NCBI RefSeq assembly: GCF_009380135.2
Contig: NZ_WHUT02000003.1
Span: 186,001-250,000 of the forward strand
Direction of reading: 5' to 3'
Origin: Fertoeibacter niger
GTDB lineage: Bacteria; Pseudomonadota; Alphaproteobacteria; Rhodobacterales; Rhodobacteraceae
Length of the DNA stretch: 64,000 bases
In this document: positions 1 through 64,000 of the stretch, piece after piece
Position numbering within the stretch: position 1 is the stretch's first letter
How the letters are laid out: each line of letters starts with the position of its first letter
The notes under the pieces: generated by a model
Database searches by the model: none
What the model was told of the DNA's origin: nothing
Seen by the model: only the letters and a program-made list of their open reading frames with translations
Translations under genes and position numbers: made by a program

Positions 1-1
1 G

Positions 2-1654
2 GGCGGCTTTGGTGCGCGGCAATTGCCGCAGCGGGGCAAGCCGCGCTATCTGGGCCTGATCCTGACAGGGGCGCTGCTGCTGTTTCTGGCGCTGGTGGCG
101 GCCTGGTCGTCGTTCTACATCGCCAGCCGGTCCGACACCGCCGAGGTCGAGGCGGCTGCGCTGACCCTGCCGGATACCGCCGCTGTGCCCGATGACGGCG
201 GCGATGTTGCGGCGATCACCGCCCCCGATGCCCTGCCCCTGCCGGGCATCGAGGATGAGATGCTGGCAGACCTTCAGGATCCGGCAGATTTTTCAGCCGA
301 AGAGGCGGCAGAGCTTCCGGCGGCTGATGTGCCAGTGGCGGCTGATGTTCCTGTCGTAGCGGATGCGCCAGAGGTGGTTGCGCCCGGCGCAGACACAGCA
401 GCGGAAACCTCTGCCAGCGATCTGCCCGCGAATGCGGTTGCGCCTGAAGCTGCCGCGGCGGCCCTGCCCGGCGCGACGGTGCCCGCAGACGCCGCGGCAG
501 TGGTGGCAGAAGTGGCGGCGCCCCCGTCCCTGCCCGCGCCTGATCTGCCCGCACCGGACCTGCCCGCACCGGACCTGCCGGTCTCCGCAACCGAAAGCCC
601 CAGCGTGCGCCCGCTGTCCGAGGCTCAGGACGAGATTTTTCTGGCCACGATGGACAGTCCGCTGGAACAGCTGGATGCCGTGGCCCTGCCGCAGCCGCGC
701 AGCGCGACAGATGCCCTGCCCGCAGCCCAACTGCCGCCGCCACCCTTCGGCACCACCTATCAGTTTGACAGCGCGGGCCGCATCCTGCCGACACCCGAAG
801 GCATCGTGACGCCCGAAGGCTATACGCTGGTTGCAGGCCGCCCGGCGCTGGTGCCGCCTGCGCGCCCAGCCGCTGCCGCTGCCGCTGCCGTGCCACCCGC
901 CGCAGCGGAACCGGCTGCCACAGCGGCGCAGGCACCCGATGCCGCCCCCGCGGACACCGCCAACGCCGCGCCCGATCCGGCGCTGGCCGGTGCGCGCCCG
1001 CGCAGCCGCCCCGAGGGTCTGGTGCCCCCGCCCGCGCAGGCCGAAGATGACGCGGCGCTGGCCGATGCCGATGGCACACGCGTGACCAGCCGCCGCCCGC
1101 TGGTGCGTCCGGCCTCGGTTTTCGCACAGGCCGAGGCGGCGCGCGAGGCGACGGCAGCGGCCTCGCTGGTGCTGGCTGCGGCCAGCGCCCCGGCTGTCGT
1201 GCCGCAAAGCCCGCTGGCGCTGACCGTCTCGCGCAAACCGCAGACCCGGCCCCAGGATTTCTCGCGTTCGGTCGAGGCTGCCGTGGCCGCCGCCGTGCGC
1301 CAGCCCGATCCGCCCGCCGCCCAGCCCGAAGAACAGCCCGCAGCGCGATCGGAACCCGAGGCGGATGATGAGCCCGAAGTGGTGGCCAGTGCCGCCCCGC
1401 GCATTCCCACCCGCGCCTCTGTGGCGAAACAGGCGACGTTCACCAATGCCATCAACCTGTCAAAGATCAACCTGATCGGCGTCTATGGCACGTCATCGAA
1501 ACGCTCGGCGCTGGTGCGGCAGGCCAATGGCCGCTACCGCAAGGTCGCCGTGGGCGACCGGGTGGACGGTGGCACGGTGGCGGCCATCACCGCCAGCGAA
1601 TTGCGCTATCAAAAGGGCAGCCGGATGATCACGCTGGCCATGCCGCAGGGCTGA
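2..1654 (+). CDS. Ala/Pro-rich single-pass membrane protein, 5' end outside window
   Basis: The reading frame is open from base 2. A TTG at 23 could start translation, but it has no clear ribosome binding site, so the true start is probably upstream of the window. A short basic stretch is followed by one hydrophobic helix (about residues 10-35 counted from the TTG), then some 400 residues of low-complexity Ala, Pro, Asp and Glu sequence. That part includes three tandem LPAPD-type units at about 537-575. The last 65 or so residues are different: compact, rich in beta-prone residues, with a GVYG...VAVGDRVDGG pattern. By appearance this tail resembles the periplasmic HR/PDZ-like ends of GspC or PilP proteins, which is a guess. 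The layout suggests an inner-membrane anchor, a long periplasmic linker and a small C-terminal domain. Function unknown. Confidence 0.8.
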   Translation, partial: GGFGARQLPQRGKPRYLGLILTGALLLFLALVAAWSSFYIASRSDTAEVEAAALTLPDTAAVPDDGGDVAAITAPDALPLPGIEDEMLADLQDPADFSAEEAAELPAADVPVAADVPVVADAPEVVAPGADTAAETSASDLPANAVAPEAAAAALPGATVPADAAAVVAEVAAPPSLPAPDLPAPDLPAPDLPVSATESPSVRPLSEAQDEIFLATMDSPLEQLDAVALPQPRSATDALPAAQLPPPPFGTTYQFDSAGRILPTPEGIVTPEGYTLVAGRPALVPPARPAAAAAAAVPPAAAEPAATAAQAPDAAPADTANAAPDPALAGARPRSRPEGLVPPPAQAEDDAALADADGTRVTSRRPLVRPASVFAQAEAAREATAAASLVLAAASAPAVVPQSPLALTVSRKPQTRPQDFSRSVEAAVAAAVRQPDPPAAQPEEQPAARSEPEADDEPEVVASAAPRIPTRASVAKQATFTNAINLSKINLIGVYGTSSKRSALVRQANGRYRKVAVGDRVDGGTVAAITASELRYQKGSRMITLAMPQG

Positions 1655-1674
1655 ACAGGGCCTGATGGCGATGA

Positions 1675-1709
1675 GAAAGGGGCGGCGCAGATGTTGCGCC
1701 GCCCCTTTC
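1675..1709. terminator. Strong bidirectional terminator hairpin
   Basis: A perfect 15-bp stem (1675-1689 with 1695-1709) closes a 5-base loop and is flanked by A and T runs. It lies between two convergent genes, the membrane protein on plus and hppD on minus, so it can end transcripts from both sides. Confidence 0.85.
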
Positions 1710-1742
1710 GTTCCGGCCCCTGACCCGGGTAGGGATCAGGCC

Positions 1743-2837
1743 TCAACTCGCCTTCAGCACACCCCGGTCGATCTGGTCCTGTTCGATGCTTTCGAACAAT
1801 GCGCGGAAATTGCCCTCGCCAAACCCGTCGTCGCCCTTGCGCTGGATGAATTCGAAGAAGATCGGCCCGATCACGGTTTTCGAGAATATCTGCAACAGGA
1901 TGCGCGTCTCGCCGCCATCCACCACACCCTCGCCGTCAATCAGGATGCCGTGTTTCGCCATCTGGTCGATGGGTTCGTTATGGCCCGCCACGCGGGTTTT
2001 CGACAGCTCGTAATAGGCCATCGGCGGTTTCGGCATGAACGTCAGCCCGCGCGCGGCGATCTCGTCGGTGGCGCTGTAGATGTCTGCCGCCCCCACCGCG
2101 ATATGTTGAATACCCTCGCCCTTGTAGCGTTTCAGATATTCCACGATCTGCCCGGTCTCGCCGCGATCCTCGTTGATCGGGATGCGGATGCGCTGGCAGG
2201 GGCTGGTCAATGCGCGGGAAAACAGCCCGGTGAACTTGCCCTCGATGTCGAAGAACCGGATCTGCTTGAAGCCGAAGATGCGGCCATAGAAGTCGAACCA
2301 CGTGTCCATGTTGCCCTTGTGGACATTGTGGGTCAGGTGGTCGAGGTAATAGAACCCCACCCCGGCGGGCTTCGCCGCCGCCAGCCAGTCGTATTCCGCG
2401 TCATAGGGGTTCGTGCTGCCATAGCGGTCGGTGAAATAGATCAACGACCCGCCGATACCCACGATTGCAGGCAGGTCCAGCGTCTTGTCGCGGCCCATGT
2501 AGGGCTCGGCCCCGTTCGCCACCGCATGCGCAAAGGCATGCTGCGCATCAACCACGCGCCAGCCCATCGACGGCGCGCAGGGGCCGTGTTCATCGACAAA
2601 CCGGCGGGCATGGCTGCCGGGCTCGTCATTCAGGATATAGGTGATGTCGCCCTGCTGCCACAGTTCCACCGCTTTGGTCTTGTGCCGCGCGGTCAGCGCG
2701 TAGCCCATCCGCGTGAAGAGTTCGCGCAGCTTTTCCGGCTCGGGGTGGGCGAATTCGACAAATTCAAAGCCATCGGTCCCGGCGGGATTGGCGGCGGAAA
2801 TGACGGCTTGCGGCGCGGAATGCGGGAACGGGCCCAT
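1743..2837 (-). CDS. hppD: 4-hydroxyphenylpyruvate dioxygenase
   Basis: A 364-residue Fe(II) dioxygenase of the vicinal-oxygen-chelate fold. It turns 4-hydroxyphenylpyruvate into homogentisate in tyrosine breakdown, in the cytoplasm. The 2-His-1-Glu iron triad is visible: His167 in LDHLTHNV, His245 in GIQHIAV and Glu329 in FFEFIQR, with family-like spacing. The frame stays open to 2972, but the ATG at 2837 has an AAGGAG six bases upstream and gives the usual family length. It is divergent from the Lrp-type regulator at 2972, which is the obvious candidate controller. No other homogentisate-pathway gene is adjacent. Confidence 0.96.
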   Translation of the reverse strand: MGPFPHSAPQAVISAANPAGTDGFEFVEFAHPEPEKLRELFTRMGYALTARHKTKAVELWQQGDITYILNDEPGSHARRFVDEHGPCAPSMGWRVVDAQHAFAHAVANGAEPYMGRDKTLDLPAIVGIGGSLIYFTDRYGSTNPYDAEYDWLAAAKPAGVGFYYLDHLTHNVHKGNMDTWFDFYGRIFGFKQIRFFDIEGKFTGLFSRALTSPCQRIRIPINEDRGETGQIVEYLKRYKGEGIQHIAVGAADIYSATDEIAARGLTFMPKPPMAYYELSKTRVAGHNEPIDQMAKHGILIDGEGVVDGGETRILLQIFSKTVIGPIFFEFIQRKGDDGFGEGNFRALFESIEQDQIDRGVLKAS

Positions 2838-2971
2838 GGCGATCTCCTTCATGCGTGACAATTGCAAGAATAGGCCAGGCCATGCGGGTTTTTTGCGCAT
2901 TCTGGCCCCCGCACATTGCCATATCTGCGGCATTCCCGCAGACTTGCCGCGAACAGCGCGAGTTTTCCGCA
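2838..2971. promoter_or_regulatory. Divergent promoter region hppD / Lrp-type regulator
   Basis: These 134 bases separate two divergent start codons and must hold both promoters. A short dyad TGCGG-N5-CCGCA (about 2928-2942) and the run GCGGGTTTTTTGCGC are the visible candidates for regulator binding. I cannot place convincing -35/-10 boxes. Confidence 0.45.
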
Positions 2972-3427
2972 ATGATTGACGAGATTGATTCCCGCCTGCT
3001 GACCGCCCTGCAAAAGAACGCCCATCTGACGGCGCAGGATCTGGGCGACATGCTGCACCTGTCGCCCAGTCAGGCGGGCCGTCGCCGGCAGCGGCTGGAG
3101 GCCGAGGGTTTCATCACCGGCTATACCGCCCGGCTTGATCCGGCGCGGGTGGGGCTGCATGTGCAGGCCTTCGTGCAGGTGCAGATGGCAACGCATGCCC
3201 CGGATGTGGTCAAGGGCTTTGCCACCCTGGTCGGCACCCGGCCCGAGGTCATCTCGGCATGGACACTGACCGGCGAGGCGGATTACCTTCTGCGCGTCTA
3301 TTGCGCCGATCTGGCGGCGCTGAACCGGCTGATCCATCAGGTGCTGCTGCCCCACCCCGCCGTGGCCCGCGTGCAAAGCCAGATCGTGATGGACCAGTTC
3401 AAACCCGATACCGCCCTGCCCACCTGA
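2972..3427 (+). CDS. Lrp/AsnC-family transcriptional regulator
   Basis: A 151-residue protein with an N-terminal winged helix-turn-helix (IDEIDSRLLTALQKNAHLTA, then LHLSPSQAGRRRQRLEAEG) and a C-terminal RAM/AsnC ligand-binding domain. The length and the opening MIDEIDSRLL are typical of the Lrp family, which fixes the start at 2972 although the frame is open from 2855. It is divergent from hppD. In Lrp-family pairs like this the regulator usually senses an amino acid or derivative made or used by its neighbour, so control of tyrosine breakdown is likely but inferred. Confidence 0.93.
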   Translation: MIDEIDSRLLTALQKNAHLTAQDLGDMLHLSPSQAGRRRQRLEAEGFITGYTARLDPARVGLHVQAFVQVQMATHAPDVVKGFATLVGTRPEVISAWTLTGEADYLLRVYCADLAALNRLIHQVLLPHPAVARVQSQIVMDQFKPDTALPT

Positions 3428-3469
3428 AGCCGCCACCCTGTCCGCCCGCCCCCAACGGAGAGCCCCGCC

Positions 3470-5356
3470 ATGGAAAACTTCCTGCTGCAAGCCACGATCT
3501 ATCTGGGGGCCGCCGTGCTGATCGTGCCGCTGTCGGTGCGGCTGGGGCTGGGTTCGGTGCTGGGCTATCTGGCGGCGGGCATCGTCATGGGGCCGCTGCT
3601 GGGTCTGGCGGGGACCGAGACCGAAGACCTGCAACATTTTGCCGAATTCGGCGTGGTGCTGATGCTGTTTCTGATCGGGCTGGAACTGGACCCCCGCGCG
3701 CTGTGGGACATGCGGCACAAGCTGATCGGCCTGGGCGGGTTGCAGGTGGTGGGCACCACTTTGGCCATCGCCGGGGTGCTGGTCTGGCTGGGCATCGCAT
3801 GGCAGATCGGGCTGACGGTGGGCATGCTCTTGTCGCTGTCATCCACCGCCATCGTGCTGCAAACCCTGTCGGAAAAGAACCTGATGCGCACGGCGGGCGG
3901 GCGATCGACCTTTTCGGTGCTGCTGACGCAGGATATCGCCGTGGTGCCGATGCTGGCCATCATCCCCTTGCTGGTGGTGACGGGCGGCACGCCGACAACC
4001 TTCGCGCTTGGCACATCTGACAGCCACGCGCCGGCCGGGGCCGCCGAACCCCTGCTGGGGCTAGTGGCATCTCTGCCCGGCTGGGCTGTGACACTGGTGA
4101 CACTGGCCATCGTGGCCGCCATCATCCTGGGCGGGCATTTCCTGTCGCGCCCGGTGTTCCGTTTCGTGCATGCCTCGCGCTTGCCAGAAATGTCCACCTT
4201 CATCTCGCTGTTGATGGTCATCGGCATCGCATTCCTGATGATGCTGGTGGGCCTGTCGCCCGCGCTTGGCACCTTTCTGGCCGGTGTGGTGCTGGCCAAC
4301 TCGGAGTTCCGGCACCAGTTGGAGGCGGACATCAAACCCTTCAAGGGCATCTTGATGGGCCTGTTCTTCATGACCGTGGGGGTGGGCATCAACTTTGCCA
4401 TTCTGGCCGCCAACCCGCTGCTGATCCTTGGCCTGACGCTGGGCCTGATTGCCCTGAAGGCCGCCGTGCTGTTCGCCCTGACGCTGATCTTTCGCCTGCG
4501 GGGCCATGACCGCTGGCTGTTCACCCTGGGGCTGGCGCAGGCGGGCGAGTTCGGCTTTCTGATCGTCAGCTTTGCCGTGCAGCAGACCATCCTGCCTACA
4601 CCTATCGCGCAGGTCACGCTGCTGGTCATCAGCCTTTCGATGCTGCTGACCCCCGCCCTGTTCATCGGCTATGACGCGCTGGCCCGCCGCATGGCTGCCA
4701 GCACCCCCGACCAACCCGCCGACGAGATCGACGAAAAGGGCCGCGTCATCATCGCGGGCATCGGGCGGTTCGGTCAGGTGGTCAACCGTCTGGTGCGGAT
4801 GAGCGGGATCAGCACCGTGGTGCTGGATGCCGACATGAAGATCATCGAAACCATGCGCCGCTTTGGCGTTAAGGGATTCTTTGGCGACCCGACCCGCCCC
4901 GAACTGCTGGAGGCTGCGGGCCTGGCCGAGGCCTCGGTTCTGGTCGTGGCGGTGGACAACCCCGAAAGCGCGATCAAGATCGTGACCTTTGCCCGCAAGT
5001 CCCGCCCCGACCTGCATATCGTCGCCCGCGCCCGCGACCGGGTGCATACCTACGAGCTGTATCAGGCGGGTGCCAATGACATCGTGCGCGAAACCTTTGA
5101 CAGTTCTGTCCGCGCCGGGCGCTATGTGCTGGAAAACATCGGCTTCACCGAATACGAGGCCGCCCAACTGTCACGCACCTATTTCAAGGTCGACCGTTCG
5201 GCGCTGCGCGATCTGGCCGAGTTGTGGGTGCCGGGCCTGCCCACGTTGAAGAACGAGGCCTATATCGCCCGCGCCAAACAGCTGGACCGCGATCTTGAAA
5301 CCGCGCTGATCCAGGAACTTGACGAGGTTCGGCCCAAGGTAGAGGCGGCGGAATGA
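3470..5356 (+). CDS. CPA2-family cation:proton antiporter with RCK domain (Kef type)
   Basis: A 628-residue inner-membrane protein. Residues ~1-400 hold about a dozen hydrophobic helices of the Na+/H+ exchanger fold, with the CPA2 signatures GYLAAGIVMGP and MLFLIGLELDP. Residues ~420-540 form a TrkA-N (RCK) Rossmann domain, starting IIAGIGRFGQ, that binds nucleotide and gates transport. This matches KefB/KefC/YbaL, K+ or Na+ efflux coupled to proton entry. No KefF/KefG partner is adjacent, so glutathione gating cannot be claimed. A GGAGAG lies upstream of the ATG. It begins 42 bases after the regulator but probably belongs to its own unit. Confidence 0.93.
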   Translation: MENFLLQATIYLGAAVLIVPLSVRLGLGSVLGYLAAGIVMGPLLGLAGTETEDLQHFAEFGVVLMLFLIGLELDPRALWDMRHKLIGLGGLQVVGTTLAIAGVLVWLGIAWQIGLTVGMLLSLSSTAIVLQTLSEKNLMRTAGGRSTFSVLLTQDIAVVPMLAIIPLLVVTGGTPTTFALGTSDSHAPAGAAEPLLGLVASLPGWAVTLVTLAIVAAIILGGHFLSRPVFRFVHASRLPEMSTFISLLMVIGIAFLMMLVGLSPALGTFLAGVVLANSEFRHQLEADIKPFKGILMGLFFMTVGVGINFAILAANPLLILGLTLGLIALKAAVLFALTLIFRLRGHDRWLFTLGLAQAGEFGFLIVSFAVQQTILPTPIAQVTLLVISLSMLLTPALFIGYDALARRMAASTPDQPADEIDEKGRVIIAGIGRFGQVVNRLVRMSGISTVVLDADMKIIETMRRFGVKGFFGDPTRPELLEAAGLAEASVLVVAVDNPESAIKIVTFARKSRPDLHIVARARDRVHTYELYQAGANDIVRETFDSSVRAGRYVLENIGFTEYEAAQLSRTYFKVDRSALRDLAELWVPGLPTLKNEAYIARAKQLDRDLETALIQELDEVRPKVEAAE

Positions 5357-5375
5357 GCGGCCCCCTCCTTGCGTT

Positions 5376-5441
5376 CATTTTCTGTCTCCAAATATCCCAC
5401 GGGGGTCCGGGGGTGTGAAACCCCCGGCGCTGGCCAGCGCC
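5376..5441. repeat. Dispersed intergenic repeat, copy A (hairpin type)
   Basis: It lies between the convergent antiporter and cobT genes. Bases 5391-5430 are identical over 40 bp to copy B at 35149-35188. They contain a CCGGGGG/CCCCCGG hairpin, followed by a 16-bp perfect palindrome (5426-5441). The outer end carries the family tail CATTTTCTGT...AAATATCC. The position suggests it ends transcripts from both sides. Confidence 0.85.
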
Positions 5442-5447
5442 AAAACC

Positions 5448-6464
5448 TTACCCGCCCGACACGCCCGCCTCTTCAAACGTCACCATGCCAGAATGGCAGG
5501 CCACCGCCCCCTGCATCACCGCAATGGCCAATGCGGCACCCGACCCCTCGCCCAGCCGCAGACCCAGATCCAGCAGCGGCTTTTTGCCCAGCCGGGCCAG
5601 CAGGGCGCCATGTGCACCCTCGGCGCTGACATGGCCTGCGACGCAATGGCCCAGGGCGCCTTCCTCGGCGCATTCCAGCACCGCCGCTGCCGCCGTGCAG
5701 ATGAACCCATCCAGAATGACCGGCACGCGCAGCACGCGCGCCCGGGCGATGGCCCCGGCCATGGCGGCCAGTTCGCGCCCGCCAAGGCAGCGCAAGGCCT
5801 CCAGCGGGTCGCCCGTCAGATCGCCATGCAGCGCCAGCCCTGCGGCAACCACGCGGGTTTTCAGCGCCAGCCCCTCATCCGACACACCGGTTCCGCGCCC
5901 GGTCCAGTCACCCGCCCCGCCGCCGAACAGCGCACAGGCCAGCGCCGCCGCCACGGTGGTATTGCCGATGCCCATCTCGCCCGTCACCAGAAGGTCGGCC
6001 TGCGGATCGACCGCCTCCCACCCTGCGGCCAGAGCGGCCACCAGATCATCCTCGGTCATCGCAGCACCCGCGGTGAAATCGCGCGTGGGCGTATCAAGGT
6101 CCAGCGCCACAACGGCCATGGTCGCGCCAAAGGCCTGCGCCAACTGGTTGATCGCCGCCCCGCCAGCCTTGAAATTGGCCACCATCTGCGCCGTCACCTC
6201 GGCCGGAAAGGCCGAAACGCCCTGCGCCGTGACCCCGTGATTGCCCGCAAAAACCAGCACCTGCGGGCGGTTGATGCGGGGGCGCGGGTCGCCCCGCCAG
6301 CCGGCATACCAGATCGCCAGATCCTCCAGCCGGCCCAGCGCGCCCGGCGGCTTGGTCAGTTGCGCGTTGCGGGCACGGGCGGCATCCGCAGCGGCGGCGT
6401 CAAAGCCGGGCAGCGCCTGCAAGACGGCGTGGAACCCTGTGATCGTGGTGAATGGGGCTTGCAT
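5448..6464 (-). CDS. cobT: Nicotinate-nucleotide--dimethylbenzimidazole phosphoribosyltransferase
   Basis: 338 residues. It makes alpha-ribazole phosphate for the lower ligand of cobalamin (CobU in Pseudomonas naming). Family marks are [31 protein letters not shown] and the C-terminal [12 protein letters not shown], which carries the catalytic glutamate. The frame is open upstream to 6632, but [11 protein letters not shown] at 6464 gives the normal family start and length. It is divergent from cobS across 80 bp, so the last two steps of nucleotide-loop assembly sit side by side. The gap is too short for a cobalamin riboswitch and none is visible. Confidence 0.95.
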
Positions 6465-6544
6465 GGCCTGTCCCTCGTTGATCCTGTCGCCTGCCTTGGG
6501 TATCGACAAAGGCGGCGCAGGGCCAGCACGGAAAGGGCAATCGC

Positions 6545-7303
6545 ATGACCGGGAACGACCATCTGGCGGGGCATCTGGCCGATCTGCGGGCCGCGCTTGG
6601 TCTGCTGACCCGACTGCCGCTGCCCCACGCACCGCTGCGCGGCGCAGATGCCGCCTGGGCCTGGCCCTTGGCGGGGGCGGTGGTGGGTGCGCTGGCGGCG
6701 GCGGCGGGCAGTCTGGCGCTGTGGCCGGGTTTGCCGGCCGGGGTGGCGGCGGCGCTGGTGCTGGGCGCGCAGGCGATGCTGACCGGGGCCATGCACGAAG
6801 ACGGGCTGGCCGATACCGCCGATGGCCTTTGGGGCGGCTGGGACAAGGCGCGGCGGCTGGCCATCATGAAGGACAGTCACATTGGCACCTATGGCGTCGT
6901 GGCGCTGCTGGTGGTGGGGCTGGCGCGCTGGTCGGCTCTGGTGGCGGTTCTGGAGGCAGGGGCGCATTGGCCCGTGCTGATCGCGGTCGGCGCGCTCAGC
7001 CGGGTGCCGATGGCGGTGCTGATGTCCGCCCTTCCCAATGCGCGCGGCGCGGGGCTGGCGCAAAGCGTGGGGCGGCCTGCGGCGGGTGTAGCCTTGGGCG
7101 CTGCGGCTCTGGGGATAGGCCTGGCGCTGCTGCTGACGGGGGGAATGGCGGTGGCGATGGCCGCCTTGGCCGGGGGGCTGTGCCTTGCGCTGGCGCTGGT
7201 GGCGCGGGCCAAGATCGGCGGGCAGACCGGCGATGTGCTGGGGGCCTCGCAACAACTGGCCGAGGCCGCGGCGCTTGCGGTTGCGGCGGCACATCTGGCA
7301 TAG
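6545..7303 (+). CDS. cobS: Adenosylcobinamide-GDP ribazoletransferase
   Basis: A 252-residue inner-membrane enzyme that joins adenosylcobinamide-GDP to alpha-ribazole (phosphate), the final cobalamin assembly step (CobV in Pseudomonas naming). The CobS signatures [14 protein letters not shown] and [11 protein letters not shown] are present, with several Ala/Leu/Val-rich membrane helices. The start has AAGGGC upstream. It works directly after the divergent cobT product and probably shares its control region. Confidence 0.95.
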
Positions 7304-7379
7304 CGTCGCTCCTCCGCCCCGATGGGCGATGTCGCCACCGCAACGCCATCGCCCGTCAGGGCAAAGAAGCGGGCATGAA

Positions 7380-7405
7380 AAAACCGCGCCCGAAAGCGCG
7401 GTTTT
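7380..7405. terminator. Bidirectional terminator between cobS and carD
   Basis: A perfect 10-bp stem, AAAACCGCGC with GCGCGGTTTT, closes a 6-base loop and is flanked by A and T runs. It lies between convergent genes. A second, longer-loop inverted repeat (GGGCGATG/CATCGCCC, about 7324-7352) precedes it. Confidence 0.85.
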
Positions 7406-7420
7406 CCCCTGTCACAGCAA

Positions 7421-7930
7421 TCAGGCCGCGCGGGCCACCAGCACGTCGCCAACGGTCTTGGCGGCGCCCGCCTCGTCCACGCCCGACACGGCGGCGACTT
7501 CGCGGGTCAGCCGTTCCAGTGCCGCCTCGTAAAGCTGCCGCTCGGAATAGCTTTGTTCGCGCTGGTCGTCAGAGCGGTGCAGGTCGCGCACCACTTCGGC
7601 GATCGACATCAGGTCGCCCGAGTTGATCTTCTGTTCATATTCCTGCGCCCGGCGCGACCACATCGCCCGTTTCACCCGCGCCTTGCCCTTCAGCGTATCC
7701 AGCGCCTTTGTCACCACATCGGGCGAGGACAGCGAGCGCATGCCGATTTCCGTCGCCTTGTGGGTGGGCACCCGCAGCGTCATCTTGTCCTTTTCGAACG
7801 AGATCACGAACAGTTCCAGGTGCAGGCCGGCAATCTCCTGCTCTTCGATCGAGATGATCCGGCCCACGCCATGCGCGGGGTAGACGACGAACTCGTCAGG
7901 GCGGAACTCGGGCTTCTTGGATTTGGTCAT
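7421..7930 (-). CDS. carD: CarD/CdnL-family RNA polymerase-binding regulator
   Basis: 169 residues. The N-terminal domain (FVVYPAHGVGRIISIEE) has the Tudor-like fold that binds the RNA polymerase beta subunit. The helical C-terminal domain (about residues 75-160, with KRAMWSRRAQEYEQKINSGD) contacts DNA at the -10 edge. Family members stabilise the open complex, and in alphaproteobacteria they support rRNA and housekeeping transcription. It is a single-gene unit with its own promoter about 160 bp upstream and a terminator just downstream. Confidence 0.95.
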   Translation of the reverse strand: MTKSKKPEFRPDEFVVYPAHGVGRIISIEEQEIAGLHLELFVISFEKDKMTLRVPTHKATEIGMRSLSSPDVVTKALDTLKGKARVKRAMWSRRAQEYEQKINSGDLMSIAEVVRDLHRSDDQREQSYSERQLYEAALERLTREVAAVSGVDEAGAAKTVGDVLVARAA

Positions 7931-8086
7931 TCAGGCGCTTCCTCGATGAGAAGCCTGTTTCCGGCGACAAAATCACCAACCGGGGCCATCAGCCCCGGGG
8001 ATGCATGTGACATGTCGCAAGAATTTCCGCCTCAGGCGAGCAGCGCTGAGAGGGTGGTCAGGCTTCCGTGCTTCTTTTGTAACAGC

Positions 8087-8115
8087 AGTATAGCACGATT
8101 TGCAGGTGATTCCAA
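8087..8115 (-). promoter_or_regulatory. Sigma-70-type promoter of carD
   Basis: On the minus strand TTGGAA is followed by exactly 17 bases and then TATACT, close to the housekeeping consensus and unusually AT-rich for this window. It points at carD and would give a leader of about 150 nt. Confidence 0.7.
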
Positions 8116-8190
8116 CTGGGGCAACATTGTGCCCGACTTGGCAGAGCCATTGAAATCAAACGATTTTCCGGCTTGCATCCCAGGCCTGAC

Positions 8191-8210
8191 GCCCTGTCAT
8201 GGCACAGGGC
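8191..8210 (-). terminator. Possible fdxA terminator
   Basis: A 7-bp perfect stem with a 6-base loop lies 22 bases after the fdxA stop. There is no U run, so Rho-independent termination is only possible, not clear. Confidence 0.4.
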
Positions 8211-8231
8211 GATTCGCAAATCTGTGTTGTT

Positions 8232-8570
8232 TCAGCCGCCAACGCCGGGTGCGGGGCTGAAGTATTTCTCCATCTTGCCCTTTTCGCCGTCCCGCGCCTC
8301 GGCCTCGGGCAGCGGGTCGCGGCGCTGGGTGATCACCGGCCACAGCTCGGCATATTTGCGGTTGAAGGCAACCCAGGCCTCCATATCCGGCTCGGTGTCC
8401 GGGCGGATCGCATCGGCGGGGCATTCAGGCTCGCAAACGCCACAGTCGATGCACTCATCCGGGTGGATGACCAGCGTGTTTTCGCCCTCATAGAAGCAGT
8501 CCACGGGGCATACTTCCACACAATCGGTGTATTTGCAGGCGATGCAGTTGTCGGTAACAACATAGGTCAT
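8232..8570 (-). CDS. fdxA: 7Fe ferredoxin FdxA
   Basis: 112 residues. Nine cysteines (9, 12, 17, 21, 25, 40, 43, 46, 50) form the [3Fe-4S] plus [4Fe-4S] pattern of 7Fe ferredoxins: [17 protein letters not shown] followed by [12 protein letters not shown] family-typical C-terminal extension with MEKYF follows. It is a cytoplasmic low-potential electron carrier whose partners are not shown here. The ATG at 8570 gives the standard [10 protein letters not shown] start, although the frame is open to 8627. It is a single-gene unit downstream of the S4 protein, with a 116-bp gap. Confidence 0.96.
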
Positions 8571-8686
8571 GGCGTGGCTCGGCTGTCTCTGATGCGCTTT
8601 GTTACCTAGTCCGGTGCCGCGGCGCATGCAAGCGGGCGCGGGAAGGAAAGATCAAGGCTGCGGCAAAACCGGCTGCGGCAGAACGA

Positions 8687-9028
8687 TCAGCCGTCGGGCG
8701 GCGCAATCGGCGGAACATCCTCCGCCACCGCAACCTGCGCATCCAGATCGAGATACAGCGCCAGCGCATCGCTGGCCGATCCGCGCCGCAGCGCCACCCC
8801 GGTGATCCGCACCATGCGAATCCGGTTGCCCTGCGGAAACACCAGAACATCGCCCGGCCCTACCGCCTGCGCCGGTTTGGCGCTGCGCTGGCCGTTCACC
8901 CGGACGTGCCCGCTGTCCACCAGTTCGGCGGCAAGGCTGCGGGTTTTCACGAACCGCGCCTGCACCAGCCATTTGTCCAGACGAATCAACGGGCGCGGCG
9001 AAGGAACAGGTTCCCGCCGCGCCCGCAT
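8687..9028 (-). CDS. S4-domain RNA-binding protein (HslR/Hsp15-like)
   Basis: 113 residues with an S4 RNA-binding domain near the N terminus (RLDKWLVQARFVKTRSLA, then SGHVRVNGQRS), like heat-shock protein 15. Hsp15 binds stalled 50S subunits that still carry nascent chains, and a similar ribosome-rescue role is inferred. Its ATG lies 6 bases after the helicase stop, so the two RNA-acting proteins are probably co-transcribed. The acidic tail is unremarkable. Confidence 0.88.
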   Translation of the reverse strand: MRARREPVPSPRPLIRLDKWLVQARFVKTRSLAAELVDSGHVRVNGQRSAKPAQAVGPGDVLVFPQGNRIRMVRITGVALRRGSASDALALYLDLDAQVAVAEDVPPIAPPDG

Positions 9029-9034
9029 GCGGCC

Positions 9035-12133
<3,099 letters not shown>

Positions 12134-12143
12134 CAGCCTGCTT

Positions 12144-12704
12144 TCAAAGTTCCTGCCCGGCGGCTTTGGCTTCCAGCCGTTCCACAGCCTCACTTATCCC
12201 GGCAAGGTGCGGATGTATAGCAAGTGCCGCGCGATAGGCCTCCAGCGCCTGTGCGGGGCGGTCAAGCTGTTCCATGATGGCCGCCAGCCCCGACATCGCC
12301 CCGAAATGCCGGGGGTTCAAGGCCAGCACCTGCGCTATGTCATTCACCGAAGGGCCGTATTGACCCGCCACGAAATAGGCGGTGGCCCGCGCATTCCAGC
12401 CTTCGGCGAAATCAGGCGCATGATCAATCAGCGCGGTGAAATGGTCGATGGCCGCATCGGTATCGCCCGCCTCCATCGCGTCGCGCCCGCGTTGCAGAAG
12501 CAAATCCATCGCGGCCGAGCCGGATTTTGACCATTCGCTCCATATCTGGCGCTCGATTCGCAGGGCGGCCCGGGCATCGGCACCGGCCAGTTCGTCAAAC
12601 AGCGCGTCCAGCGCGGGCGTCTGCGCAAAAACCGGCGCGCATGACAGGAAAATCGGCAGCAATGCCGCAACGATACGATTGTGTAACCATCCGCGCGCTT
12701 TCAT
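12144..12704 (-). CDS. Exported TPR-repeat protein
   Basis: 186 residues. An N-terminal signal peptide (RIVAALLPIFLSCAPVFA, cleavage likely after VFA-QT) is followed by about three TPR units (AMEAGDTDAAIDHFTALIDH, WNARATAYFVAGQYGPSV, ALEAYRAALAIHPHL). It is probably a periplasmic scaffold. The frame is open far upstream through a shadow of the opposite-strand genes. The ATG at 12704 is chosen because it directly precedes the signal peptide, though its ribosome binding site is weak. It heads the TPR-helicase-S4 operon. Confidence 0.85.
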   Translation of the reverse strand: MKARGWLHNRIVAALLPIFLSCAPVFAQTPALDALFDELAGADARAALRIERQIWSEWSKSGSAAMDLLLQRGRDAMEAGDTDAAIDHFTALIDHAPDFAEGWNARATAYFVAGQYGPSVNDIAQVLALNPRHFGAMSGLAAIMEQLDRPAQALEAYRAALAIHPHLAGISEAVERLEAKAAGQEL

Positions 12705-12792
12705 AGTCCCGACTGTAGCGTGGCCTTGGGGAAAAGCCATATCCCGCCGGTCACGAACAAGGGATGAACCACAACTTCGCAAGGATTTCGGG

Positions 12793-13077
12793 ATGAGCAC
12801 GATGATTGACGCCGCAGTCGCGGCCTTGAGTGACCGGGTGCAGGGCTTTGACGGCGTGGCGAAATTCGTCATTCCGGGCGAAGGCGCGATCATGTTCGAC
12901 GCGGGCGGCGTGCGCGCGGGCGACGATGCCGCCGATGTGACGCTGACCGCCGAGGCGGATGTGTTCCAGGCGATTCTGTCTGGCGACATGAACCCGACGA
13001 TGGCCTTCATGACCGGCAAGCTGGCGGTCGATGGCGACATGGGCACGGCGATGAAACTGGGTGCGGTTCTGGGGTGA
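12793..13077 (+). CDS. SCP2 sterol-carrier-domain protein
   Basis: 94 residues, essentially one SCP-2 lipid-binding fold, with the family core (ITLTAEADVFQAILSG-like, then MTGKLAVDGDMGTAMKL). It probably binds a lipid or fatty-acyl ligand in the cytoplasm. AAGGA lies seven bases before the ATG. Its stop overlaps the GTG of the next gene (GTGA), so it is translationally coupled to the alpha/beta hydrolase. That pairing suggests a shared lipid substrate, which is inference. Confidence 0.9.
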   Translation: MSTMIDAAVAALSDRVQGFDGVAKFVIPGEGAIMFDAGGVRAGDDAADVTLTAEADVFQAILSGDMNPTMAFMTGKLAVDGDMGTAMKLGAVLG

Positions 13078-14009
13078 ACCCGCCCGCCCCGTTCCATGCC
13101 GCACTGGCCGACGGCCCTGACGGGGGCCGCGCGTTCTGGCTGACCGCCAGCGACGGGGTGCGGCTGCGTGCCGCCGTCTGGGGCCCGGGCGACCTGGGCA
13201 CGGTGCTGCTGTTTCCTGGCCGCACCGAATATGCCGAAAAATATGGCCGTGCCGCCGCCGATCTGGCGGCGCGCGGCTATGCCACCGTGACGGTGGACTG
13301 GCGCGGGCAGGGGCTGGCCGACCGGCCCCTGGCCGATGCGATGACCGGGCATGTCGCGCACTTCCGCGATTATCAGCGCGACGTGCAGGCGCTGGTGGCG
13401 CTGGCCGAGGATCTGGCGCTGCCGCAACCCTTGTATCTGATGGCGCATTCCATGGGCGGCTGCATCGGGTTGCGCGCGCTTATGCTGGGCCTGCCGGTGC
13501 GCGCGGCGGTGTTTTCCGCGCCGATGTGGGGCATCCGCATCGCGCCGGTGATGCGCCCGCTGGCCGTCACGCTGGCCGCGGCGTCGTTGCTGGTGAAACG
13601 CGGGCACCGCTATGCGCCGGGCACGACCGCCACCACCTATGTGGCCGAGGCCCCATATCAGGGCAACGTCTTGACCACCGATCCCGAGATGTTCGGCTGG
13701 ATGAAGGCGCAGGTTGCCGCCGTGCCCGAACTGGCCCTGGGGGGGCCAAGCCTGGGTTGGCTGCATGCGGCGTTGACCGAATGCCGGGCGCTGGCCGCCC
13801 TGCCCTCGCCCGCCACACCCACGCTTTGCGTGCTGGGCAGCGCCGAACGGGTGGTCGACCCCGCCCCGATTCGCGCCCGCATGGCGCGCTGGCCGGGCGG
13901 GCGGTTGCAACTGGTGCCGGGGGCGGAACATGAGGTCATGATGGAAACCCACGCCATCCGCGCCGGATTCTTTGACGCCGCGGCGGCGCTGTATCAGGCC
14001 CACCGATGA
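13074..14009 (+). CDS. Alpha/beta hydrolase, lysophospholipase/monoglyceride-lipase type
   Basis: 311 residues of the Hydrolase_4 (serine aminopeptidase S33-like) family. The nucleophile elbow is HSMGG, the acid is the Asp in ERVVDPAP and the histidine is in GAEHEVMME. WRGQGLADRP is the family's oxyanion-side loop. Likely substrates are lysophospholipids or monoacylglycerols. The GTG start overlaps the stop of the SCP2 gene. No signal peptide is seen, so it is cytoplasmic or peripheral. Confidence 0.9.
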   Translation: MNPPAPFHAALADGPDGGRAFWLTASDGVRLRAAVWGPGDLGTVLLFPGRTEYAEKYGRAAADLAARGYATVTVDWRGQGLADRPLADAMTGHVAHFRDYQRDVQALVALAEDLALPQPLYLMAHSMGGCIGLRALMLGLPVRAAVFSAPMWGIRIAPVMRPLAVTLAAASLLVKRGHRYAPGTTATTYVAEAPYQGNVLTTDPEMFGWMKAQVAAVPELALGGPSLGWLHAALTECRALAALPSPATPTLCVLGSAERVVDPAPIRARMARWPGGRLQLVPGAEHEVMMETHAIRAGFFDAAAALYQAHR

Positions 14010-14028
14010 CCTGAGGCCGCGCCGGTGT

Positions 14029-14205
14029 TTATTGCCCGTCTGCGGCCTTTTTGCGGGCCTCGGCGGCGGCCTTCATCCGCTCCAGCAGTTCGGCCTTGGT
14101 GGCGCGGTCGCCGAAGGGGTTCTTGTCGGTGCCCTTGGCGTTGTGTTCGTTGTGGCGCGGCGCGTGCTTGCTGGGTTTGGCGTTGCCGGATTTGCCGTAA
14201 TCCAT
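14029..14205 (-). CDS. Small basic protein of unknown function, 58 aa
   Basis: A 59-codon frame from ATG at 14205. It starts MDYGKSGNAKPSKH, has a middle GTDKNPFGDRATKAELLERM and ends in a Lys/Ala-rich helix (KAAAEARKKAADGQ). It is highly charged and without membrane segments. A GGGGGACC lies just before the start. Composition and third-base GC bias fit a real gene, and similar tiny basic proteins occur in Rhodobacteraceae. Its function is unknown. It sits alone between the hydrolase (convergent) and the Anbu operon. Confidence 0.75.
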   Translation of the reverse strand: MDYGKSGNAKPSKHAPRHNEHNAKGTDKNPFGDRATKAELLERMKAAAEARKKAADGQ

Positions 14206-14288
14206 GGTGGTCCCCCGGGGCTTGCATCAGTGAAGCTGCCAGATGCCGCAAATGGGCGGCCAGCGCAACCGCCCCGCTGCGTCACGCG

Positions 14289-15014
14289 CTAAACGGTGAT
14301 GCGGGTAAAGCCTTCGCGCAGCGCGTTCGACCACGCATCCGACATGGCGCGGAACGATTCGTCGCCCGCCTCGATCCGCCGCCGCAGGGTCACGCGGCAG
14401 GCATCACGCTCGATCACCGCCAGATCCAGCGGCATGCCAACCGACAGGTTTGACCGCAGCGTCGAATCCATCGACAAGAGCACCGCCTTTTGCGCATCGG
14501 CCAGCGAAGTATGCGCCTTGACCACCCGGTCGAGAATCGGCTTGCCGTATTTGTGTTCGCCGATTTGCAGGAACGGCGTGTCTTCGGTCGCCTCGATGAA
14601 ATTGCCCTCGGGATAGATCAGGAACATCCGCATCGCGCCACCGCGACGCTGCCCGGCCACGATCATGCTGGCCGAGGCCCCCTGCCCCATGGCCGACAGT
14701 TTCTCGTCAATGTCGCTGCGCACGCGGGCCAGGGTGTTGCCCACCAGTTCCGCCACTTTCAGCAGCGTGGGCGCCTTCATGATCGAGGTTTCGGGCGTGG
14801 ATTCAGGATCATCCATCGCGTCGCGCAGCCGCGCGATGGTGGTCTGCGTGACCGACAGGCTGCCCGCCGTCAGGATGGTGATCACCCGTTCGCCGGTGTC
14901 TTCGAACACGAACATCTTGCGGTAGGTGGCGATGTTGTCCAGCCCCGCATTGGTGCGGGTATCGGACAGCAGCACCATGCCATCCCTCAGCAGCAGACCG
15001 ACGCAATAGGTCAT
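14289..15014 (-). CDS. Anbu (ancestral beta-subunit) proteasome-type peptidase
   Basis: 241 residues of the Ntn-hydrolase fold, the bacterial HslV/20S relative called Anbu. After Met removal the chain starts TYCVGLLL, placing the nucleophile at Thr1. The supporting proteasome residues follow with correct spacing: Asp17 in SDTRTNAG and Lys32 in YRKMF. Anbu forms open helical rings rather than closed double rings, and its substrate is unknown. It is the last gene of a minus-strand operon with ATP-grasp, alpha-E and transglutaminase genes. That is the classic Anbu neighbourhood, and it suggests Anbu degrades or trims a product made by the others. Confidence 0.93.
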   Translation of the reverse strand: MTYCVGLLLRDGMVLLSDTRTNAGLDNIATYRKMFVFEDTGERVITILTAGSLSVTQTTIARLRDAMDDPESTPETSIMKAPTLLKVAELVGNTLARVRSDIDEKLSAMGQGASASMIVAGQRRGGAMRMFLIYPEGNFIEATEDTPFLQIGEHKYGKPILDRVVKAHTSLADAQKAVLLSMDSTLRSNLSVGMPLDLAVIERDACRVTLRRRIEAGDESFRAMSDAWSNALREGFTRITV

Positions 15015-15046
15015 GGAAATCCCCGATACCGACGCACGGCGTGACC

Positions 15047-15856
15047 CTATTGCTGCACGGCCTGAACCGCAACCACAACATCCAGATGTTCCACCCCCGG
15101 GCCGCGTGTCGTGCCTCTGATCGGGGCCGCATCTTGGGCATCAAGACCCGAGCCCAACCTTATATAGCGGTCATCCGGGCAGCAGGCATTGGCTGCGTCA
15201 AAACCTACCCAACCCAGCCCCTGCACCCAGATTTCCGCCCAGGCATGGGCCGCGTCATGCGCCGCCCCTTCCGCATCGGCCAGAAGATAGCCCGAGACAT
15301 AGCGCCCCGGCAGCCCCGCATGCCGCGCTGCGGCCAGCAGGGCATGGGCATGGTCCTGGCACACACCCTGTTTCTGGGTCATCGCCTCGGAGGCCGTGGT
15401 CTGCGACTGGGTGGCACCGGGCGTATAGGCAATCGCCTGGCCCACCAGCGCCGACAGCCGGTGCGCGGCATCCAGCGCATCGGCAAAGCCCCGCACCGTT
15501 TCGGCAATCTCGACCAGCGCCGCATCCACCCGTGTGGGCAGCGTATCTTGCAGATAGCAATCGGGCGGGGTCCATTCGCGGTGGCCGCGCAGCACGCCGG
15601 CCATGTCGCGGGTTTCCACCCGGCCCGTCACCGTTACCGAAACCTCAGACACCGGGCCGGGCACCGTCCAGCCCTTCAGGCAATCGCCCGCCCCGTCGCG
15701 GAAGGTGCCGCCGGGAATGCCGTCGCTGACAGTCACATTCCATTCCAGCACTTTCTGGCCATCATTGCTGGCAGGGGTCAGCCGGTGGCTTTGCACCAGC
15801 CCGCGCACCGGGCGGTCATAGCGGTAGCGCGTCACATGATCGACCGTCAGCAGCAT
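15047..15856 (-). CDS. Transglutaminase-like cysteine protease family protein
   Basis: 269 residues. The N-terminal region is the bacterial transglutaminase-type beta domain (VDHVTRYRYDRPV, then SHRLTPAS). The catalytic domain carries the triad Cys166 (QGVCQDHAHAL), His204 (AAHAWAEIW) and Asp220 (VGFDAANA). Such proteins hydrolyse or transfer amide bonds. The start codon overlaps the stop of the alpha-E gene (TGATG) and Anbu follows 32 bp downstream. It has no signal peptide, so it is cytoplasmic like the rest of the operon. Confidence 0.93.
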   Translation of the reverse strand: MLLTVDHVTRYRYDRPVRGLVQSHRLTPASNDGQKVLEWNVTVSDGIPGGTFRDGAGDCLKGWTVPGPVSEVSVTVTGRVETRDMAGVLRGHREWTPPDCYLQDTLPTRVDAALVEIAETVRGFADALDAAHRLSALVGQAIAYTPGATQSQTTASEAMTQKQGVCQDHAHALLAAARHAGLPGRYVSGYLLADAEGAAHDAAHAWAEIWVQGLGWVGFDAANACCPDDRYIRLGSGLDAQDAAPIRGTTRGPGVEHLDVVVAVQAVQQ

Positions 15857-16806
15857 CAGCGCAGATCCCCGCTCAGATAGTTTTCATGCACCATGCCGCC
15901 CAGCGCCGCCACATCCAGAATGAAGCGGGTCAGAAACTCGTGCAGACCTTCGTCAAATATGTCTTCCACCGTCACCCGGTTCAGCCCGTCATGCAGCGCC
16001 TGCGCCTTTCCCTGCGCCGGGGAGGAACGTTTATACAACCGCTCCAGCCGGGCCAGATGGCCGGTGATGCCCTCGACACAGGTGATCAGCGACCTTGGGC
16101 ATTGCGGGTTCAGGATCAGGAAATCCGCGATCTTGCGCGCCGTCACCTCGCCGCCGTAAGCCCAGTGAAACGCCCGGTGCGACGACATGGCGCGCAACAG
16201 TGTGGTCCATTGGTAATTGTCGAGGCCCGAGCCCACGAATTCCACACGGGGCAGCAGGACGTAGTATTTCACATCCATCAGCCGGGCGGTGTTGTCGGAC
16301 CGTTCCAGATAATAGCCCAGGTTCAGAAAATCATAGCCGTCATTGCGCAAAAGCGTGGCGTCGATGGCACCCCGCACCATGGCGGCGTGCCGCATGGTCC
16401 ATTCCGTCAGACGGCTGAGTTCCAGTTGGCTGCGCGGTGTGCGTTCCAGTTGCCGCAATTCCTGAAACGCGGTGTTCAGCGCATCCCAGACCTGCGTTGT
16501 CAGCGCCGTGCGCACGATGCGGGCGTTTTCGCGCGCCGACACGATGCAGCTTGCCACGGATGACGGGTTGTCGTGATCGAAGAACAGATAGCTTTCGATG
16601 TTGCGCTGCACCGCCTCGCCATATTTCTTGTCAAAGCCAATGGCGGTGCCCGAAGCCTGCAACAGGCTGTCCCATTCGCTGCGGTAGCCATGCACCGAAG
16701 GCAGCAGGGAAATGCGCGACCCCACCTCCAGCAGCCGGGCCATGGTTTCGGCGCGTTCCATATAGCGGGCGATCCAGTAAAGATTGTCGGCGGTTCTGCT
16801 CAGCAT
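15856..16806 (-). CDS. Alpha-E domain protein
   Basis: 316 residues, all predicted helix, of the alpha-E family (COG2307), starting with the family hallmark MLSRTADNLYWIARYMERAE. Its biochemical role is unknown. In other genomes it is encoded beside, or fused to, the circularly permuted ATP-grasp enzyme, and has been proposed to assist peptide-bond formation. It begins 4 bp after the ATP-grasp stop and its own stop overlaps the transglutaminase start, so the three proteins are probably made together. Confidence 0.93.
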   Translation of the reverse strand: MLSRTADNLYWIARYMERAETMARLLEVGSRISLLPSVHGYRSEWDSLLQASGTAIGFDKKYGEAVQRNIESYLFFDHDNPSSVASCIVSARENARIVRTALTTQVWDALNTAFQELRQLERTPRSQLELSRLTEWTMRHAAMVRGAIDATLLRNDGYDFLNLGYYLERSDNTARLMDVKYYVLLPRVEFVGSGLDNYQWTTLLRAMSSHRAFHWAYGGEVTARKIADFLILNPQCPRSLITCVEGITGHLARLERLYKRSSPAQGKAQALHDGLNRVTVEDIFDEGLHEFLTRFILDVAALGGMVHENYLSGDLR

Positions 16807-16810
16807 GTCA

Positions 16811-18223
16811 TCACTCCGCCAGAACCCACGTGTCTTTGACCCCGCCGCCCTGCGACGAATTCACCACAAGGCTGCCCTCTTTCAGCGCCACCCGGGTCAG
16901 TCCGCCCGGCACCAGTTCCACCCGTTCGCCCACCAGACAATAGGGCCGCAAATCCACATGGCGGGGCGCGATGCCCTCGTCCACAAAGGTGGGCGTGGTG
17001 GAAAGCGCCAGCGTGGGTTGCGCGATGTAATTCGACGGATCGGCCACGACGCGGGCGCGGAACGCCTCGATCTGCTCCTTGGTGGATTTGGGGCCCACAA
17101 GCATGCCGTAGCCGCCCGAACCATGCACCTCTTTCACCACCAGTTCGCCCAGATGTTCCAGCACATATTTGCAATCATCGCCCTTGGCGCATTGCCATGT
17201 CGGCACGTTTTTCAAAATGGGCTCCTCGCCCAGATAAAACCGGATCATGTCGGGCACATAGGTGTAGACGGCCTTGTCATCGGCCACGCCTGCGCCGGGG
17301 GCAGAACAGATGCTGACCCCGCCGGAACGGTAGACATCCATCAGCCCCGGAATGCCAAGCATCGAATCCGGGCGGAAACACAGCGGGTCGATATAAGCGT
17401 CGTCAATCCGGCGGTAGATCACATCCACGCGCTTGGGGCCTTCGGTGGTGCGCATCCAGACAAATTCACCCTCCACGAACAGATCCTGCCCTTCGACCAG
17501 TTCCACGCCCATCAGGTCGGCCAGAAAACTGTGCTCGTAATAGGCTGAATTGAAATGCCCCGGCGTCAGTATGACCACGGTAGGTTCGTGGTGGCATTTG
17601 GCGGGGGCCACAGACGCCAAGGTGCGGCGCAGTTTTTCGGGATAGCTGTCCACCGGCTCGATCCGGTTTTCGCGGAAAAGATCGGGGAACATGCGCATCA
17701 TGATTTCACGGTTTTCCAGCATGTAGCTGACGCCCGATGGCGTGCGGCAATTATCCTCCAGCACAAAGAAATCATCCGGGCCGGTGCGCACCAGATCAAT
17801 GCCGACGATATGCGAATAAACGCCTTTCGGCGGAATGAACCCCACCACCGCCTTTTCAAAGGCTGCGTTCTGATAGACCAGCCGCCCCGGAATGCGGCCC
17901 GCGCGCACAATCTCGCCCCGCCCGTAAACATCGACCAGAAAAGCGTTCAGCGCCTTGGCGCGCTGCTTGATGCCGCGCTCCAGCCGCGCCCATTCCAGCG
18001 CGGTAAAGACACGGGGAAACATGTCGAAGGGGATCAGCCGGTCAGGATCGCCGCCCTCGCCATAAACCGCAAAGGTGATGCCGATGCGGCGGAACAGCGC
18101 CTCGGCCTCGGCCTGTTTCATTTCCCGCAATTCGGCGGGCATCGCCTTGGTCCAGTCTTCCAGCCGGGCGTAAGGGGCGCGCACCTTTCCGGCATCAAAC
18201 ATCTCGTTGAAATAGGTCGTCAC
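16811..18223 (-). CDS. Circularly permuted type-2 ATP-grasp protein
   Basis: 470 residues of the CP_ATPgrasp_2 family (COG2308), predicted amide-bond-forming ligases. Visible blocks are FVLEDNCRTPSGVSYMLENR, ILTPGHFNSAYYEHSFLA, the nucleotide-binding VVKEVHGSGGYGMLVGP and the C-terminal VNSSQGGGVKDTWVL. I chose the GTG at 18223 because it gives the usual family length and start (TTYFNEMFD) and has GAAAGGG upstream; the frame is open to 18352. It heads the ATP-grasp, alpha-E, transglutaminase, Anbu operon. The amino-acid or peptide it ligates is not known. Confidence 0.92.
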   Translation of the reverse strand: MTTYFNEMFDAGKVRAPYARLEDWTKAMPAELREMKQAEAEALFRRIGITFAVYGEGGDPDRLIPFDMFPRVFTALEWARLERGIKQRAKALNAFLVDVYGRGEIVRAGRIPGRLVYQNAAFEKAVVGFIPPKGVYSHIVGIDLVRTGPDDFFVLEDNCRTPSGVSYMLENREIMMRMFPDLFRENRIEPVDSYPEKLRRTLASVAPAKCHHEPTVVILTPGHFNSAYYEHSFLADLMGVELVEGQDLFVEGEFVWMRTTEGPKRVDVIYRRIDDAYIDPLCFRPDSMLGIPGLMDVYRSGGVSICSAPGAGVADDKAVYTYVPDMIRFYLGEEPILKNVPTWQCAKGDDCKYVLEHLGELVVKEVHGSGGYGMLVGPKSTKEQIEAFRARVVADPSNYIAQPTLALSTTPTFVDEGIAPRHVDLRPYCLVGERVELVPGGLTRVALKEGSLVVNSSQGGGVKDTWVLAE

Positions 18224-18397
18224 CGTCGCGCCCTTTCGGTTGGCTGCCCGTGACCGGGCTTGCTGCCAGTTAAGCAGCCGATTTTGCGCGGGGGAAGGGC
18301 TGTTTGTCGAAATCCGTGCCACAGCTTCCGATCCCGCCTGTTTTTTGGGCACAGATCACGGATGGAACAACTCTGGCCCTGCGCTATTGTTCCTGTG
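18224..18397. promoter_or_regulatory. Divergent control region: Anbu operon / exonuclease-ligase pair
   Basis: 174 bp between divergent genes. On the operon side it carries two short hairpins (GCCCG/CGGGC and GCTGC/GCAGC, about 18247-18284). I see no clear -35/-10 pair. Confidence 0.4.
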
Positions 18398-19444
18398 ATG
18401 GCACGCGACCCCGTTCTTATCTTTACCGAAAAGGGCATCTATTGCCCCGATGGTGATTTTTTCATCGACCCCTGGCGTCCGGTGGCGCGGGCGCTGATCA
18501 CCCACGGCCATTCCGACCATGCGCGGCCCGGCCATGGTTCCTATCTGGCCACCGCCGCCGCCGCGCCGGTGATCCGGCACCGGCTGGGCGATGTGGCGAT
18601 GGACACCATCGCCTACGGCGAACCAAGGCGCATCGGCGGCGTCACCGTGTCATTCCACCCGGCGGGCCATGTGCCCGGATCGGCACAGATCCGGGTTGAA
18701 CGCGCGGGCGAGGTCTGGGTAGTGTCGGGCGATTACAAGGTGCAGGATGACGGGCTGTCAGAACCCTTTGCCCCCGTGCCCTGCCACAGCTTCATCAGCG
18801 AATGCACCTTCGGCCTGCCGGTGTTCCACTGGCAAAGCAATGCCGCCGTGATGGGCCAGATCAACCGCTGGTGGGCGGCGAATGCCGCGGAGGGCCGGGT
18901 GTCGGTGCTGGGGGCCTATGCGCTGGGCAAGGCGCAGCGCATCCTGACCGGCATCGACGCCAGCATCGGCCCGGTGCTGACCCATGGCGCGGTCGAGGCC
19001 ACAAATGCAGTGCTGCGCGCACAGGGCATTCGCCTGCCCGCCACCACGCAGGTCACGGCGGGGGTGGATGCGGCATCACACCCCGGCGCGCTGGTGCTGG
19101 CCCCCCCTTCGGCGTTGGGGTCGGTCTGGGCTGCTCGATTTGGCCCGGCGGCGCAGGCCTTTGCCAGCGGCTGGATGGCGCTGCGCGGCGTGCGGCGCAG
19201 GCGCGGGCTGGCACAGGGCTTTGTGCTGTCGGACCATGCGGATTGGGACGGGCTGAATGCGGCCATCCGCGCGACGGGGGCGGAACGGGTGTTCGTGACG
19301 CATGGCTATACATCCGTGTTCCGCCGCTGGCTGGAAACCCAGGGCTATGAGGCGGGTATCGTGGCCACGGAATACGAGGGCGAAGGCCTTGACGCGCCCG
19401 AGGCCGAGGTCATCGCCCCGCCCGCTGCGGAACCCACCACATGA
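18398..19444 (+). CDS. Ligase-associated metallo-beta-lactamase-fold DNA exonuclease
   Basis: 348 residues of the beta-CASP type metallo-beta-lactamase fold (COG1236). The metal motif is THGHSDHARPG, with further ligands in FHPAGHVPGSAQ, VVSGDYKVQDD and LSDHADWDGL. It is encoded with an ATP-dependent DNA ligase, whose ATG overlaps its stop (ATGA), as in the known exonuclease-ligase DNA repair pairing. Its role there is thought to be end processing before ligation. The ATG at 18398 starts just before the family's first strand (VLIFTEKGIYCPDG); the ribosome binding site is weak. Confidence 0.92.
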   Translation: MARDPVLIFTEKGIYCPDGDFFIDPWRPVARALITHGHSDHARPGHGSYLATAAAAPVIRHRLGDVAMDTIAYGEPRRIGGVTVSFHPAGHVPGSAQIRVERAGEVWVVSGDYKVQDDGLSEPFAPVPCHSFISECTFGLPVFHWQSNAAVMGQINRWWAANAAEGRVSVLGAYALGKAQRILTGIDASIGPVLTHGAVEATNAVLRAQGIRLPATTQVTAGVDAASHPGALVLAPPSALGSVWAARFGPAAQAFASGWMALRGVRRRRGLAQGFVLSDHADWDGLNAAIRATGAERVFVTHGYTSVFRRWLETQGYEAGIVATEYEGEGLDAPEAEVIAPPAAEPTT

Positions 19445-21075
19445 TCCGCTTTGCCGCCCTGTTCGACGCGCTGGACCGCACGACGAAAACCAATGCCAAG
19501 GTAGCAGCGCTAGCGGAATATTTCCGCGAGGCGCCCGAGGCTGACCGGCTCTGGACCATCGCGCTTTTATCGGGCCGCCGCCCGAAACGCGCTGTCACCA
19601 GCACCGAACTGCGCATATGGGCGGCAGAGGCGGCAGGCCTGCCCTTGTGGCTGGTGGAAGAGGCCTATCCCGTGGTGGGCGATCTGGCCGAAACCATCGC
19701 CCTGATCCTGCCCGCAGCAGGGCAGACCAGCGACCGCCCGCTGGCCACATGGATCACCGACCTGATCGCGCTGACCGGCCAGCCCGCCGCCGCGCGGCGC
19801 AGCTTCATTCTGGCGGCGTGGGACCAGCTGGCAACCGCCGAGCGGTTCCTGTTCAACAAGCTGATCACCGGCGGTTTCCGCATGGGGGTCAGCCGGGGCC
19901 TGATGACCCGCGCGCTGGCCGAGGCGACGGGCATCGCCGAATCCGCCCTTGCGCACCGGCTGATGGGCGACTGGTCGCCGCAGACCACCAGCTATGCCCG
20001 GCTGATCGCACCCGATGACCCGCAGGCAGACGCGGCGAAACCCTATCCCTTTGCCCTCGCCGCAGCACTGGAGGCAGAACCGGGCAGTCTGGGCCAGCCA
20101 GGCGACTGGCTGGCGGAATGGAAGTGGGATGGCATCCGCGGCCAGCTGATCCACCGGCCGGGCGCTTTCGCGCTGTGGTCGCGGGGCGAAGAGCTGATCA
20201 CCGACCGTTTCCCCGAATTCGCGCCGCTGGCCGATTTTTTGCCGATGGGCACGGTGATCGACGGCGAGGTGCTGGCCTGGCATGCGGCGGGCGACGGCGC
20301 CCCCCAGCCCTTTGCCGCGCTGCAAAAGCGCATCGGGCGGCTGAACGTGTCGAAGAAGCTGCTGGCCGAGGCCCCGGCGCGGATGCTGGCCTATGACCTG
20401 CTGGAAGACGCGGGCCAGGATATCCGTGCGCGGCCCCTGGCCGAACGCCGCGCCCGTCTGGCCGCGATCATCGCCGCCCTGCCCGGCGGCATGGCGCTGG
20501 CCCTGTCGCCCCCCGTGATGGCGGATGACTGGGCCGGTGTCGCAACCCTGCGCGCGACGGCACGGGACCGCAACGCCGAAGGCCTGATGCTGAAACGCCT
20601 GTCATCGCCCTACCATCTGGGCCGCAAGCGCGGCGACTGGTGGAAGTGGAAGCTGGACCCCCACACCGTCGATGCCGTGATGATCTATGCGCAGGCGGGC
20701 AGCGGCCGGCGCGCCACGCTTTATACCGATTTCACCTTTGCGGTGCGTGACGGCGACGATCTGGTGCCCTTCACCAAGGCCTATTCCGGCCTGACCGATG
20801 CCGAATTCCGCCAGATCACCGACTGGGTGCGCCGCAACACGTTGGAGCGTTTCGGCCCGGTGCGCCGCGTGCCGCCGGAACTGGTGTTCGAACTGGCCTT
20901 CGAAGGCATACAGGCCAGCCCCCGGCACAAATCGGGCATCGCGCTGCGGTTTCCGCGCATGATCCGCTGGCGGCGCGACAAGCCGGTGGCCGAGATTGAT
21001 ACATTGGACACGCTGCGCGCGTTGCTGGCCGGGCAGCGGGGGTTTTCCACCCCCGCACCCCCGGAGGATATTTAA
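19441..21075 (+). CDS. ATP-dependent DNA ligase
   Basis: 544 residues. An N-terminal helical DNA-binding domain (about 1-190) is followed by the adenylation domain with motif I EWKWDGIRGQ (catalytic Lys), motif III VIDGEVLAW, motifs IV and V (AEGLMLKRLSSPY, DWWKWKLDP) and an OB-fold C-terminal domain. It seals nicks in DNA repair, accessory to the essential NAD-dependent ligase. It overlaps the exonuclease gene by 4 bp. The partner helicase and metallophosphoesterase seen in some genomes are not next to it. Its last dozen codons (RGFSTPAPPEDI) and stop come from dispersed repeat copy C, so the tail is not ancestral. Confidence 0.94.
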   Translation: MIRFAALFDALDRTTKTNAKVAALAEYFREAPEADRLWTIALLSGRRPKRAVTSTELRIWAAEAAGLPLWLVEEAYPVVGDLAETIALILPAAGQTSDRPLATWITDLIALTGQPAAARRSFILAAWDQLATAERFLFNKLITGGFRMGVSRGLMTRALAEATGIAESALAHRLMGDWSPQTTSYARLIAPDDPQADAAKPYPFALAAALEAEPGSLGQPGDWLAEWKWDGIRGQLIHRPGAFALWSRGEELITDRFPEFAPLADFLPMGTVIDGEVLAWHAAGDGAPQPFAALQKRIGRLNVSKKLLAEAPARMLAYDLLEDAGQDIRARPLAERRARLAAIIAALPGGMALALSPPVMADDWAGVATLRATARDRNAEGLMLKRLSSPYHLGRKRGDWWKWKLDPHTVDAVMIYAQAGSGRRATLYTDFTFAVRDGDDLVPFTKAYSGLTDAEFRQITDWVRRNTLERFGPVRRVPPELVFELAFEGIQASPRHKSGIALRFPRMIRWRRDKPVAEIDTLDTLRALLAGQRGFSTPAPPEDI

Positions 21076-21089
21076 GGACAGAAAATAGG
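21037..21089. repeat. Dispersed intergenic repeat, copy C, overlapping the ligase 3' end
   Basis: Opposite orientation to copies A and B. It shows the same layout: a GGGGG/CCCCC hairpin (GCGGGGGTTTTCCACCCCCGC), then CCCCCGGAGGATATTTAAGG, then the family tail ACAGAAAAT. The ligase stop (TAA, 21073-21075) lies inside the GATATTTAA core. Confidence 0.8.
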
Positions 21090-21156
21090 GAAAGAGGGCG
21101 TTGCGCTTGGCCCCTTGGGACGCCTACATCATGGGCAACAACGAATGAGGTTCCCC

Positions 21157-22983
21157 ATGACGCTGCCCCTGCCCCGCCCCGTTTTCGATGCCGCGACAGG
21201 CTCTGGCGCGTTCGGCGATCTGCCGGACTGGGATCTGACCGATCTGTATCCCGCCCCCGATGCGCCCGAAGTGGCCCGCGACATGGGCTGGCTGGAACAG
21301 GCCTGCGCCGGGTTTGCGGCGGATCACGAGGGCAAGCTGGCGGCGCTGGATGCGGCGGGGCTCTTGGCCTGCGTGCAGGTCTATGAGAAGATCGACATCG
21401 TGGCGGGCCGCCTGATGTCTTATGCGGGGCTGCGCTATTACCAGAACACCATGGACAGCGAGCGCGCCAAGTTCATGGCTGACATGCAGGACCGCATCAC
21501 CGCCTTTACCACGCCGCTGGTGTTCTTCAGCCTGGAGTTCAACCGGCTGGACGACGCGCATCTGGAAGGGCTGCTGGCGGCCAACGCGGATCTTGCGCGC
21601 TACAAGCCGGTGTTCGACCGGATGCGTGCGATGCGCCCCTACCAGCTGTCGGACGAGCTGGAGAAATTCCTGCACGACCAGTCCACCGTCGGGGCTGCCG
21701 CCTGGAACCGGCTGTTTGACGAGACGATGGCGGGGCTGACCTTTGATGTGCCGGGGGAAGAGGATCCGCTGAACCTGGAGGCCACGCTGAACCTGTTGAC
21801 CGACACCGACCGCGCGAAACGCGAGGCGGCGGCGCGGGCACTGGCCGGCGTGTTCGAAAAGAACGTGAAGCTGTTCGCCCGTGTGCACAACACATTGGCC
21901 AAGGAAAAGGAAATCCACGACCGCTGGCGCAAGATGCCCACGCCCCAGACCGGGCGGCACCTGTCGAACCATGTGGAGCCCGAGGTGGTGGAGGCCCTGC
22001 GCAATGCCGTGGTCGCGGCCTATCCGAAACTCAGCCACCGCTATTACCGGCTGAAGGCGAAATGGATGGGGCTGGACCGGATGCAGGTCTGGGACCGCAA
22101 CGCACCCCTGCCCATCGACACGCCGAAGCTGGTGGATTGGGACACGGCCACCCGAACGGTGATGGAGGCTTATGGTGCCTTTTCGCCCAGGATGGCGGAA
22201 CTGGCCGAGCCGTTTTTCACCAAGGGCTGGATCGACGCCGGGGTGAAGCCGGGCAAGGCACCCGGGGCCTTTGCGCACCCCACCGTGACCACCGTGCATC
22301 CCTATGTGATGCTGAACTACATGGGCAAGCCGCGCGACGTGATGACGCTGGCGCATGAGCTGGGCCATGGCGTGCACCAGGTGCTGGCGGCGGGTCAGGG
22401 CGAACTGTTGTCATCGACGCCGCTGACGCTGGCGGAAACGGCATCGGTGTTCGGCGAGATGCTGACCTTCCGCAAGCTGCTGGATGCCGCCAAGACCCCG
22501 GCGGAACGCAAGACCCTGCTGGCGGGCAAGGTGGAGGACATGATCAACACCGTGGTCCGCCAGATCGCCTTTTACGATTTCGAATGCAAACTGCATGCGG
22601 CCCGGGCCGAGGGCGAGTTGACGCCCGATGACATCAATGCGCTGTGGATGTCGGTGCAGGCGCAATCGCTTGGCGATGCCTTTGATTTCATGGAAGGTTA
22701 TGAAACCTTCTGGGCCTATATCCCGCATTTCGTGCACAGCCCGTTCTACGTCTATGCCTATGCCTTTGGCGACGGTCTGGTGAACGCATTGTATGCCGTC
22801 TATGCCGAAGGCACGCCGGGGTTTCAGGAGAAATACTTCGACATGCTGAAGGCGGGCGGGTCGAAACACCACAAGGAACTGCTGGCCCCCTTTGGTCTGG
22901 ATGCGTCAGACCCGAAGTTCTGGGACAAGGGGTTGTCGATGATCGCAGGCTTCATTGACGAGCTGGAGGCGATGGAGGGGTGA
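21157..22983 (+). CDS. pepF: Oligoendopeptidase F family M3 metallopeptidase
   Basis: 608 residues of the M3 (thimet-type) family. The zinc motif is LAHELGHGVHQ (HEXXH), and the third ligand lies in the ETASVFGEM segment downstream. It cuts short peptides in the cytoplasm, probably in peptide turnover. The frame is open from 21115, but MTLPLPRPVFD at 21157 with an upstream GAGG is the best start. The stop overlaps the GTG of a small unknown gene (GTGA), so the two are co-translated. Confidence 0.94.
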   Translation: MTLPLPRPVFDAATGSGAFGDLPDWDLTDLYPAPDAPEVARDMGWLEQACAGFAADHEGKLAALDAAGLLACVQVYEKIDIVAGRLMSYAGLRYYQNTMDSERAKFMADMQDRITAFTTPLVFFSLEFNRLDDAHLEGLLAANADLARYKPVFDRMRAMRPYQLSDELEKFLHDQSTVGAAAWNRLFDETMAGLTFDVPGEEDPLNLEATLNLLTDTDRAKREAAARALAGVFEKNVKLFARVHNTLAKEKEIHDRWRKMPTPQTGRHLSNHVEPEVVEALRNAVVAAYPKLSHRYYRLKAKWMGLDRMQVWDRNAPLPIDTPKLVDWDTATRTVMEAYGAFSPRMAELAEPFFTKGWIDAGVKPGKAPGAFAHPTVTTVHPYVMLNYMGKPRDVMTLAHELGHGVHQVLAAGQGELLSSTPLTLAETASVFGEMLTFRKLLDAAKTPAERKTLLAGKVEDMINTVVRQIAFYDFECKLHAARAEGELTPDDINALWMSVQAQSLGDAFDFMEGYETFWAYIPHFVHSPFYVYAYAFGDGLVNALYAVYAEGTPGFQEKYFDMLKAGGSKHHKELLAPFGLDASDPKFWDKGLSMIAGFIDELEAMEG

Positions 22984-23375
22984 CGCCGGAAACCCTGTTG
23001 CAGGCGATGCAGGTGCACCGTGCGCTGTATCGCCGCCAGCCATCCGACTATGTGCGCCACCTGCGCAACGCCGAACATTTTCTGGCTGATGCCGGATCGC
23101 AGCCCATGGTCGAACCCCTGGCCTGGGTGCTGCTGGCCGAGGCCGGGCAACCGATAGATGAGGGCGGGACCGGGGCAGATCTGACAGAGGCGCGAAAGCG
23201 GGCGTTGTTGGCCATCGGCTGCACTGAGGTCAGGCATGGTGACGCGGGTTTCAAGCCATTGTGGGAGGCTTACCTGACACGTTGCGCCTTTGTGAAAACC
23301 GGCCCCTCATCGCGCAAGACTGGCCGTGTGGCGGAAGACCGGACATTCTGGGTGCTGCCCCCCACACCCGTTTGA
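22980..23375 (+). CDS. Conserved hypothetical protein, 131 aa
   Basis: It starts at a GTG that overlaps the peptidase stop. It is soluble, mixed alpha-helical in the first 80 residues (TPETLLQAMQVHRALYRRQ, then EPLAWVLLAEAGQPID), with a basic loop (KTGPSSRKTGR) and a short strand-like end. I do not recognise the family. Tight coupling to pepF suggests a related role, nothing more. It ends 13 bp from a convergent gene. Confidence 0.7.
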   Translation: MTPETLLQAMQVHRALYRRQPSDYVRHLRNAEHFLADAGSQPMVEPLAWVLLAEAGQPIDEGGTGADLTEARKRALLAIGCTEVRHGDAGFKPLWEAYLTRCAFVKTGPSSRKTGRVAEDRTFWVLPPTPV

Positions 23376-23388
23376 TGCAAGGGGCGGC

Positions 23389-24330
23389 TCAGCGGGGCAC
23401 GGCAAAGCCGGTGGCCGCCACCTTTTCCAGAAATTCATCGACCAATGTGTCGCGCCCCGCGTTCAGGCAGTTCAGCGCGAAATACCAGTAGAGAAAGACT
23501 GCGTGGGGCCAAATGGTGCCCAACGCGGCTTCAATGCCTGTGTCCATGTCGGCCACCCTGGGCACTGTCACCGCGCAATGGTGGAAATCGCTGTGCCCGC
23601 ACAGCACCACCGGCACGCCGTGCAGCATCGCCTCGATGCCCACTGCCGAGTTGATCGTCACCGCCACATCGGCCACCGCCAGCATGTCGTGGATATTGGC
23701 CGCCACGATGCTCAGGCGGCTATCCTGCGCGGCCATGCGGGCCAGAAAGCGGGCGGTGGCAGGGTCGGCATCCAGCGGATGCGGCTTGATCAGGATGGCG
23801 CGCGGGTCGTCGCGCTCCATCAGCGCCTTGACCATCTGGCGCAGGGTCAGGTGGCAGGTCTCGCCGGTCTGGCGGTGGCTTTGAGATTGCAGGAATACCG
23901 CGATGCTGCCCCGTGGCAGATCGGCCCGGGCCTGCGGCTGCTCATAGCGTGACTGGCGGGCCTGCACCAGCCGCCGGTGCAGGCGGGCGGCAAAACCCCC
24001 AGCGGCGGCACTATCCACCGCCCCGGGTTCAAAGGGTTTTTCGGCAATCGACGACAGCGCCCTGATGCCCCATGGATCAAGGTTCCAGAACGGATAGACA
24101 TAGGCGATGCCGGTGTTCAGCAGGCGCGGATGGCGGTGGCTGCCATGATCGGCTATGTGGAACGCCTGATCCGCGGCCACCTGACCGGGCAGCAAAGCCC
24201 GGTCATGCTGCACACAATCCACCGCCAGACCGCGCTGCCGCAGCCCGTCGATCAGGCGGCGGTAATAGGGTTTCAATAGCGCCGCATCGCGCAGCACGCT
24301 GCCCGGCAGGTGAAAGACGAAATCCGCCAC
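23389..24330 (-). CDS. Capsule polysaccharide synthesis/export family protein (KpsS/KpsC-like)
   Basis: 313 residues. The C-terminal half has the family's glycosyltransferase-like features: ILIKPHPLDAD and VTINSAVGIEAMLHGVPVV, as in KpsS/KpsC beta-Kdo transferases and LipB-type capsule proteins. It probably acts at the inner face of the inner membrane on a surface polysaccharide. The GTG start lies 3 bp after the stop of a Gfo/Idh/MocA oxidoreductase, so the two form an operon. No capsule transporter genes are nearby, so the exact polymer is unknown. Confidence 0.82.
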   Translation of the reverse strand: MADFVFHLPGSVLRDAALLKPYYRRLIDGLRQRGLAVDCVQHDRALLPGQVAADQAFHIADHGSHRHPRLLNTGIAYVYPFWNLDPWGIRALSSIAEKPFEPGAVDSAAAGGFAARLHRRLVQARQSRYEQPQARADLPRGSIAVFLQSQSHRQTGETCHLTLRQMVKALMERDDPRAILIKPHPLDADPATARFLARMAAQDSRLSIVAANIHDMLAVADVAVTINSAVGIEAMLHGVPVVLCGHSDFHHCAVTVPRVADMDTGIEAALGTIWPHAVFLYWYFALNCLNAGRDTLVDEFLEKVAATGFAVPR

Positions 24331-24333
24331 AGG

Positions 24334-25320
24334 TCAGATGGCCGTGGCCACCGCGAACACCCTGTCGATCATCACCTGTGTGCCGCGCGAAAACTCCAGC
24401 GGGCAGGCATAGGGCACGCCCTCACGCACGGAACGGCCGAACGCCTCGACCTGCAGCTTGTATTGCCGCACCGCCGGGAAGCGTTCCACAGTCACCGACA
24501 GGCCGGGGCGGTGCAGTTCCACCCGCGCCTCGCCGAATATGCCGGCGTTGAACGGGCCGGGGGCCACGCGGATCAGGCCCTTGTCGCCCTGAAACACCAC
24601 CTCCTGCCGGGGGAACAGCCGCATCGAGGTCATCGCGCCATAGGTGAACTGGCCCAGCGGCCCGGCGAATGTGCCCGTGACCTGCGCCCAGACATCCACG
24701 CCATTTTCCCAGCGGATGCGGGCTTGCAGATCCTCAGGCTCTGCCGCGGTCACGAAACGGACCGAACCATAGGTGTAAACCCCGATGTCGCGGATGCCGC
24801 CGCCCGCCGTTTCGGGCCGGTTGCGGATGTTGCCGCTGTCGGCCCCGTTGTCAAAGCTGAAGGCCGCATCGGCATGCCGCAGCGTGCCGATCTCGCCCGA
24901 CTGCACCCATTCGCGGGCGCGCTGCCATTGCGGGTGATGCACGATCATGTAAGCCTCGGCGGCCAGCAGCCCGCTGGCGTCACGCGCGGCGATGATCTGG
25001 TCGATCTCTTCGGCCTTCAGGGCGATGGGCTTTTCGGTCAGCACATGCTTGCCCGCCGCCAGCGCCTTCAGCGTCCATTCCAGATGCAGATGGTTGGGCA
25101 GCGGGATATAGACCGCGTCAATCCCCGGATCGGCCAGCAGCGCATCATAGCTGTCATGCACGCGCAGGCCCGGGGCAAAGGCGGCAAAGGGCGCGGCATT
25201 GGCGGGGTTCGACGTGGCCAGCGCGGCCAGTTCGGCACCTTCGGCCTCGTGTATGGCCGGGGCCATGTGATGGCGCGCGAAATTCGCGGCCCCCAGAATG
25301 CCCCATCTGACGGTCTGCAT
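24334..25320 (-). CDS. Gfo/Idh/MocA-family NAD(P)-dependent oxidoreductase
   Basis: 328 residues. An N-terminal Rossmann domain (VRWGILGAANFARHHMAPAI) with the family EKPIA motif (GKHVLTEKPIAL) is followed by the C-terminal beta-sheet substrate domain. Members oxidise or reduce sugars, inositols and related polyols using bound or free NAD(P). GGAGGA precedes the ATG at 25320. Its downstream partner is the capsule-type gene, so it may act on a sugar-nucleotide or polysaccharide precursor; that is inference. Confidence 0.92.
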   Translation of the reverse strand: MQTVRWGILGAANFARHHMAPAIHEAEGAELAALATSNPANAAPFAAFAPGLRVHDSYDALLADPGIDAVYIPLPNHLHLEWTLKALAAGKHVLTEKPIALKAEEIDQIIAARDASGLLAAEAYMIVHHPQWQRAREWVQSGEIGTLRHADAAFSFDNGADSGNIRNRPETAGGGIRDIGVYTYGSVRFVTAAEPEDLQARIRWENGVDVWAQVTGTFAGPLGQFTYGAMTSMRLFPRQEVVFQGDKGLIRVAPGPFNAGIFGEARVELHRPGLSVTVERFPAVRQYKLQVEAFGRSVREGVPYACPLEFSRGTQVMIDRVFAVATAI

Positions 25321-25393
25321 CGCATCCTCCCCGGTGTTGTGCGCGGGCAGGCTAGCGCGGCGCGGCGGCGAAGAAAACGCCAAATCGCGCCGG

Positions 25394-25804
25394 TCAGGGC
25401 GCGGCATCGGCAAAGGTGCCGCGATAGTCGTTGCGCCAGAAGATCACATCGCCGATGTCATCCACCACTTCGGAAAACCGGATGCGCCGCCCCTTGTCCG
25501 ACAGGGTGACGCGGTAGCAGATCCATTCCGTCTGATAGCCCAGCATGGTGCAGTAAAGATCGTTGCGCGTGGTCCAGCGGCCAGCCACGTCACCGCCGAA
25601 AAGCCCCATGTTTGACCGCAGGGTGGTGCCATCGGCGTTCCAGACCTGCTGGCGACGGTCGGCTTCGGCAATGGTTTCCGCCCCGTCCTGATCAAAGAAC
25701 ACGCGGCGCCCCTCCAGCAAGGTGGTGATGCGGTCCTTATTCGCAGGGCCGGGCGTCAGGCAGGCGGCCAGCAGCAGGGGCAGCAGCAAAAGCATCAGGC
25801 GCAT
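25394..25804 (-). CDS. Small lipoprotein of unknown function
   Basis: 136 residues. It has a lipoprotein signal peptide with lipobox LAAC (MRLMLLLLPLLLAAC), so it is anchored in the outer or inner membrane. The mature part (about 118 residues) is strand-rich with RVFFDQDGAETIAEADRR and two cysteines (YCTML, WICYRV) that may form a disulfide. I do not recognise the family. The start at 25804 directly precedes the signal peptide, though the frame opens at 25879. Confidence 0.82.
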   Translation of the reverse strand: MRLMLLLLPLLLAACLTPGPANKDRITTLLEGRRVFFDQDGAETIAEADRRQQVWNADGTTLRSNMGLFGGDVAGRWTTRNDLYCTMLGYQTEWICYRVTLSDKGRRIRFSEVVDDIGDVIFWRNDYRGTFADAAP

Positions 25805-25897
25805 GGCAGGGCTCCGGCAAGTGGTGCCCCATCCTGTCAAAACCCGGCCACCGATCAAGTGACAAGCGCCGTCATGCACAACGCCACCGCCCGCGGG

Positions 25898-26662
25898 TCA
25901 GGCGCGCGTTACCCGGGCCGGGGCCGTGGCCGCCTGAAACGCCGCCAGCACCGGGCCGTTGCCATGCGTCTGCGCCAGCCGCAGCAGCGCGAACCGGATC
26001 TGCGCCATTTCCCGGTAATAGCCCAGATAGGCCGCGTTCAGCGTGGCCCCGGCGACCGCGCCCAGCACCGGCACCGCCTGCGCCGCCAGTTTCTGCCCCA
26101 GCGCCGCCGCCAGACGCGGGGCCACCGCCGCGATCACCCGTTGCAGCGCAGGCCCGGTCAGCGTCAGCCGCGCGCCAAGGAAACTGGTGTTCACGCCCTC
26201 ATCCACCGACAGCGGGCTGGCGGCCCCGAACACGCGCAGGCATTCCAGCCGGGTGATATCATGGTCAGGGTCAAAGCCCTCGGCGGTAGCCGCGCCGCGG
26301 ATGGAATGCAGGATCAGTGTGATGGTGAACGGCAGTTCGGCCAGCGCCGTGGGCAGCCCGCCCAAGCCCCCCGCCGCCCCGGTCAGCGCCGCCAGCGCAG
26401 GTGCCGCGCGTGGCCCCAGACGCGGGGCCAGCCGCCCGGCCCCCGCCACGCGGTAGCTTTGTTCCAGCGCGATTCGGGTCAGGCCTTCGATCTGGTCCTG
26501 CAGGCCGGCGGGCAACAGCGCCACCTGCGCCTCGATCGACCCGCCAAGCCGGTTCATCACCGCGATCAGCGGGCCGTTCGCGCGTTTGTAGCGCAGCGCC
26601 AGCGCCGCGATTTCGGGCGCGGGGTCATGGTGCAGGGCTGGCAGGGGCGCTGTGTCTTCCAT
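25898..26662 (-). CDS. EcsC-family protein
   Basis: 254 residues. The pattern fits EcsC: an N-terminal charged helix, a central Gly/Ala/Leu-rich segment (GGLGGLPTALAELPFTITLI), the GFDPDHDITRLECLRVFG block and a second hydrophobic Ala-rich region with QAVPVLGAVAGATLNAAYLGYY. The family is named after a Bacillus gene next to an ABC transporter, but its function is unknown and members are probably membrane-associated. It is a stand-alone gene here. Confidence 0.88.
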   Translation of the reverse strand: MEDTAPLPALHHDPAPEIAALALRYKRANGPLIAVMNRLGGSIEAQVALLPAGLQDQIEGLTRIALEQSYRVAGAGRLAPRLGPRAAPALAALTGAAGGLGGLPTALAELPFTITLILHSIRGAATAEGFDPDHDITRLECLRVFGAASPLSVDEGVNTSFLGARLTLTGPALQRVIAAVAPRLAAALGQKLAAQAVPVLGAVAGATLNAAYLGYYREMAQIRFALLRLAQTHGNGPVLAAFQAATAPARVTRA

Positions 26663-26729
26663 AGGGGGAAGGTAGGGTGCTGCGGCCCCTGCCGCAATCC
26701 CCCGCGCCTGTGCCCCGCAAGATCACAGC

Positions 26730-27218
26730 CTACCGACGCGCCTTGACCACTGGCCCCGCCACGCCTTTCCAGCCCCCCGCCACCAGTTCCAGCCCCAGCA
26801 CCCGGTCAGGGTTGGTCGGCGGCGGCATCACCACATCGGGCAGCTTTCTGAACCCGAAGCGCCCGTAATACGGCGCGTCGCCCACCAGCAGCACCCGTTC
26901 CCAGCCCAGCTTGCGCGCCTCGGCCAGACTTTCGGTGATCAACAGCCCGCCCAAACCCTCGCCCTGCCGGGTTGGATGCACCGCCACCGGCCCCAGCAGC
27001 AGCACATCCTGTTCGGCCACCTCGACCGGCCAATAGCGGATCGCGGCGGCCAGAATATTGTCAGCATCGCGCAGCACGCCACACAGGGCCGCCACCGTGG
27101 GCACCCCGTCGCGCAGCCGGTAGGATGACAGCGCCGTGCGCCCCGGTGCAAAGCACAGATCATACAGCGCCTCGACCTCCCACCAGTCGGCCTCGGTCTC
27201 TTCTTCCAGTTGATACAC
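26730..27218 (-). CDS. GNAT-family N-acetyltransferase (YhbS-like)
   Basis: 162 residues with the acetyl-CoA pyrophosphate loop QGEGLGGLLI after LLLGPVAVHPTR, then the YYGRFGFRKLP segment typical of COG3153. The GTG start at 27218 has a strong AGGAGG four bases upstream. The substrate is unknown. It is divergent from the flavin reductase gene. Confidence 0.9.
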   Translation of the reverse strand: MYQLEEETEADWWEVEALYDLCFAPGRTALSSYRLRDGVPTVAALCGVLRDADNILAAAIRYWPVEVAEQDVLLLGPVAVHPTRQGEGLGGLLITESLAEARKLGWERVLLVGDAPYYGRFGFRKLPDVVMPPPTNPDRVLGLELVAGGWKGVAGPVVKARR

Positions 27219-27304
27219 GCCGCCTCCTGAAGATCAGGCCCCGAATCCGCTGGAAACGCCCGTAACACGCTGTCAAAACGAGGGCAAACCGGAATGGAGG
27301 CCCC

Positions 27305-27889
27305 ATGTTCTACCGCCCCGAAAACGGCCACGGCCTGCCACACAACCCGTTCAACGCCATCGTCACCCCCCGCCCGATCGGCTGGATTTCCACGCGGGGG
27401 CCGGATGGCGACAATCTTGCGCCCTATTCGTTCTTCAACGCGGTGGCCTATGTGCCGCCACAGGTCATGTTCGCCTCGACCGGGGCCAAGGACAGTCTGG
27501 CGGCGCTGCAAACCTCGGGCGTGTTCTGCGTGAATATGGTGGGCGAGGCACAAAAGGATGACATGAACGCCACCTCTGCCGCCCTGCCGCGCGGCACCGA
27601 TGAGTTTCTGCATGCGGGTGTGGCCAAGGCGGAATGCGAAACGATCGACTGCCCGCGCGTGGCCGAAAGCCCGGCGGCGCTGGAATGCCGGGTGACGCAG
27701 GTGATCACCCTGAAAGGCAAGAACAACTTCCTGATCCTTGGCGAAGTGACAGGCATCCACCTGCGCGATGATTGCGTGGTTGAGGGGCGGTTCGATGTGA
27801 CACGCTTCAACCCGCTGTCGCGCCTTGGCTACCGTGACTATGCAGTGGTGCGCGATCTGTTCGAACTGGCCCGCCCGGGCGAAGGCTGA
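27305..27889 (+). CDS. Flavin reductase family protein (FMN-binding split barrel)
   Basis: 194 residues of the flavin-reductase-like domain. It begins with the typical PFNAIVTPRPIGWIST and NLAPYSFFNAVAYVPPQVMF blocks that bind FMN. These proteins either reduce flavin with NAD(P)H or act as FMN-containing enzymes. The partner monooxygenase is not adjacent. A GGAGG lies five bases before the ATG. Confidence 0.92.
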   Translation: MFYRPENGHGLPHNPFNAIVTPRPIGWISTRGPDGDNLAPYSFFNAVAYVPPQVMFASTGAKDSLAALQTSGVFCVNMVGEAQKDDMNATSAALPRGTDEFLHAGVAKAECETIDCPRVAESPAALECRVTQVITLKGKNNFLILGEVTGIHLRDDCVVEGRFDVTRFNPLSRLGYRDYAVVRDLFELARPGEG

Positions 27890-27982
27890 CGTTGCGGGCA
27901 AGTCGCATGGCCGCCGGTGCTAACGGCTGCCGGTGACGATGCCAAAGGGTGACAGCATGCCTGTGCCGCGCTACCTCTGAAG

Positions 27983-29263
27983 ATGACCCAGCCGAACCGG
28001 AGCCCGCCCATGCCGCGCGACACACCTCCCGGCCTGACCGCACCCGCTCTGCCGGGGGTCGCGCGCCCGGGGCTGTGCACCGATTGCGGCGTCTCGCGGC
28101 TGGAGGATGGCAAGGCCTGCGGGCGGGCCTGCCAGTTCATCCAGCCCGACTACCCCGCACTGGAACGCCGCGTGCATGGCCGCACCGCCGACCCCGCCCG
28201 GGGGGACGAGGCGTTTTTCGGCACCACACTTGCCATGCACCGCGCCCGCCTGACCCCGCCCGCCCCCGGCGCGCAATGGACCGGCATCGCCACCGCGCTT
28301 GCCGCACGCCTGCTGGAAACCGGCGCGGTTGATGCCGTGCTGGCCGTGGCCCCCGACCCCGCCGACCGCTGGAAACCGCTGCCGGTGATCGTGACCGACC
28401 CGGCCCGCATGGCCGATGTGCGCGGCATGCGCATGGGCTATGCGCCCACGCTGGCGCTGCTGGAACCGGCCCGCGCCGCAGGCCACCGCCGCCTCGCACT
28501 GATCGGCATCCCCTGCCAGGTCTATGCACTGCGCGCGCTGGAGGCGGAGCTGGGTCTTGACCGGATATATGTCATCGGCACCCCCTGTTCCGACAACACC
28601 ACCACCGCGAATTTCCACAGCTTTCTGGCCCTGCTCGACCCGGCCCCCGAAACCGTCAGCTATCTGGAATTCCGCGCCGATTTCCGGGTGGAACTGCGAT
28701 TCGACGATGGCCGCCCCACCCGCACCATCCCGTTCCTGCAACTGCCGATCAGCCACCTGCCCGCCGATTTCTTTCCCATGACCTGCAAGACCTGCGTTGA
28801 TTACACCAACCGGCTGGCCGACATCACCGTGGGCTATATGGGCGGCGACGGCGACCAGTGGGTGATCGTGCGCAACACGCGGGGCGCCGAGCTGCTGGCG
28901 CTGCTGGACGGCAAACTTGCACTGGCCCCCTTGACCGACAAGGGCAAGCGGCAGGGCGCGGTGAAAGGGTTCCTCGCCAACACCGCCCGGGCGGCGGGAG
29001 GCATGCCCCTGCGCCGGATGCCCGATTGGGTGCGGCCCATCGTGTCGTGGCTGCAACCCCGCATAGGGCCGCGCGGGCTTGAATTCGCCCGCGCGCGGGT
29101 AGAGATGAAGGCGGTGGAAACCGTGCTGCACCTGCGCCGCAACTTTCCTGCCCGGATGAAGAACATGATCCCCGCCCATGTCTGGCGCATCGTCGCCCCC
29201 TATGGCCTGACGGCTGCCCCGGGCGAAGTGCGCCCGCCCGACGACGCCCCGCCCAAATCCTGA
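27983..29263 (+). CDS. FrhB/BciB-like iron-sulfur flavoprotein (divinyl chlorophyllide 8-vinyl reductase family)
   Basis: 426 residues of the coenzyme F420 hydrogenase/dehydrogenase beta-subunit family. N-terminal cysteines (GLCTDCGVSRLEDGKACGRAC) and CKTCVDYTN look like Fe-S ligands, and GIPCQVYALRALE is a family block. The segment DYTNRLADITVGYMGGDGDQ resembles BciB, the ferredoxin-dependent 8-vinyl reductase of (bacterio)chlorophyll synthesis, more than F420 enzymes. Rhodobacteraceae are not known to make F420, so a BciB-like role is favoured, but no photosynthesis gene is in the window. The start could also be the ATG at 28010. Confidence 0.75.
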   Translation: MTQPNRSPPMPRDTPPGLTAPALPGVARPGLCTDCGVSRLEDGKACGRACQFIQPDYPALERRVHGRTADPARGDEAFFGTTLAMHRARLTPPAPGAQWTGIATALAARLLETGAVDAVLAVAPDPADRWKPLPVIVTDPARMADVRGMRMGYAPTLALLEPARAAGHRRLALIGIPCQVYALRALEAELGLDRIYVIGTPCSDNTTTANFHSFLALLDPAPETVSYLEFRADFRVELRFDDGRPTRTIPFLQLPISHLPADFFPMTCKTCVDYTNRLADITVGYMGGDGDQWVIVRNTRGAELLALLDGKLALAPLTDKGKRQGAVKGFLANTARAAGGMPLRRMPDWVRPIVSWLQPRIGPRGLEFARARVEMKAVETVLHLRRNFPARMKNMIPAHVWRIVAPYGLTAAPGEVRPPDDAPPKS

Positions 29264-29359
29264 GCATCCGTCATCCCGCCGCAACCTTGGCGCGTGCAGC
29301 CCCTTCCGGCCCCCGGCGACAGCCGCTAACGTGGTGACGAACAGCGAAAAGGGATCAGC

Positions 29360-30226
29360 ATGCAGACCATGATCGGCGTCATCGGCGGCTCGGGTGTCTA
29401 TGACATCGCGGGGCTGGAGGGTGCCTCGTGGGTGAAGGTGAAAACCCCCTGGGGTGCGCCCTCGGATGAGGTGCTGGTCGGGCGGTTGGGCGGGCTGCCC
29501 ATCGCTTTCCTGCCCCGGCACGGGCGCGGCCATGTGCACAGCCCGTCATCCGTGCCCTACCGCGCCAACATCGACGCGCTGAAACGGCTGGGTGTAACCG
29601 ATGTGGTGGCGGTATCGGCCTGCGGATCGTTCCGCGAATCCTATGCGCCGGGTGATTTTGTGCTGGTCGATCAATACATCGACCGCACCTTCGCGCGCGA
29701 GAAATCCTTCTTCGGGCCGGGCTGCGTGGCGCATGTGTCGCTGGCCCATCCCACCTGCCCGCGCCTGTCGGCCCATTGCGCGGCGGCAGGGCGCGCGGCG
29801 GGCGTGACGGTGCATGACGGCGGCACCTATCTGGCGATGGAAGGCCCGCAGTTTTCCACCCTGGCAGAATCGCGGCTGTATCGGTCCTGGGGCTGCGACG
29901 TGATCGGCATGACCGGCATGCCCGAGGCGAAACTGGCCCGCGAGGCCGAGCTTTGCTATGCCTCGGTGGCCATGGTCACGGATTATGACAGCTGGCACCC
30001 CGACCATGGCGCGGTGGACATCACCCAGATCGTGGCCACGCTGGGGGCCAATGCAGCGAATGCCCGCGCGCTGATAACCGCCCTGCCCGCGCTGCTGGGG
30101 GCCAGCCGCGCCCCCTGCCCGCATGGCTGCGACCGTGCGCTGGACCACGCCCTGATCACCGCCCCCGCCGCCCGTGACGCCAGCCTGCTGGCCAAACTCG
30201 ATGCGGTCGCAGGCCGCGTGTTGTGA
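29360..30226 (+). CDS. mtnP: S-methyl-5'-thioadenosine phosphorylase
   Basis: 288 residues of the PNP/MTAP class II family: IGVIGGSGVYDI, PRHGRGHVHSPSSVPYRAN (phosphate binding), the ACGSF block and MEGPQFSTLAES (base and sugar pocket). It splits methylthioadenosine, a polyamine-synthesis by-product, into adenine and methylthioribose-1-phosphate. It is 1 bp from the SDR gene and in the same run as apt, which would reuse the adenine released. Confidence 0.95.
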   Translation: MQTMIGVIGGSGVYDIAGLEGASWVKVKTPWGAPSDEVLVGRLGGLPIAFLPRHGRGHVHSPSSVPYRANIDALKRLGVTDVVAVSACGSFRESYAPGDFVLVDQYIDRTFAREKSFFGPGCVAHVSLAHPTCPRLSAHCAAAGRAAGVTVHDGGTYLAMEGPQFSTLAESRLYRSWGCDVIGMTGMPEAKLAREAELCYASVAMVTDYDSWHPDHGAVDITQIVATLGANAANARALITALPALLGASRAPCPHGCDRALDHALITAPAARDASLLAKLDAVAGRVL

Positions 30227-30227
30227 C

Positions 30228-31481
30228 ATGCGCGTTCTGATCCTGGGCGCGGATGGGTTCATCGGGCGGCACATCGCCTTTCACTTGCGCGGCGCAGGGG
30301 CCGAGGTCATCGCGCAGGCGCGCGACCCGCGCCGCCTGGCCCGCATGGGCTTTGCCGTCGTCGCGGCCGATCTGGCCGATCCGGCCTGCCATGATCCTGC
30401 GTTCTGGCACCCTCACCTGCCGCCCGGCACCTGTCTGGTGAATGCGGCAGGCCTGCTGACCGGCAGCAATGCAGCCTTTGCCGCCGTGCACCGCGATGCG
30501 CCCCGCGCGGTTCTGGCGGCGCTGTCGCCCGGCGCGCGGGCGGTGCATATCTCGGCGGTGGGGTTGCAGGCCGATACCCGCTTCGCCCGCTGGCGGCGCG
30601 AGACCGAGGCGGTGTTTGACGGCCATACCATCCTGCGCCCCGGCCTTGTGCTGGCGGATACGTCCTACGGCGGATCGTCGCTGCTCAGGGCTTTGGCGGC
30701 GCTGCCGCTGCGCACGCCCGTCATCGGCACCGGCGATCAGCCCTTCAATCCGATCCATGCCACCGATCTGGCCAGGATCGTGCAGGCCTGCCTTGTTGCC
30801 CCGCCCGGCCCCGGCCCCTGGGATGTGGGCGGCCCCGAGACAATCTCTCAGGCCGACCTCAGCCGCCTGATGCGGCGTTGGCTTGGCCTGCCCGCGCAGC
30901 CGCTTTTGCACCTGCCCCTGCCATTGGCCCGACGGCTGGGCCGGCTGGGCGATGTGCTGCGGCTGGGGCCGCTGTCGGCCACGTCGGTGGCGCAGCTGGA
31001 AACCGGGGTGCGGGCCGATCCGGCCCCCCTGCTGGCCGCAACCGGCCTGCAACCGCAGCCCGTCAGCCAGTTTGTCTGGGCCCGCCCGGCCGGGACGCAG
31101 GACTTGTGGCAGGCCCGGTTGTATCTGCTGAAACCACTGGTCCGGCTGGCACTGGCGCTGATCTGGGCTGTATCGGCGCTGCTGGGGCTGGGGCTGCCCG
31201 GCCCAAGCTTTCTGCCCGCCGTCGCAGCCCTGCCCGAACCACTGGCGCTGCTGCTGGCGCGGGGCGGCGGGCTTGTCGATGCGGCGCTGGCCCTGGCCCT
31301 GCTGCGCAACTGGCAGCCGCGCAGGACAGCGCTCGCGCAACTGGCCGTGGTCGCGGCCTATACCCTTGGCCTGACCCTGATCGCGCCCGGCCTCTGGCTG
31401 GACCCGTTCGGCGGTTTGCTGAAAAATCTGGCGATACTGCCGTTGATCCTGGTGCATCTGGCACTGGCCGAGGAACGGTGA
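30228..31481 (+). CDS. SDR-type NAD(P)-binding protein fused to a DoxX-like membrane domain
   Basis: 417 residues. Residues 1 to about 300 form an extended short-chain dehydrogenase/epimerase fold (VLILGADGFIGRHIAFHLRG). The last ~115 residues are four hydrophobic helices of the DoxX-like family (LVRLALALIWAVSALLGLGL and on). This two-part architecture is a known family of unknown function, usually paired with a DUF2269 membrane protein, as it is here (TGATG overlap). The catalytic YxxxK is not obvious. The ATG at 30228 lies just after the mtnP stop. Confidence 0.88.
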   Translation: MRVLILGADGFIGRHIAFHLRGAGAEVIAQARDPRRLARMGFAVVAADLADPACHDPAFWHPHLPPGTCLVNAAGLLTGSNAAFAAVHRDAPRAVLAALSPGARAVHISAVGLQADTRFARWRRETEAVFDGHTILRPGLVLADTSYGGSSLLRALAALPLRTPVIGTGDQPFNPIHATDLARIVQACLVAPPGPGPWDVGGPETISQADLSRLMRRWLGLPAQPLLHLPLPLARRLGRLGDVLRLGPLSATSVAQLETGVRADPAPLLAATGLQPQPVSQFVWARPAGTQDLWQARLYLLKPLVRLALALIWAVSALLGLGLPGPSFLPAVAALPEPLALLLARGGGLVDAALALALLRNWQPRRTALAQLAVVAAYTLGLTLIAPGLWLDPFGGLLKNLAILPLILVHLALAEER

Positions 31482-31957
31482 TGGACCCATACCTCATAGC
31501 GCGCTGGCTGCATATAGTGTCCTCCACCGTCTTGTTCGGCACGGGTATCGGCACGGCGTTTCAGATGGTCTGCGCGATGCGGACCGGGCGGGCCGAAACC
31601 ATCCGTTCCGTTTCATCTGCGGTGGTGCTGGCCGATGCGGTCTTCACCACCCCCGCCGGCATCATCCAGCCCCTGACCGGGCTGTGGCTGATCCATCTGG
31701 CGGGCCATTCGCCAACGGCACCTTGGCTGCTGGTTTGCTACGTGCTTTATGTGCTGGCCTTCGCCTGCTGGCTGCCGGTGGTGGGTCTGCAAATCCGCAT
31801 CCGCAATCTGGCCGCCGCAGCCGTGGAAGCCGGGACGCCGCTGCCCGCCGAAGTGCTGCGGCTTTACCGGATGTGGTTCGCGCTTGGCTGGCCCGCCTTC
31901 GGCGCGCTGATCGGCATATTCTGGCTCATGGTATCAAAACCCGATCTCGGCTTCTGA
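31481..31957 (+). CDS. DUF2269-family integral membrane protein
   Basis: 158 residues with four predicted membrane helices and the family pattern LIARWLHIVSSTVLFGTGIG near the start. Conserved histidines (WLHIVSS, IHLAGHS) suggest a heme or metal could bind; that is speculation. The start overlaps the SDR-DoxX stop and the two probably form a membrane complex. It is followed 12 bp later by apt. Confidence 0.85.
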   Translation: MDPYLIARWLHIVSSTVLFGTGIGTAFQMVCAMRTGRAETIRSVSSAVVLADAVFTTPAGIIQPLTGLWLIHLAGHSPTAPWLLVCYVLYVLAFACWLPVVGLQIRIRNLAAAAVEAGTPLPAEVLRLYRMWFALGWPAFGALIGIFWLMVSKPDLGF

Positions 31958-31969
31958 AAGGCGCTTCCC

Positions 31970-32503
31970 ATGGTGAAAACCGTCCGCGACTATATCCGCA
32001 CCATCCCCGATTTCCCGCAGGCGGGCATCCTGTTCCGCGACGTGACCACGCTGTTCGCAGATGCGCGCGGGTTCCGCATGGCCATCGACCAGTTGCTGAC
32101 GCCCTATGCCGGCCTCCGGATCGACAGGGTGGCGGGGCTTGAGGCGCGGGGCTTCATCCTGGGGGGGGCGGTGGCGCATCAGCTGTCCACCGGCTTTGTC
32201 CCGATCCGCAAGAAGGGCAAGCTGCCCGCCCGCACCATCGAACAATCCTACCTGCTGGAATATGGCGAGGCGGTGGTGGAAATGCATGACGACGCGCTGC
32301 AACCCGGCGAAAAGGTGCTGCTGGTCGATGACCTGCTGGCCACCGGCGGCACAGCCGAGGCGGGCATAAGGCTGATCGAGCGGCTGGGGGCCGAAGTGGT
32401 CGGCTGCGCCTTTGTCGTCGATCTGCCCGATCTTGGCGGTCGGAAAAAGCTGGAGGCGCTGGGGATGGAGGTGCATGCCCTTTGCGCCTTTGAGGGGCTC
32501 TGA
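31970..32503 (+). CDS. apt: Adenine phosphoribosyltransferase
   Basis: 177 residues. The PRPP-binding motif [14 protein letters not shown] and the N-terminal [20 protein letters not shown] are diagnostic. It converts adenine plus PRPP to AMP in the cytoplasm. With mtnP upstream in the same run, the adenine from methylthioadenosine can go straight back to AMP. The 3' flank holds an elaborate AT-rich cruciform. Confidence 0.96.
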
Positions 32504-32567
32504 CCGCCTTCATCCGGGCAAAGGTGCCCCCGCCGCAGGCTCCCCGCGGCGTTATGCGGGTCCACCC

Positions 32568-32634
32568 GCCTGTTGCCCAAAAATCTTCGAAGATTTTTTG
32601 CAAGAATTTTACAGAAAATTCTTGGGCAACAGGC
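32568..32634. terminator. AT-rich three-way cruciform after apt
   Basis: A 13-bp outer stem (32568-32580 with 32622-32634) encloses two inner palindromes: AAAATCTTCGAAGATTTT (32580-32597) and CAAGAATTTT-ACAG-AAAATTCTTG (32601-32624). The second inner stem overlaps the outer right arm by three bases, so two foldings compete. It lies between convergent apt and the FAD dehydrogenase. A terminator is likely but the shape is unusual. Confidence 0.75.
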
Positions 32635-32703
32635 TTCCACGCTGCGGGGCCTCGGTCTGGCGAGCCGAAAACCCTCACCAGCCATCGCGGGCGGTCAATG
32701 ACG

Positions 32704-32738
32704 GAGGCCTCCGGCGGGGATATTTTTGGCAGAAAATG
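32704..32738. repeat. Dispersed intergenic repeat, copy D (short form)
   Basis: Same orientation as copy C. It contains CCTCCGGCGGGGATATTTTTGG followed by CAGAAAATG, without the long GGGGG hairpin of copies A to C. It lies just past the end of the FAD dehydrogenase gene. Confidence 0.7.
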
Positions 32739-32789
32739 CACGGTGTTTCCTGCACGGCGTCATGGCGCGCCGTGACAGGGGAACCAGCC

Positions 32790-34202
32790 TTAACCGCGCA
32801 GCACCGCCCCGGGGTTCATGATGCCGTACGGGTCGAGAGCCGCCTTGATCGCGCGCATCGCGGCCAGCTTGGCCGGGTCGCCATAGCGTTCCAGATCACC
32901 CACTTTCAGCCGCCCGATGCCATGTTCCGCGCTGACCGAGCCGCCAAAGCCATGCACCATGTCATGCACCAGCGACTTGATCGCGTCGCGGCTGTTTTCG
33001 TGGTCGGCGCGGCTGCGGCCCCGCACCGGAAAGACATTGTAATGCAGGTTGCCGTCGCCCAGATGGCCAAAGCAGTTGATGCGCCAGTCGCCCAGCCGGG
33101 CCAGCGCCGGGCCAGCCGCCGCGATGAAATCGGGCACCGCCCCCAACGGCAGCGAAATGTCATGGCTGGAAATCGCGCCGATCCGCCGGTTGCCCTCGGG
33201 GATATTCTCGCGGATGGACCAGAAATCCGCCCGCTGCGCACCCGATTGCGCGATCAAGCCATCGCTGACCAGACCCGCCGCCATCGCTGCTGCAAACAGG
33301 CCTTCCAGCGCCGTCGCGGGGTCAAGGCCCTGCGGCAGGCCCAGGTCGATCAGCACCATCCATTCGGGCGGGCTGGCAAAGGGCTGGCGCAGGTCGGGCA
33401 TGGTTTCGGCCAGAAAATCAAGCCCCATGCGGTGCATCAACTCGAACGCCGACACCAGCCCGCCCAGCCGTGCCTGCGCCATGGCCAGCAGATCCAGCGC
33501 GGCTGCCGGGCTTTCCACCACCAGCAGCGCCGTGCCCTGACCGGCAGGGATCGGCGACAGTTTCAGGCTGGCGGCGGTGATCACGCCCAGCGTGCCCTCG
33601 GCCCCGATCAACAGGTTCTTCAGATCATAGCCGGTGTTGTCCTTGCGCAGCCGTTTCAGCCCGTGCCAGACCGTGCCATCGGGCAGCACCGCCTCCAGCC
33701 CCAGGCACAGGTCGCGGGCATTGCCATAGCGCAGCACATTCACCCCGCCCGCATTGGCCGAAAGGTTCCCCCCGATCCGGCACGACCCTTCCGACGCCAG
33801 CGACAGCGCAAACAGCCGGTCCGCCGCCAGCGCCGCCGCCTGCACATCGGCCAGCACCGCCCCCGCCTCGGCCACCATCACATTCTCGGCGGGATAGACC
33901 GCGCGAATGGCAGTCATCCTTTCCAGCGACAGGATCAGTGGCAGCGGGCCCGATGGCATCACCTGCCCGCCCACCAGCCCGGTACCGCCCCCAAGCGGCA
34001 CGATGCCGACGCGGCCCGCCGCACAGGCGCGCACAACTGCCGCCACTTCATCCGCGCTGCGCGGCAGCGCAACGGCGCCACCCTGCCCGTGATAGCGCCC
34101 GCGCGGCTCGGCCAGATGGCGCGGCTCGGGCGTGCGCAGAGTGTCTTCGGGCAGGCGGGCGGCCAGGGCGGCCACAAAGCCGGGATCGGCGGGGTTCAGC
34201 AT
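32790..34202 (-). CDS. FAD-binding 2-hydroxyacid dehydrogenase (GlcD / D-2-hydroxyglutarate dehydrogenase type)
   Basis: 470 residues. An N-terminal FAD-binding type-4 (PCMH) domain (VPLGGGTGLVGGQ, then SEGSCRIGGNLSANAGG) is followed by the FAD-oxidase C domain ending ISAEHGIG-like (SVSAEHGIGRLK, DPYGIMNPGAVL). It oxidises a D-2-hydroxyacid, such as D-2-hydroxyglutarate, D-lactate or glycolate; sequence reading alone does not decide which. The ATG at 34202 has GGAGG five bases upstream and is preferred over the GTG at 34208. It is a single-gene unit. Confidence 0.92.
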   Translation of the reverse strand: MLNPADPGFVAALAARLPEDTLRTPEPRHLAEPRGRYHGQGGAVALPRSADEVAAVVRACAAGRVGIVPLGGGTGLVGGQVMPSGPLPLILSLERMTAIRAVYPAENVMVAEAGAVLADVQAAALAADRLFALSLASEGSCRIGGNLSANAGGVNVLRYGNARDLCLGLEAVLPDGTVWHGLKRLRKDNTGYDLKNLLIGAEGTLGVITAASLKLSPIPAGQGTALLVVESPAAALDLLAMAQARLGGLVSAFELMHRMGLDFLAETMPDLRQPFASPPEWMVLIDLGLPQGLDPATALEGLFAAAMAAGLVSDGLIAQSGAQRADFWSIRENIPEGNRRIGAISSHDISLPLGAVPDFIAAAGPALARLGDWRINCFGHLGDGNLHYNVFPVRGRSRADHENSRDAIKSLVHDMVHGFGGSVSAEHGIGRLKVGDLERYGDPAKLAAMRAIKAALDPYGIMNPGAVLRG

Positions 34203-34267
34203 CAGCACCTCCGGGGTTGGGCCGGAACCTAGCCCGCCCTGCGCCCGCCTGCCAGCCCCTGCCCTGA

Positions 34268-35080
34268 TCAGGGCAGCGGCTGCGGGTCCAGCACCAGGAT
34301 CGTGGGGCGGCGCGGCAGATCGGCCAGCGACAGTTCGATATCGGGCTGCTCCAGCCGCACCACCTCGAATTCCGCGCCCATCGTGGTCAGAAACACCTCC
34401 AGCGAACTGCCCGAAAACCAGTGCATCGGAATCACCACCGACGACCGCAACCGCCGCACCACATTCATCATCGTGGCAATGTCCATCGTATAGCCGCCGT
34501 CCACCGGCACCATCAGCACATCCATCCGCCCCAGCGCCGCATATTGCGCGGCATCGGGCTCATGGTGCAGATGGCCCAGATGGCCGATGCACAGCCCCGC
34601 CACCTCGAACACGAAGATCGAGTTGCCATAGCTGCGCGCGCCCTCGCCAAACGGCCCGCGCGTGTCGGTGCTGACATTGCGCACCAGCATTTCGCCCAGA
34701 TCCAGCTCGTGCACGGCGGGCTCCAGCCCCTCGCCCCAGCCCTTCAGCACATGGGGAATGCGCGGGTCGGGGCGGCTGGTCCAATGCGTCGAATGGGCGT
34801 TGTTCATCGTCACCACATCGGGCACCACATCCACCGCGCCCAGATAGCCGGTGTAGTCGGTGGCCGCCACCAGCCCGCCCGGCGTTTCCAGCACGAAGGT
34901 GGCATGGTCGACATAGCGGATGCGCACCCGGTCCTGGGCCAGTGGCGCACCGAAACTGGCCTTGTGGATCACCTCCAGCCCCGGGGCCGCGGCCAGCGCG
35001 ATGCAATGGCTGGGAACGCGGTCCTGCGCCATGGCGGGCAGTCCGGCCATCAGGATCACCGGCAGAATGAATCTCAGCAC
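34268..35080 (-). CDS. Exported metallo-beta-lactamase-fold hydrolase (UlaG-like)
   Basis: 270 residues. A signal peptide (LRFILPVILMAGLPAMA, cleavage before QD) is followed by a beta-lactamase-superfamily fold. The usual HxHxDH is replaced by DYTGYLG...MNNAHSTHW and GHLGHLHHEPD, as in UlaG/ROMO1-type hydrolases. The substrate is unknown; location is periplasmic. The GTG at 35080 is chosen because AAGGAG lies six bases before it and it starts the signal peptide. The longer frame to 35206 runs through repeat copy B and is not credible. Confidence 0.85.
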   Translation of the reverse strand: MLRFILPVILMAGLPAMAQDRVPSHCIALAAAPGLEVIHKASFGAPLAQDRVRIRYVDHATFVLETPGGLVAATDYTGYLGAVDVVPDVVTMNNAHSTHWTSRPDPRIPHVLKGWGEGLEPAVHELDLGEMLVRNVSTDTRGPFGEGARSYGNSIFVFEVAGLCIGHLGHLHHEPDAAQYAALGRMDVLMVPVDGGYTMDIATMMNVVRRLRSSVVIPMHWFSGSSLEVFLTTMGAEFEVVRLEQPDIELSLADLPRRPTILVLDPQPLP

Positions 35081-35145
35081 GCGCAACTCCTTGCCAGGGG
35101 GACAGGCCTGCGCGCCCCCCAAAGCGCCCGCCTCTCTTTCCAGAA

Positions 35146-35200
35146 CAAAATATCCCACGGGGGTCCGGGGGTGTGAAACCCCCGGCGCCGACAGCGGCGC
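35146..35200. repeat. Dispersed intergenic repeat, copy B (hairpin type)
   Basis: Bases 35149-35188 match copy A exactly over 40 bp, including the CCGGGGG/CCCCCGG hairpin. The adjoining second hairpin differs in sequence (CGCCG-ACAG-CGGCG) but keeps the ability to pair. It sits between the rimJ-like gene (upstream on minus) and the metallo-hydrolase. Confidence 0.85.
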
Positions 35201-35292
35201 AATCACATGACGGAAATGCTAGCACGCCCGGCGCATATGCCCGCATGCAGACCGATCACGATCCCGTGGGTCAGCCTCCCCTGCCGGAAAAT

Positions 35293-35877
35293 TCAGCCGA
35301 CGTCGGTCTTGCCGCGCCGGTCGCCGCGCAGATTGGCGTAAAGCACATGGTTGCGCCAGCGCCCGGCAATCTGCAGATAACTTTGCGCCACGCCCTCATA
35401 CTTGAAGCCGCATTTTTCCAGCACGCCCCGGCTGGCGGCGTTTTCGGGCAGGCAGGCGGCCTCGACGCGGCTCAGGTCAAGGCTGGTGAAGGCGTGATGC
35501 ACCACGGCCTGCACCGCCTCGCGCATGTAGCCCTGCCGGGCATGCGCCTGCCCCATCCAATAGCCCAACGTGCCCGCCTGCGCCGGGCCACGGCGGATGT
35601 TGTCCAGCGTGATGGCCCCCAACAGCGCGTCATCGCCGCGCCGGATCAGCAGCAGGGGTAGCGCCGTGCCCTGCACCTGCGCCCGTGCGGCCCAATAGAC
35701 CCGGTTGGTAAAGGCCTTGCGCGTCAGGTGTTCCGACGACCATTGCGGTTCCCACAGCCGCAGGAAATCGGCGCTGTTGGCGCGCAGGCCCGCCCAGGCA
35801 TTGTAATCGCCGTGCGTGGGCAGGCGCAGGGTCATCCGCGCGGTTTCAATCCTGACCTTGCGGCGCAGGCCCAGCAT
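35293..35877 (-). CDS. rimJ: RimJ/RimL-type GNAT acetyltransferase
   Basis: 194 residues. The fold has the ribosomal-protein-acetyltransferase marks: IETARMTLRLPTHGD at the start, LGYWMGQAHARQGYMREAV for acetyl-CoA, and LPENAASRGVLEKCGF. It probably acetylates a protein N terminus or another amine. Its ATG overlaps the M16 peptidase stop (TGATG), so it is the last gene of the long cta-thrC run. Confidence 0.9.
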   Translation of the reverse strand: MLGLRRKVRIETARMTLRLPTHGDYNAWAGLRANSADFLRLWEPQWSSEHLTRKAFTNRVYWAARAQVQGTALPLLLIRRGDDALLGAITLDNIRRGPAQAGTLGYWMGQAHARQGYMREAVQAVVHHAFTSLDLSRVEAACLPENAASRGVLEKCGFKYEGVAQSYLQIAGRWRNHVLYANLRGDRRGKTDVG

Positions 35878-37151
35878 CAGGCGGCAAGCGCCTGCCGGAT
35901 CGCATCCACCCCGGGCGCGTCACCCACCGGGCCATACAGCGCCAGCGCCGCGCGGGCCCCGGTCATCGTCGCCGCATAGCCGCGCACGCCTGCGGTTGTC
36001 ACCGCGTCGATGCGCGCCACAGCCTCGTCGATATCGGGAATGCGGCCCCAGATCGCCAGCAGGCGGGCCAACCGCTCGGCCCGGTTCGACGGGCTTTCCA
36101 GCCCCATCAAGAGCCCTGCCTTCAACTGCGCCCGGGCGCGGTTCACCTCGGCATCGGTCATGTCATCGGCCGACCGTTTCAATTCCGCAATCGTCAGATG
36201 CGTCAGCTCGCCGATCTCTTCCTCGGACGTGCCCGCATAGATCGTGATCTGGCCGGTATCCTCATAAGCACCCGACTGCGCGAAGATCGAATAGCATAAC
36301 CCCCGCTCCTCGCGGATTTTCTGGAACAGGCGGCTCGACATGCCACCCCCCAGCGCGGTGGCATAGACCTGGGCTGCATAGACATCGGGCGCGCGGTAGC
36401 CGGGGCTTTCAAACGCCAGCGCGAAATGCGCCTGTTCCAGATCCTTCACCTCGCGCCGCTCGCCGCCCGCGAAGGCCGCAGGCTGGATCAGCGACCCGCC
36501 CACCCGCGCCAGCCCACCGAACAGCGCCGTCGCCTGCGCCAGAATGGCGTCATGGTCGATGCCGCCCGCTGCCGCCAATATCATCTGGTCGGGCCCGTAA
36601 TGTTCTGTGACGAAACGCAAAAGATCGTTGCGCGAAAAGCCCGACACGCGCTCTTCCGGCCCCAGGATGGTGCGGCCGAAGGGCTGGTCGGGGTAGGACA
36701 CCTCTTGCAGCCAGTCAAAGATGATGTCGTCGGGCGTATCCAGCGCCTGCCCGATTTCCTGCAGGATCACATGGCGTTCCGTCTCGATCTCCTTGGGGTC
36801 GAACACCGGGTTCAGCACGATATCGGCAATCACATCCAGCGCCAGCGCCACATCAGGCGACAGGACGCGGGCGTAATAGGCGGTAATCTCCTTGGACGTA
36901 TAGGCGTTGATATAGCCGCCCACATCCTCGATTTCCTCGGCAATCCGCAGGGCTGACCGGCGCTTTGTGCCCTTGAAGGCCATATGCTCCAGAAAATGCG
37001 CGATGCCGTTCTGTTCGGCCCTCTCGTGCCGCCCGCCCGCCTGCACCCAGATGCCGATCGAGGCCGATTTCAGCCCCGGCATATGTTCGGTGACGATGCG
37101 AAAGCCATTGGGAAGGGTGGTAAGCCGAAGCAGGTCTTGGCCGTTGGTCAA
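35877..37151 (-). CDS. M16-family zinc peptidase (processing-protease-like)
   Basis: 424 residues. The inverted zinc motif HFLEH (His52, Glu55, His56) and downstream Glu-rich block identify an M16B peptidase like those related to mitochondrial processing peptidase. Bacterial members cut signal or regulatory peptides, and the substrate is unknown. The start is a TTG at 37151 that overlaps the thrC stop (TTGA) with AAAGGA just upstream, so it is made by coupled translation from thrC. Both halves of the fold are present in one chain. Confidence 0.93.
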   Translation of the reverse strand: MTNGQDLLRLTTLPNGFRIVTEHMPGLKSASIGIWVQAGGRHERAEQNGIAHFLEHMAFKGTKRRSALRIAEEIEDVGGYINAYTSKEITAYYARVLSPDVALALDVIADIVLNPVFDPKEIETERHVILQEIGQALDTPDDIIFDWLQEVSYPDQPFGRTILGPEERVSGFSRNDLLRFVTEHYGPDQMILAAAGGIDHDAILAQATALFGGLARVGGSLIQPAAFAGGERREVKDLEQAHFALAFESPGYRAPDVYAAQVYATALGGGMSSRLFQKIREERGLCYSIFAQSGAYEDTGQITIYAGTSEEEIGELTHLTIAELKRSADDMTDAEVNRARAQLKAGLLMGLESPSNRAERLARLLAIWGRIPDIDEAVARIDAVTTAGVRGYAATMTGARAALALYGPVGDAPGVDAIRQALAA

Positions 37152-38548
37152 CGCCCGGTCCTTTCGCGGATAAGGGTTTGCAGCGCCGCCAGATCATTGG
37201 GCGCGCGGGTGATGCGTTCGGGCCGATCAAACAGGTCGGCCATGCGGGGGGGCAGCGCCGGGCGCGTGCCCATCGCCGCCTCGACCGCATCGGGGAATTT
37301 GGCGGGATGGGCGGTGGCCAGCGTGATCATCGGCGTGGGGCCCAGATGTTGTTCGGCCACATGCACACCCACGGCGGAATGCGGGCACAGGATTTCTCCG
37401 GTTTCGGCATAGGTGCGGGTGATGGTAGCGGTGGTCTCGTCTTCCGAACAGCGGCCCGAGGCGAAGGTGGCGCGCAAAGTTTCCAGCGCGCCCTGGCTGA
37501 TGTGGAATCCGCCCGCTTTCAGTTCGGCCATCAGTTGCGCCACCGCCGCACCGTCGCGGCCATAGGCATCAAACAGAGCGCGCTCAAAGTTCGACGACAC
37601 CTGAATGTCCATCGAAGGGCTGATCGACGGCTTCACCCCGTCGGTCACATAGGCCCCCGACCTTATCGCACGGTCCAGAATGTCGTTCTGGTTGGTGGCG
37701 ATCACCAGTTTCTCAATCGGCAGGCCCATTTGCCGGGCGATGTAGCCTGCGAAAATGTCACCGAAATTGCCGGTAGGCACGGTAAAGCTGACCGCCCGCC
37801 CCGGCGCGCCCAAAGCCACGGCGGAGGAGAAGTAATAGACAACCTGCGCCAGGACCCGCGCCCAGTTGATGCTGTTCACGCCCGCAAGGCCCACCTCGTC
37901 GCGGAAGGCGAAATCATTGAACATGTCTTTCACGCGGGCCTGGCAATCGTCGAAATCGCCGTCCATGGCAATGGCATGCACGTTGGCCTCGGAGGGCGTG
38001 GACATCTGCCGGCGCTGCACATCCGACACCCGGCCATGCGGGTAAAGGATCACCACATCCACCCCGGCCAGCCCACGGAACGCCTCGATCGCCGCCGATC
38101 CGGTATCGCCCGAAGTGGCCCCCACGATCGTCACCCGCCGCCCCGACCGCGCCAAAGACGCCTGGAACAACTGGCCGATCAGTTGCATGGCGAAATCCTT
38201 GAACGCCAGCGTCGGGCCGTGAAACAGCTCCAGCAGGAAATGGTTGGGGGCCAGCTGCACCAAGGGCGCGCGGGCGGCATGGCCAAAGCCCGCATAGGCG
38301 GCGTCTATCAGGCCCTTGAACTCGTCATCCTTGAACGCCCCGCCGATATAGGGCCGCATCACGCGGAAGGCGATCTCCTCATACGGCAGGCCCGCAAGCG
38401 CCGCAATGTCAGCTTCGGCCATCACCGGCACGGCATCGGGCACGTAAAGCCCGCCGTCGCGCGCAAGGCCGGTCATCATCGCTTCGTCAAAGCCCAGGGT
38501 CGGGGCCGCACCACGGGTCGAGATATACTGCATTGTCATCGCTTTCAT
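37148..38548 (-). CDS. thrC: Threonine synthase
   Basis: 466 residues from the ATG at 38548, which overlaps the surf1 stop (ATGA). ATGs at 38539 and 38533 are alternatives. The PLP lysine is Lys117 in TLAFKDFAMQL. Other marks are the N-terminal YISTRG, ATSGDTGSAAIEAF and VPTGNFGDIFAGY. It makes threonine from O-phosphohomoserine. Its place directly after the cytochrome-oxidase genes and before an M16 peptidase is a conserved alphaproteobacterial order as I remember it. Confidence 0.95.
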   Translation of the reverse strand: MKAMTMQYISTRGAAPTLGFDEAMMTGLARDGGLYVPDAVPVMAEADIAALAGLPYEEIAFRVMRPYIGGAFKDDEFKGLIDAAYAGFGHAARAPLVQLAPNHFLLELFHGPTLAFKDFAMQLIGQLFQASLARSGRRVTIVGATSGDTGSAAIEAFRGLAGVDVVILYPHGRVSDVQRRQMSTPSEANVHAIAMDGDFDDCQARVKDMFNDFAFRDEVGLAGVNSINWARVLAQVVYYFSSAVALGAPGRAVSFTVPTGNFGDIFAGYIARQMGLPIEKLVIATNQNDILDRAIRSGAYVTDGVKPSISPSMDIQVSSNFERALFDAYGRDGAAVAQLMAELKAGGFHISQGALETLRATFASGRCSEDETTATITRTYAETGEILCPHSAVGVHVAEQHLGPTPMITLATAHPAKFPDAVEAAMGTRPALPPRMADLFDRPERITRAPNDLAALQTLIRERTGR

Positions 38549-39216
38549 AGGCACCGCCGCCTGATACGCCACAGCAACAGCCCTGTCATCCCCAGCCAGA
38601 CAACAGCCAGCGAAAACCAGGTCAGGGCGTAGGTCAGATGGTTGTTGGGAATAGCAGATGAATCCACCGGAAAAGGCTCGATCCCGTCACGGGTTGAACT
38701 GCGCGCGACAATCAGTGTCGGTTCCGTCTGCAAGGCCTGCGCCATGGCCGGCACATCGCGCGCGAACCACAGGCCGGATGCCGCATCGGGGGCGGGGGTG
38801 AAACTGTCCACCTCATCGGGCCAGTGCAGGTTGCCGGTCACGGGCACATCCACCGCATCGCGGGGCTGGCCGCGCAGCGCCTCGGGCACGAATCCCCGGT
38901 CGATCAGGATGCGCCGTCCCTCGGTGGTTTCATAGGCGGCAATGATGCGCGTGCCCGGGCCACGATCCTTCACGCTGGCCAGCACCTCGATTTCCGGCCC
39001 TGCGAACCGGCCCGTCACAGTGACCGGCAGATAAAGGTCGGCCACAGGGTCAGGCGTTGTGGGCAAGGGCAGGGGCGCATCGGCGATGCGGGCGTCGATC
39101 TGCGCCAGAATGGCCTCTTTCCACGCCAGCCGCTGCACCTGCCAGACACCCAGACCCACCAGTATCGCAGCCCCGACAAGGCCGAACAGCAGGGGCAGGA
39201 TCATGTGGCGGGGCAT
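38545..39216 (-). CDS. SURF1-family cytochrome oxidase assembly protein
   Basis: 223 residues. One N-terminal membrane helix (LFGLVGAAILVGLGVWQVQRL), a periplasmic beta-rich middle with the family LIDRGFVPE block, and one C-terminal helix (LTYALTWFSLAVVWLGMTGLLL). SURF1 helps place heme a in subunit I of aa3 oxidase. It follows ctaE after 99 bp and overlaps thrC. Confidence 0.92.
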   Translation of the reverse strand: MPRHMILPLLFGLVGAAILVGLGVWQVQRLAWKEAILAQIDARIADAPLPLPTTPDPVADLYLPVTVTGRFAGPEIEVLASVKDRGPGTRIIAAYETTEGRRILIDRGFVPEALRGQPRDAVDVPVTGNLHWPDEVDSFTPAPDAASGLWFARDVPAMAQALQTEPTLIVARSSTRDGIEPFPVDSSAIPNNHLTYALTWFSLAVVWLGMTGLLLWRIRRRCL

Positions 39217-39240
39217 CAGCGGCTTTCGGGAAGGGTGTTC

Positions 39241-39311
39241 AATGGGAAAGGCGCGGCACCCTGCGGCCCGCGCCTTGCGGTGGTGCGCGCGGGGTCAGCC
39301 CCCGCGCAGTC
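39241..39311 (-). terminator. Hairpins between ctaE and surf1
   Basis: Reading the minus strand, right after the ctaE stop come GCGCGGGG-GCTGA-CCCCGCGC and then GGCGCGG...CCGCGCC followed by TTT. They could end part of the cta transcript before surf1-thrC or protect its 3' end. Confidence 0.5.
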
Positions 39312-39315
39312 AGGC

Positions 39316-40122
39316 TTACTGGCCCCAAACGTAGACGGCGGCAAACAGGAACAGCCAGACCACATCAACGAAATGCCAATACCAGGCAGCCGCCTCGAAC
39401 CCGACATGTTTTTCGGGCGTGAAATGGCCCTTCAGCGCGCGGATCAGGCAAACGGTCAGAAAGATCGTGCCGATCAGCACATGGAAACCGTGGAAGCCGG
39501 TCGCCATGAAGAAGTTCGCGCCATAGATGTTGCCCGCGAAACCAAAGGCGGCATGGCTGTATTCATAGATCTGGAACACCGTGAACACCGCGCCCAGCGC
39601 AATGGCCAGGATCAGGCCATTCACCAGATCCTTGCGGTTGTTCTCATGCACCAGGGCATGGTGCGCCCAGGTGGCCGCAGCGCCCGAACACAGCAGGATC
39701 AGCGTGTTGATCAGCGGCAGGTGCCAGGGGTCGAACGTCTCGATCCCCGCGGGCGGCCAGACGCCGTCAACGGCGGGCGACAGGCCCGTCGGGTCCATCG
39801 GGTAGATCGCATGCTTGAAAAAGCTCCAGAACCATGCGGCAAAGAACATGATTTCCGACATGATGAACATGATGAAACCATAGCGCAGGCCGATCACCAC
39901 CACCGGCGTGTGGTCGCCGACCTGGCTTTCGCGGATCACGTCCGACCACCAGGCGAACATGACATACAGCACCAGCGCCAGCCCGATCAGGCCCAGCCAG
40001 GGGCCCGACCCCTTCATCCACAGGACGGAACCGAACAGCATGACAAAGGCCCCGACCGCGCCAAGGAACGGCCAGATCGACGGCGGCAGAATGTGGTAAT
40101 CGTGGTTCTTGGCATGGGCCAT
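39316..40122 (-). CDS. ctaE: Cytochrome c oxidase subunit III
   Basis: 268 residues with seven predicted membrane helices. [16 protein letters not shown] at the start and [13 protein letters not shown]-type text near the C terminus are typical of subunit III of aa3 (heme-copper) oxidases. It stabilises subunit I and the proton uptake path. It lies in the cta run between ctaG and surf1. Confidence 0.96.
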
Positions 40123-40170
40123 GGTGCGGTTCCTATGGTCTGCAACGGCCCTTGCGGGCCGGGTGTGGCA

Positions 40171-40758
40171 TCAGTTTACGTCAGCCGTGGTGGCAGGGGC
40201 AAGGGCCGCCTGTTCCTCGGGCAGATCGGTGACGTGGAAAGTGTAGGACAGGGTGATGTGCTTGACGAACTTGCCCTCGCGGTCGGTCACGATGCCCGGA
40301 TCGACATAGAATGTCACCGGCATCAGCACCCGCTCGCCGGGTTGCAGCACCTGCATCTCAAAGCAGAAACAGTCGATCTTGGTGAAATAGCCGCCCGCCT
40401 GGTCGGGGCTGACATTGTAGCTGGCGGTGCCCGCCACCACCCGGTCGGTGGGGTTGTAGGCCTCGTAGAACGCCAGCCCGGTTTCACCGATGCGGATCGT
40501 CATCTCACGCTGCTGGGGCACGAAATCCCACGGCATGCCCGCCTCTTTCGACGCATCGAACCGCACGGTCATCGTCTGATCCAGGATCACGTCCGAGGCC
40601 TGCTCGGCCACGCCCGTCGTGCCGCCATAGCCCGTGACCCGGCAGAACCAGTCGTAGAACGGCACGGCGGCAAATGACAACGACAGCATCAGCGCTGCCA
40701 CCCCGGCCAGTTGCGCGGCAGTTTTCTGTGGCCCGGTCAGGTTTCCGAACACCTTCAT
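40171..40758 (-). CDS. ctaG: Cytochrome c oxidase assembly factor CtaG (Cox11 family)
   Basis: 195 residues. One N-terminal membrane helix, then a periplasmic Ig-like domain with the copper-binding FCFEMQVLQPGE motif (CFCFE with vicinal cysteines), as in Cox11. It delivers copper to the CuB site of subunit I. It overlaps coxF by 4 bp (ATGA). Confidence 0.95.
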   Translation of the reverse strand: MKVFGNLTGPQKTAAQLAGVAALMLSLSFAAVPFYDWFCRVTGYGGTTGVAEQASDVILDQTMTVRFDASKEAGMPWDFVPQQREMTIRIGETGLAFYEAYNPTDRVVAGTASYNVSPDQAGGYFTKIDCFCFEMQVLQPGERVLMPVTFYVDPGIVTDREGKFVKHITLSYTFHVTDLPEEQAALAPATTADVN

Positions 40759-40958
40759 TCCGACACCCCTTCTTCGGCTTCGACGGGCACCAGTTCGGGG
40801 CGCACCACATGGTCAAAGCCCTGCACCTGCCCCACCTGCGTCACTTTCACCACCGTCAGGCCGAACACCAGAAAGACAAAGGCCACCAGCACCAGACCCA
40901 GGCCCAGATTGCGGCCAAAGCGGCGCTTGTAGATCTCGTGCTCCGGTTTGAACGCCAT
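40755..40958 (-). CDS. Small membrane protein CoxF-like
   Basis: 67 residues. It has a charged N terminus (MAFKPEHEIYKRRFGRN) and one membrane helix (LGLGLVLVAFVFLVFGLTVV). It corresponds to the short CoxF-type gene found between ctaB and ctaG in Rhodobacteraceae. Its role in oxidase assembly is inferred from position. ATG at 40958 overlaps the ctaB stop (TGATG); a GTG one codon upstream is an alternative. Confidence 0.85.
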   Translation of the reverse strand: MAFKPEHEIYKRRFGRNLGLGLVLVAFVFLVFGLTVVKVTQVGQVQGFDHVVRPELVPVEAEEGVSE

Positions 40959-41890
40959 CACCAGCCCCCCAGCCCGTAAGAGGCCAGCACAGCCTGCCCC
41001 AGAAACGCACCGAAATGCAGGAAAAGGTAATACAGCGAGAAGCGGAACACCTTCTTTTCCACGGCATAGCCATCGGCCTCGGCCACAGCCTCATCGCGTC
41101 GCCAGATGCGGATCGCACCGGCCAGGAACATCAGGTTCAGCACTACGGCGACTGCGGTGTAGAACACGCCCCCGATCGCGGTGAAACCCGCACCCACGGC
41201 CACCGGCATCAAGAGGATGGTGTAAATCAGGATATGCGCCCGTGTCGCCTTGCGGCCATGCGTCACCGTCAGCATCGGCACACCGGCCTTGTGGTAATCT
41301 TCCTTCATGAACAGCGCCAGCGCCCAGAAATGCGGCGGGGTCCACATGAAGATGATGGCGAACATCAGCACCGATTCCACCGACACGCCGCCCGTCGCCA
41401 CGGCCCAGCCGATCATCGGCGGAAAGGCCCCGGCCGCGCCACCGATGACGATGTTCTGCGGCGTAAGCCGTTTCAGCCACATCGAATAGACCACCGCATA
41501 GAAAAAGATCGTGAAGGCCAGAAGCCCCGCCGCGAACAGGTTGGTCGCCAGCGCCAGCATCACCACCGAAATGCCCGACAGCGCCAGACCGAAACCCAAG
41601 GCCTCGCCCGGCGAAACCTTGCCCGCAGGCACAGGCCGGTTGCGGGTGCGGCGCATCACGGCGTCAATGTCGGCATCCCACCACATGTTCAGCGCCCCCG
41701 AGGCCCCTGCCCCCAACGCGATGAACAGGATCGCCGCCATGCCCACGAACGGATGCACGCCCACAGGCGCCACCAGCAGCCCGACCAGCGCGGTGAACAC
41801 CACCAGCGACATGACGCGCGGTTTCAGCAGCGCGACGTAATCGCCGAATCCGGCGTCGCCCGTCGGCGCGTAAACGTGGGTGTCGGTCAT
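40958..41890 (-). CDS. ctaB: Protoheme IX farnesyltransferase (heme O synthase)
   Basis: 310 residues, about nine membrane helices. The UbiA-type prenyltransferase motif is visible as ALNMWWDADIDAVMRRTRNR, and LLKPRVMSLVVF opens the family. It adds farnesyl to heme B, giving heme O, the precursor of heme A for the aa3 oxidase. The ATG at 41890 has GGAGTGA upstream. It follows ctaC by 106 bp and overlaps coxF. Confidence 0.95.
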   Translation of the reverse strand: MTDTHVYAPTGDAGFGDYVALLKPRVMSLVVFTALVGLLVAPVGVHPFVGMAAILFIALGAGASGALNMWWDADIDAVMRRTRNRPVPAGKVSPGEALGFGLALSGISVVMLALATNLFAAGLLAFTIFFYAVVYSMWLKRLTPQNIVIGGAAGAFPPMIGWAVATGGVSVESVLMFAIIFMWTPPHFWALALFMKEDYHKAGVPMLTVTHGRKATRAHILIYTILLMPVAVGAGFTAIGGVFYTAVAVVLNLMFLAGAIRIWRRDEAVAEADGYAVEKKVFRFSLYYLFLHFGAFLGQAVLASYGLGGW

Positions 41891-41996
41891 GTCATCACTC
41901 CGGGATCCGGGCTCCGCCTCTGGCGGTGGCTTGGCAGGCGGCGGGCGGCCATGGGGTGCATGGCCGCCCGCACCATTCCTAGGCATTGGGTGTCGG

Positions 41997-42860
41997 TCAG
42001 TCAGCCGAGGCCAGTTCCACCGGCGTGGCAATCGACGACAGTTCGACATTGCCTTCCTTCGCGGCGGCCAGCCATGCGGCGTAAACCTCTTCCGACACAA
42101 CTTTCACGGTGATCGGCATGTAGGCATGGTCCTTGCCGCACAGTTCCGAACACTGGCCGAAATAGATGCCCTCGCGCTCAGCCTTGAACCACAATTCGGC
42201 CAGACGCCCCGGCACACCATCCTGCTTCACGCCAAAGGCCGGGATCGTCCAGCTGTGGATCACGTCGGCGCCTGTCACCTGCACCACGACGGTCTTGTTC
42301 ACCGGCACCACCATGGCGGTGTCGGTGGCCAGCAGGTAATCGCTGTCGGCATAGCCATAGGCGGCCAGTTCCTCGCGCGGCAGCATGAAGCTGTCAAAGG
42401 CCACGCCCTCATCGACATATTCATAGCCCCAGTACCACTGGAAACCCGTGGTCTTGATGGTGATGTCGGCGGTGGGAATTTCTTGCTGCTTGAACAGCAC
42501 GGGCAGCGAGAACGCACCGATGAACACCAGAATGACGATCGGAACCACCGTCCATGCCACTTCCAGCGGGCTGTTGTGGGTGAAGGTGGCCGGTGTTGCG
42601 TTGCGCTTGCGGTTGTAGCGGATGATCACCCATGCCAGCAGACCGGTCACGAACAACGTGATCACGGTGATCAGGATCAGCAGCATGTGATCCAGCGCCT
42701 GCAAATCACGGGCCAGTTCGGTGGCGGCCGGCTGAAAACCCATCAGCCCGTCCACCGGGCGGCCGACCACCGGCAGGCTTTCCTGCGCCATGGCGGCACC
42801 GGCGGCCAACAGGGCCCCCAGCGTGGCGGTGGAACCGAAGAAAGAGGTCAAAGCGCGCAT
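41997..42860 (-). CDS. ctaC: Cytochrome c oxidase subunit II
   Basis: 287 residues. A signal peptide ([12 protein letters not shown]), two membrane helices (about 60-85 and 105-125), then a periplasmic cupredoxin domain with the CuA-site block [13 protein letters not shown] and the aromatic VDEGVAFDS-preceding FQWYWGYEY. It receives electrons from cytochrome c and passes them to heme a. It heads the cta run. Subunit I (ctaD) is not in the window, which is common for Rhodobacteraceae. Confidence 0.96.
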
Positions 42861-43042
42861 GTTTTTATCCCGTCCGAGGGCGCAGACTTGCCGCGCCTTG
42901 CCCGACTGCCCGGCGTTGGGGCAGAATCCCGTTGTTTCTGACCCCTCTGAAACCATATTAGAGCCTGATCGACAAGCAAAACAGTTGCGGCAAATCGCGC
43001 CGCCCCTCGTCACACAGCCCGACACCGCAGCAAGGATACCCG
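42861..43042. promoter_or_regulatory. Divergent control region ctaC / tldD
   Basis: 182 bp between divergent genes. The minus strand has an AT-rich TAATATGG block with no well-spaced -35 box, so the ctaC promoter is only suggested here. tldD has AAGGA before its ATG. Confidence 0.35.
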
Positions 43043-44464
43043 ATGACCGACGCGCCCTTCCGCCCCTTCGACACGCAGCTTGACGAAGGCGCGGCCCTGA
43101 CGATCCTGCGCGCAGCCACGGCAGGGGCCGATGACGGCGAGCTGTTTCTGGAACGCCGCCGGTCCGAGGCGCTGGTTCTGGATGACGGCCGGGTGAAAAC
43201 CGCCAGCTATGACGCCTCCGAAGGGTTCGGCCTGCGCGCCGTGCGGGGCGAGGTGGCGGGCTATGCCCATACCACCACCATTTCCGAAACCGCGCTGAAA
43301 CGCGCCGCCGAAACGGCGCGGCTGGCGGTGGGCGATGGTGGCGGCACACTGGCGGATGCGCCGAAGGGCACCAATGCCCGGCTCTACACCGATGCCGACC
43401 CGATGGCCGACGCCACTTTCGCGGTCAAGATCGACCTTCTGCGCGAGATCGACGCCTTCACCCGCGCGCTGGATCCGCGCATCATCCAGGTCTCGGCCAC
43501 GATCAGCGCCAGCTATCAGGAGGTGGAGATTTTGCGCCCCGAAGGCTTGCGCCTGTCCGATATCCGCCCGATGGCACGCATCAACATATCTGTCATCGTC
43601 GAACAGAACGGGCGGCGCGAATCCGGCGGCATGGGCGGCGGCGGGCGTCATGGGCTGGCCCCGCTGATGCAGCCCGCGCATTGGCAGGCCGTGGCGCGTG
43701 AGGCATTGCGCATCGCGCTGGTCAATCTTGAGGCCGTTCCTGCCCCCGCAGGCACGATGGATGTGGTGCTGGGGCCGGGCTGGCCCGGTATATTGCTGCA
43801 CGAGGCCATCGGCCACGGGCTGGAGGGCGATTTCAACCGCAAGCAGACCTCGGCCTTTGCCGGTCTGCTGGGCCAGCGTATCGCGGCACCCGGGGTCACG
43901 GTGCTGGATGACGGCACCCTGCCCGACCGGCGCGGCTCGATTTCGGTGGATGACGAGGGCACGCCTTCGGCCCGCAATGTGCTGATCGACGACGGCATTC
44001 TCGTGGGCTACATGCAGGACCGCCAGAATGCGCGCCTGATGGGTGTGGCGCCCACCGGCAACGGGCGGCGCGAAAGTTTCGCCCATATCCCGATGCCGCG
44101 CATGACAAACACCTACATGATGGGCGGGAATGACGACCCGGCAGGCATTCTGGCCTCGCTGAAGGACGGCATCTATGCCGTGGGCTTCGGCGGCGGGCAG
44201 GTGGATATCACCAACGGCAAGTTCGTGTTCAGTTGCACCGAGGCTTACCGGGTGCAGAACGGCAACATCGGCGCCCCGGTCAAGGGTGCCACCCTGATCG
44301 GCGACGGCGCCACCGCGCTGAAGCATATCCGCGCCACCGGCAATGACATGGCACTTGACCCGGGCATCGGCAATTGCGGCAAGGCCGGGCAATGGGTGCC
44401 GGTGGGGGTGGGCCAGCCCACGCTGCTGATCGGCGGGCTTACAGTGGGCGGATCGGCGGCATGA
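43043..44464 (+). CDS. tldD: Metalloprotease TldD
   Basis: 473 residues of the TldD/PmbA family. The zinc-binding [12 protein letters not shown] (HExxxH form) is present, plus the C-terminal glycine-rich segments and a Cys near the end of the active region ([15 protein letters not shown]). TldD with TldE removes leader peptides and unfolded tails, for example in ribosomal peptide maturation. TldE is not in the window. The stop overlaps the next gene (ATGA). Confidence 0.95.
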
Positions 44465-44886
44465 GGCACCTGCGCTCGGTCCCCGGCGGTCTGGCGCTGG
44501 TGGGCTGGCCGCCGCTGCTTGCCGCCACCGGCATCCTTTGGCTGGCCCCTGCACCGCTGGGCGCTGCGGGACTGGCCCTTGCCCGTCTGTTGCCAGACGG
44601 CGGAGGCACGTTTGTGCTGCTTGTCGTTGGAACCGCACTGGCGCTGTCACCGGCGTTTTCCTGGATCGGCTGGCTGATCGCGCTGCCGGTCGTGGCGGCT
44701 CTGCTGCACCGCGGCTGGTTTGGCTGGCTGCCCGCCGCCGCTACCGGGGCTACGGCTGGCATGATCGCCGCCAAGGTCGTCGGATCCGACGTCGCGGCCG
44801 GTTTCGGCCTTGTCATGCTGATCCTGCTGCGCGGGGTTCTGGGCCTTGTCCGCCCCGCGGCCTTTGCCCTTCCCCGCGCCTTCTGA
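44461..44886 (+). CDS. Small integral membrane protein, unknown function
   Basis: 141 residues with about four hydrophobic helices (LALVGWPPLLAATGILWL, then TFVLLVVGTALALSPAFSW and two more). No motif is recognised. The ATG overlaps the tldD stop, so it may help TldD at the membrane; this is a guess. It ends just before repeat copy E. Confidence 0.75.
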   Translation: MRHLRSVPGGLALVGWPPLLAATGILWLAPAPLGAAGLALARLLPDGGGTFVLLVVGTALALSPAFSWIGWLIALPVVAALLHRGWFGWLPAAATGATAGMIAAKVVGSDVAAGFGLVMLILLRGVLGLVRPAAFALPRAF

Positions 44887-44906
44887 GCAAGCCTGCGCCT
44901 TTCGCG

Positions 44907-44991
44907 CATTTCCTGTTCAGAAATATCCTCGGGGGTGAGGCGCGAAGCGACGAGGGGGCCCGAGGGCCCCCTGAATTTTCGCAGAAAATTC
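44907..44991. repeat. Dispersed intergenic repeat, copy E, with rpoH terminator hairpins
   Basis: Starts with CATTTCCTGTTCAGAAATATCC-type family text, then GGGGGCCC/GGGCCCCC (44954-44971), then GAATTTTC-GCA-GAAAATTC (44973-44991), which lies directly after the rpoH stop on the minus strand. It sits between convergent genes. The last hairpin resembles the inner stem of the apt cruciform (CAAGAATTTT/AAAATTCTTG). Confidence 0.75.
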
Positions 44992-44995
44992 GCCC

Positions 44996-45892
44996 CTACG
45001 CCGGGATGACCATGCCCTTGCCGCGCGCCAGTTCGCGCATCCGGGTTTGCAGCTTTTCAAACGCCCTGACCTCGATCTGGCGAATGCGCTCGCGGCTGAC
45101 GCCATAGCTTTCCGACAGGTCTTCCAGCGTCACCGGCGTGTCGGCCAGACGGCGCTGCACCAGAATGTCCTTTTCGCGGTCGTTCAGCGCACCCATCGCC
45201 TGCATCAGCAGTTCGCGCCGGGCGTCCATCTCGTCCTTTTCGGCATAATCGGCGGCCTGATCGCTGTCCTCGTCCTCCAGCCAGTCCTGCCACTGGGTCG
45301 ATCCGTCACCATCCGAGCCGATCTGCGCGTTCAGTGACGCATCGCCGCCCGACAGCCGGCGGTTCATGTCGATCACATCGGCCTCGGTCACGTTCAGGTC
45401 GGTGGCGATGCGTGCCACGTTTTCGGGCCGCAGATCGCCCTCTTCCAGCGCGCCGACCTTGGCCTTGGCCTTGCGCAGGTTGAAGAACAGTTTTTTCTGT
45501 GCGCTGGTGGTGCCCAGCTTCACAAGGCTCCAGGACCGCAGGATATATTCCTGAATGCTGGCCCTGATCCACCACATCGCATAGGTCGCCAGACGAAAGC
45601 CCTTTTCCGGGTCAAAGCGTTTCACCGCCTGCATCAGGCCCACATTCGCCTCGGAAATCACCTCGGCCTGCGGCAGGCCGTAGCCGCGATAGCCCATGGC
45701 GATTTTCGCCGCCAGCCGCAGGTGCGACGTGACCATGCGGTGCGCGGCCTGCGTGTCCTGATGGTCCACCCAGCGCTTGGCCAGCATGTATTCCTCTTCC
45801 GGTTCCAGCAGCGGAAACTTGCGGATTTCCTGCATGTAACGGTTCAGGCCCTGTTCCGGGCTGGGCGCGGGAAGATTGGTATAGGTGCTCAT
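44996..45892 (-). CDS. rpoH: RNA polymerase sigma-32 (heat-shock) factor
   Basis: 298 residues. Regions 1.2 to 4.2 are in order: the LLEPEEEYMLAKRW start, region 2 with GFRLATYAMWWIRASIQEYI, the RpoH-box-like QKKLFFNLRKAK, and a region 4 helix-turn-helix (TLEDLSESYGVSRERIRQIE). It directs heat-shock and protein-quality genes. Alphaproteobacteria often carry two RpoH proteins; which one this is cannot be told. It is a single-gene unit with a palindrome TTCACGTGAA (46045-46054) in its upstream region. Confidence 0.95.
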   Translation of the reverse strand: MSTYTNLPAPSPEQGLNRYMQEIRKFPLLEPEEEYMLAKRWVDHQDTQAAHRMVTSHLRLAAKIAMGYRGYGLPQAEVISEANVGLMQAVKRFDPEKGFRLATYAMWWIRASIQEYILRSWSLVKLGTTSAQKKLFFNLRKAKAKVGALEEGDLRPENVARIATDLNVTEADVIDMNRRLSGGDASLNAQIGSDGDGSTQWQDWLEDEDSDQAADYAEKDEMDARRELLMQAMGALNDREKDILVQRRLADTPVTLEDLSESYGVSRERIRQIEVRAFEKLQTRMRELARGKGMVIPA

Positions 45893-46044
45893 GCGTGACC
45901 CCCTTTTGCGGCCCCTGCCCCGGCGGATTCCGGCGACAGCGGCCTGTTGTTCTGTTCGGTGACGGGCGCAGTTCAGGCGCTAACATCACAGGATTAACGT
46001 CAGATGAACATGATACCGTCGCTCTGCCACGAATGTTGCGTCGC

Positions 46045-46054
46045 TTCACGTGAA
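46045..46054. promoter_or_regulatory. Palindrome upstream of rpoH
   Basis: TTCACGTGAA is a perfect 10-bp dyad 153 bp upstream of the rpoH start. It could be an operator. No matching promoter boxes are clear in the 228-bp gap. Confidence 0.3.
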
Positions 46055-46120
46055 TGTCACCCGGCGACATCTTGCATCGGGCGGCTGAACCGCCACCTGC
46101 CGCCCGGTTTGCATATGACA

Positions 46121-47182
46121 TCATCGCTTCAGGGGCTGGCCCGCGCGCAGGATGTCCAGCAATTGCTGCATGTCGGCGGGCAGCGGCGCCTCGAACAGCA
46201 GGTCTTCGCCCGTCACCGGATGCTCAAAGCCCAATGACGCCGCATGCAGCGCCTGCCGGGGAAAGGCCAGCGCCGCCTCGGCCGCCGCCAGCCCGGCCGC
46301 CGCAGCCGCCACCTTGCGCTTGCCGCCATAGGTCTGGTCGCCGATCAGCCCGTGGCCCGCATGGGCCATATGCACCCGGATCTGATGGGTGCGCCCGGTT
46401 TCCAGCCAGCATTCCACCAGCGCCGCCACCGGGGGCGTGCCGAAATCCTCAAGTATCCGCACCCGCGTCACCGCGTGCCGCCCGCCGTGAAACAGCACCG
46501 CCTGCCGCTGCCGGTCGGTCTTGTGGCGGGCAAGCTGGGTGGCGATCTTCACGATGCCGCCCGTCTCGAATGTCACGCCCTTGGTGCCGCGCAGGCGCGG
46601 GTCGGCGGCATCGGGGCGGCCATGCACCAGCGCCAGATAATGCCGCGTCACGGTATGCGCCTCGAACTGCGCGGCCAGCCCGTGATGCGCCCGGTCGGAT
46701 TTCGCCACCACCAACAGGCCCGACGTGTCCTTGTCGATGCGGTGAACGATGCCGGGGCGCTTTTCGCCGCCCACACCCGACAGCGTGTCACCGCAGTGGT
46801 GCAGCAGCGCGTTCACCAATGTGCCCGAGTAGGAACCGGGTGCCGGATGCACCACCATGCCCACCGGCTTGTCGATCACGATCAGGTCGTCATCCTCCCA
46901 CACCACCGACAGCGGAATGTCCTCGGCAAGGGTTTCCACCTCCACCGCCTCGCCCAGCGTGATGGCATAGACCTGCCCCTCGGCCACCTTGGCCTTGGGG
47001 TCTGTCACCGCCACGCCGTCAAGGCTGACGTCGCCATCGGCGATCATCCGCATCAGGCGCGACCGTGACAGCGCCGCTTCTTCTGGCACCCCGCGCGCAA
47101 GCGCCTTATCAAGGCGGTCGGCGGGGTCGTCCCCGATGGTCACAAACAGCACGCCCGTATCCGGGTCAGGAAGGATCGCCAT
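46121..47182 (-). CDS. rluD: RluA-family ribosomal pseudouridine synthase (RluD-like)
   Basis: 353 residues. An N-terminal S4 domain (LSRSRLMRMIADGDVSLDGV) and the catalytic core GIVHRIDKDTSGLLVVAK (Asp nucleophile). RluD modifies the helix 69 loop of 23S rRNA. Its ATG shares the palindrome CCATGG with the divergent gene at 47181, so the two coding regions overlap by two bases, head to head. Confidence 0.93.
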   Translation of the reverse strand: MAILPDPDTGVLFVTIGDDPADRLDKALARGVPEEAALSRSRLMRMIADGDVSLDGVAVTDPKAKVAEGQVYAITLGEAVEVETLAEDIPLSVVWEDDDLIVIDKPVGMVVHPAPGSYSGTLVNALLHHCGDTLSGVGGEKRPGIVHRIDKDTSGLLVVAKSDRAHHGLAAQFEAHTVTRHYLALVHGRPDAADPRLRGTKGVTFETGGIVKIATQLARHKTDRQRQAVLFHGGRHAVTRVRILEDFGTPPVAALVECWLETGRTHQIRVHMAHAGHGLIGDQTYGGKRKVAAAAAGLAAAEAALAFPRQALHAASLGFEHPVTGEDLLFEAPLPADMQQLLDILRAGQPLKR

Positions 47183-47516
47183 GGCACAGGCTCCGGCAGA
47201 CGACGGGCTTCCGCCCAGCGTGAGGTTGCTGAAATGGCTGGTCATCATTCTGACCGCCGTGATGATTGTGGGTCTCATAATCATCGTTGCGGTGATTGTC
47301 ATCCGCTTGCCGCAATCGGCCGGTCCCGCTGCCGGGCCGTCCGCCAGCCTTGCCCTGCCCGAGAAGCTGGCGCTGCCGGCAGGCACCAGCCCCGCCGCCG
47401 TCACATTCGGGCAGGGCTGGGTGGCCATCGTCACCACCGATGAACGGATACTGGTGTTTGACAGCAGCACCGGCGCATTGCGGCAGGAAGTGGCCATCGC
47501 GCCGGGCGCCGAGTGA
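47181..47516 (+). CDS. Small membrane protein DUF6476-like
   Basis: 111 residues with one long N-terminal membrane helix (LLKWLVIILTAVMIVGLIII...) and a strand-rich periplasmic tail (WVAIVTTDERILVFDSSTG). It resembles a short Rhodobacteraceae family often placed next to a pseudouridine synthase. AAGGA precedes the ATG. Start codons with rluD share CCATGG. Confidence 0.85.
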   Translation: MAQAPADDGLPPSVRLLKWLVIILTAVMIVGLIIIVAVIVIRLPQSAGPAAGPSASLALPEKLALPAGTSPAAVTFGQGWVAIVTTDERILVFDSSTGALRQEVAIAPGAE

Positions 47517-47529
47517 CCTTCGGCAGAAC

Positions 47530-47555
47530 GCAGCACCGATCTTGCGGGGTGCTGC
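47530..47555 (+). terminator. Hairpin after the small membrane protein
   Basis: GCAGCACC and GGTGCTGC form an 8-bp perfect stem 13 bases after the stop. It has no T run, so it is only a possible terminator. Confidence 0.4.
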
Positions 47556-47589
47556 GCTGGCCGCGCGCCGGTGGCGCAACCCGGAAAAA

Positions 47590-47946
47590 ACGGCACCCGC
47601 CCCTGCGCCACCGGGCGTATCTGGCGGCTGTCCTTGGGTCCGAGGGCAGCCTTCCCCCGCCCCCCGCCGTCATCTGGCACATGGGCAACTGTGTGAAGGC
47701 GCAGACCGCGGGGCTGGTGGCCAGTGCGATGCTGCACCGCGCCACGGTGCGCGCCATCCCCTTGCCGATGGGCCAGGCGAGGCCTCGGCCCTGTGTCTGC
47801 TGGCAGACGGCGGCCCGGCGCTCACCCTTTCAATCGCGCGGGCGTTGGCGAAGCAGATGGGCAGCGATCGGGTTCCACTGGCGTTGCCACCAGGCCCGCC
47901 CGGCAAGCGGCTTGTGCTGGCGCAGCCTTTGGTCAAGACTGATGTG
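47590..47946 (+). pseudogene. Decayed histidine-kinase ATPase domain
   Basis: Pieces of a HATPase (histidine kinase) domain are split between frames. One frame has RHRAYLAAVLGSEG and then VIWHMGNCVKAQTAGLV, like the N box (GNAVKFT). Another frame later has GPALTLSIARALAKQMGSD and GPPGKRLVLAQPL, like the G2 box and the last strand (GLGLSIAR...MGG). No single frame covers the domain, no sensor or dimerisation domain precedes it, and the G1 box is not found. Together with the following receiver it looks like the remnant of a hybrid sensor kinase. Confidence 0.6.
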
Positions 47947-48402
47947 ATGCCTGATACGCAGCGCCCCTTTGCCCCTCACGCGACGCCCGCCCACGGCCCG
48001 GGCCTGCTGGCGGGGCGACGGATTCTCGTGGTTGATGACATTGCCACCAACCGCATGGTGGCCAGCGCCTATCTGGGCCTTCTGGGCGCGCAAAGCGTCG
48101 AGGCGGCCAGCGGCACCCGCGCGCTGGAACTGGCCAGCGATGCGGCGCTGGATCTGGTGCTGCTGGACATGAACATGCCCGGCATGGACGGGCTGGAAAC
48201 CTTTCGCCGCCTGCGCGCGATGGAGGGGGCCGCAGCGGCGCTGCCCGTGGTGGCGATGACGGCCGATGCCATGCCCGAACACCGCCGCGCCTGTCTGGAC
48301 GCGGGAATGGATGGCTATGTGTCAAAGCCGATGTCGCCCGACGGTCTGGCCAGGGAATTGCTGCGCGTGCTGCCGGCGCGGCCCGGTCGGGCGCCGGGCT
48401 GA
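47947..48402 (+). CDS. Receiver domain, remnant of a hybrid kinase or free response regulator
   Basis: 151 residues from an ATG at 47947. The receiver fold is complete: acidic pair in ILVVDDIA, phospho-acceptor Asp in LVLLDMNMPGMDG, Thr in VVAMTADAMPEH and Lys in YVSKPMSPDG. It has no output domain. Codon use looks normal, so it may still be made as a stand-alone phosphate acceptor, or it may simply be the intact tail of the decayed kinase. Confidence 0.65.
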   Translation: MPDTQRPFAPHATPAHGPGLLAGRRILVVDDIATNRMVASAYLGLLGAQSVEAASGTRALELASDAALDLVLLDMNMPGMDGLETFRRLRAMEGAAAALPVVAMTADAMPEHRRACLDAGMDGYVSKPMSPDGLARELLRVLPARPGRAPG

Positions 48403-48498
48403 TCCTGTCGCGGGGTCGGTTTCGAACCCTTAGGCGGCGAATCCGGGTGGAAAGCCCCGCCACCCCGCCGCAGCATGTGGCAAAAGGGGGCCACAGCA

Positions 48499-49950
48499 AT
48501 GATGCAGGATCATGGCGCGGCGGATGCGACCGCTCTGGCCGGACTGGTCGCCAGCGGGGCGGTGTCGCCCGCCGAATTGCTGGATGCGGCGCTGGCGGCG
48601 GTTGACCGGCTGAACCCCGTGCTGAACGCCGTGGTTCTGGTGCAGGAACCTGCCGCGCGGGCGGCCATCGCGGCGGGCCTGCCGCCGGGGCCGTTCTGCG
48701 GCTTGCCGTTCCTGCTGAAGGATCTGGGCTGCGAGGCGGTGGATTTTCCCGCCCACAACGGATCTGCCCTGCTGGCCAATACCCGCTGGCCGCGCGATTC
48801 CGCGATTTTCGCGCGCATCCGCGCAACAGGCGTGGTGACATTCGGGCGCACCACGGCCCCCGAGGGCGGCATCGGCCCCGCCACCGAATCCGCCGTCTAT
48901 GGCGGGCCGACGCGCAACCCCTGGAACCTGGCCCATACGCCGGGCGGGTCATCCGGCGGGGCTGGGGCTGCGGTGGCTGCTGGCATCGTGCCCTTTGCCC
49001 ATGGGTCGGATGGCGGCGGATCAGTGCGCATCCCGGCCTCGTCCTGCGGGCTGTTCGGCTTCAAACCCACCCGCGCGCGCCTGCCTGACGGGCCGTATGC
49101 TGGCGAAGGCTGGGCGGGTATGGCGATTGACGGCTTTCTGACCCGGTCAGTGCGCGACACGGCGGTGATGCTGGATGCCTGCGAAGGCGCAGACCTTGGC
49201 GCGCCCTACTGGGCACCGCCGCTGGCACGGGGCCATGCGCAAGCCATCAGCCGCCCGCCGCGCCGCCTGCGCATTGCACTCTGCGACACCACCTTTACCG
49301 GCGGGGCGATCCACCCCGAGGTGCGGGCGGCGGTGCTTGATGCCGCACGGCTGCTGGAGGGCTTGGGCCACCACATCGAACCGCTGCGGCCCCGGGCGGA
49401 TTTCGAAGGCATGATGCGTGCCTGGACCGATATCGTCGCCTGCGGCACGGCACTGGGCATCCGCAAGGCGCTGGCGGCACGGAGTCGCAGCCTGCAACCC
49501 GGCGATGTCGAGAGCGTGGCGCGCGGGGCCATCGCCCATGCCGCCACGATCAGCGGCGAGAGGTATCTGGAGGCTGTGGCCGAGATTCACGCCTTTGGCC
49601 GCCAGATGGCGGCGTTCTTTGACCCCGGTCAGGGCGCGGGGCCGGATGTGCTGCTGTCGGCCACGTTGGCCGAACTGCCCGCCCGGATCGGCCGCTTTGC
49701 CCATGACAACGAGGATTACCTGAACTACCGCATCGGCCCCAAGGGCGTCTTCGCCTATTCGCCGTTCTGTGCGGTGTTCAATGCCAGCGGCCAGCCCGCA
49801 GCCTCGGTTCCGCTGGGCATGTCGGCGGATGGCCTGCCCATCGGTGTGCATCTGGCCGCGCGCTTTGGCGCGGATGAAGACCTGATGGCGCTGTGTGCAG
49901 AAATTGAGCGGGCCGCCCCCTGGTTCACCCGTCGCCCGCCCAATGTTTGA
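48499..49950 (+). CDS. Amidase-signature enzyme (first copy)
   Basis: 483 residues. The Lys in PFLLKDLG, the cis-Ser in [16 protein letters not shown] and the Ser nucleophile in [16 protein letters not shown] form the Ser-cisSer-Lys triad. It hydrolyses an amide, but the substrate is unknown. AAGGGGG lies eight bases before the ATG. It lies just before a PotABCD-type transporter, and a second amidase follows the transporter. Confidence 0.93.
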
Positions 49951-50015
49951 GCGTCAGGGTGGACAGGTCGCGAAACGCCAGCTTAACATCGGATGAAACG
50001 ACAGCGGGGCCAGGG

Positions 50016-51083
50016 GTGACAGTTTCCATAGCGGTCGAAGCGCGCAATGCGGTCAAGGCCTTTGGCCAGGGCGAGGCGGCGGTCAGGGCGCTGGATGATG
50101 TGTCGGTGCAGATCCGGCAGGGTGAGTTCTTTACCCTGCTGGGACCGTCAGGCTGCGGCAAGACCACGCTCTTGCGGCTGATCGCGGGGTTTGAGACGCC
50201 CACCTCGGGCCAGATCCTGCTGGATGGCAAGGATATCACCGCCGACCCGCCCAACCGCCGCCCGGTCAACACTGTGTTCCAAAGCTATGCCCTGTTCCCG
50301 CATCTGACCGTGGCGCAGAATGTGGGCTTCGGCTTGCAGATGCAGGGGCGGCCCCGGGCCGAGGTTGCCGACCGCGCCGCGAAAATGCTGACGCTGGTGC
50401 GGCTGGACCATCTGGCGCAGCGCAAGACCAGCCAGTTGTCGGGCGGCCAGCAACAGCGCGTGGCGCTGGCCCGCGCGCTGGCCCCGCAGCCAAAGGTGCT
50501 GCTGCTGGATGAACCCCTGTCGGCGCTGGACCTGAAGCTGCGCAAGGAAATGCAGATCGAGCTGAAACGCCTGCAACATGAAACCGGCATCACATTCGTG
50601 TTCGTCACACACGATCAGGAAGAAGCCCTGACGATGAGCGACCGCATCGGCGTGATGAGCGCCGGAAAGATCCTGCAAGTCGGCAGCCCGCGCGACATCT
50701 ACACCCGCCCCGCCAACCGCTTTGTCGCCAGCTTCATCGGCGAGACGAACTTTCTGCCCGGCTTTTATGCGCATGGGCAGGTGGCGCTGGCAGGTGGCCA
50801 TGTGCCGGTGGCCGCTGGCACGAAAGAGGGAAGCACAGTCACGCTGGCCGTGCGCCCCGAACAGGTGCGGCTGGTCGCCGCCGATGCGCCGGGTTCGCTG
50901 CCAGCCACCGTTCGCGATCTGGTCTATTTCGGCACCGACACGCATTGCCACATGGCGCTGAGCGACGGCAGCGAAGTGGTGGCCCGCCTGCAAAGCAGCG
51001 TGTCGGGCGAGGCCGGGCTGGAACCCGGTGCAAGGGTCGGGCTGGTCTTTACCGAAGGCGCCGCGCAAGTGCTGGAGGATTGA
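50016..51083 (+). CDS. potA: Polyamine-type ABC transporter ATPase (PotA family)
   Basis: 355 residues. Walker A is GPSGCGKTT, signature LSGGQQQR, Walker [13 protein letters not shown], switch His in [12 protein letters not shown]-terminal TOBE domain follows (about 280-355). It powers uptake through the two following permeases. The start is a GTG at 50016 giving family-like length; the frame is open from 49947, but only a TTG is available there. Starts 65 bp after the amidase stop, probably the same operon. Confidence 0.93.
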
Positions 51084-51085
51084 CC

Positions 51086-51988
51086 ATGCCATCGCCGCAG
51101 GACAGGGCACGGGTGCGCAACGGCTGGCTGTTGTCAGCGCCCGCGCTGGTGCTGCTGGCCATGGCGGCGGCGGGGCCGCTGCTGGTGGTGCTGGTCTACA
51201 GCTTTCTGGAAGCGGGGCAATATGGCGGGGTGGAATGGGCGTTTTCCACCGATGCCTGGTTCGGCATCCTGTTTTCCAAGGACATCTTCACCGACGAGAC
51301 CATGCTCGCCGATGCCCATCTGGCGATCTTCTGGCGGTCGGTGAAACTGTCGCTGCTGACCACGCTTATCACCTTTGCCGTAGGCTTTCCGACCGCGTGG
51401 TTCATCGCCACGCGGGCACCCCGGGCGCGGGCCATGTGGCTGTTCCTGATAACTATCCCGTTCTGGACCAACCTTCTGATCCGCACCTTCGCCATCAACG
51501 AGGTGATCCGCAACGAGGGCATCCTGAACTCACTGCTGCTGTGGGCGGGCGTCATCAGCGCCCCGATCCAGATCATCTACACCGATACGGCGGTGCTGAT
51601 CGGCATGGCTTATGTCTATCTGCCGCTGATGGTGCTGCCCCTGTTCGCCGCCATCGACCGTTTCGACATGAAGCTGCTGGAGGCCGCCTATGACCTTTAC
51701 GCCAGCCGTTTGCAGGTGCTGCGCCGGGTGATCCTGCCGATTGTGAAACCGGGCATCGTGGCGGGGTCGATCCTGGTGTTCGTGCCCAGCCTCGGGGCCT
51801 ATGTCACCCCCCGCGTGCTGGGCGGCGGCAAGAACATGATGATCGGCAATTTCATTGAATTGCAATTCGGGCAGGGCCGCAACTGGCCGCTGGGGGCAGC
51901 GCTGTCGATGCTGCTGCTGGTCATCGTGATGGTGGCGCTGCTGGCCTATGTGCGCGCGGCGAACAAGGGGGCGGGGCATGGCCACTAG
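51086..51988 (+). CDS. potB: ABC transporter permease (PotB family)
   Basis: 300 residues with six predicted membrane helices and the EAA loop for ATPase docking (EAAYDLYASRLQVLRRVILP). GGAGG precedes the ATG 2 bp after potA. With the next gene it forms the membrane channel for polyamines or related cations. Confidence 0.92.
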   Translation: MPSPQDRARVRNGWLLSAPALVLLAMAAAGPLLVVLVYSFLEAGQYGGVEWAFSTDAWFGILFSKDIFTDETMLADAHLAIFWRSVKLSLLTTLITFAVGFPTAWFIATRAPRARAMWLFLITIPFWTNLLIRTFAINEVIRNEGILNSLLLWAGVISAPIQIIYTDTAVLIGMAYVYLPLMVLPLFAAIDRFDMKLLEAAYDLYASRLQVLRRVILPIVKPGIVAGSILVFVPSLGAYVTPRVLGGGKNMMIGNFIELQFGQGRNWPLGAALSMLLLVIVMVALLAYVRAANKGAGHGH

Positions 51989-52781
51989 GGCGTTTGCGGC
52001 CACCACGATCCCCGGCTTTGCCATTGTCGCGGGCATTGCCTTTTTCGCGCTTTACGCGCCTATCCTGACGCTAGTGGCTTATTCCTTCAACGATTCCAAT
52101 GCGATCAGCCAATGGGGCGGGTTTTCCCTGCGCTGGTATGAGGCGGCGTGGGCCAACACGGCGGTGCAAGAGGCCACGCTGCGGTCGCTGACCATCGCCT
52201 GCTCGGCCTCGGCCATCGCCACTGTCTGCGCCACCATGGCCGCCCTTGGCACCACACGGCGCGGCGCGTTCCGGGGCCAGACCTTCATCTATGTGATGAT
52301 AAACCAGCCGCTGATGGTGCCGGAAATTGTCACCGCCGTGGCGCTTCTGATCGTGTTCGCCAGCGTGAAGGTCGCTACCGGATACAACGGGCTGATGTAT
52401 CTGATCATCGCGCATGCCGCGTTCTGCATCCCCTTCGCATACCTTCCGATCCGCGCCCGGCTGGAGGGGATGGACCTGAGCCTGGAAACCGCCGCCGCCG
52501 ATCTTTACGCAAACCCCTGGCAGACCTTCCGCCATGTCACCCTGCCCCTGATGGGCCCGGGCATCATCGCGGGGGCCATGCTGGCCTTTGTCATCAGTCT
52601 GGATGACGTGGTGATCACCGAGTTTGTAAAATCGGCAGGTCAGGATACGCTGCCCACCTATATGCTGGGCCAGTTGCGTCGCGCCATCACGCCCGAGGTG
52701 AACGCCATATCCTCGGCGCTGCTGGCGCTGACGGTGCTGCTGCTGACCGCATTCTTCCTACTGACGCGCAAGCGGGATTAA
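51978..52781 (+). CDS. potC: ABC transporter permease (PotC family)
   Basis: 267 residues with six predicted helices and the EAA-like loop ETAAADLYANPWQTFRHVTLP. It overlaps the potB stop by 11 bp, so translation is coupled. It partners PotB. Confidence 0.92.
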   Translation: MATRAFAATTIPGFAIVAGIAFFALYAPILTLVAYSFNDSNAISQWGGFSLRWYEAAWANTAVQEATLRSLTIACSASAIATVCATMAALGTTRRGAFRGQTFIYVMINQPLMVPEIVTAVALLIVFASVKVATGYNGLMYLIIAHAAFCIPFAYLPIRARLEGMDLSLETAAADLYANPWQTFRHVTLPLMGPGIIAGAMLAFVISLDDVVITEFVKSAGQDTLPTYMLGQLRRAITPEVNAISSALLALTVLLLTAFFLLTRKRD

Positions 52782-52834
52782 CCCGCGAAACCAACCCCGC
52801 AGGGCCAACCTGCAAAACCAACATGGAGAGTCTG

Positions 52835-53860
52835 ATGAAACGCCTGATCCCCGCCCTTGGCCTGCTGCTGGCCACCACCTCGCTGGCAAGTGCCGAAGGG
52901 GTGCTGAACCTTTACAACTGGGGCAACTACACCAGCCCCGAGCTGCTGGAGAAATTCAAGGCCGAAACCGGCATCACCGTGACCGTCACCGATTACGACA
53001 GCAACGATACCGCGCTTGCCAAGATCGAGGCCGGGGGCAGCGGGTTTGACCTGGTGGTGCCCTCGGCCAACTACATCAGCATCTTCCGCGACAAGGGGCT
53101 GATCGTGGAATTCGACATGGCGAAACTGCCCAACCACGCCAACATCGCCCCGGAATGGATGAATGTGCAATGGGACGAAGGGCGCAAGGTATCCATCCCG
53201 TGGCAATGGGGGTCAACCGGCGTGGTGGTGGATACCGCGATCTATGGCGGCGACATCAACACCTCCGCCGTCTGGCTGGAGGTGCCGGACGAGTTGAAAG
53301 GCAAGATCAACGTCGTGCCGGAAATGATGGATATCGTGAACCTGGCCGTCATGTATGTGGGCGGCGAGCCGTGTTCCGAGGATCTTGAGGTGCTGAAACA
53401 GGCCCGCGACGCGCTGATTGCCGCGAAACCCGACTGGATCAGCATGGATTACGGCGCGACCGAAAAGGTGGCGAATGGCGACTGGGCGGCCTCGGTCAAC
53501 TGGTCGGGGTCGTCGATGCGCGTGCGTCTGGCCAAACCGACAGCCGCCTATGGCTATCCGCGCGAGGGCTATATCCTGTGGATGGATTCGGTCGCCCTGC
53601 TGAAAGACGCGACGAATGTGGACGAGGCGTATACGTTCCTCAACTTCATCATGGAGCCTGAGAATGCGGCCATGATTTCCGCCTTTGCGCGCTATTCCAA
53701 CGGCATCGCCGGTTCGGCGGAATTCATGCCCGAAGACATGAAAACCGCGCCCGAGGTGATCATCCCGGCCGAACATGTGGCGGCGGGCACGTTCCTGCCC
53801 ACCTGCTCCGCCAAATCGCAGGAATACATGACCGCGATCTGGACCGAACTGCAAAAGTAA
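52835..53860 (+). CDS. potD: Periplasmic polyamine-type substrate-binding protein (PotD/PotF family)
   Basis: 341 residues. Signal peptide LIPALGLLLATTSLASA, then the typical NLYNWGNYTSPELLEKFKAE and FDLVVPSANYIS. Family members bind putrescine, spermidine or similar. GGAGAG lies just before the ATG. A terminator follows it, so the upstream amidase-potABCD genes form one unit and the second amidase another. Confidence 0.94.
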   Translation: MKRLIPALGLLLATTSLASAEGVLNLYNWGNYTSPELLEKFKAETGITVTVTDYDSNDTALAKIEAGGSGFDLVVPSANYISIFRDKGLIVEFDMAKLPNHANIAPEWMNVQWDEGRKVSIPWQWGSTGVVVDTAIYGGDINTSAVWLEVPDELKGKINVVPEMMDIVNLAVMYVGGEPCSEDLEVLKQARDALIAAKPDWISMDYGATEKVANGDWAASVNWSGSSMRVRLAKPTAAYGYPREGYILWMDSVALLKDATNVDEAYTFLNFIMEPENAAMISAFARYSNGIAGSAEFMPEDMKTAPEVIIPAEHVAAGTFLPTCSAKSQEYMTAIWTELQK

Positions 53861-53880
53861 TCGCGGCAGCAACACACCTT

Positions 53881-53907
53881 GGCGGGGCCACACCGGCCCC
53901 GCCTTTT
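53881..53907 (+). terminator. Terminator after potD
   Basis: GGCGGGGCC and GGCCCCGCC form a 9-bp perfect stem with a 5-base loop, followed by TTTT. It separates the transporter genes from the next amidase. Confidence 0.85.
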
Positions 53908-53924
53908 GCATCCGGGAAAACGCC

Positions 53925-55337
53925 ATGACCGACCTTACAGCGCTGTCCGCCTCCGACCTGTCGCGGCTGGTGGCCGCACGGCAGACGGCCCCGTCCGAGA
54001 TCATGGCAGCATTTCTTGCGCGCAACGCGGCGGTGAACCCCGGTCTCAACGCGATTGTTGCACAGCGCAACCCGGCTGACCTGATGGCAGAGGCGCGGGC
54101 GGCGGATGATGCGCCCCCGCAGGGCTGGCTGCATGGCCTGCCGCTGGCGGTGAAGGATCTGGTGGCAGTCAAGGGCATTCGCAGCACCTGGGGCTCGCCG
54201 GTCTTTGCCGATCATGTGCCGGATGCCGATGACATGTTGGCGCGTCGGCTGCGCGGCGCGGGGGCGATACTGGCCGCCAAGACCAACACGCCGGAATTCG
54301 GCCTTGGTTCGCACAGTTTCAACCCGGTGCATGGCGTGACGGGCAACCCCTATGACAGCACCCGCACGGCGGGCGGGTCATCGGGCGGGGCGGCGGCGGC
54401 TCTGGCAGCGCGGCTGGTGCCGGTGGCCGACGGGTCCGACATGATGGGCAGCCTGCGCAACCCGGCGGCGTTCTGCAATGTCTACGGGTTCCGCCCGTCC
54501 TATGGCCTTGTGCCTTCCGACCCGGTTGGCGACACGTTCCTGCACCAGTTGGCCACCGACGGCCCGATGGCCCGCAATGTCGAGGATATGGCCCGCCTGC
54601 TGGAAACCCTGTCGCAGCCCGATGCCGCCGACCCGCATTCGCGGCCCACCGAACCCTTTGCCGAAGGGCTGGACCGCGATGTGAAAGGCATGGCGATTGG
54701 CTGGCTGGGTGATTGGGGCGGGGCCTATGCGATGGAGCCCGGGATACTGGACACCTGCGGCAATGCGCTGAAAACGTTAGCCGATCTGGGTTGCCATGTC
54801 GAGGATGTGCCACCCCCCTTCCCCGCCGCAAAACTATGGGAGGCCTGGATCACCCTGCGCAGCTGGGCCGTGGCCGCGCGGCTTGGCCCGCTTTACGCCC
54901 ATGCACCGCACCGCGCCCTGCTGAAGCCCGAGGCGATCTGGGAAATCGAGCGCGGCAATGCGTTCAGCGCCATGCAGGTGCATCGCGCCTCGGTCGTCCG
55001 GTCCGAATGGTTCACCGCTCTTGCCAGCCTCTTCACCCGGTTTGATGCGCTGGTGCTGCCTGCCGCGCAGGTCTGGCCGTTTCCGAAGGATTGGCGTTAC
55101 CCTGAAACCATCGGCACCACGGGCATGGATACCTATCACCGCTGGATGGAGGTGGTGATTCCCGTCAGCCTTGTGGGCCTGCCCGCCTTGGCCGCGCCAG
55201 CGGGGTTTGGCACGAACGGTCTGCCGATGGGTGTGCAGATCTTCGGCCCGCGTGGGGCCGACCGGGCGCTGCTGCAACTGGGGCAGGCCTATCACCGCGC
55301 AACCGATTGGCCGGGGCGTCGCCCGCCGTTGCTGTAA
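53925..55337 (+). CDS. Amidase-signature enzyme (second copy)
   Basis: 470 residues. Triad residues lie in PLAVKDLVAV (Lys), RTAGGSSGGAAAALAAR (cis-Ser) and DGSDMMGSLRNPAAFCNV (Ser). It differs clearly from the first copy, for example in the nucleophile loop, so they are not a recent duplication. The flank with the PotABCD genes suggests it acts on an amide that the transporter brings in. Confidence 0.93.
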   Translation: MTDLTALSASDLSRLVAARQTAPSEIMAAFLARNAAVNPGLNAIVAQRNPADLMAEARAADDAPPQGWLHGLPLAVKDLVAVKGIRSTWGSPVFADHVPDADDMLARRLRGAGAILAAKTNTPEFGLGSHSFNPVHGVTGNPYDSTRTAGGSSGGAAAALAARLVPVADGSDMMGSLRNPAAFCNVYGFRPSYGLVPSDPVGDTFLHQLATDGPMARNVEDMARLLETLSQPDAADPHSRPTEPFAEGLDRDVKGMAIGWLGDWGGAYAMEPGILDTCGNALKTLADLGCHVEDVPPPFPAAKLWEAWITLRSWAVAARLGPLYAHAPHRALLKPEAIWEIERGNAFSAMQVHRASVVRSEWFTALASLFTRFDALVLPAAQVWPFPKDWRYPETIGTTGMDTYHRWMEVVIPVSLVGLPALAAPAGFGTNGLPMGVQIFGPRGADRALLQLGQAYHRATDWPGRRPPLL

Positions 55338-55393
55338 CGCTTGCCCCGCCGCCTGACGCCGCCTAATCCTGCGGCAAGGCAAGGGGGTGCTGC

Positions 55394-56626
55394 GTGACTG
55401 TCTACCGGATCGTGATGGCGCTGGCCCTGCCCCTGCTGCTGGCGGGGTGGCTGGTGCGGTATCTGCGCGGCCGCGCGGTGCCGGGGGAACTGGCCGAACG
55501 GCTGGGCCGTGGCGGCAACGGACCGGTGCTGTGGCTGCACGGTGCCAGCCATGGCGAGATCACCTCGGCCCGCTGGCTCGTGGGTGCGGTGATGGCGGCG
55601 CATCCGGGGCTGGCGGTGCTGATCACCTGCAACAACCCCACGGCCCGGGCCATGGTGCAGGGCTGGGGGCTGCCGGGCGTGCAGGCGGCGCTGGCCCCTT
55701 GGGACACGCGCGGCGCGGTGGCGCGGTTTCTGCGCCACTGGCAGCCCCGCGCAATGATCGTCATCGAGAATGAACTCTGGCCGGAACGGCTGGCCGCCTG
55801 CGCCGCAGCGGGCGTGCCGGTGATCGCCATCGGGGCGCGGATGTCGGCGGGGTCGGCGCGCAACTGGGCGCGGCTGGCCCCGGGGCTGATGCGGCGCATG
55901 CTGGGCAGCCTTACCTTTGCCACCGCGCAGGATGCGGCGTCCGAGACGCGGCTGGTGGCGCTTGGCCTGCCGCCCGAAAGGCTGGGGCCACGACTGATGC
56001 TGAAGGCGCAGGCGGGCCATGCCCAGCCGGTCACGGCCACGGCCCCCGTGGCACGGCACCGTTGCCTGCTGGCCGCCTCGACCCATGAGGGCGAGGAAGA
56101 GGCCGTGCTGCACGCCTTCCGGCAGGCGCGCGATGCCGGGGCGTTTGATCTGCTGATCCTGGCCCCCCGCCACCCGGCCCGCGCGCCCGCCATTGCGGCG
56201 CTGGTGGCGGCAAGCGGCCTGCCCATGGCGCAGCGATCACTTGGCCAGATGCCGCAGGCCGGAACGGCGGTCTATCTGGCCGATACATTCGGCGAAATGC
56301 CGCTGTGGTATGCCATGGCGGGCGTGACCTTCATCGGCGGCACATTTGCCGACAAGGGCGGCCATACGCCGTTCGAGCCTGCCGCGCAGGGGTCGGCGCT
56401 GCTGCACGGCCCGTCGGTGTTCAACTTTGCCGAGGTGTTCGTGGCACTGGACGCAGCGGGCGGCGCGCTGGCGGTGGCCGATGCCGCCAGCCTTGGTGCG
56501 GCTTTGTGCACGCTGGATGCGGAAGCGCAGGCGCGCATGGCCAAGTCCGCCCGCAGCGCCCTGCCCGCGATGGGTGATACCGCACCCCTGCTGGCCGCCA
56601 TCGACCGGGCTTTGGCGCGGGATTAA
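55394..56626 (+). CDS. waaA: Kdo transferase-like enzyme (WaaA family)
   Basis: 410 residues. One N-terminal membrane anchor, then the WaaA core with the catalytic Glu55 in WLHGASHGEITS and the C-terminal AGVTFIGGTFADKGGHTPFEPA. It adds Kdo to lipid A precursor on the cytoplasmic face, or acts as a paralogue. The start is a GTG at 55394. It ends convergently with thpR over a shared TTAA. Confidence 0.9.
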   Translation: MTVYRIVMALALPLLLAGWLVRYLRGRAVPGELAERLGRGGNGPVLWLHGASHGEITSARWLVGAVMAAHPGLAVLITCNNPTARAMVQGWGLPGVQAALAPWDTRGAVARFLRHWQPRAMIVIENELWPERLAACAAAGVPVIAIGARMSAGSARNWARLAPGLMRRMLGSLTFATAQDAASETRLVALGLPPERLGPRLMLKAQAGHAQPVTATAPVARHRCLLAASTHEGEEEAVLHAFRQARDAGAFDLLILAPRHPARAPAIAALVAASGLPMAQRSLGQMPQAGTAVYLADTFGEMPLWYAMAGVTFIGGTFADKGGHTPFEPAAQGSALLHGPSVFNFAEVFVALDAAGGALAVADAASLGAALCTLDAEAQARMAKSARSALPAMGDTAPLLAAIDRALARD

Positions 56627-57198
56627 TTCTGCCAGTCCGCACCAGCCGCAGGCCCACCGGCAAAGGCATATTCCGCCAGCGCATCATACTGCGACCCCTG
56701 CGGCCCGGGGACCGAGCGGTAAAGCACCATCGACCGAACCGTGAACGGCCCGGCACGAAACCCCGCCCCGGCCACCACCGCGCGTTCCAGCCGCAGCGCC
56801 TCGTCGGGCAGCGGCGGGGCAAAGCGGCCCAGCGTGACATGCGGCACGAAACGGCGGCTTTCCGGGCTGGCCCCCGCCACATGCGCCACCCGTTCCACCT
56901 TGGCCTGCAACCGCGCCAGCGGGTCGGACGGCGCCACTGCGGCATAGGCCGCGCGCGGGCGCGCACCGCCGAACAGGCCCAGCCCCCGCATCTCCAGATC
57001 GAAGGCGGGCATGCGCAGCGCCTCGAACCCCTCATGCGCGGCTTCCAGCACCCGGTCCGGCTGTTCGCCCAGAAACACCAGCGTCAGGTGAAAGCCCGCA
57101 GGCTCCACCCGGCGCGGCATCGGCAGCAGGAACTGCTGCACCACAAGGGCCGAGCGGATATTGTCAGGCAAGGGGATGGCAAGAAAGGTGCGGAGCAT
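56623..57198 (-). CDS. thpR: RNA 2',3'-cyclic phosphodiesterase
   Basis: 191 residues of the 2H phosphoesterase family. The two catalytic HxT motifs are FHLTLVFLG and FVPHVTLGRF. It opens 2',3'-cyclic phosphates at RNA ends. The ATG at 57198 gives family length. Its stop and the waaA stop share TTAA in convergent orientation. Confidence 0.93.
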   Translation of the reverse strand: MLRTFLAIPLPDNIRSALVVQQFLLPMPRRVEPAGFHLTLVFLGEQPDRVLEAAHEGFEALRMPAFDLEMRGLGLFGGARPRAAYAAVAPSDPLARLQAKVERVAHVAGASPESRRFVPHVTLGRFAPPLPDEALRLERAVVAGAGFRAGPFTVRSMVLYRSVPGPQGSQYDALAEYAFAGGPAAGADWQN

Positions 57199-57293
57199 CG
57201 GGTGTCCATGGGCCAGGTGGCGGGCGGTGGGGCGCGGGGCCATGTTTCCCTATGGCACGCCGGGCCGCAAGGCCACCCGGAAAGCCCTGTGCC

Positions 57294-58460
57294 TCAGCCC
57301 GGATCGGGCCGGGCGGCCAGCACCGCCAGACGCTCGCGGATCTCTGCACCCAAGGGGCCGTTGCGGGGCGCGTCGCGCAGCGTGGTCAGCATCGCCTCGG
57401 GTGCGGGCGCACGGCCACCACCGCCCCAGTGCAATGCGCGCAGCACCGCCTCGGCCCCCGGCGGCAGGCGGTCGGGCACCGCATGGCCCGCCAGCGTGGC
57501 CCAGACCCCGGCCCAGCACCGGCCCACCGACCACGGATTATACCCCCCGCCGCCCAGCACCAGATAGCGCGGCGCCATGGCGCGCAAGGCCGACACCACC
57601 GCCCAATGCGCGTTGTTTGACAGTGACAGGCGGGCCAGCGGGTCTTCCTCCAGCGCGTCGGCCCCGCATTGCAGCACCAGCGCCTCGGGGCGGAAGGCCG
57701 CCAGACGCGGCAGGATCAACCCCTCCAGCACCGCCTGCATTTCGGTGTCGTTGAACCCGCGCGGCACCGGCAGGTTGAAACAATTGCCGCCCCCCGTGTC
57801 ATCCAGGAGGCCGGTAAAGGGCCAGCGCCCTTCCTCATGCACAGAGATCAGCAGGCATTCGGCATCGCCGGCAAAGGCATGCTGCACCCCGTCGCAATGA
57901 TGCGCGTCGATATCGACATAGGCGATGCGGCCAAGGCCCATGCGGCGCAGCGCCAGCATGCCCAGCACCGGATCGTTCAGGTAACAGAACCCGTTGGCGC
58001 GGTCGGGCATGCCGTGATGCGTGCCGCCCCCGGGCACATAGACCACGCCGCCACCCCTCAGCAGCTCTGCCGCCAGCATCACGCCACCCGCGCCCGTGGC
58101 CGGGCGGCGGAACATCTGCGGAAACACCGGGTTCGACAGCGTGCCAAGATGGTGGCGCGCGCGCACGGCATCGCTGACTGCGCCCGCCACCTCGGCTGCC
58201 TCCAGCGCGGCGACATAGGCCGGGTCATGCCACAACGCCAAAGCAGCAGGCCGGGCGCGCGGGCTGGTGCGAAACTGCGCAGGCGGCAGCCAATCCAGCG
58301 CGCGGGCCAGATCCATCACCGTGGACACACGCGGCACCCGCAAAGGGTGGGCGCTGCCATAGGTCGATCCACGATAGATTTCAGACCCTATGAAAAGCGG
58401 CTGCGCCAGCCCGGCACCCGCCGCAATGGCACCCGGCAGCGGCGCGGCAGGCAGGTTCAC
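57294..58460 (-). CDS. Histone-deacetylase-family deacetylase (AcuC / acetylpolyamine amidohydrolase type)
   Basis: 388 residues. The deacetylase active site is complete: HH in PGGGTHHGMPDRANGFCYLN, zinc ligands in VDIDAHHCDGVQHAF and LQCGADALEEDPLA, Tyr in LGGGGYNPWSVG. It removes acetyl groups from a lysine, acetyl-CoA synthetase or an acetylpolyamine; the polyamine transporter is several genes away, so the link is weak. The start is a GTG at 58460, 10 bp after the glutathione peroxidase stop. Confidence 0.9.
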   Translation of the reverse strand: MNLPAAPLPGAIAAGAGLAQPLFIGSEIYRGSTYGSAHPLRVPRVSTVMDLARALDWLPPAQFRTSPRARPAALALWHDPAYVAALEAAEVAGAVSDAVRARHHLGTLSNPVFPQMFRRPATGAGGVMLAAELLRGGGVVYVPGGGTHHGMPDRANGFCYLNDPVLGMLALRRMGLGRIAYVDIDAHHCDGVQHAFAGDAECLLISVHEEGRWPFTGLLDDTGGGNCFNLPVPRGFNDTEMQAVLEGLILPRLAAFRPEALVLQCGADALEEDPLARLSLSNNAHWAVVSALRAMAPRYLVLGGGGYNPWSVGRCWAGVWATLAGHAVPDRLPPGAEAVLRALHWGGGGRAPAPEAMLTTLRDAPRNGPLGAEIRERLAVLAARPDPG

Positions 58461-58470
58461 CGCCGCATGC

Positions 58471-59028
58471 TCACTGCAACAGCGCCTCGATCCGGTCGGT
58501 GATGGCGGGGGCCATCGGCGCGGTGCCCGACCCCCAGGTCGCCACAAGCTCGCCCGCGGGCCCCAGCAACACCTTGTTGAAATTCCACGCCGGCACAAAG
58601 CCATGCTCGCGCGCCAGCCAGGCATAGAACGGATGCGCCAACGGCCCCGTCACCGGGGTGATGCCGGTCATCGGGATCGTCAGATCAAAATTCACCGCGC
58701 AGAATTCCTTGACCTGTTCTTCGTTTGCCAGTTCCTGCCGGAAATCATCCGACGGCACCGCCAGCACGGTCAGCCCCTGCGGCGCATAGCGGTCTGACAG
58801 CGCCTGAAGATCGTCATACTGCGGGGTAAAGGCGCACATCGAGGCGGTGTTCACCACCAGCACCGGCTGGCCCTGCAAGGCTGCCAGATCAATCTCGCCG
58901 CCGTCGATCGACCCGAAACGAAAGCCGTGCCCTTCGGCAGCCACGCCCGTGCCCGCAGCCAGCGCCGCGGCAACCGCCACAATCAGGCCCAAGGCCCTTG
59001 CCTGCGCCGCCGCCAGATATCCTGCCAT
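58471..59028 (-). CDS. Exported glutathione peroxidase family protein
   Basis: 185 residues. A signal peptide (about 1-31, ending VAA) precedes the peroxidase fold. The catalytic Cys65 is in NTASMCAFTPQYDDLQ; the tryptophan is in AWNFNKVLLGP. The usual Gly after Cys is Ala here. It detoxifies peroxides, presumably in the periplasm, perhaps with thioredoxin rather than glutathione. Its own promoter is at 59062-59089 and the deacetylase gene follows it. Confidence 0.9.
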   Translation of the reverse strand: MAGYLAAAQARALGLIVAVAAALAAGTGVAAEGHGFRFGSIDGGEIDLAALQGQPVLVVNTASMCAFTPQYDDLQALSDRYAPQGLTVLAVPSDDFRQELANEEQVKEFCAVNFDLTIPMTGITPVTGPLAHPFYAWLAREHGFVPAWNFNKVLLGPAGELVATWGSGTAPMAPAITDRIEALLQ

Positions 59029-59061
59029 GCCGGTCTCCTGCGCCCAGACTGCAACAGACCG

Positions 59062-59089
59062 AGCATAATACGTGCGGGCCCGCTGTCAA
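59062..59089 (-). promoter_or_regulatory. Sigma-70-type promoter of the glutathione peroxidase gene
   Basis: On the minus strand TTGACA, a 16-base spacer and TATGCT, close to consensus and well placed about 30 bp before the ATG at 59028. Confidence 0.7.
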
Positions 59090-59247
59090 AGCCCCGGTTT
59101 GTGATCTGCGCGGCACTGGGCACTTCCCCGCCGTTGTGGCATGATGGAACCATTACGCCGCAAAAGAGTTATAACCGTTCGCAAGAGCGCAAGGCTGGGC
59201 GGCAAGACCCCGGTATCGACAAAAGACAGCAGTCAGGCAGTCAGACA

Positions 59248-59742
59248 GTGAAGAACGCATCCATCCCGCCCCCCCTGAACACAGGGGACGATCTGCGCAA
59301 CCAATATGGCGCGATCTGCTGGCGCATGCTGCGCGGGCGGGTGCAGGTCTTGCTGATCACCAGCCGCGACACCGGGCGCTGGGTGATTCCGAAAGGCTGG
59401 CCGATGGAGGGTCTTTCCCCCGCGCAATGCGCCGCGCAAGAGGCGTTCGAAGAGGCGGGCGTGATGGGCCAAGTGTCCGACACCTGTCTGGGGATGTTTG
59501 CCTATGACAAAGCGCTGGTGCGCGGCCCGGGGCCAGAGGCCAGTTCGGTGCCCTGCATGGTGGCGGTCTATGCGTTGCAGGTCAGCCGGATGGTTGACCG
59601 CTACCCCGAGGCGGGGCAGCGGCGCCGCAAGTGGTTTACCTGCCCGAAAGCGGCAGAACGTGTGGCCGAACCGGAATTGCAGGTGCTTCTGGCGGCCTTC
59701 GTGCCACAACCCGATGCGGCCAGTCCTGCCGCTCAGGCTTGA
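59248..59742 (+). CDS. NUDIX hydrolase (diphosphoinositol/diadenosine polyphosphate type)
   Basis: 164 residues. The Nudix box reads GWPMEGLSPAQCAAQEAFEEAGV, with the usual Arg of REUXEE replaced by Gln. The flanking WVIPKGWP fits the DIPP/Ap6A subfamily. It cleaves nucleoside- or inositol-linked diphosphates. The start is a GTG at 59248; upstream alternatives in frame lack family similarity. Confidence 0.88.
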   Translation: MKNASIPPPLNTGDDLRNQYGAICWRMLRGRVQVLLITSRDTGRWVIPKGWPMEGLSPAQCAAQEAFEEAGVMGQVSDTCLGMFAYDKALVRGPGPEASSVPCMVAVYALQVSRMVDRYPEAGQRRRKWFTCPKAAERVAEPELQVLLAAFVPQPDAASPAAQA

Positions 59743-59802
59743 TTTCCGCGCCACAGCGGTTAACTGCCTTGTGTTTCCTGATCGCCCAAGGTCTGATGCC
59801 GC

Positions 59803-60225
59803 ATGATCCGCTACAGTCTCAAATGCCCGGACGACCATGCGTTTGACAGCTGGTTCCAGTCGGCTGACGCCTGCGACGCGCTGGTGGCGCGGGGCATGGT
59901 GGCCTGCCCGGTCTGCGGCAGCACGGCGGTGCAGAAATCGCTGATGGCCCCGGCGGTGCGGCCGGGCCGCGAGGTGGTGGCGCCGCGCGCTTTGTCCGAA
60001 CCCTCGCCGCAAGAGGCGGCTCTGGCCGAGTTGCGCCGCAAGATCGAGGAAAACTCGGAATATGTCGGCATGAATTTCGCAACCGAGGCGCGGGCGATTC
60101 ACGATGGCGAGGCCCCCGAACGCGCCATCTTCGGCGAAGCGCGGCCCGAGGATGCACGCAAACTGATCGAAGATGGCGTGCCGGTGGCGCCGCTGCCGTT
60201 CCTGCCCGCGCGGCGGACCAACTGA
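59803..60225 (+). CDS. DUF1178-family protein
   Basis: 140 residues. MIRYSLKCPDDHAFDSWFQS and ACPVCGSTAVQKSLMAP hold four possible metal-binding residues (two CxxH/CxxC type pairs), and YVGMNFATEARAIHDGE is the conserved C-terminal part. The function of the family is unknown. It ends 2 bp before the SDR gene. Confidence 0.9.
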   Translation: MIRYSLKCPDDHAFDSWFQSADACDALVARGMVACPVCGSTAVQKSLMAPAVRPGREVVAPRALSEPSPQEAALAELRRKIEENSEYVGMNFATEARAIHDGEAPERAIFGEARPEDARKLIEDGVPVAPLPFLPARRTN

Positions 60226-60227
60226 GC

Positions 60228-60884
60228 ATGGCCACCATCCTGATCACCGGCGCGAACCGCGGCATCGGGCGCGCGCTGTTTGACGGCTACCGCGTGGCGG
60301 GTGTTGCGGTCATCGGCACCACACGCCAGCAGGTTGACGCGCCGGGCCGCTGGGAAAGGCTGGATGTGACCGATGCCGCCAGCCATGGCCGGCTGGCCGC
60401 CGCGCTGGCCGGTCAGCCGCTGGATCTGCTGGTGTGCAATGCGGGCGTCTATCCCGACCGGGGGCAGAGGCTGGAGGATGGCTATGCGCCCGACCTTTGG
60501 GCGGCGGGTTTTGCCACCAATGTGACCGGGGTTTTCCTGTCGGTGCAGGCGCTGTTGCCCAACCTGCGCGCCGCACGGGGCAAAGTGGCGATCATCTCAT
60601 CCCAGATGGGATCGACGACCCGCGCGCCGGGTGGCAGCTATATATACCGCGCGACCAAGGCGGCGGCGCTGAACCTGGGGCGCAATCTGGCCTCGGACCT
60701 GCGGGCAGATGGGGTGGCGGTGGGCATCTATCACCCCGGCTGGGTGCAGACCGGCATGGGCGGCAGCGGGGCCGAGATCACGCCGGATGCGGCGGCACAG
60801 GGGTTGATGGCCCGTTTTGCCGCGTTGTCGCTGGCCACATCGGGCTGTTTCGAAACATGGGACGGGCGCGCGCATCCGTATTGA
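60228..60884 (+). CDS. Short-chain dehydrogenase/reductase
   Basis: 218 residues. ITGANRGIGRAL binds NAD(P), LVCNAGVYPD is the NAG motif, and the catalytic pair is Ser in VAIISSQMG and Tyr/Lys in YRATKAA. The substrate is unknown. It is coupled to the DUF1178 gene. Confidence 0.93.
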   Translation: MATILITGANRGIGRALFDGYRVAGVAVIGTTRQQVDAPGRWERLDVTDAASHGRLAAALAGQPLDLLVCNAGVYPDRGQRLEDGYAPDLWAAGFATNVTGVFLSVQALLPNLRAARGKVAIISSQMGSTTRAPGGSYIYRATKAAALNLGRNLASDLRADGVAVGIYHPGWVQTGMGGSGAEITPDAAAQGLMARFAALSLATSGCFETWDGRAHPY

Positions 60885-60914
60885 GCGGGGGGCGCGCCCG
60901 CCCTGACGGGCCGA

Positions 60915-60947
60915 CTTCGCTGGCATCCGGGGCAAGGGCCAGCGAAG
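60915..60947. terminator. Inverted repeat between convergent genes
   Basis: CTTCGCTGGC and GCCAGCGAAG form a perfect 10-bp stem with a 13-base loop. There is no T run. It probably ends one or both convergent transcripts. Confidence 0.5.
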
Positions 60948-60976
60948 ATGCCCGGACAGGGCAGACAAGCAGCCCC

Positions 60977-61764
60977 TCAGCAGCCCAGATAGCCCGCCAG
61001 ATCCTGCGGCCCCTGCAACGGCCCAAGCACGCGCTGCTCCGCCTTGCCGCCTGACAGCCGCACGGCCACCGCCTGTTGCCAGCCTGCATCCGCCACGATC
61101 ACCTCATCGCCCGCGCCGCAGTTGCGTGTGCCGCCTGCGATGTAATTCCAGCCGATCTGGTGGTTTGTCAGCCCCGGCAGCCGAGCAACCTCGCGCAGGG
61201 CACCGTCCTGCAACCGCACGAACACCAGTTCGCGGGCCAGATGCGGGCGGTCCACATAGGCGATCTCGGCCTGCCCGTCGCCGTCAAAATCGCCGATCCC
61301 GGCCGGGGCCAGCCAGCGCTGCGGCTGGCCGATGAACGGGGTGGCGGCCATCTGCTCCAACCCTTCGCCATAGCCCCAGACCGTCAGCCGCGCGCCACGG
61401 TCCACATGGCTTTGCACCACCACCACTTCGGGAAGGCCGTCGCCCGTCACATCCCACAGGCGCGGGGCCACATCCTCGAACACCAGTTCCGGCGGCAGGG
61501 CCACGCCGTCGCCCTCGGCCCAGTGGCGGCAGGCGGCGCAGGCCCGGGCCCGCACCTCCAGCGCGCCCCAGACCGGCAGGTTGCCCAGCACGTCATGCCG
61601 GTAGCGGCTGGTCGGCTCCTGCAAGCGGGCCTCGATCAGATAGGCCGGGTGATCGCCCGCAGGCTCCGCCCCCTGCCATTCCGCCGTGACCTGGGCGGGC
61701 CGCCCAGTTTGCGCCAGCGCCGCCCCGGCCATCAGGGTCAACAGCAGGGCCAGCGCGCGGCGCA

Positions 61765-61765
<1 letters not shown>
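60977..61765 (-). CDS. Exported FG-GAP/VCBS-like repeat protein
   Basis: 262 residues. A signal peptide (ALALLLTLMAGAALA) is followed by FG-GAP-type repeats with Ca-binding loops (WDVTGDGLPEVVV, IGDFDGDGQAEIAYVD). Two cysteines in CAACRHW and two further ones suggest disulfides. Function unknown; location periplasmic or secreted. The start overlaps the ferredoxin stop (TGATG), so it follows fdxE in one unit. Confidence 0.85.
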
Positions 61766-62196
<431 letters not shown>

Positions 62197-62258
62197 TCAG
62201 CACCCGCTTTTTGCGGCTATGCTGGTTGCGGGGACGACCGGACCAGACAACAGGCAGA

Positions 62259-62795
62259 ATGACCAGATATTTCCTTTTCGCCCCGGCCTTGATGCTGGCG
62301 GCCTGCCAGTCGGTTTCCGTGCCCGAGGCCCCGACCCGCGCCGATCTGGCCAGCGAACTGGTGCGCCGCGCCCCGGAAGACGGCCCGCCCCCGAAACCCG
62401 ACGGGGCCTGCTGGGCCAATGACACAGCCCCCGCCGTGATCGAGACGGTGACGGAACAGGTCGAGGTGTCACCCGCCGTCATCGGCCCCGACGGCACAGT
62501 GATCACACCCGCGACCTATCGCAGCAGCACGCACCAGCGCATCCTGACCGACCGCGAATCGGTGTGGTTCCGCACACCCTGCCCTGACGAACTGACCGTG
62601 GATTTCATCGCCACCGTGCAGCGGGCGCTGAAGGCGCGGGGGTTCTACATGCTGCCGCTGACCGGGCAGATGGATGCCGCCACCGGCGATGCGATCCGCC
62701 GGTTCCAGCAGCCGCTGGGCATGGACAGCGCGGTGCTGTCACTGGCGGCGGCCCGGGCGCTGGGTATCGTGGCGGCGGATTTCGGGCGGGACTGA
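62259..62795 (+). CDS. Lipoprotein with C-terminal peptidoglycan-binding domain
   Basis: 178 residues. Lipobox LAAC in the signal peptide (LFAPALMLAACQS), a Pro-rich linker, a middle segment with two cysteines (GACWAND, RTPCPDEL), and a PG_binding_1 domain (VQRALKARGFYMLPLTGQMD...RRFQ) at about 120-175. It is probably anchored in the outer membrane and attached to peptidoglycan. It is a single gene. Confidence 0.85.
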   Translation: MTRYFLFAPALMLAACQSVSVPEAPTRADLASELVRRAPEDGPPPKPDGACWANDTAPAVIETVTEQVEVSPAVIGPDGTVITPATYRSSTHQRILTDRESVWFRTPCPDELTVDFIATVQRALKARGFYMLPLTGQMDAATGDAIRRFQQPLGMDSAVLSLAAARALGIVAADFGRD

Positions 62796-62820
62796 CCGGG
62801 CTTTTCCCGCCGGGCATCTG

Positions 62821-62856
62821 CCAAGGCCGCATCCCTCGCCAAGGCCGCATCCCGCG
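62821..62856. repeat. Two-copy 18-bp tandem repeat
   Basis: CCAAGGCCGCATCCCTCG is followed directly by CCAAGGCCGCATCCCGCG, with one mismatch. It is in the gap before the terminator of the DegP-like gene. Confidence 0.8.
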
Positions 62857-62927
62857 CGCGGACGCCCACGCAATCCGCACGCGCCACAAATCTGCGGGCT
62901 GAACCTGTTGCGAACGTGCGGCAAACC

Positions 62928-62961
62928 AAAAAGGGCGGCAGGTTGCCCCGCCGCCCCTTTG
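62928..62961 (-). terminator. Terminator of the DegP-like gene
   Basis: Reading the minus strand, AAAGGGGCGGCGGGG...CCGCCCTTTTT pairs AAAGGG(G)CGGC with GCCGCCCTTT and ends in a T run, just after the stop at 62980. Confidence 0.75.
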
Positions 62962-62979
62962 TCACGGGAAAAGCCCCGC

Positions 62980-64000
62980 CTATTCCTCGATCGACAGCGC
63001 CACAAAGCGCGGATCGCCTCCGCGGCGGATCAGCAGCAGCAGCGATTTGCGGCCCGCCTCTTGCGCCTCGTCGATCCGGTCTTGCAGATCCTTGATGCGC
63101 ACCACCTTCTGCTGCCCGGCCTCGGTGATCACGTCACCTTCGCGCAGTCCCTTGGCATAGGCTTCGGACACCTGGTCCACCGCCGTCACGGCCAGCCCCT
63201 CGGTGCCCGCAGGCAGGCCCAGAGCCTCGGCCATTTCGGCCGTCACCGGCTGCACGGTCAGACCCAGCACTTCGGCCTCGGTCGGGGTTTCGGGCACGGC
63301 CACGGCGGGCACGGCCTCATCCGCCTCGGCCTCTTCGCGGCGGCCCAGCGTGACCGACAGGGTCTGCGTCTTGCCCTCGCGCATCACCAGCACGCGTACA
63401 GCCTCGCCGATGGGGGCATCAGCCACGCGGCGCACCAGCTCGCGCGTGTCAGCCACTTCGGCACCGTCGAATGACAGGATCACGTCACCCGCCACCATGC
63501 CCGCATCCTTGGCCGGGCCATCCGGCACATCGGTGATCAGCGCGCCCTTGGCGTCGGCAAGGCCCATCGCCTCGGCCACATCCGGGGTCACGTCCTGGAT
63601 GCGCACACCCAGCCAGCCGCGCCGCGTTTCGCCGAATTCCTTCAGTTGCGCAACCACCTTGGTCACGACATTCGACGCCATCGAGAACCCGATGCCGATC
63701 GACCCGCCGTTGGGTGACAGGATGGCGGTGTTCACCCCGATCACCTGACCATCCATGTTGAACAGCGGCCCGCCCGAGTTGCCCCGGTTGATCGCGGCAT
63801 CGGTCTGGATGTAATCGTCATAGGTGCCCGACAGCGCCCGGTTGCGCGCCGAAACGATCCCGGCCGAGACAGAGAACCCCTGCCCCAGCGGGTTGCCCAT
63901 GGCCACCACCCAGTCGCCCACGCGCATCAGGTCGCTGTCGCCGAACGGCACGAAGGGCAGCGGCGCATCGCTGTCCACCTTCAGCAGCGCGATGTCGGTT
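62980..64000 (-). CDS. degP: DegP/HtrA-family serine protease, 5' end outside window
   Basis: The window holds the last ~340 residues; the gene continues beyond base 64000. The catalytic Asp lies in TDIALLKVD at the edge and the Ser in [16 protein letters not shown]. Two PDZ domains follow (about [20 protein letters not shown] onward, and [14 protein letters not shown] onward). It is a periplasmic protease-chaperone. The N terminus, signal peptide and His cannot be checked. Confidence 0.93.

Follow-up and report, generated by a model that had tools for sequence, protein, structure and literature searches.

The closest described counterparts of the element reported here are the REP/BIME sequences of enterobacteria. 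These are short dispersed extragenic palindromes with paired hairpins, present in tens to hundreds of copies. They lie at the 3' ends of genes or between the genes of an operon, and hardly ever in divergent gaps. For REP stems, a GC-rich stem with a GTAG-type foot is a criterion. In rhizobia, ERIC and RIME are further examples of lineage-restricted intergenic palindromes. A third point of reference are intrinsic terminators, gene-end hairpins with a stable GC-rich stem and a U-tract. The RepRanger paper (PMC12306157) contains a single mention of Alphaproteobacteria and none of Rhodobacterales.

Here, an AT-rich pair of palindromes, A+B, is described that was found downstream of apt in a 64,000-nucleotide stretch of Fertoeibacter niger (the window). 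Like REP/BIME elements, A+B is extragenic, dispersed, palindromic and present in tens of copies, its hairpins are paired, and its copies lie at the 3' ends of genes and between genes of operons, and almost never in divergent gaps. It differs from them in being AT-rich (core 31% GC, no GC-rich stem with a GTAG-type foot), in the fixed order of A and B with the fixed words AAAA and CTT, and in its conservation in nine genera at a single orthologous site. The Y1 (RAYT) transposase (PF01797) is absent in 15 of 18 element-rich genomes, including that of F. niger itself, G136, G216, G005, G002 and G091. Because most carriers are devoid of this transposase and a GC-rich stem is lacking, we favour the view that A+B is similar to REP/BIME in behaviour without being a member. 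RAYT-type mobility was rejected, as most carriers have no Y1 transposase. ERIC and RIME are lineage-restricted as A+B is, but differ from it in length, composition and architecture. With intrinsic terminators, A+B shares the gene-end hairpin followed by a T-run and the bidirectional placement. By contrast, its stems are weak and AT-rich, it comprises two hairpins, and it is also present within operons. Instead of a stable GC-rich stem and a U-tract, it has a T-run of 4-5 and an inner stem of about -2 kcal/mol. As far as could be found, the A+B family was previously unnamed: the sequence of the palindromes had no match in the literature searched, and the best Rfam matches are far below the gathering scores.

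The copy downstream of apt

A first-pass annotation had described an AT-rich three-way cruciform after apt, with a 13-bp outer stem around two inner palindromes. This is accurate to the base: GCCTGTTGCCCAA pairs with TTGGGCAACAGGC over 13 bp and encloses the hairpins A and B (Table 1). Hairpin B is formed by CAAGAATTTT (32601-32610) and AAAATTCTTG (32615-32624). The competition for three bases between an inner stem and the outer arm is real, too, as B and the outer arm have 32622-32624 (TTG) in common; hairpin A shares two bases with the other outer arm (AA, 32579-32580). A GC-rich stem, CCCCGCGGCGT/ACGCTGCGGGG, surrounds the entire AT structure. The predicted RNA fold has -56.4 kcal/mol (z -5.5), a value equalled by 0 of 200 shuffles, and the DNA fold has a z of -7.0. 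For the minus strand a different RNA fold is predicted, a long hairpin that unites the arms of B and A. Nowhere else in the window does the AT content reach 75% over 24 bases, in agreement with the AT-richness remarked upon at first, and the pattern of hairpin B is expected 0.00 times in shuffles.

Table 1. Features at and around the A+B copy downstream of apt and the related hairpin downstream of rpoH (positions within the window).
Feature	Position	Strand	Sequence and remarks
apt (adenine phosphoribosyltransferase; Pribosyltran domain)	31970-32503	+	gene name from the earlier reader and synteny
GC-rich enclosing stem, 5' arm	32542-32552	+	CCCCGCGGCGT; like the arms of the GC hairpin after apt in relatives
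Outer stem, 5' arm	32568-32580	+	GCCTGTTGCCCAA; copy-specific, absent as a family feature
A+B core element (repeated unit)	32574-32627	+	covariance model R1, 74.4 bits, best match of the genome
Hairpin A	32579-32598		perfect palindrome AAAAATCTTCGAAGATTTTT = AAAAATCTT-CG-AAGATTTTT; family form CAAAA-NN-CTT..AAG-NN-TTTTG
Hairpin B	32601-32624		CAAGAATTTT-ACAG-AAAATTCTTG; family form CAAG-NN-TTTT..AAAA-NN-CTTG
Outer stem, 3' arm	32622-32634	+	TTGGGCAACAGGC; shares three bases with the end of hairpin B
GC-rich enclosing stem, 3' arm	32639-32649	+	ACGCTGCGGGG
Dispersed repeat GGATATTT	32703-32738	+	GGAGGCCTCCGGCGGGGATATTTTTGGCAGAAAATG; directed away from the core at a distance of 94 bp
FAD-linked oxidase gene	32790-34208	-	convergent with apt
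rpoH-downstream hairpin	44973-44991	-	GAATTTTCTGCGAAAATTC; 7-bp core of B, without A

The repeated unit

The structure had been taken for a single one. A DNA search of the F. niger genome yielded seven more long stretches that match the two inner hairpins, and a covariance model built from 25 copies found 53 matches at E<=0.1. Since the motif also matches on the opposite strand, these merge to about 29 sites. The unit has a length of ~50 bp and the form C-AAAA-NN-CTT-loop-AAG-NN-TTTT-G, directly followed by CAAG-NN-TTTT-loop-AAAA-NN-CTTG (core consensus CAAAANNCTT/CAAGNNTTTT); its core of 31% GC is embedded in flanks of 69% GC. A and B are near-obligate partners: 17 of 18 exact-form A palindromes and all 14 exact-form B palindromes of the genome belong to A+B pairs, and the reversed-pattern controls for both gave 0 matches there. 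The lone unpaired A-type palindrome (AAAAATCTTGCTGCAAGATTTTT) is located at G000:C11:421811-421833. Median stabilities are -6.6 kcal/mol for A and -7.8 kcal/mol for B; A minus its U-paired end has -1.9 kcal/mol. Loop lengths range from 1 to 5 inside one genome. In addition, genome-specific loop lengths are common to A and B; all scored copies of G216 have CG centres, and those of G091 mostly 3-nt loops.

The three-way junction is not supported as the unit. Across 82 copies from six genomes, native flanks had no pairing advantage over flanks exchanged within a genome (mean stem 3.91 native, 3.90 exchanged; duplex energy -31.8 and -31.9, respectively), which ruled out the outer stem as a family trait. 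A few copies, the window copy included, bear long enclosing stems. Competition between the arms of A and B was likewise discarded as a selected trait, with identical words in 14 of 61 copies compared to 13.9 expected. The three-way look is local, and the outer stem of the window copy is copy-specific.

Distribution among genomes

The covariance model matches at least 71 of 199 Rhodobacteraceae genomes (one per genus) at E<=0.01. This number is a lower bound, as only 29 candidates per genome were scored, and the weakest single matches may be due to chance. Among 187 genomes from other alphaproteobacterial families, none matches at 1e-4. Judged by these searches, the A+B element is specific for Rhodobacteraceae. 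Named records with strong matches comprise Rhodobacter, Pseudooceanicola, Seohaeicola, Maritimibacter, Roseovarius, Marinosulfonomonas and Frigidibacter. A strong match was also observed in a record labelled as an actinobacterium (L206, JAFKDC010000017.1, Enemella evansiae TN21-6). This record agrees with a contig of G002, which belongs to the Rhodobacteraceae by kinship, and the Enemella label is probably wrong. There are 28 pattern matches on viral contigs. The phage genomes searched contain no match to the element, and a phage origin was set aside on this ground.

Location relative to genes

Genes were called with a simple codon-usage caller, and other 40-400 bp gaps from the same loci and the window served as background. 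Among 66 clear cases, 32 copies are located in convergent, 30 in co-directional (16/14 by orientation) and 4 in divergent gaps, compared to 8, 40 and 8 in the background (p = 8e-5 for convergent). A second set composed of other named Rhodobacterales records gave 18 convergent, 10 co-directional and 0 divergent gaps for 28 clear cases (background 9/42/9). Between several convergent genes, the element nearly fills the gap between both stop codons, with 2-8 bp to spare on each side. On these gene calls, A+B sits at gene 3' ends in both orientations, enriched in convergent gaps and nearly absent from divergent ones.

Orthologous sites

In nine genera, the gap between hslV and hslU carries the element, without any change of orientation among them. 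The hslV stop codon lies inside or at the edge of hairpin B, and the start codon of hslU comes next. When the stem pairs were counted by script, 155 of 162 were Watson-Crick pairs, and many positions had two or three types of pair. G·U-type pairs number 6 and A·C 0, and four of the six are the same T·G pair of the stop codon. The stop codon within hairpin B is TAA or TAG in these nine genera (L314, L317, L323, L324, L327, L329, L336, L337, L339). In five of the nine, its partner base is A and not G, and this exchange keeps the pair. Hairpin A is GC-rich at this site in one genus. A tree of HslV, drawn for the history of gain and loss at the site, is weakly resolved.

Downstream of apt, whose orthologues are mostly 74-89% identical, the element is present in 3 of 30 loci, those of F. 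niger, G005 and G216. The copy of G216 is reversed and more GC-rich. In several relatives, apt is followed by a GC hairpin (CCCCGC..GCGGGG), and one comparison suggests, as the simplest reading, that A+B lies in the loop of this hairpin in F. niger. Such a position would explain the nested three-way look of the window copy.

On Leisingera plasmids, the element is located between the genes for succinate-semialdehyde dehydrogenase and an aminotransferase in a gap of 79 bp. In Phaeobacter inhibens, the same gene pair is separated by 30 bp without the element, so that presence and absence differ between close relatives. The loops differ freely among Leisingera strains. Between species with ~94% gene identity, one A-T pair of stem B is replaced by G-C. 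Near the loop of A, two copies carry a mutation in one arm only. Furthermore, on two Leisingera plasmids (L381 and L382) the same response regulator gene is followed by a further A+B copy. Their downstream genes differ, and a pair of A is broken in one copy.

Covariation in the stems

Relatives do keep the pairing, by paired stem changes. In a model-based alignment, 98.6% of the stem cells pair vs. 84.2% in shuffles, and two-sided changes are found at 17 of 19 stem pairs. As this alignment was fitted to the structure and includes both strands of many sites, a count with one row per site was added: The NN positions of 63 among 65 A hairpins, and of 68 among 69 B hairpins, are complementary. They vary, while the words AAAA and CTT are fixed. 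All sites pooled comprise 2028 Watson-Crick, 22 G·U and 26 A·C cells. In co-directional copies, the transcribed strand has as many G·U as A·C cells (6 vs. 6; second set 1 vs. 1). Constraint on one RNA strand alone would favour G·U. As G·U does not exceed A·C, the palindrome is held symmetrically for both strands, be it through use of both strands, DNA structure or template switching.

Association with a dispersed repeat

The first-pass annotation had noted a dispersed repeat near both the apt structure and a hairpin after rpoH. This repeat, GGATATTT, has the form GGAGGCCTCCGGCGGGGATATTT-n-GCCAGTAAGAA and is found at 32718 (+) and 44928 (-), respectively; the window contains further units at 21066 (+), 35155 (-) and 5397 (-). 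The association holds over the A+B sites of the genome. In its 29 loci, 10 of 12 GGATATTT-type units lie 26-94 bp from the A+B core; nine of the 29 sites are accompanied by the repeat, and ten of ten units point outward. The p value of 5e-9 refers to mostly coding flanking DNA and reflects in part a common preference for intergenic regions. GGATATTT is often preceded by GC palindromes (GGAGGCCTCCGGCGG or CCCCCG) and followed by CAGAAA or CAGTAAGAA. Similar units also follow apt in other genera.

One inner stem of the apt structure had been reported to recur after rpoH. A hairpin is indeed present there, but only a 7-bp core is common to both, and the A partner is missing. The order after rpoH (44940-44991, minus strand) is AT hairpin GAATTTTCTGCGAAAATTC, GC hairpin GGGGGCCCTCGGGCCCCC, GGATATTT. 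The two hairpins are possibly a relative of A+B in which one hairpin turned GC-rich, as in the hslV-hslU copy of G117.

Possible functions

The unit, its copy number, the paired changes, the position at gene ends, the conservation between hslV and hslU and the link to GGATATTT can be read from the genomes directly, and from them we infer an effect on transcripts. On the reading that we favour as the most likely, A+B would be a strand-symmetric, REP-like boundary element of mRNA 3' ends that acts as a weak terminator or as a 3' barrier; we give this proposal about an even chance of being correct. Whichever strand is transcribed, the RNA would end in or pass two successive hairpins. These could slow or partly terminate RNA polymerase and shield the upstream mRNA from 3' exonucleases, so that A+B would be an AT-rich counterpart of REP/BIME elements. 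Several findings speak against such a role. The hairpins are weak and not terminator-like in a consensus scan. In operons such as hslVU or the aldehyde dehydrogenase-aminotransferase pair of Leisingera, full termination would leave the following gene silent. The element is missing from most orthologous apt sites. Finally, G-U is as rare as A-C even on the transcribed strand, unlike what constraint on RNA only would produce.

Alternatively, A+B could be a mobile, self-propagating repeat of REP or MITE type without a role for the host, tolerated at 3' ends and not at promoters, in which template switching during replication keeps the palindromes perfect by copying changes from arm to arm. Hairpins are known to arise and persist through template switching (PMC8794818), and the rarity of G-U would be expected for a process at the DNA level. 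The near-identical genome-specific copies (CG centres in G216, mostly 3-nt loops in G091), the patchy distribution and the empty Phaeobacter site occupied in Leisingera fit this explanation as well. We nevertheless consider it rather unlikely, since the element is conserved between hslV and hslU in nine genera in one orientation, AAAA and CTT are fixed despite the variation at NN, and 15 of the 18 carriers checked lack a Y1 transposase.

It is unlikely that A+B serves as a DNA-level site, either as four half-sites AAAANNCTT (> < < >) or as a cruciform, bound by a nucleoid, gyrase-type or recombinase protein between converging genes. Loops from 1 to 5 within one genome would be incompatible with a rigid dimer on duplex DNA, the NN positions are complementary though variable, so pairing itself counts, and no candidate protein was identified. 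Such a site would account for the fixed words with strand symmetry, equal G-U and A-C, the excess in convergent gaps and the genome-specific loop lengths that A and B share; moreover, a core of 31% GC in flanks of 69% GC would readily extrude.

An ordinary bidirectional intrinsic terminator would fit the position between convergent genes, and on both strands the inner stem of A is preceded by an A-tract and followed by 4-5 T. However, the stem is too weak and GC-poor, it is not recognised by the consensus scan, the near-obligate hairpin B is left unexplained, and copies are present inside operons, which makes this reading improbable. A gene for a small RNA, or a riboregulator that switches between folds, initially suspected from the competing folds that both strands of the window copy do show, is not indicated and highly improbable, as competition is no family trait, a scan revealed no promoter-like site, and no Rfam family corresponds.

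In an extended form, the proposed boundary element would represent a novel, Rhodobacteraceae-specific class of strand-symmetric transcript boundaries, in which a dedicated factor reads the AT-rich hairpin pairs, with their fixed words AAAA and CTT and their genome-specific loop length, and cooperates with the downstream GGATATTT. This extension is doubtful.

Significance for Rhodobacteraceae

The description of transcript ends in the GC-rich Rhodobacteraceae seems sparse, as judged from a limited literature search. The A+B family provides defined, countable gene-end structures with natural compensatory variants and natural absences, and the gap between hslV and hslU is an operon site where an effect would be directly measurable. 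With G·U and A·C at the same low frequency, the family also offers a clean way to distinguish selection on RNA from template switching on DNA as the source of paired stem changes.
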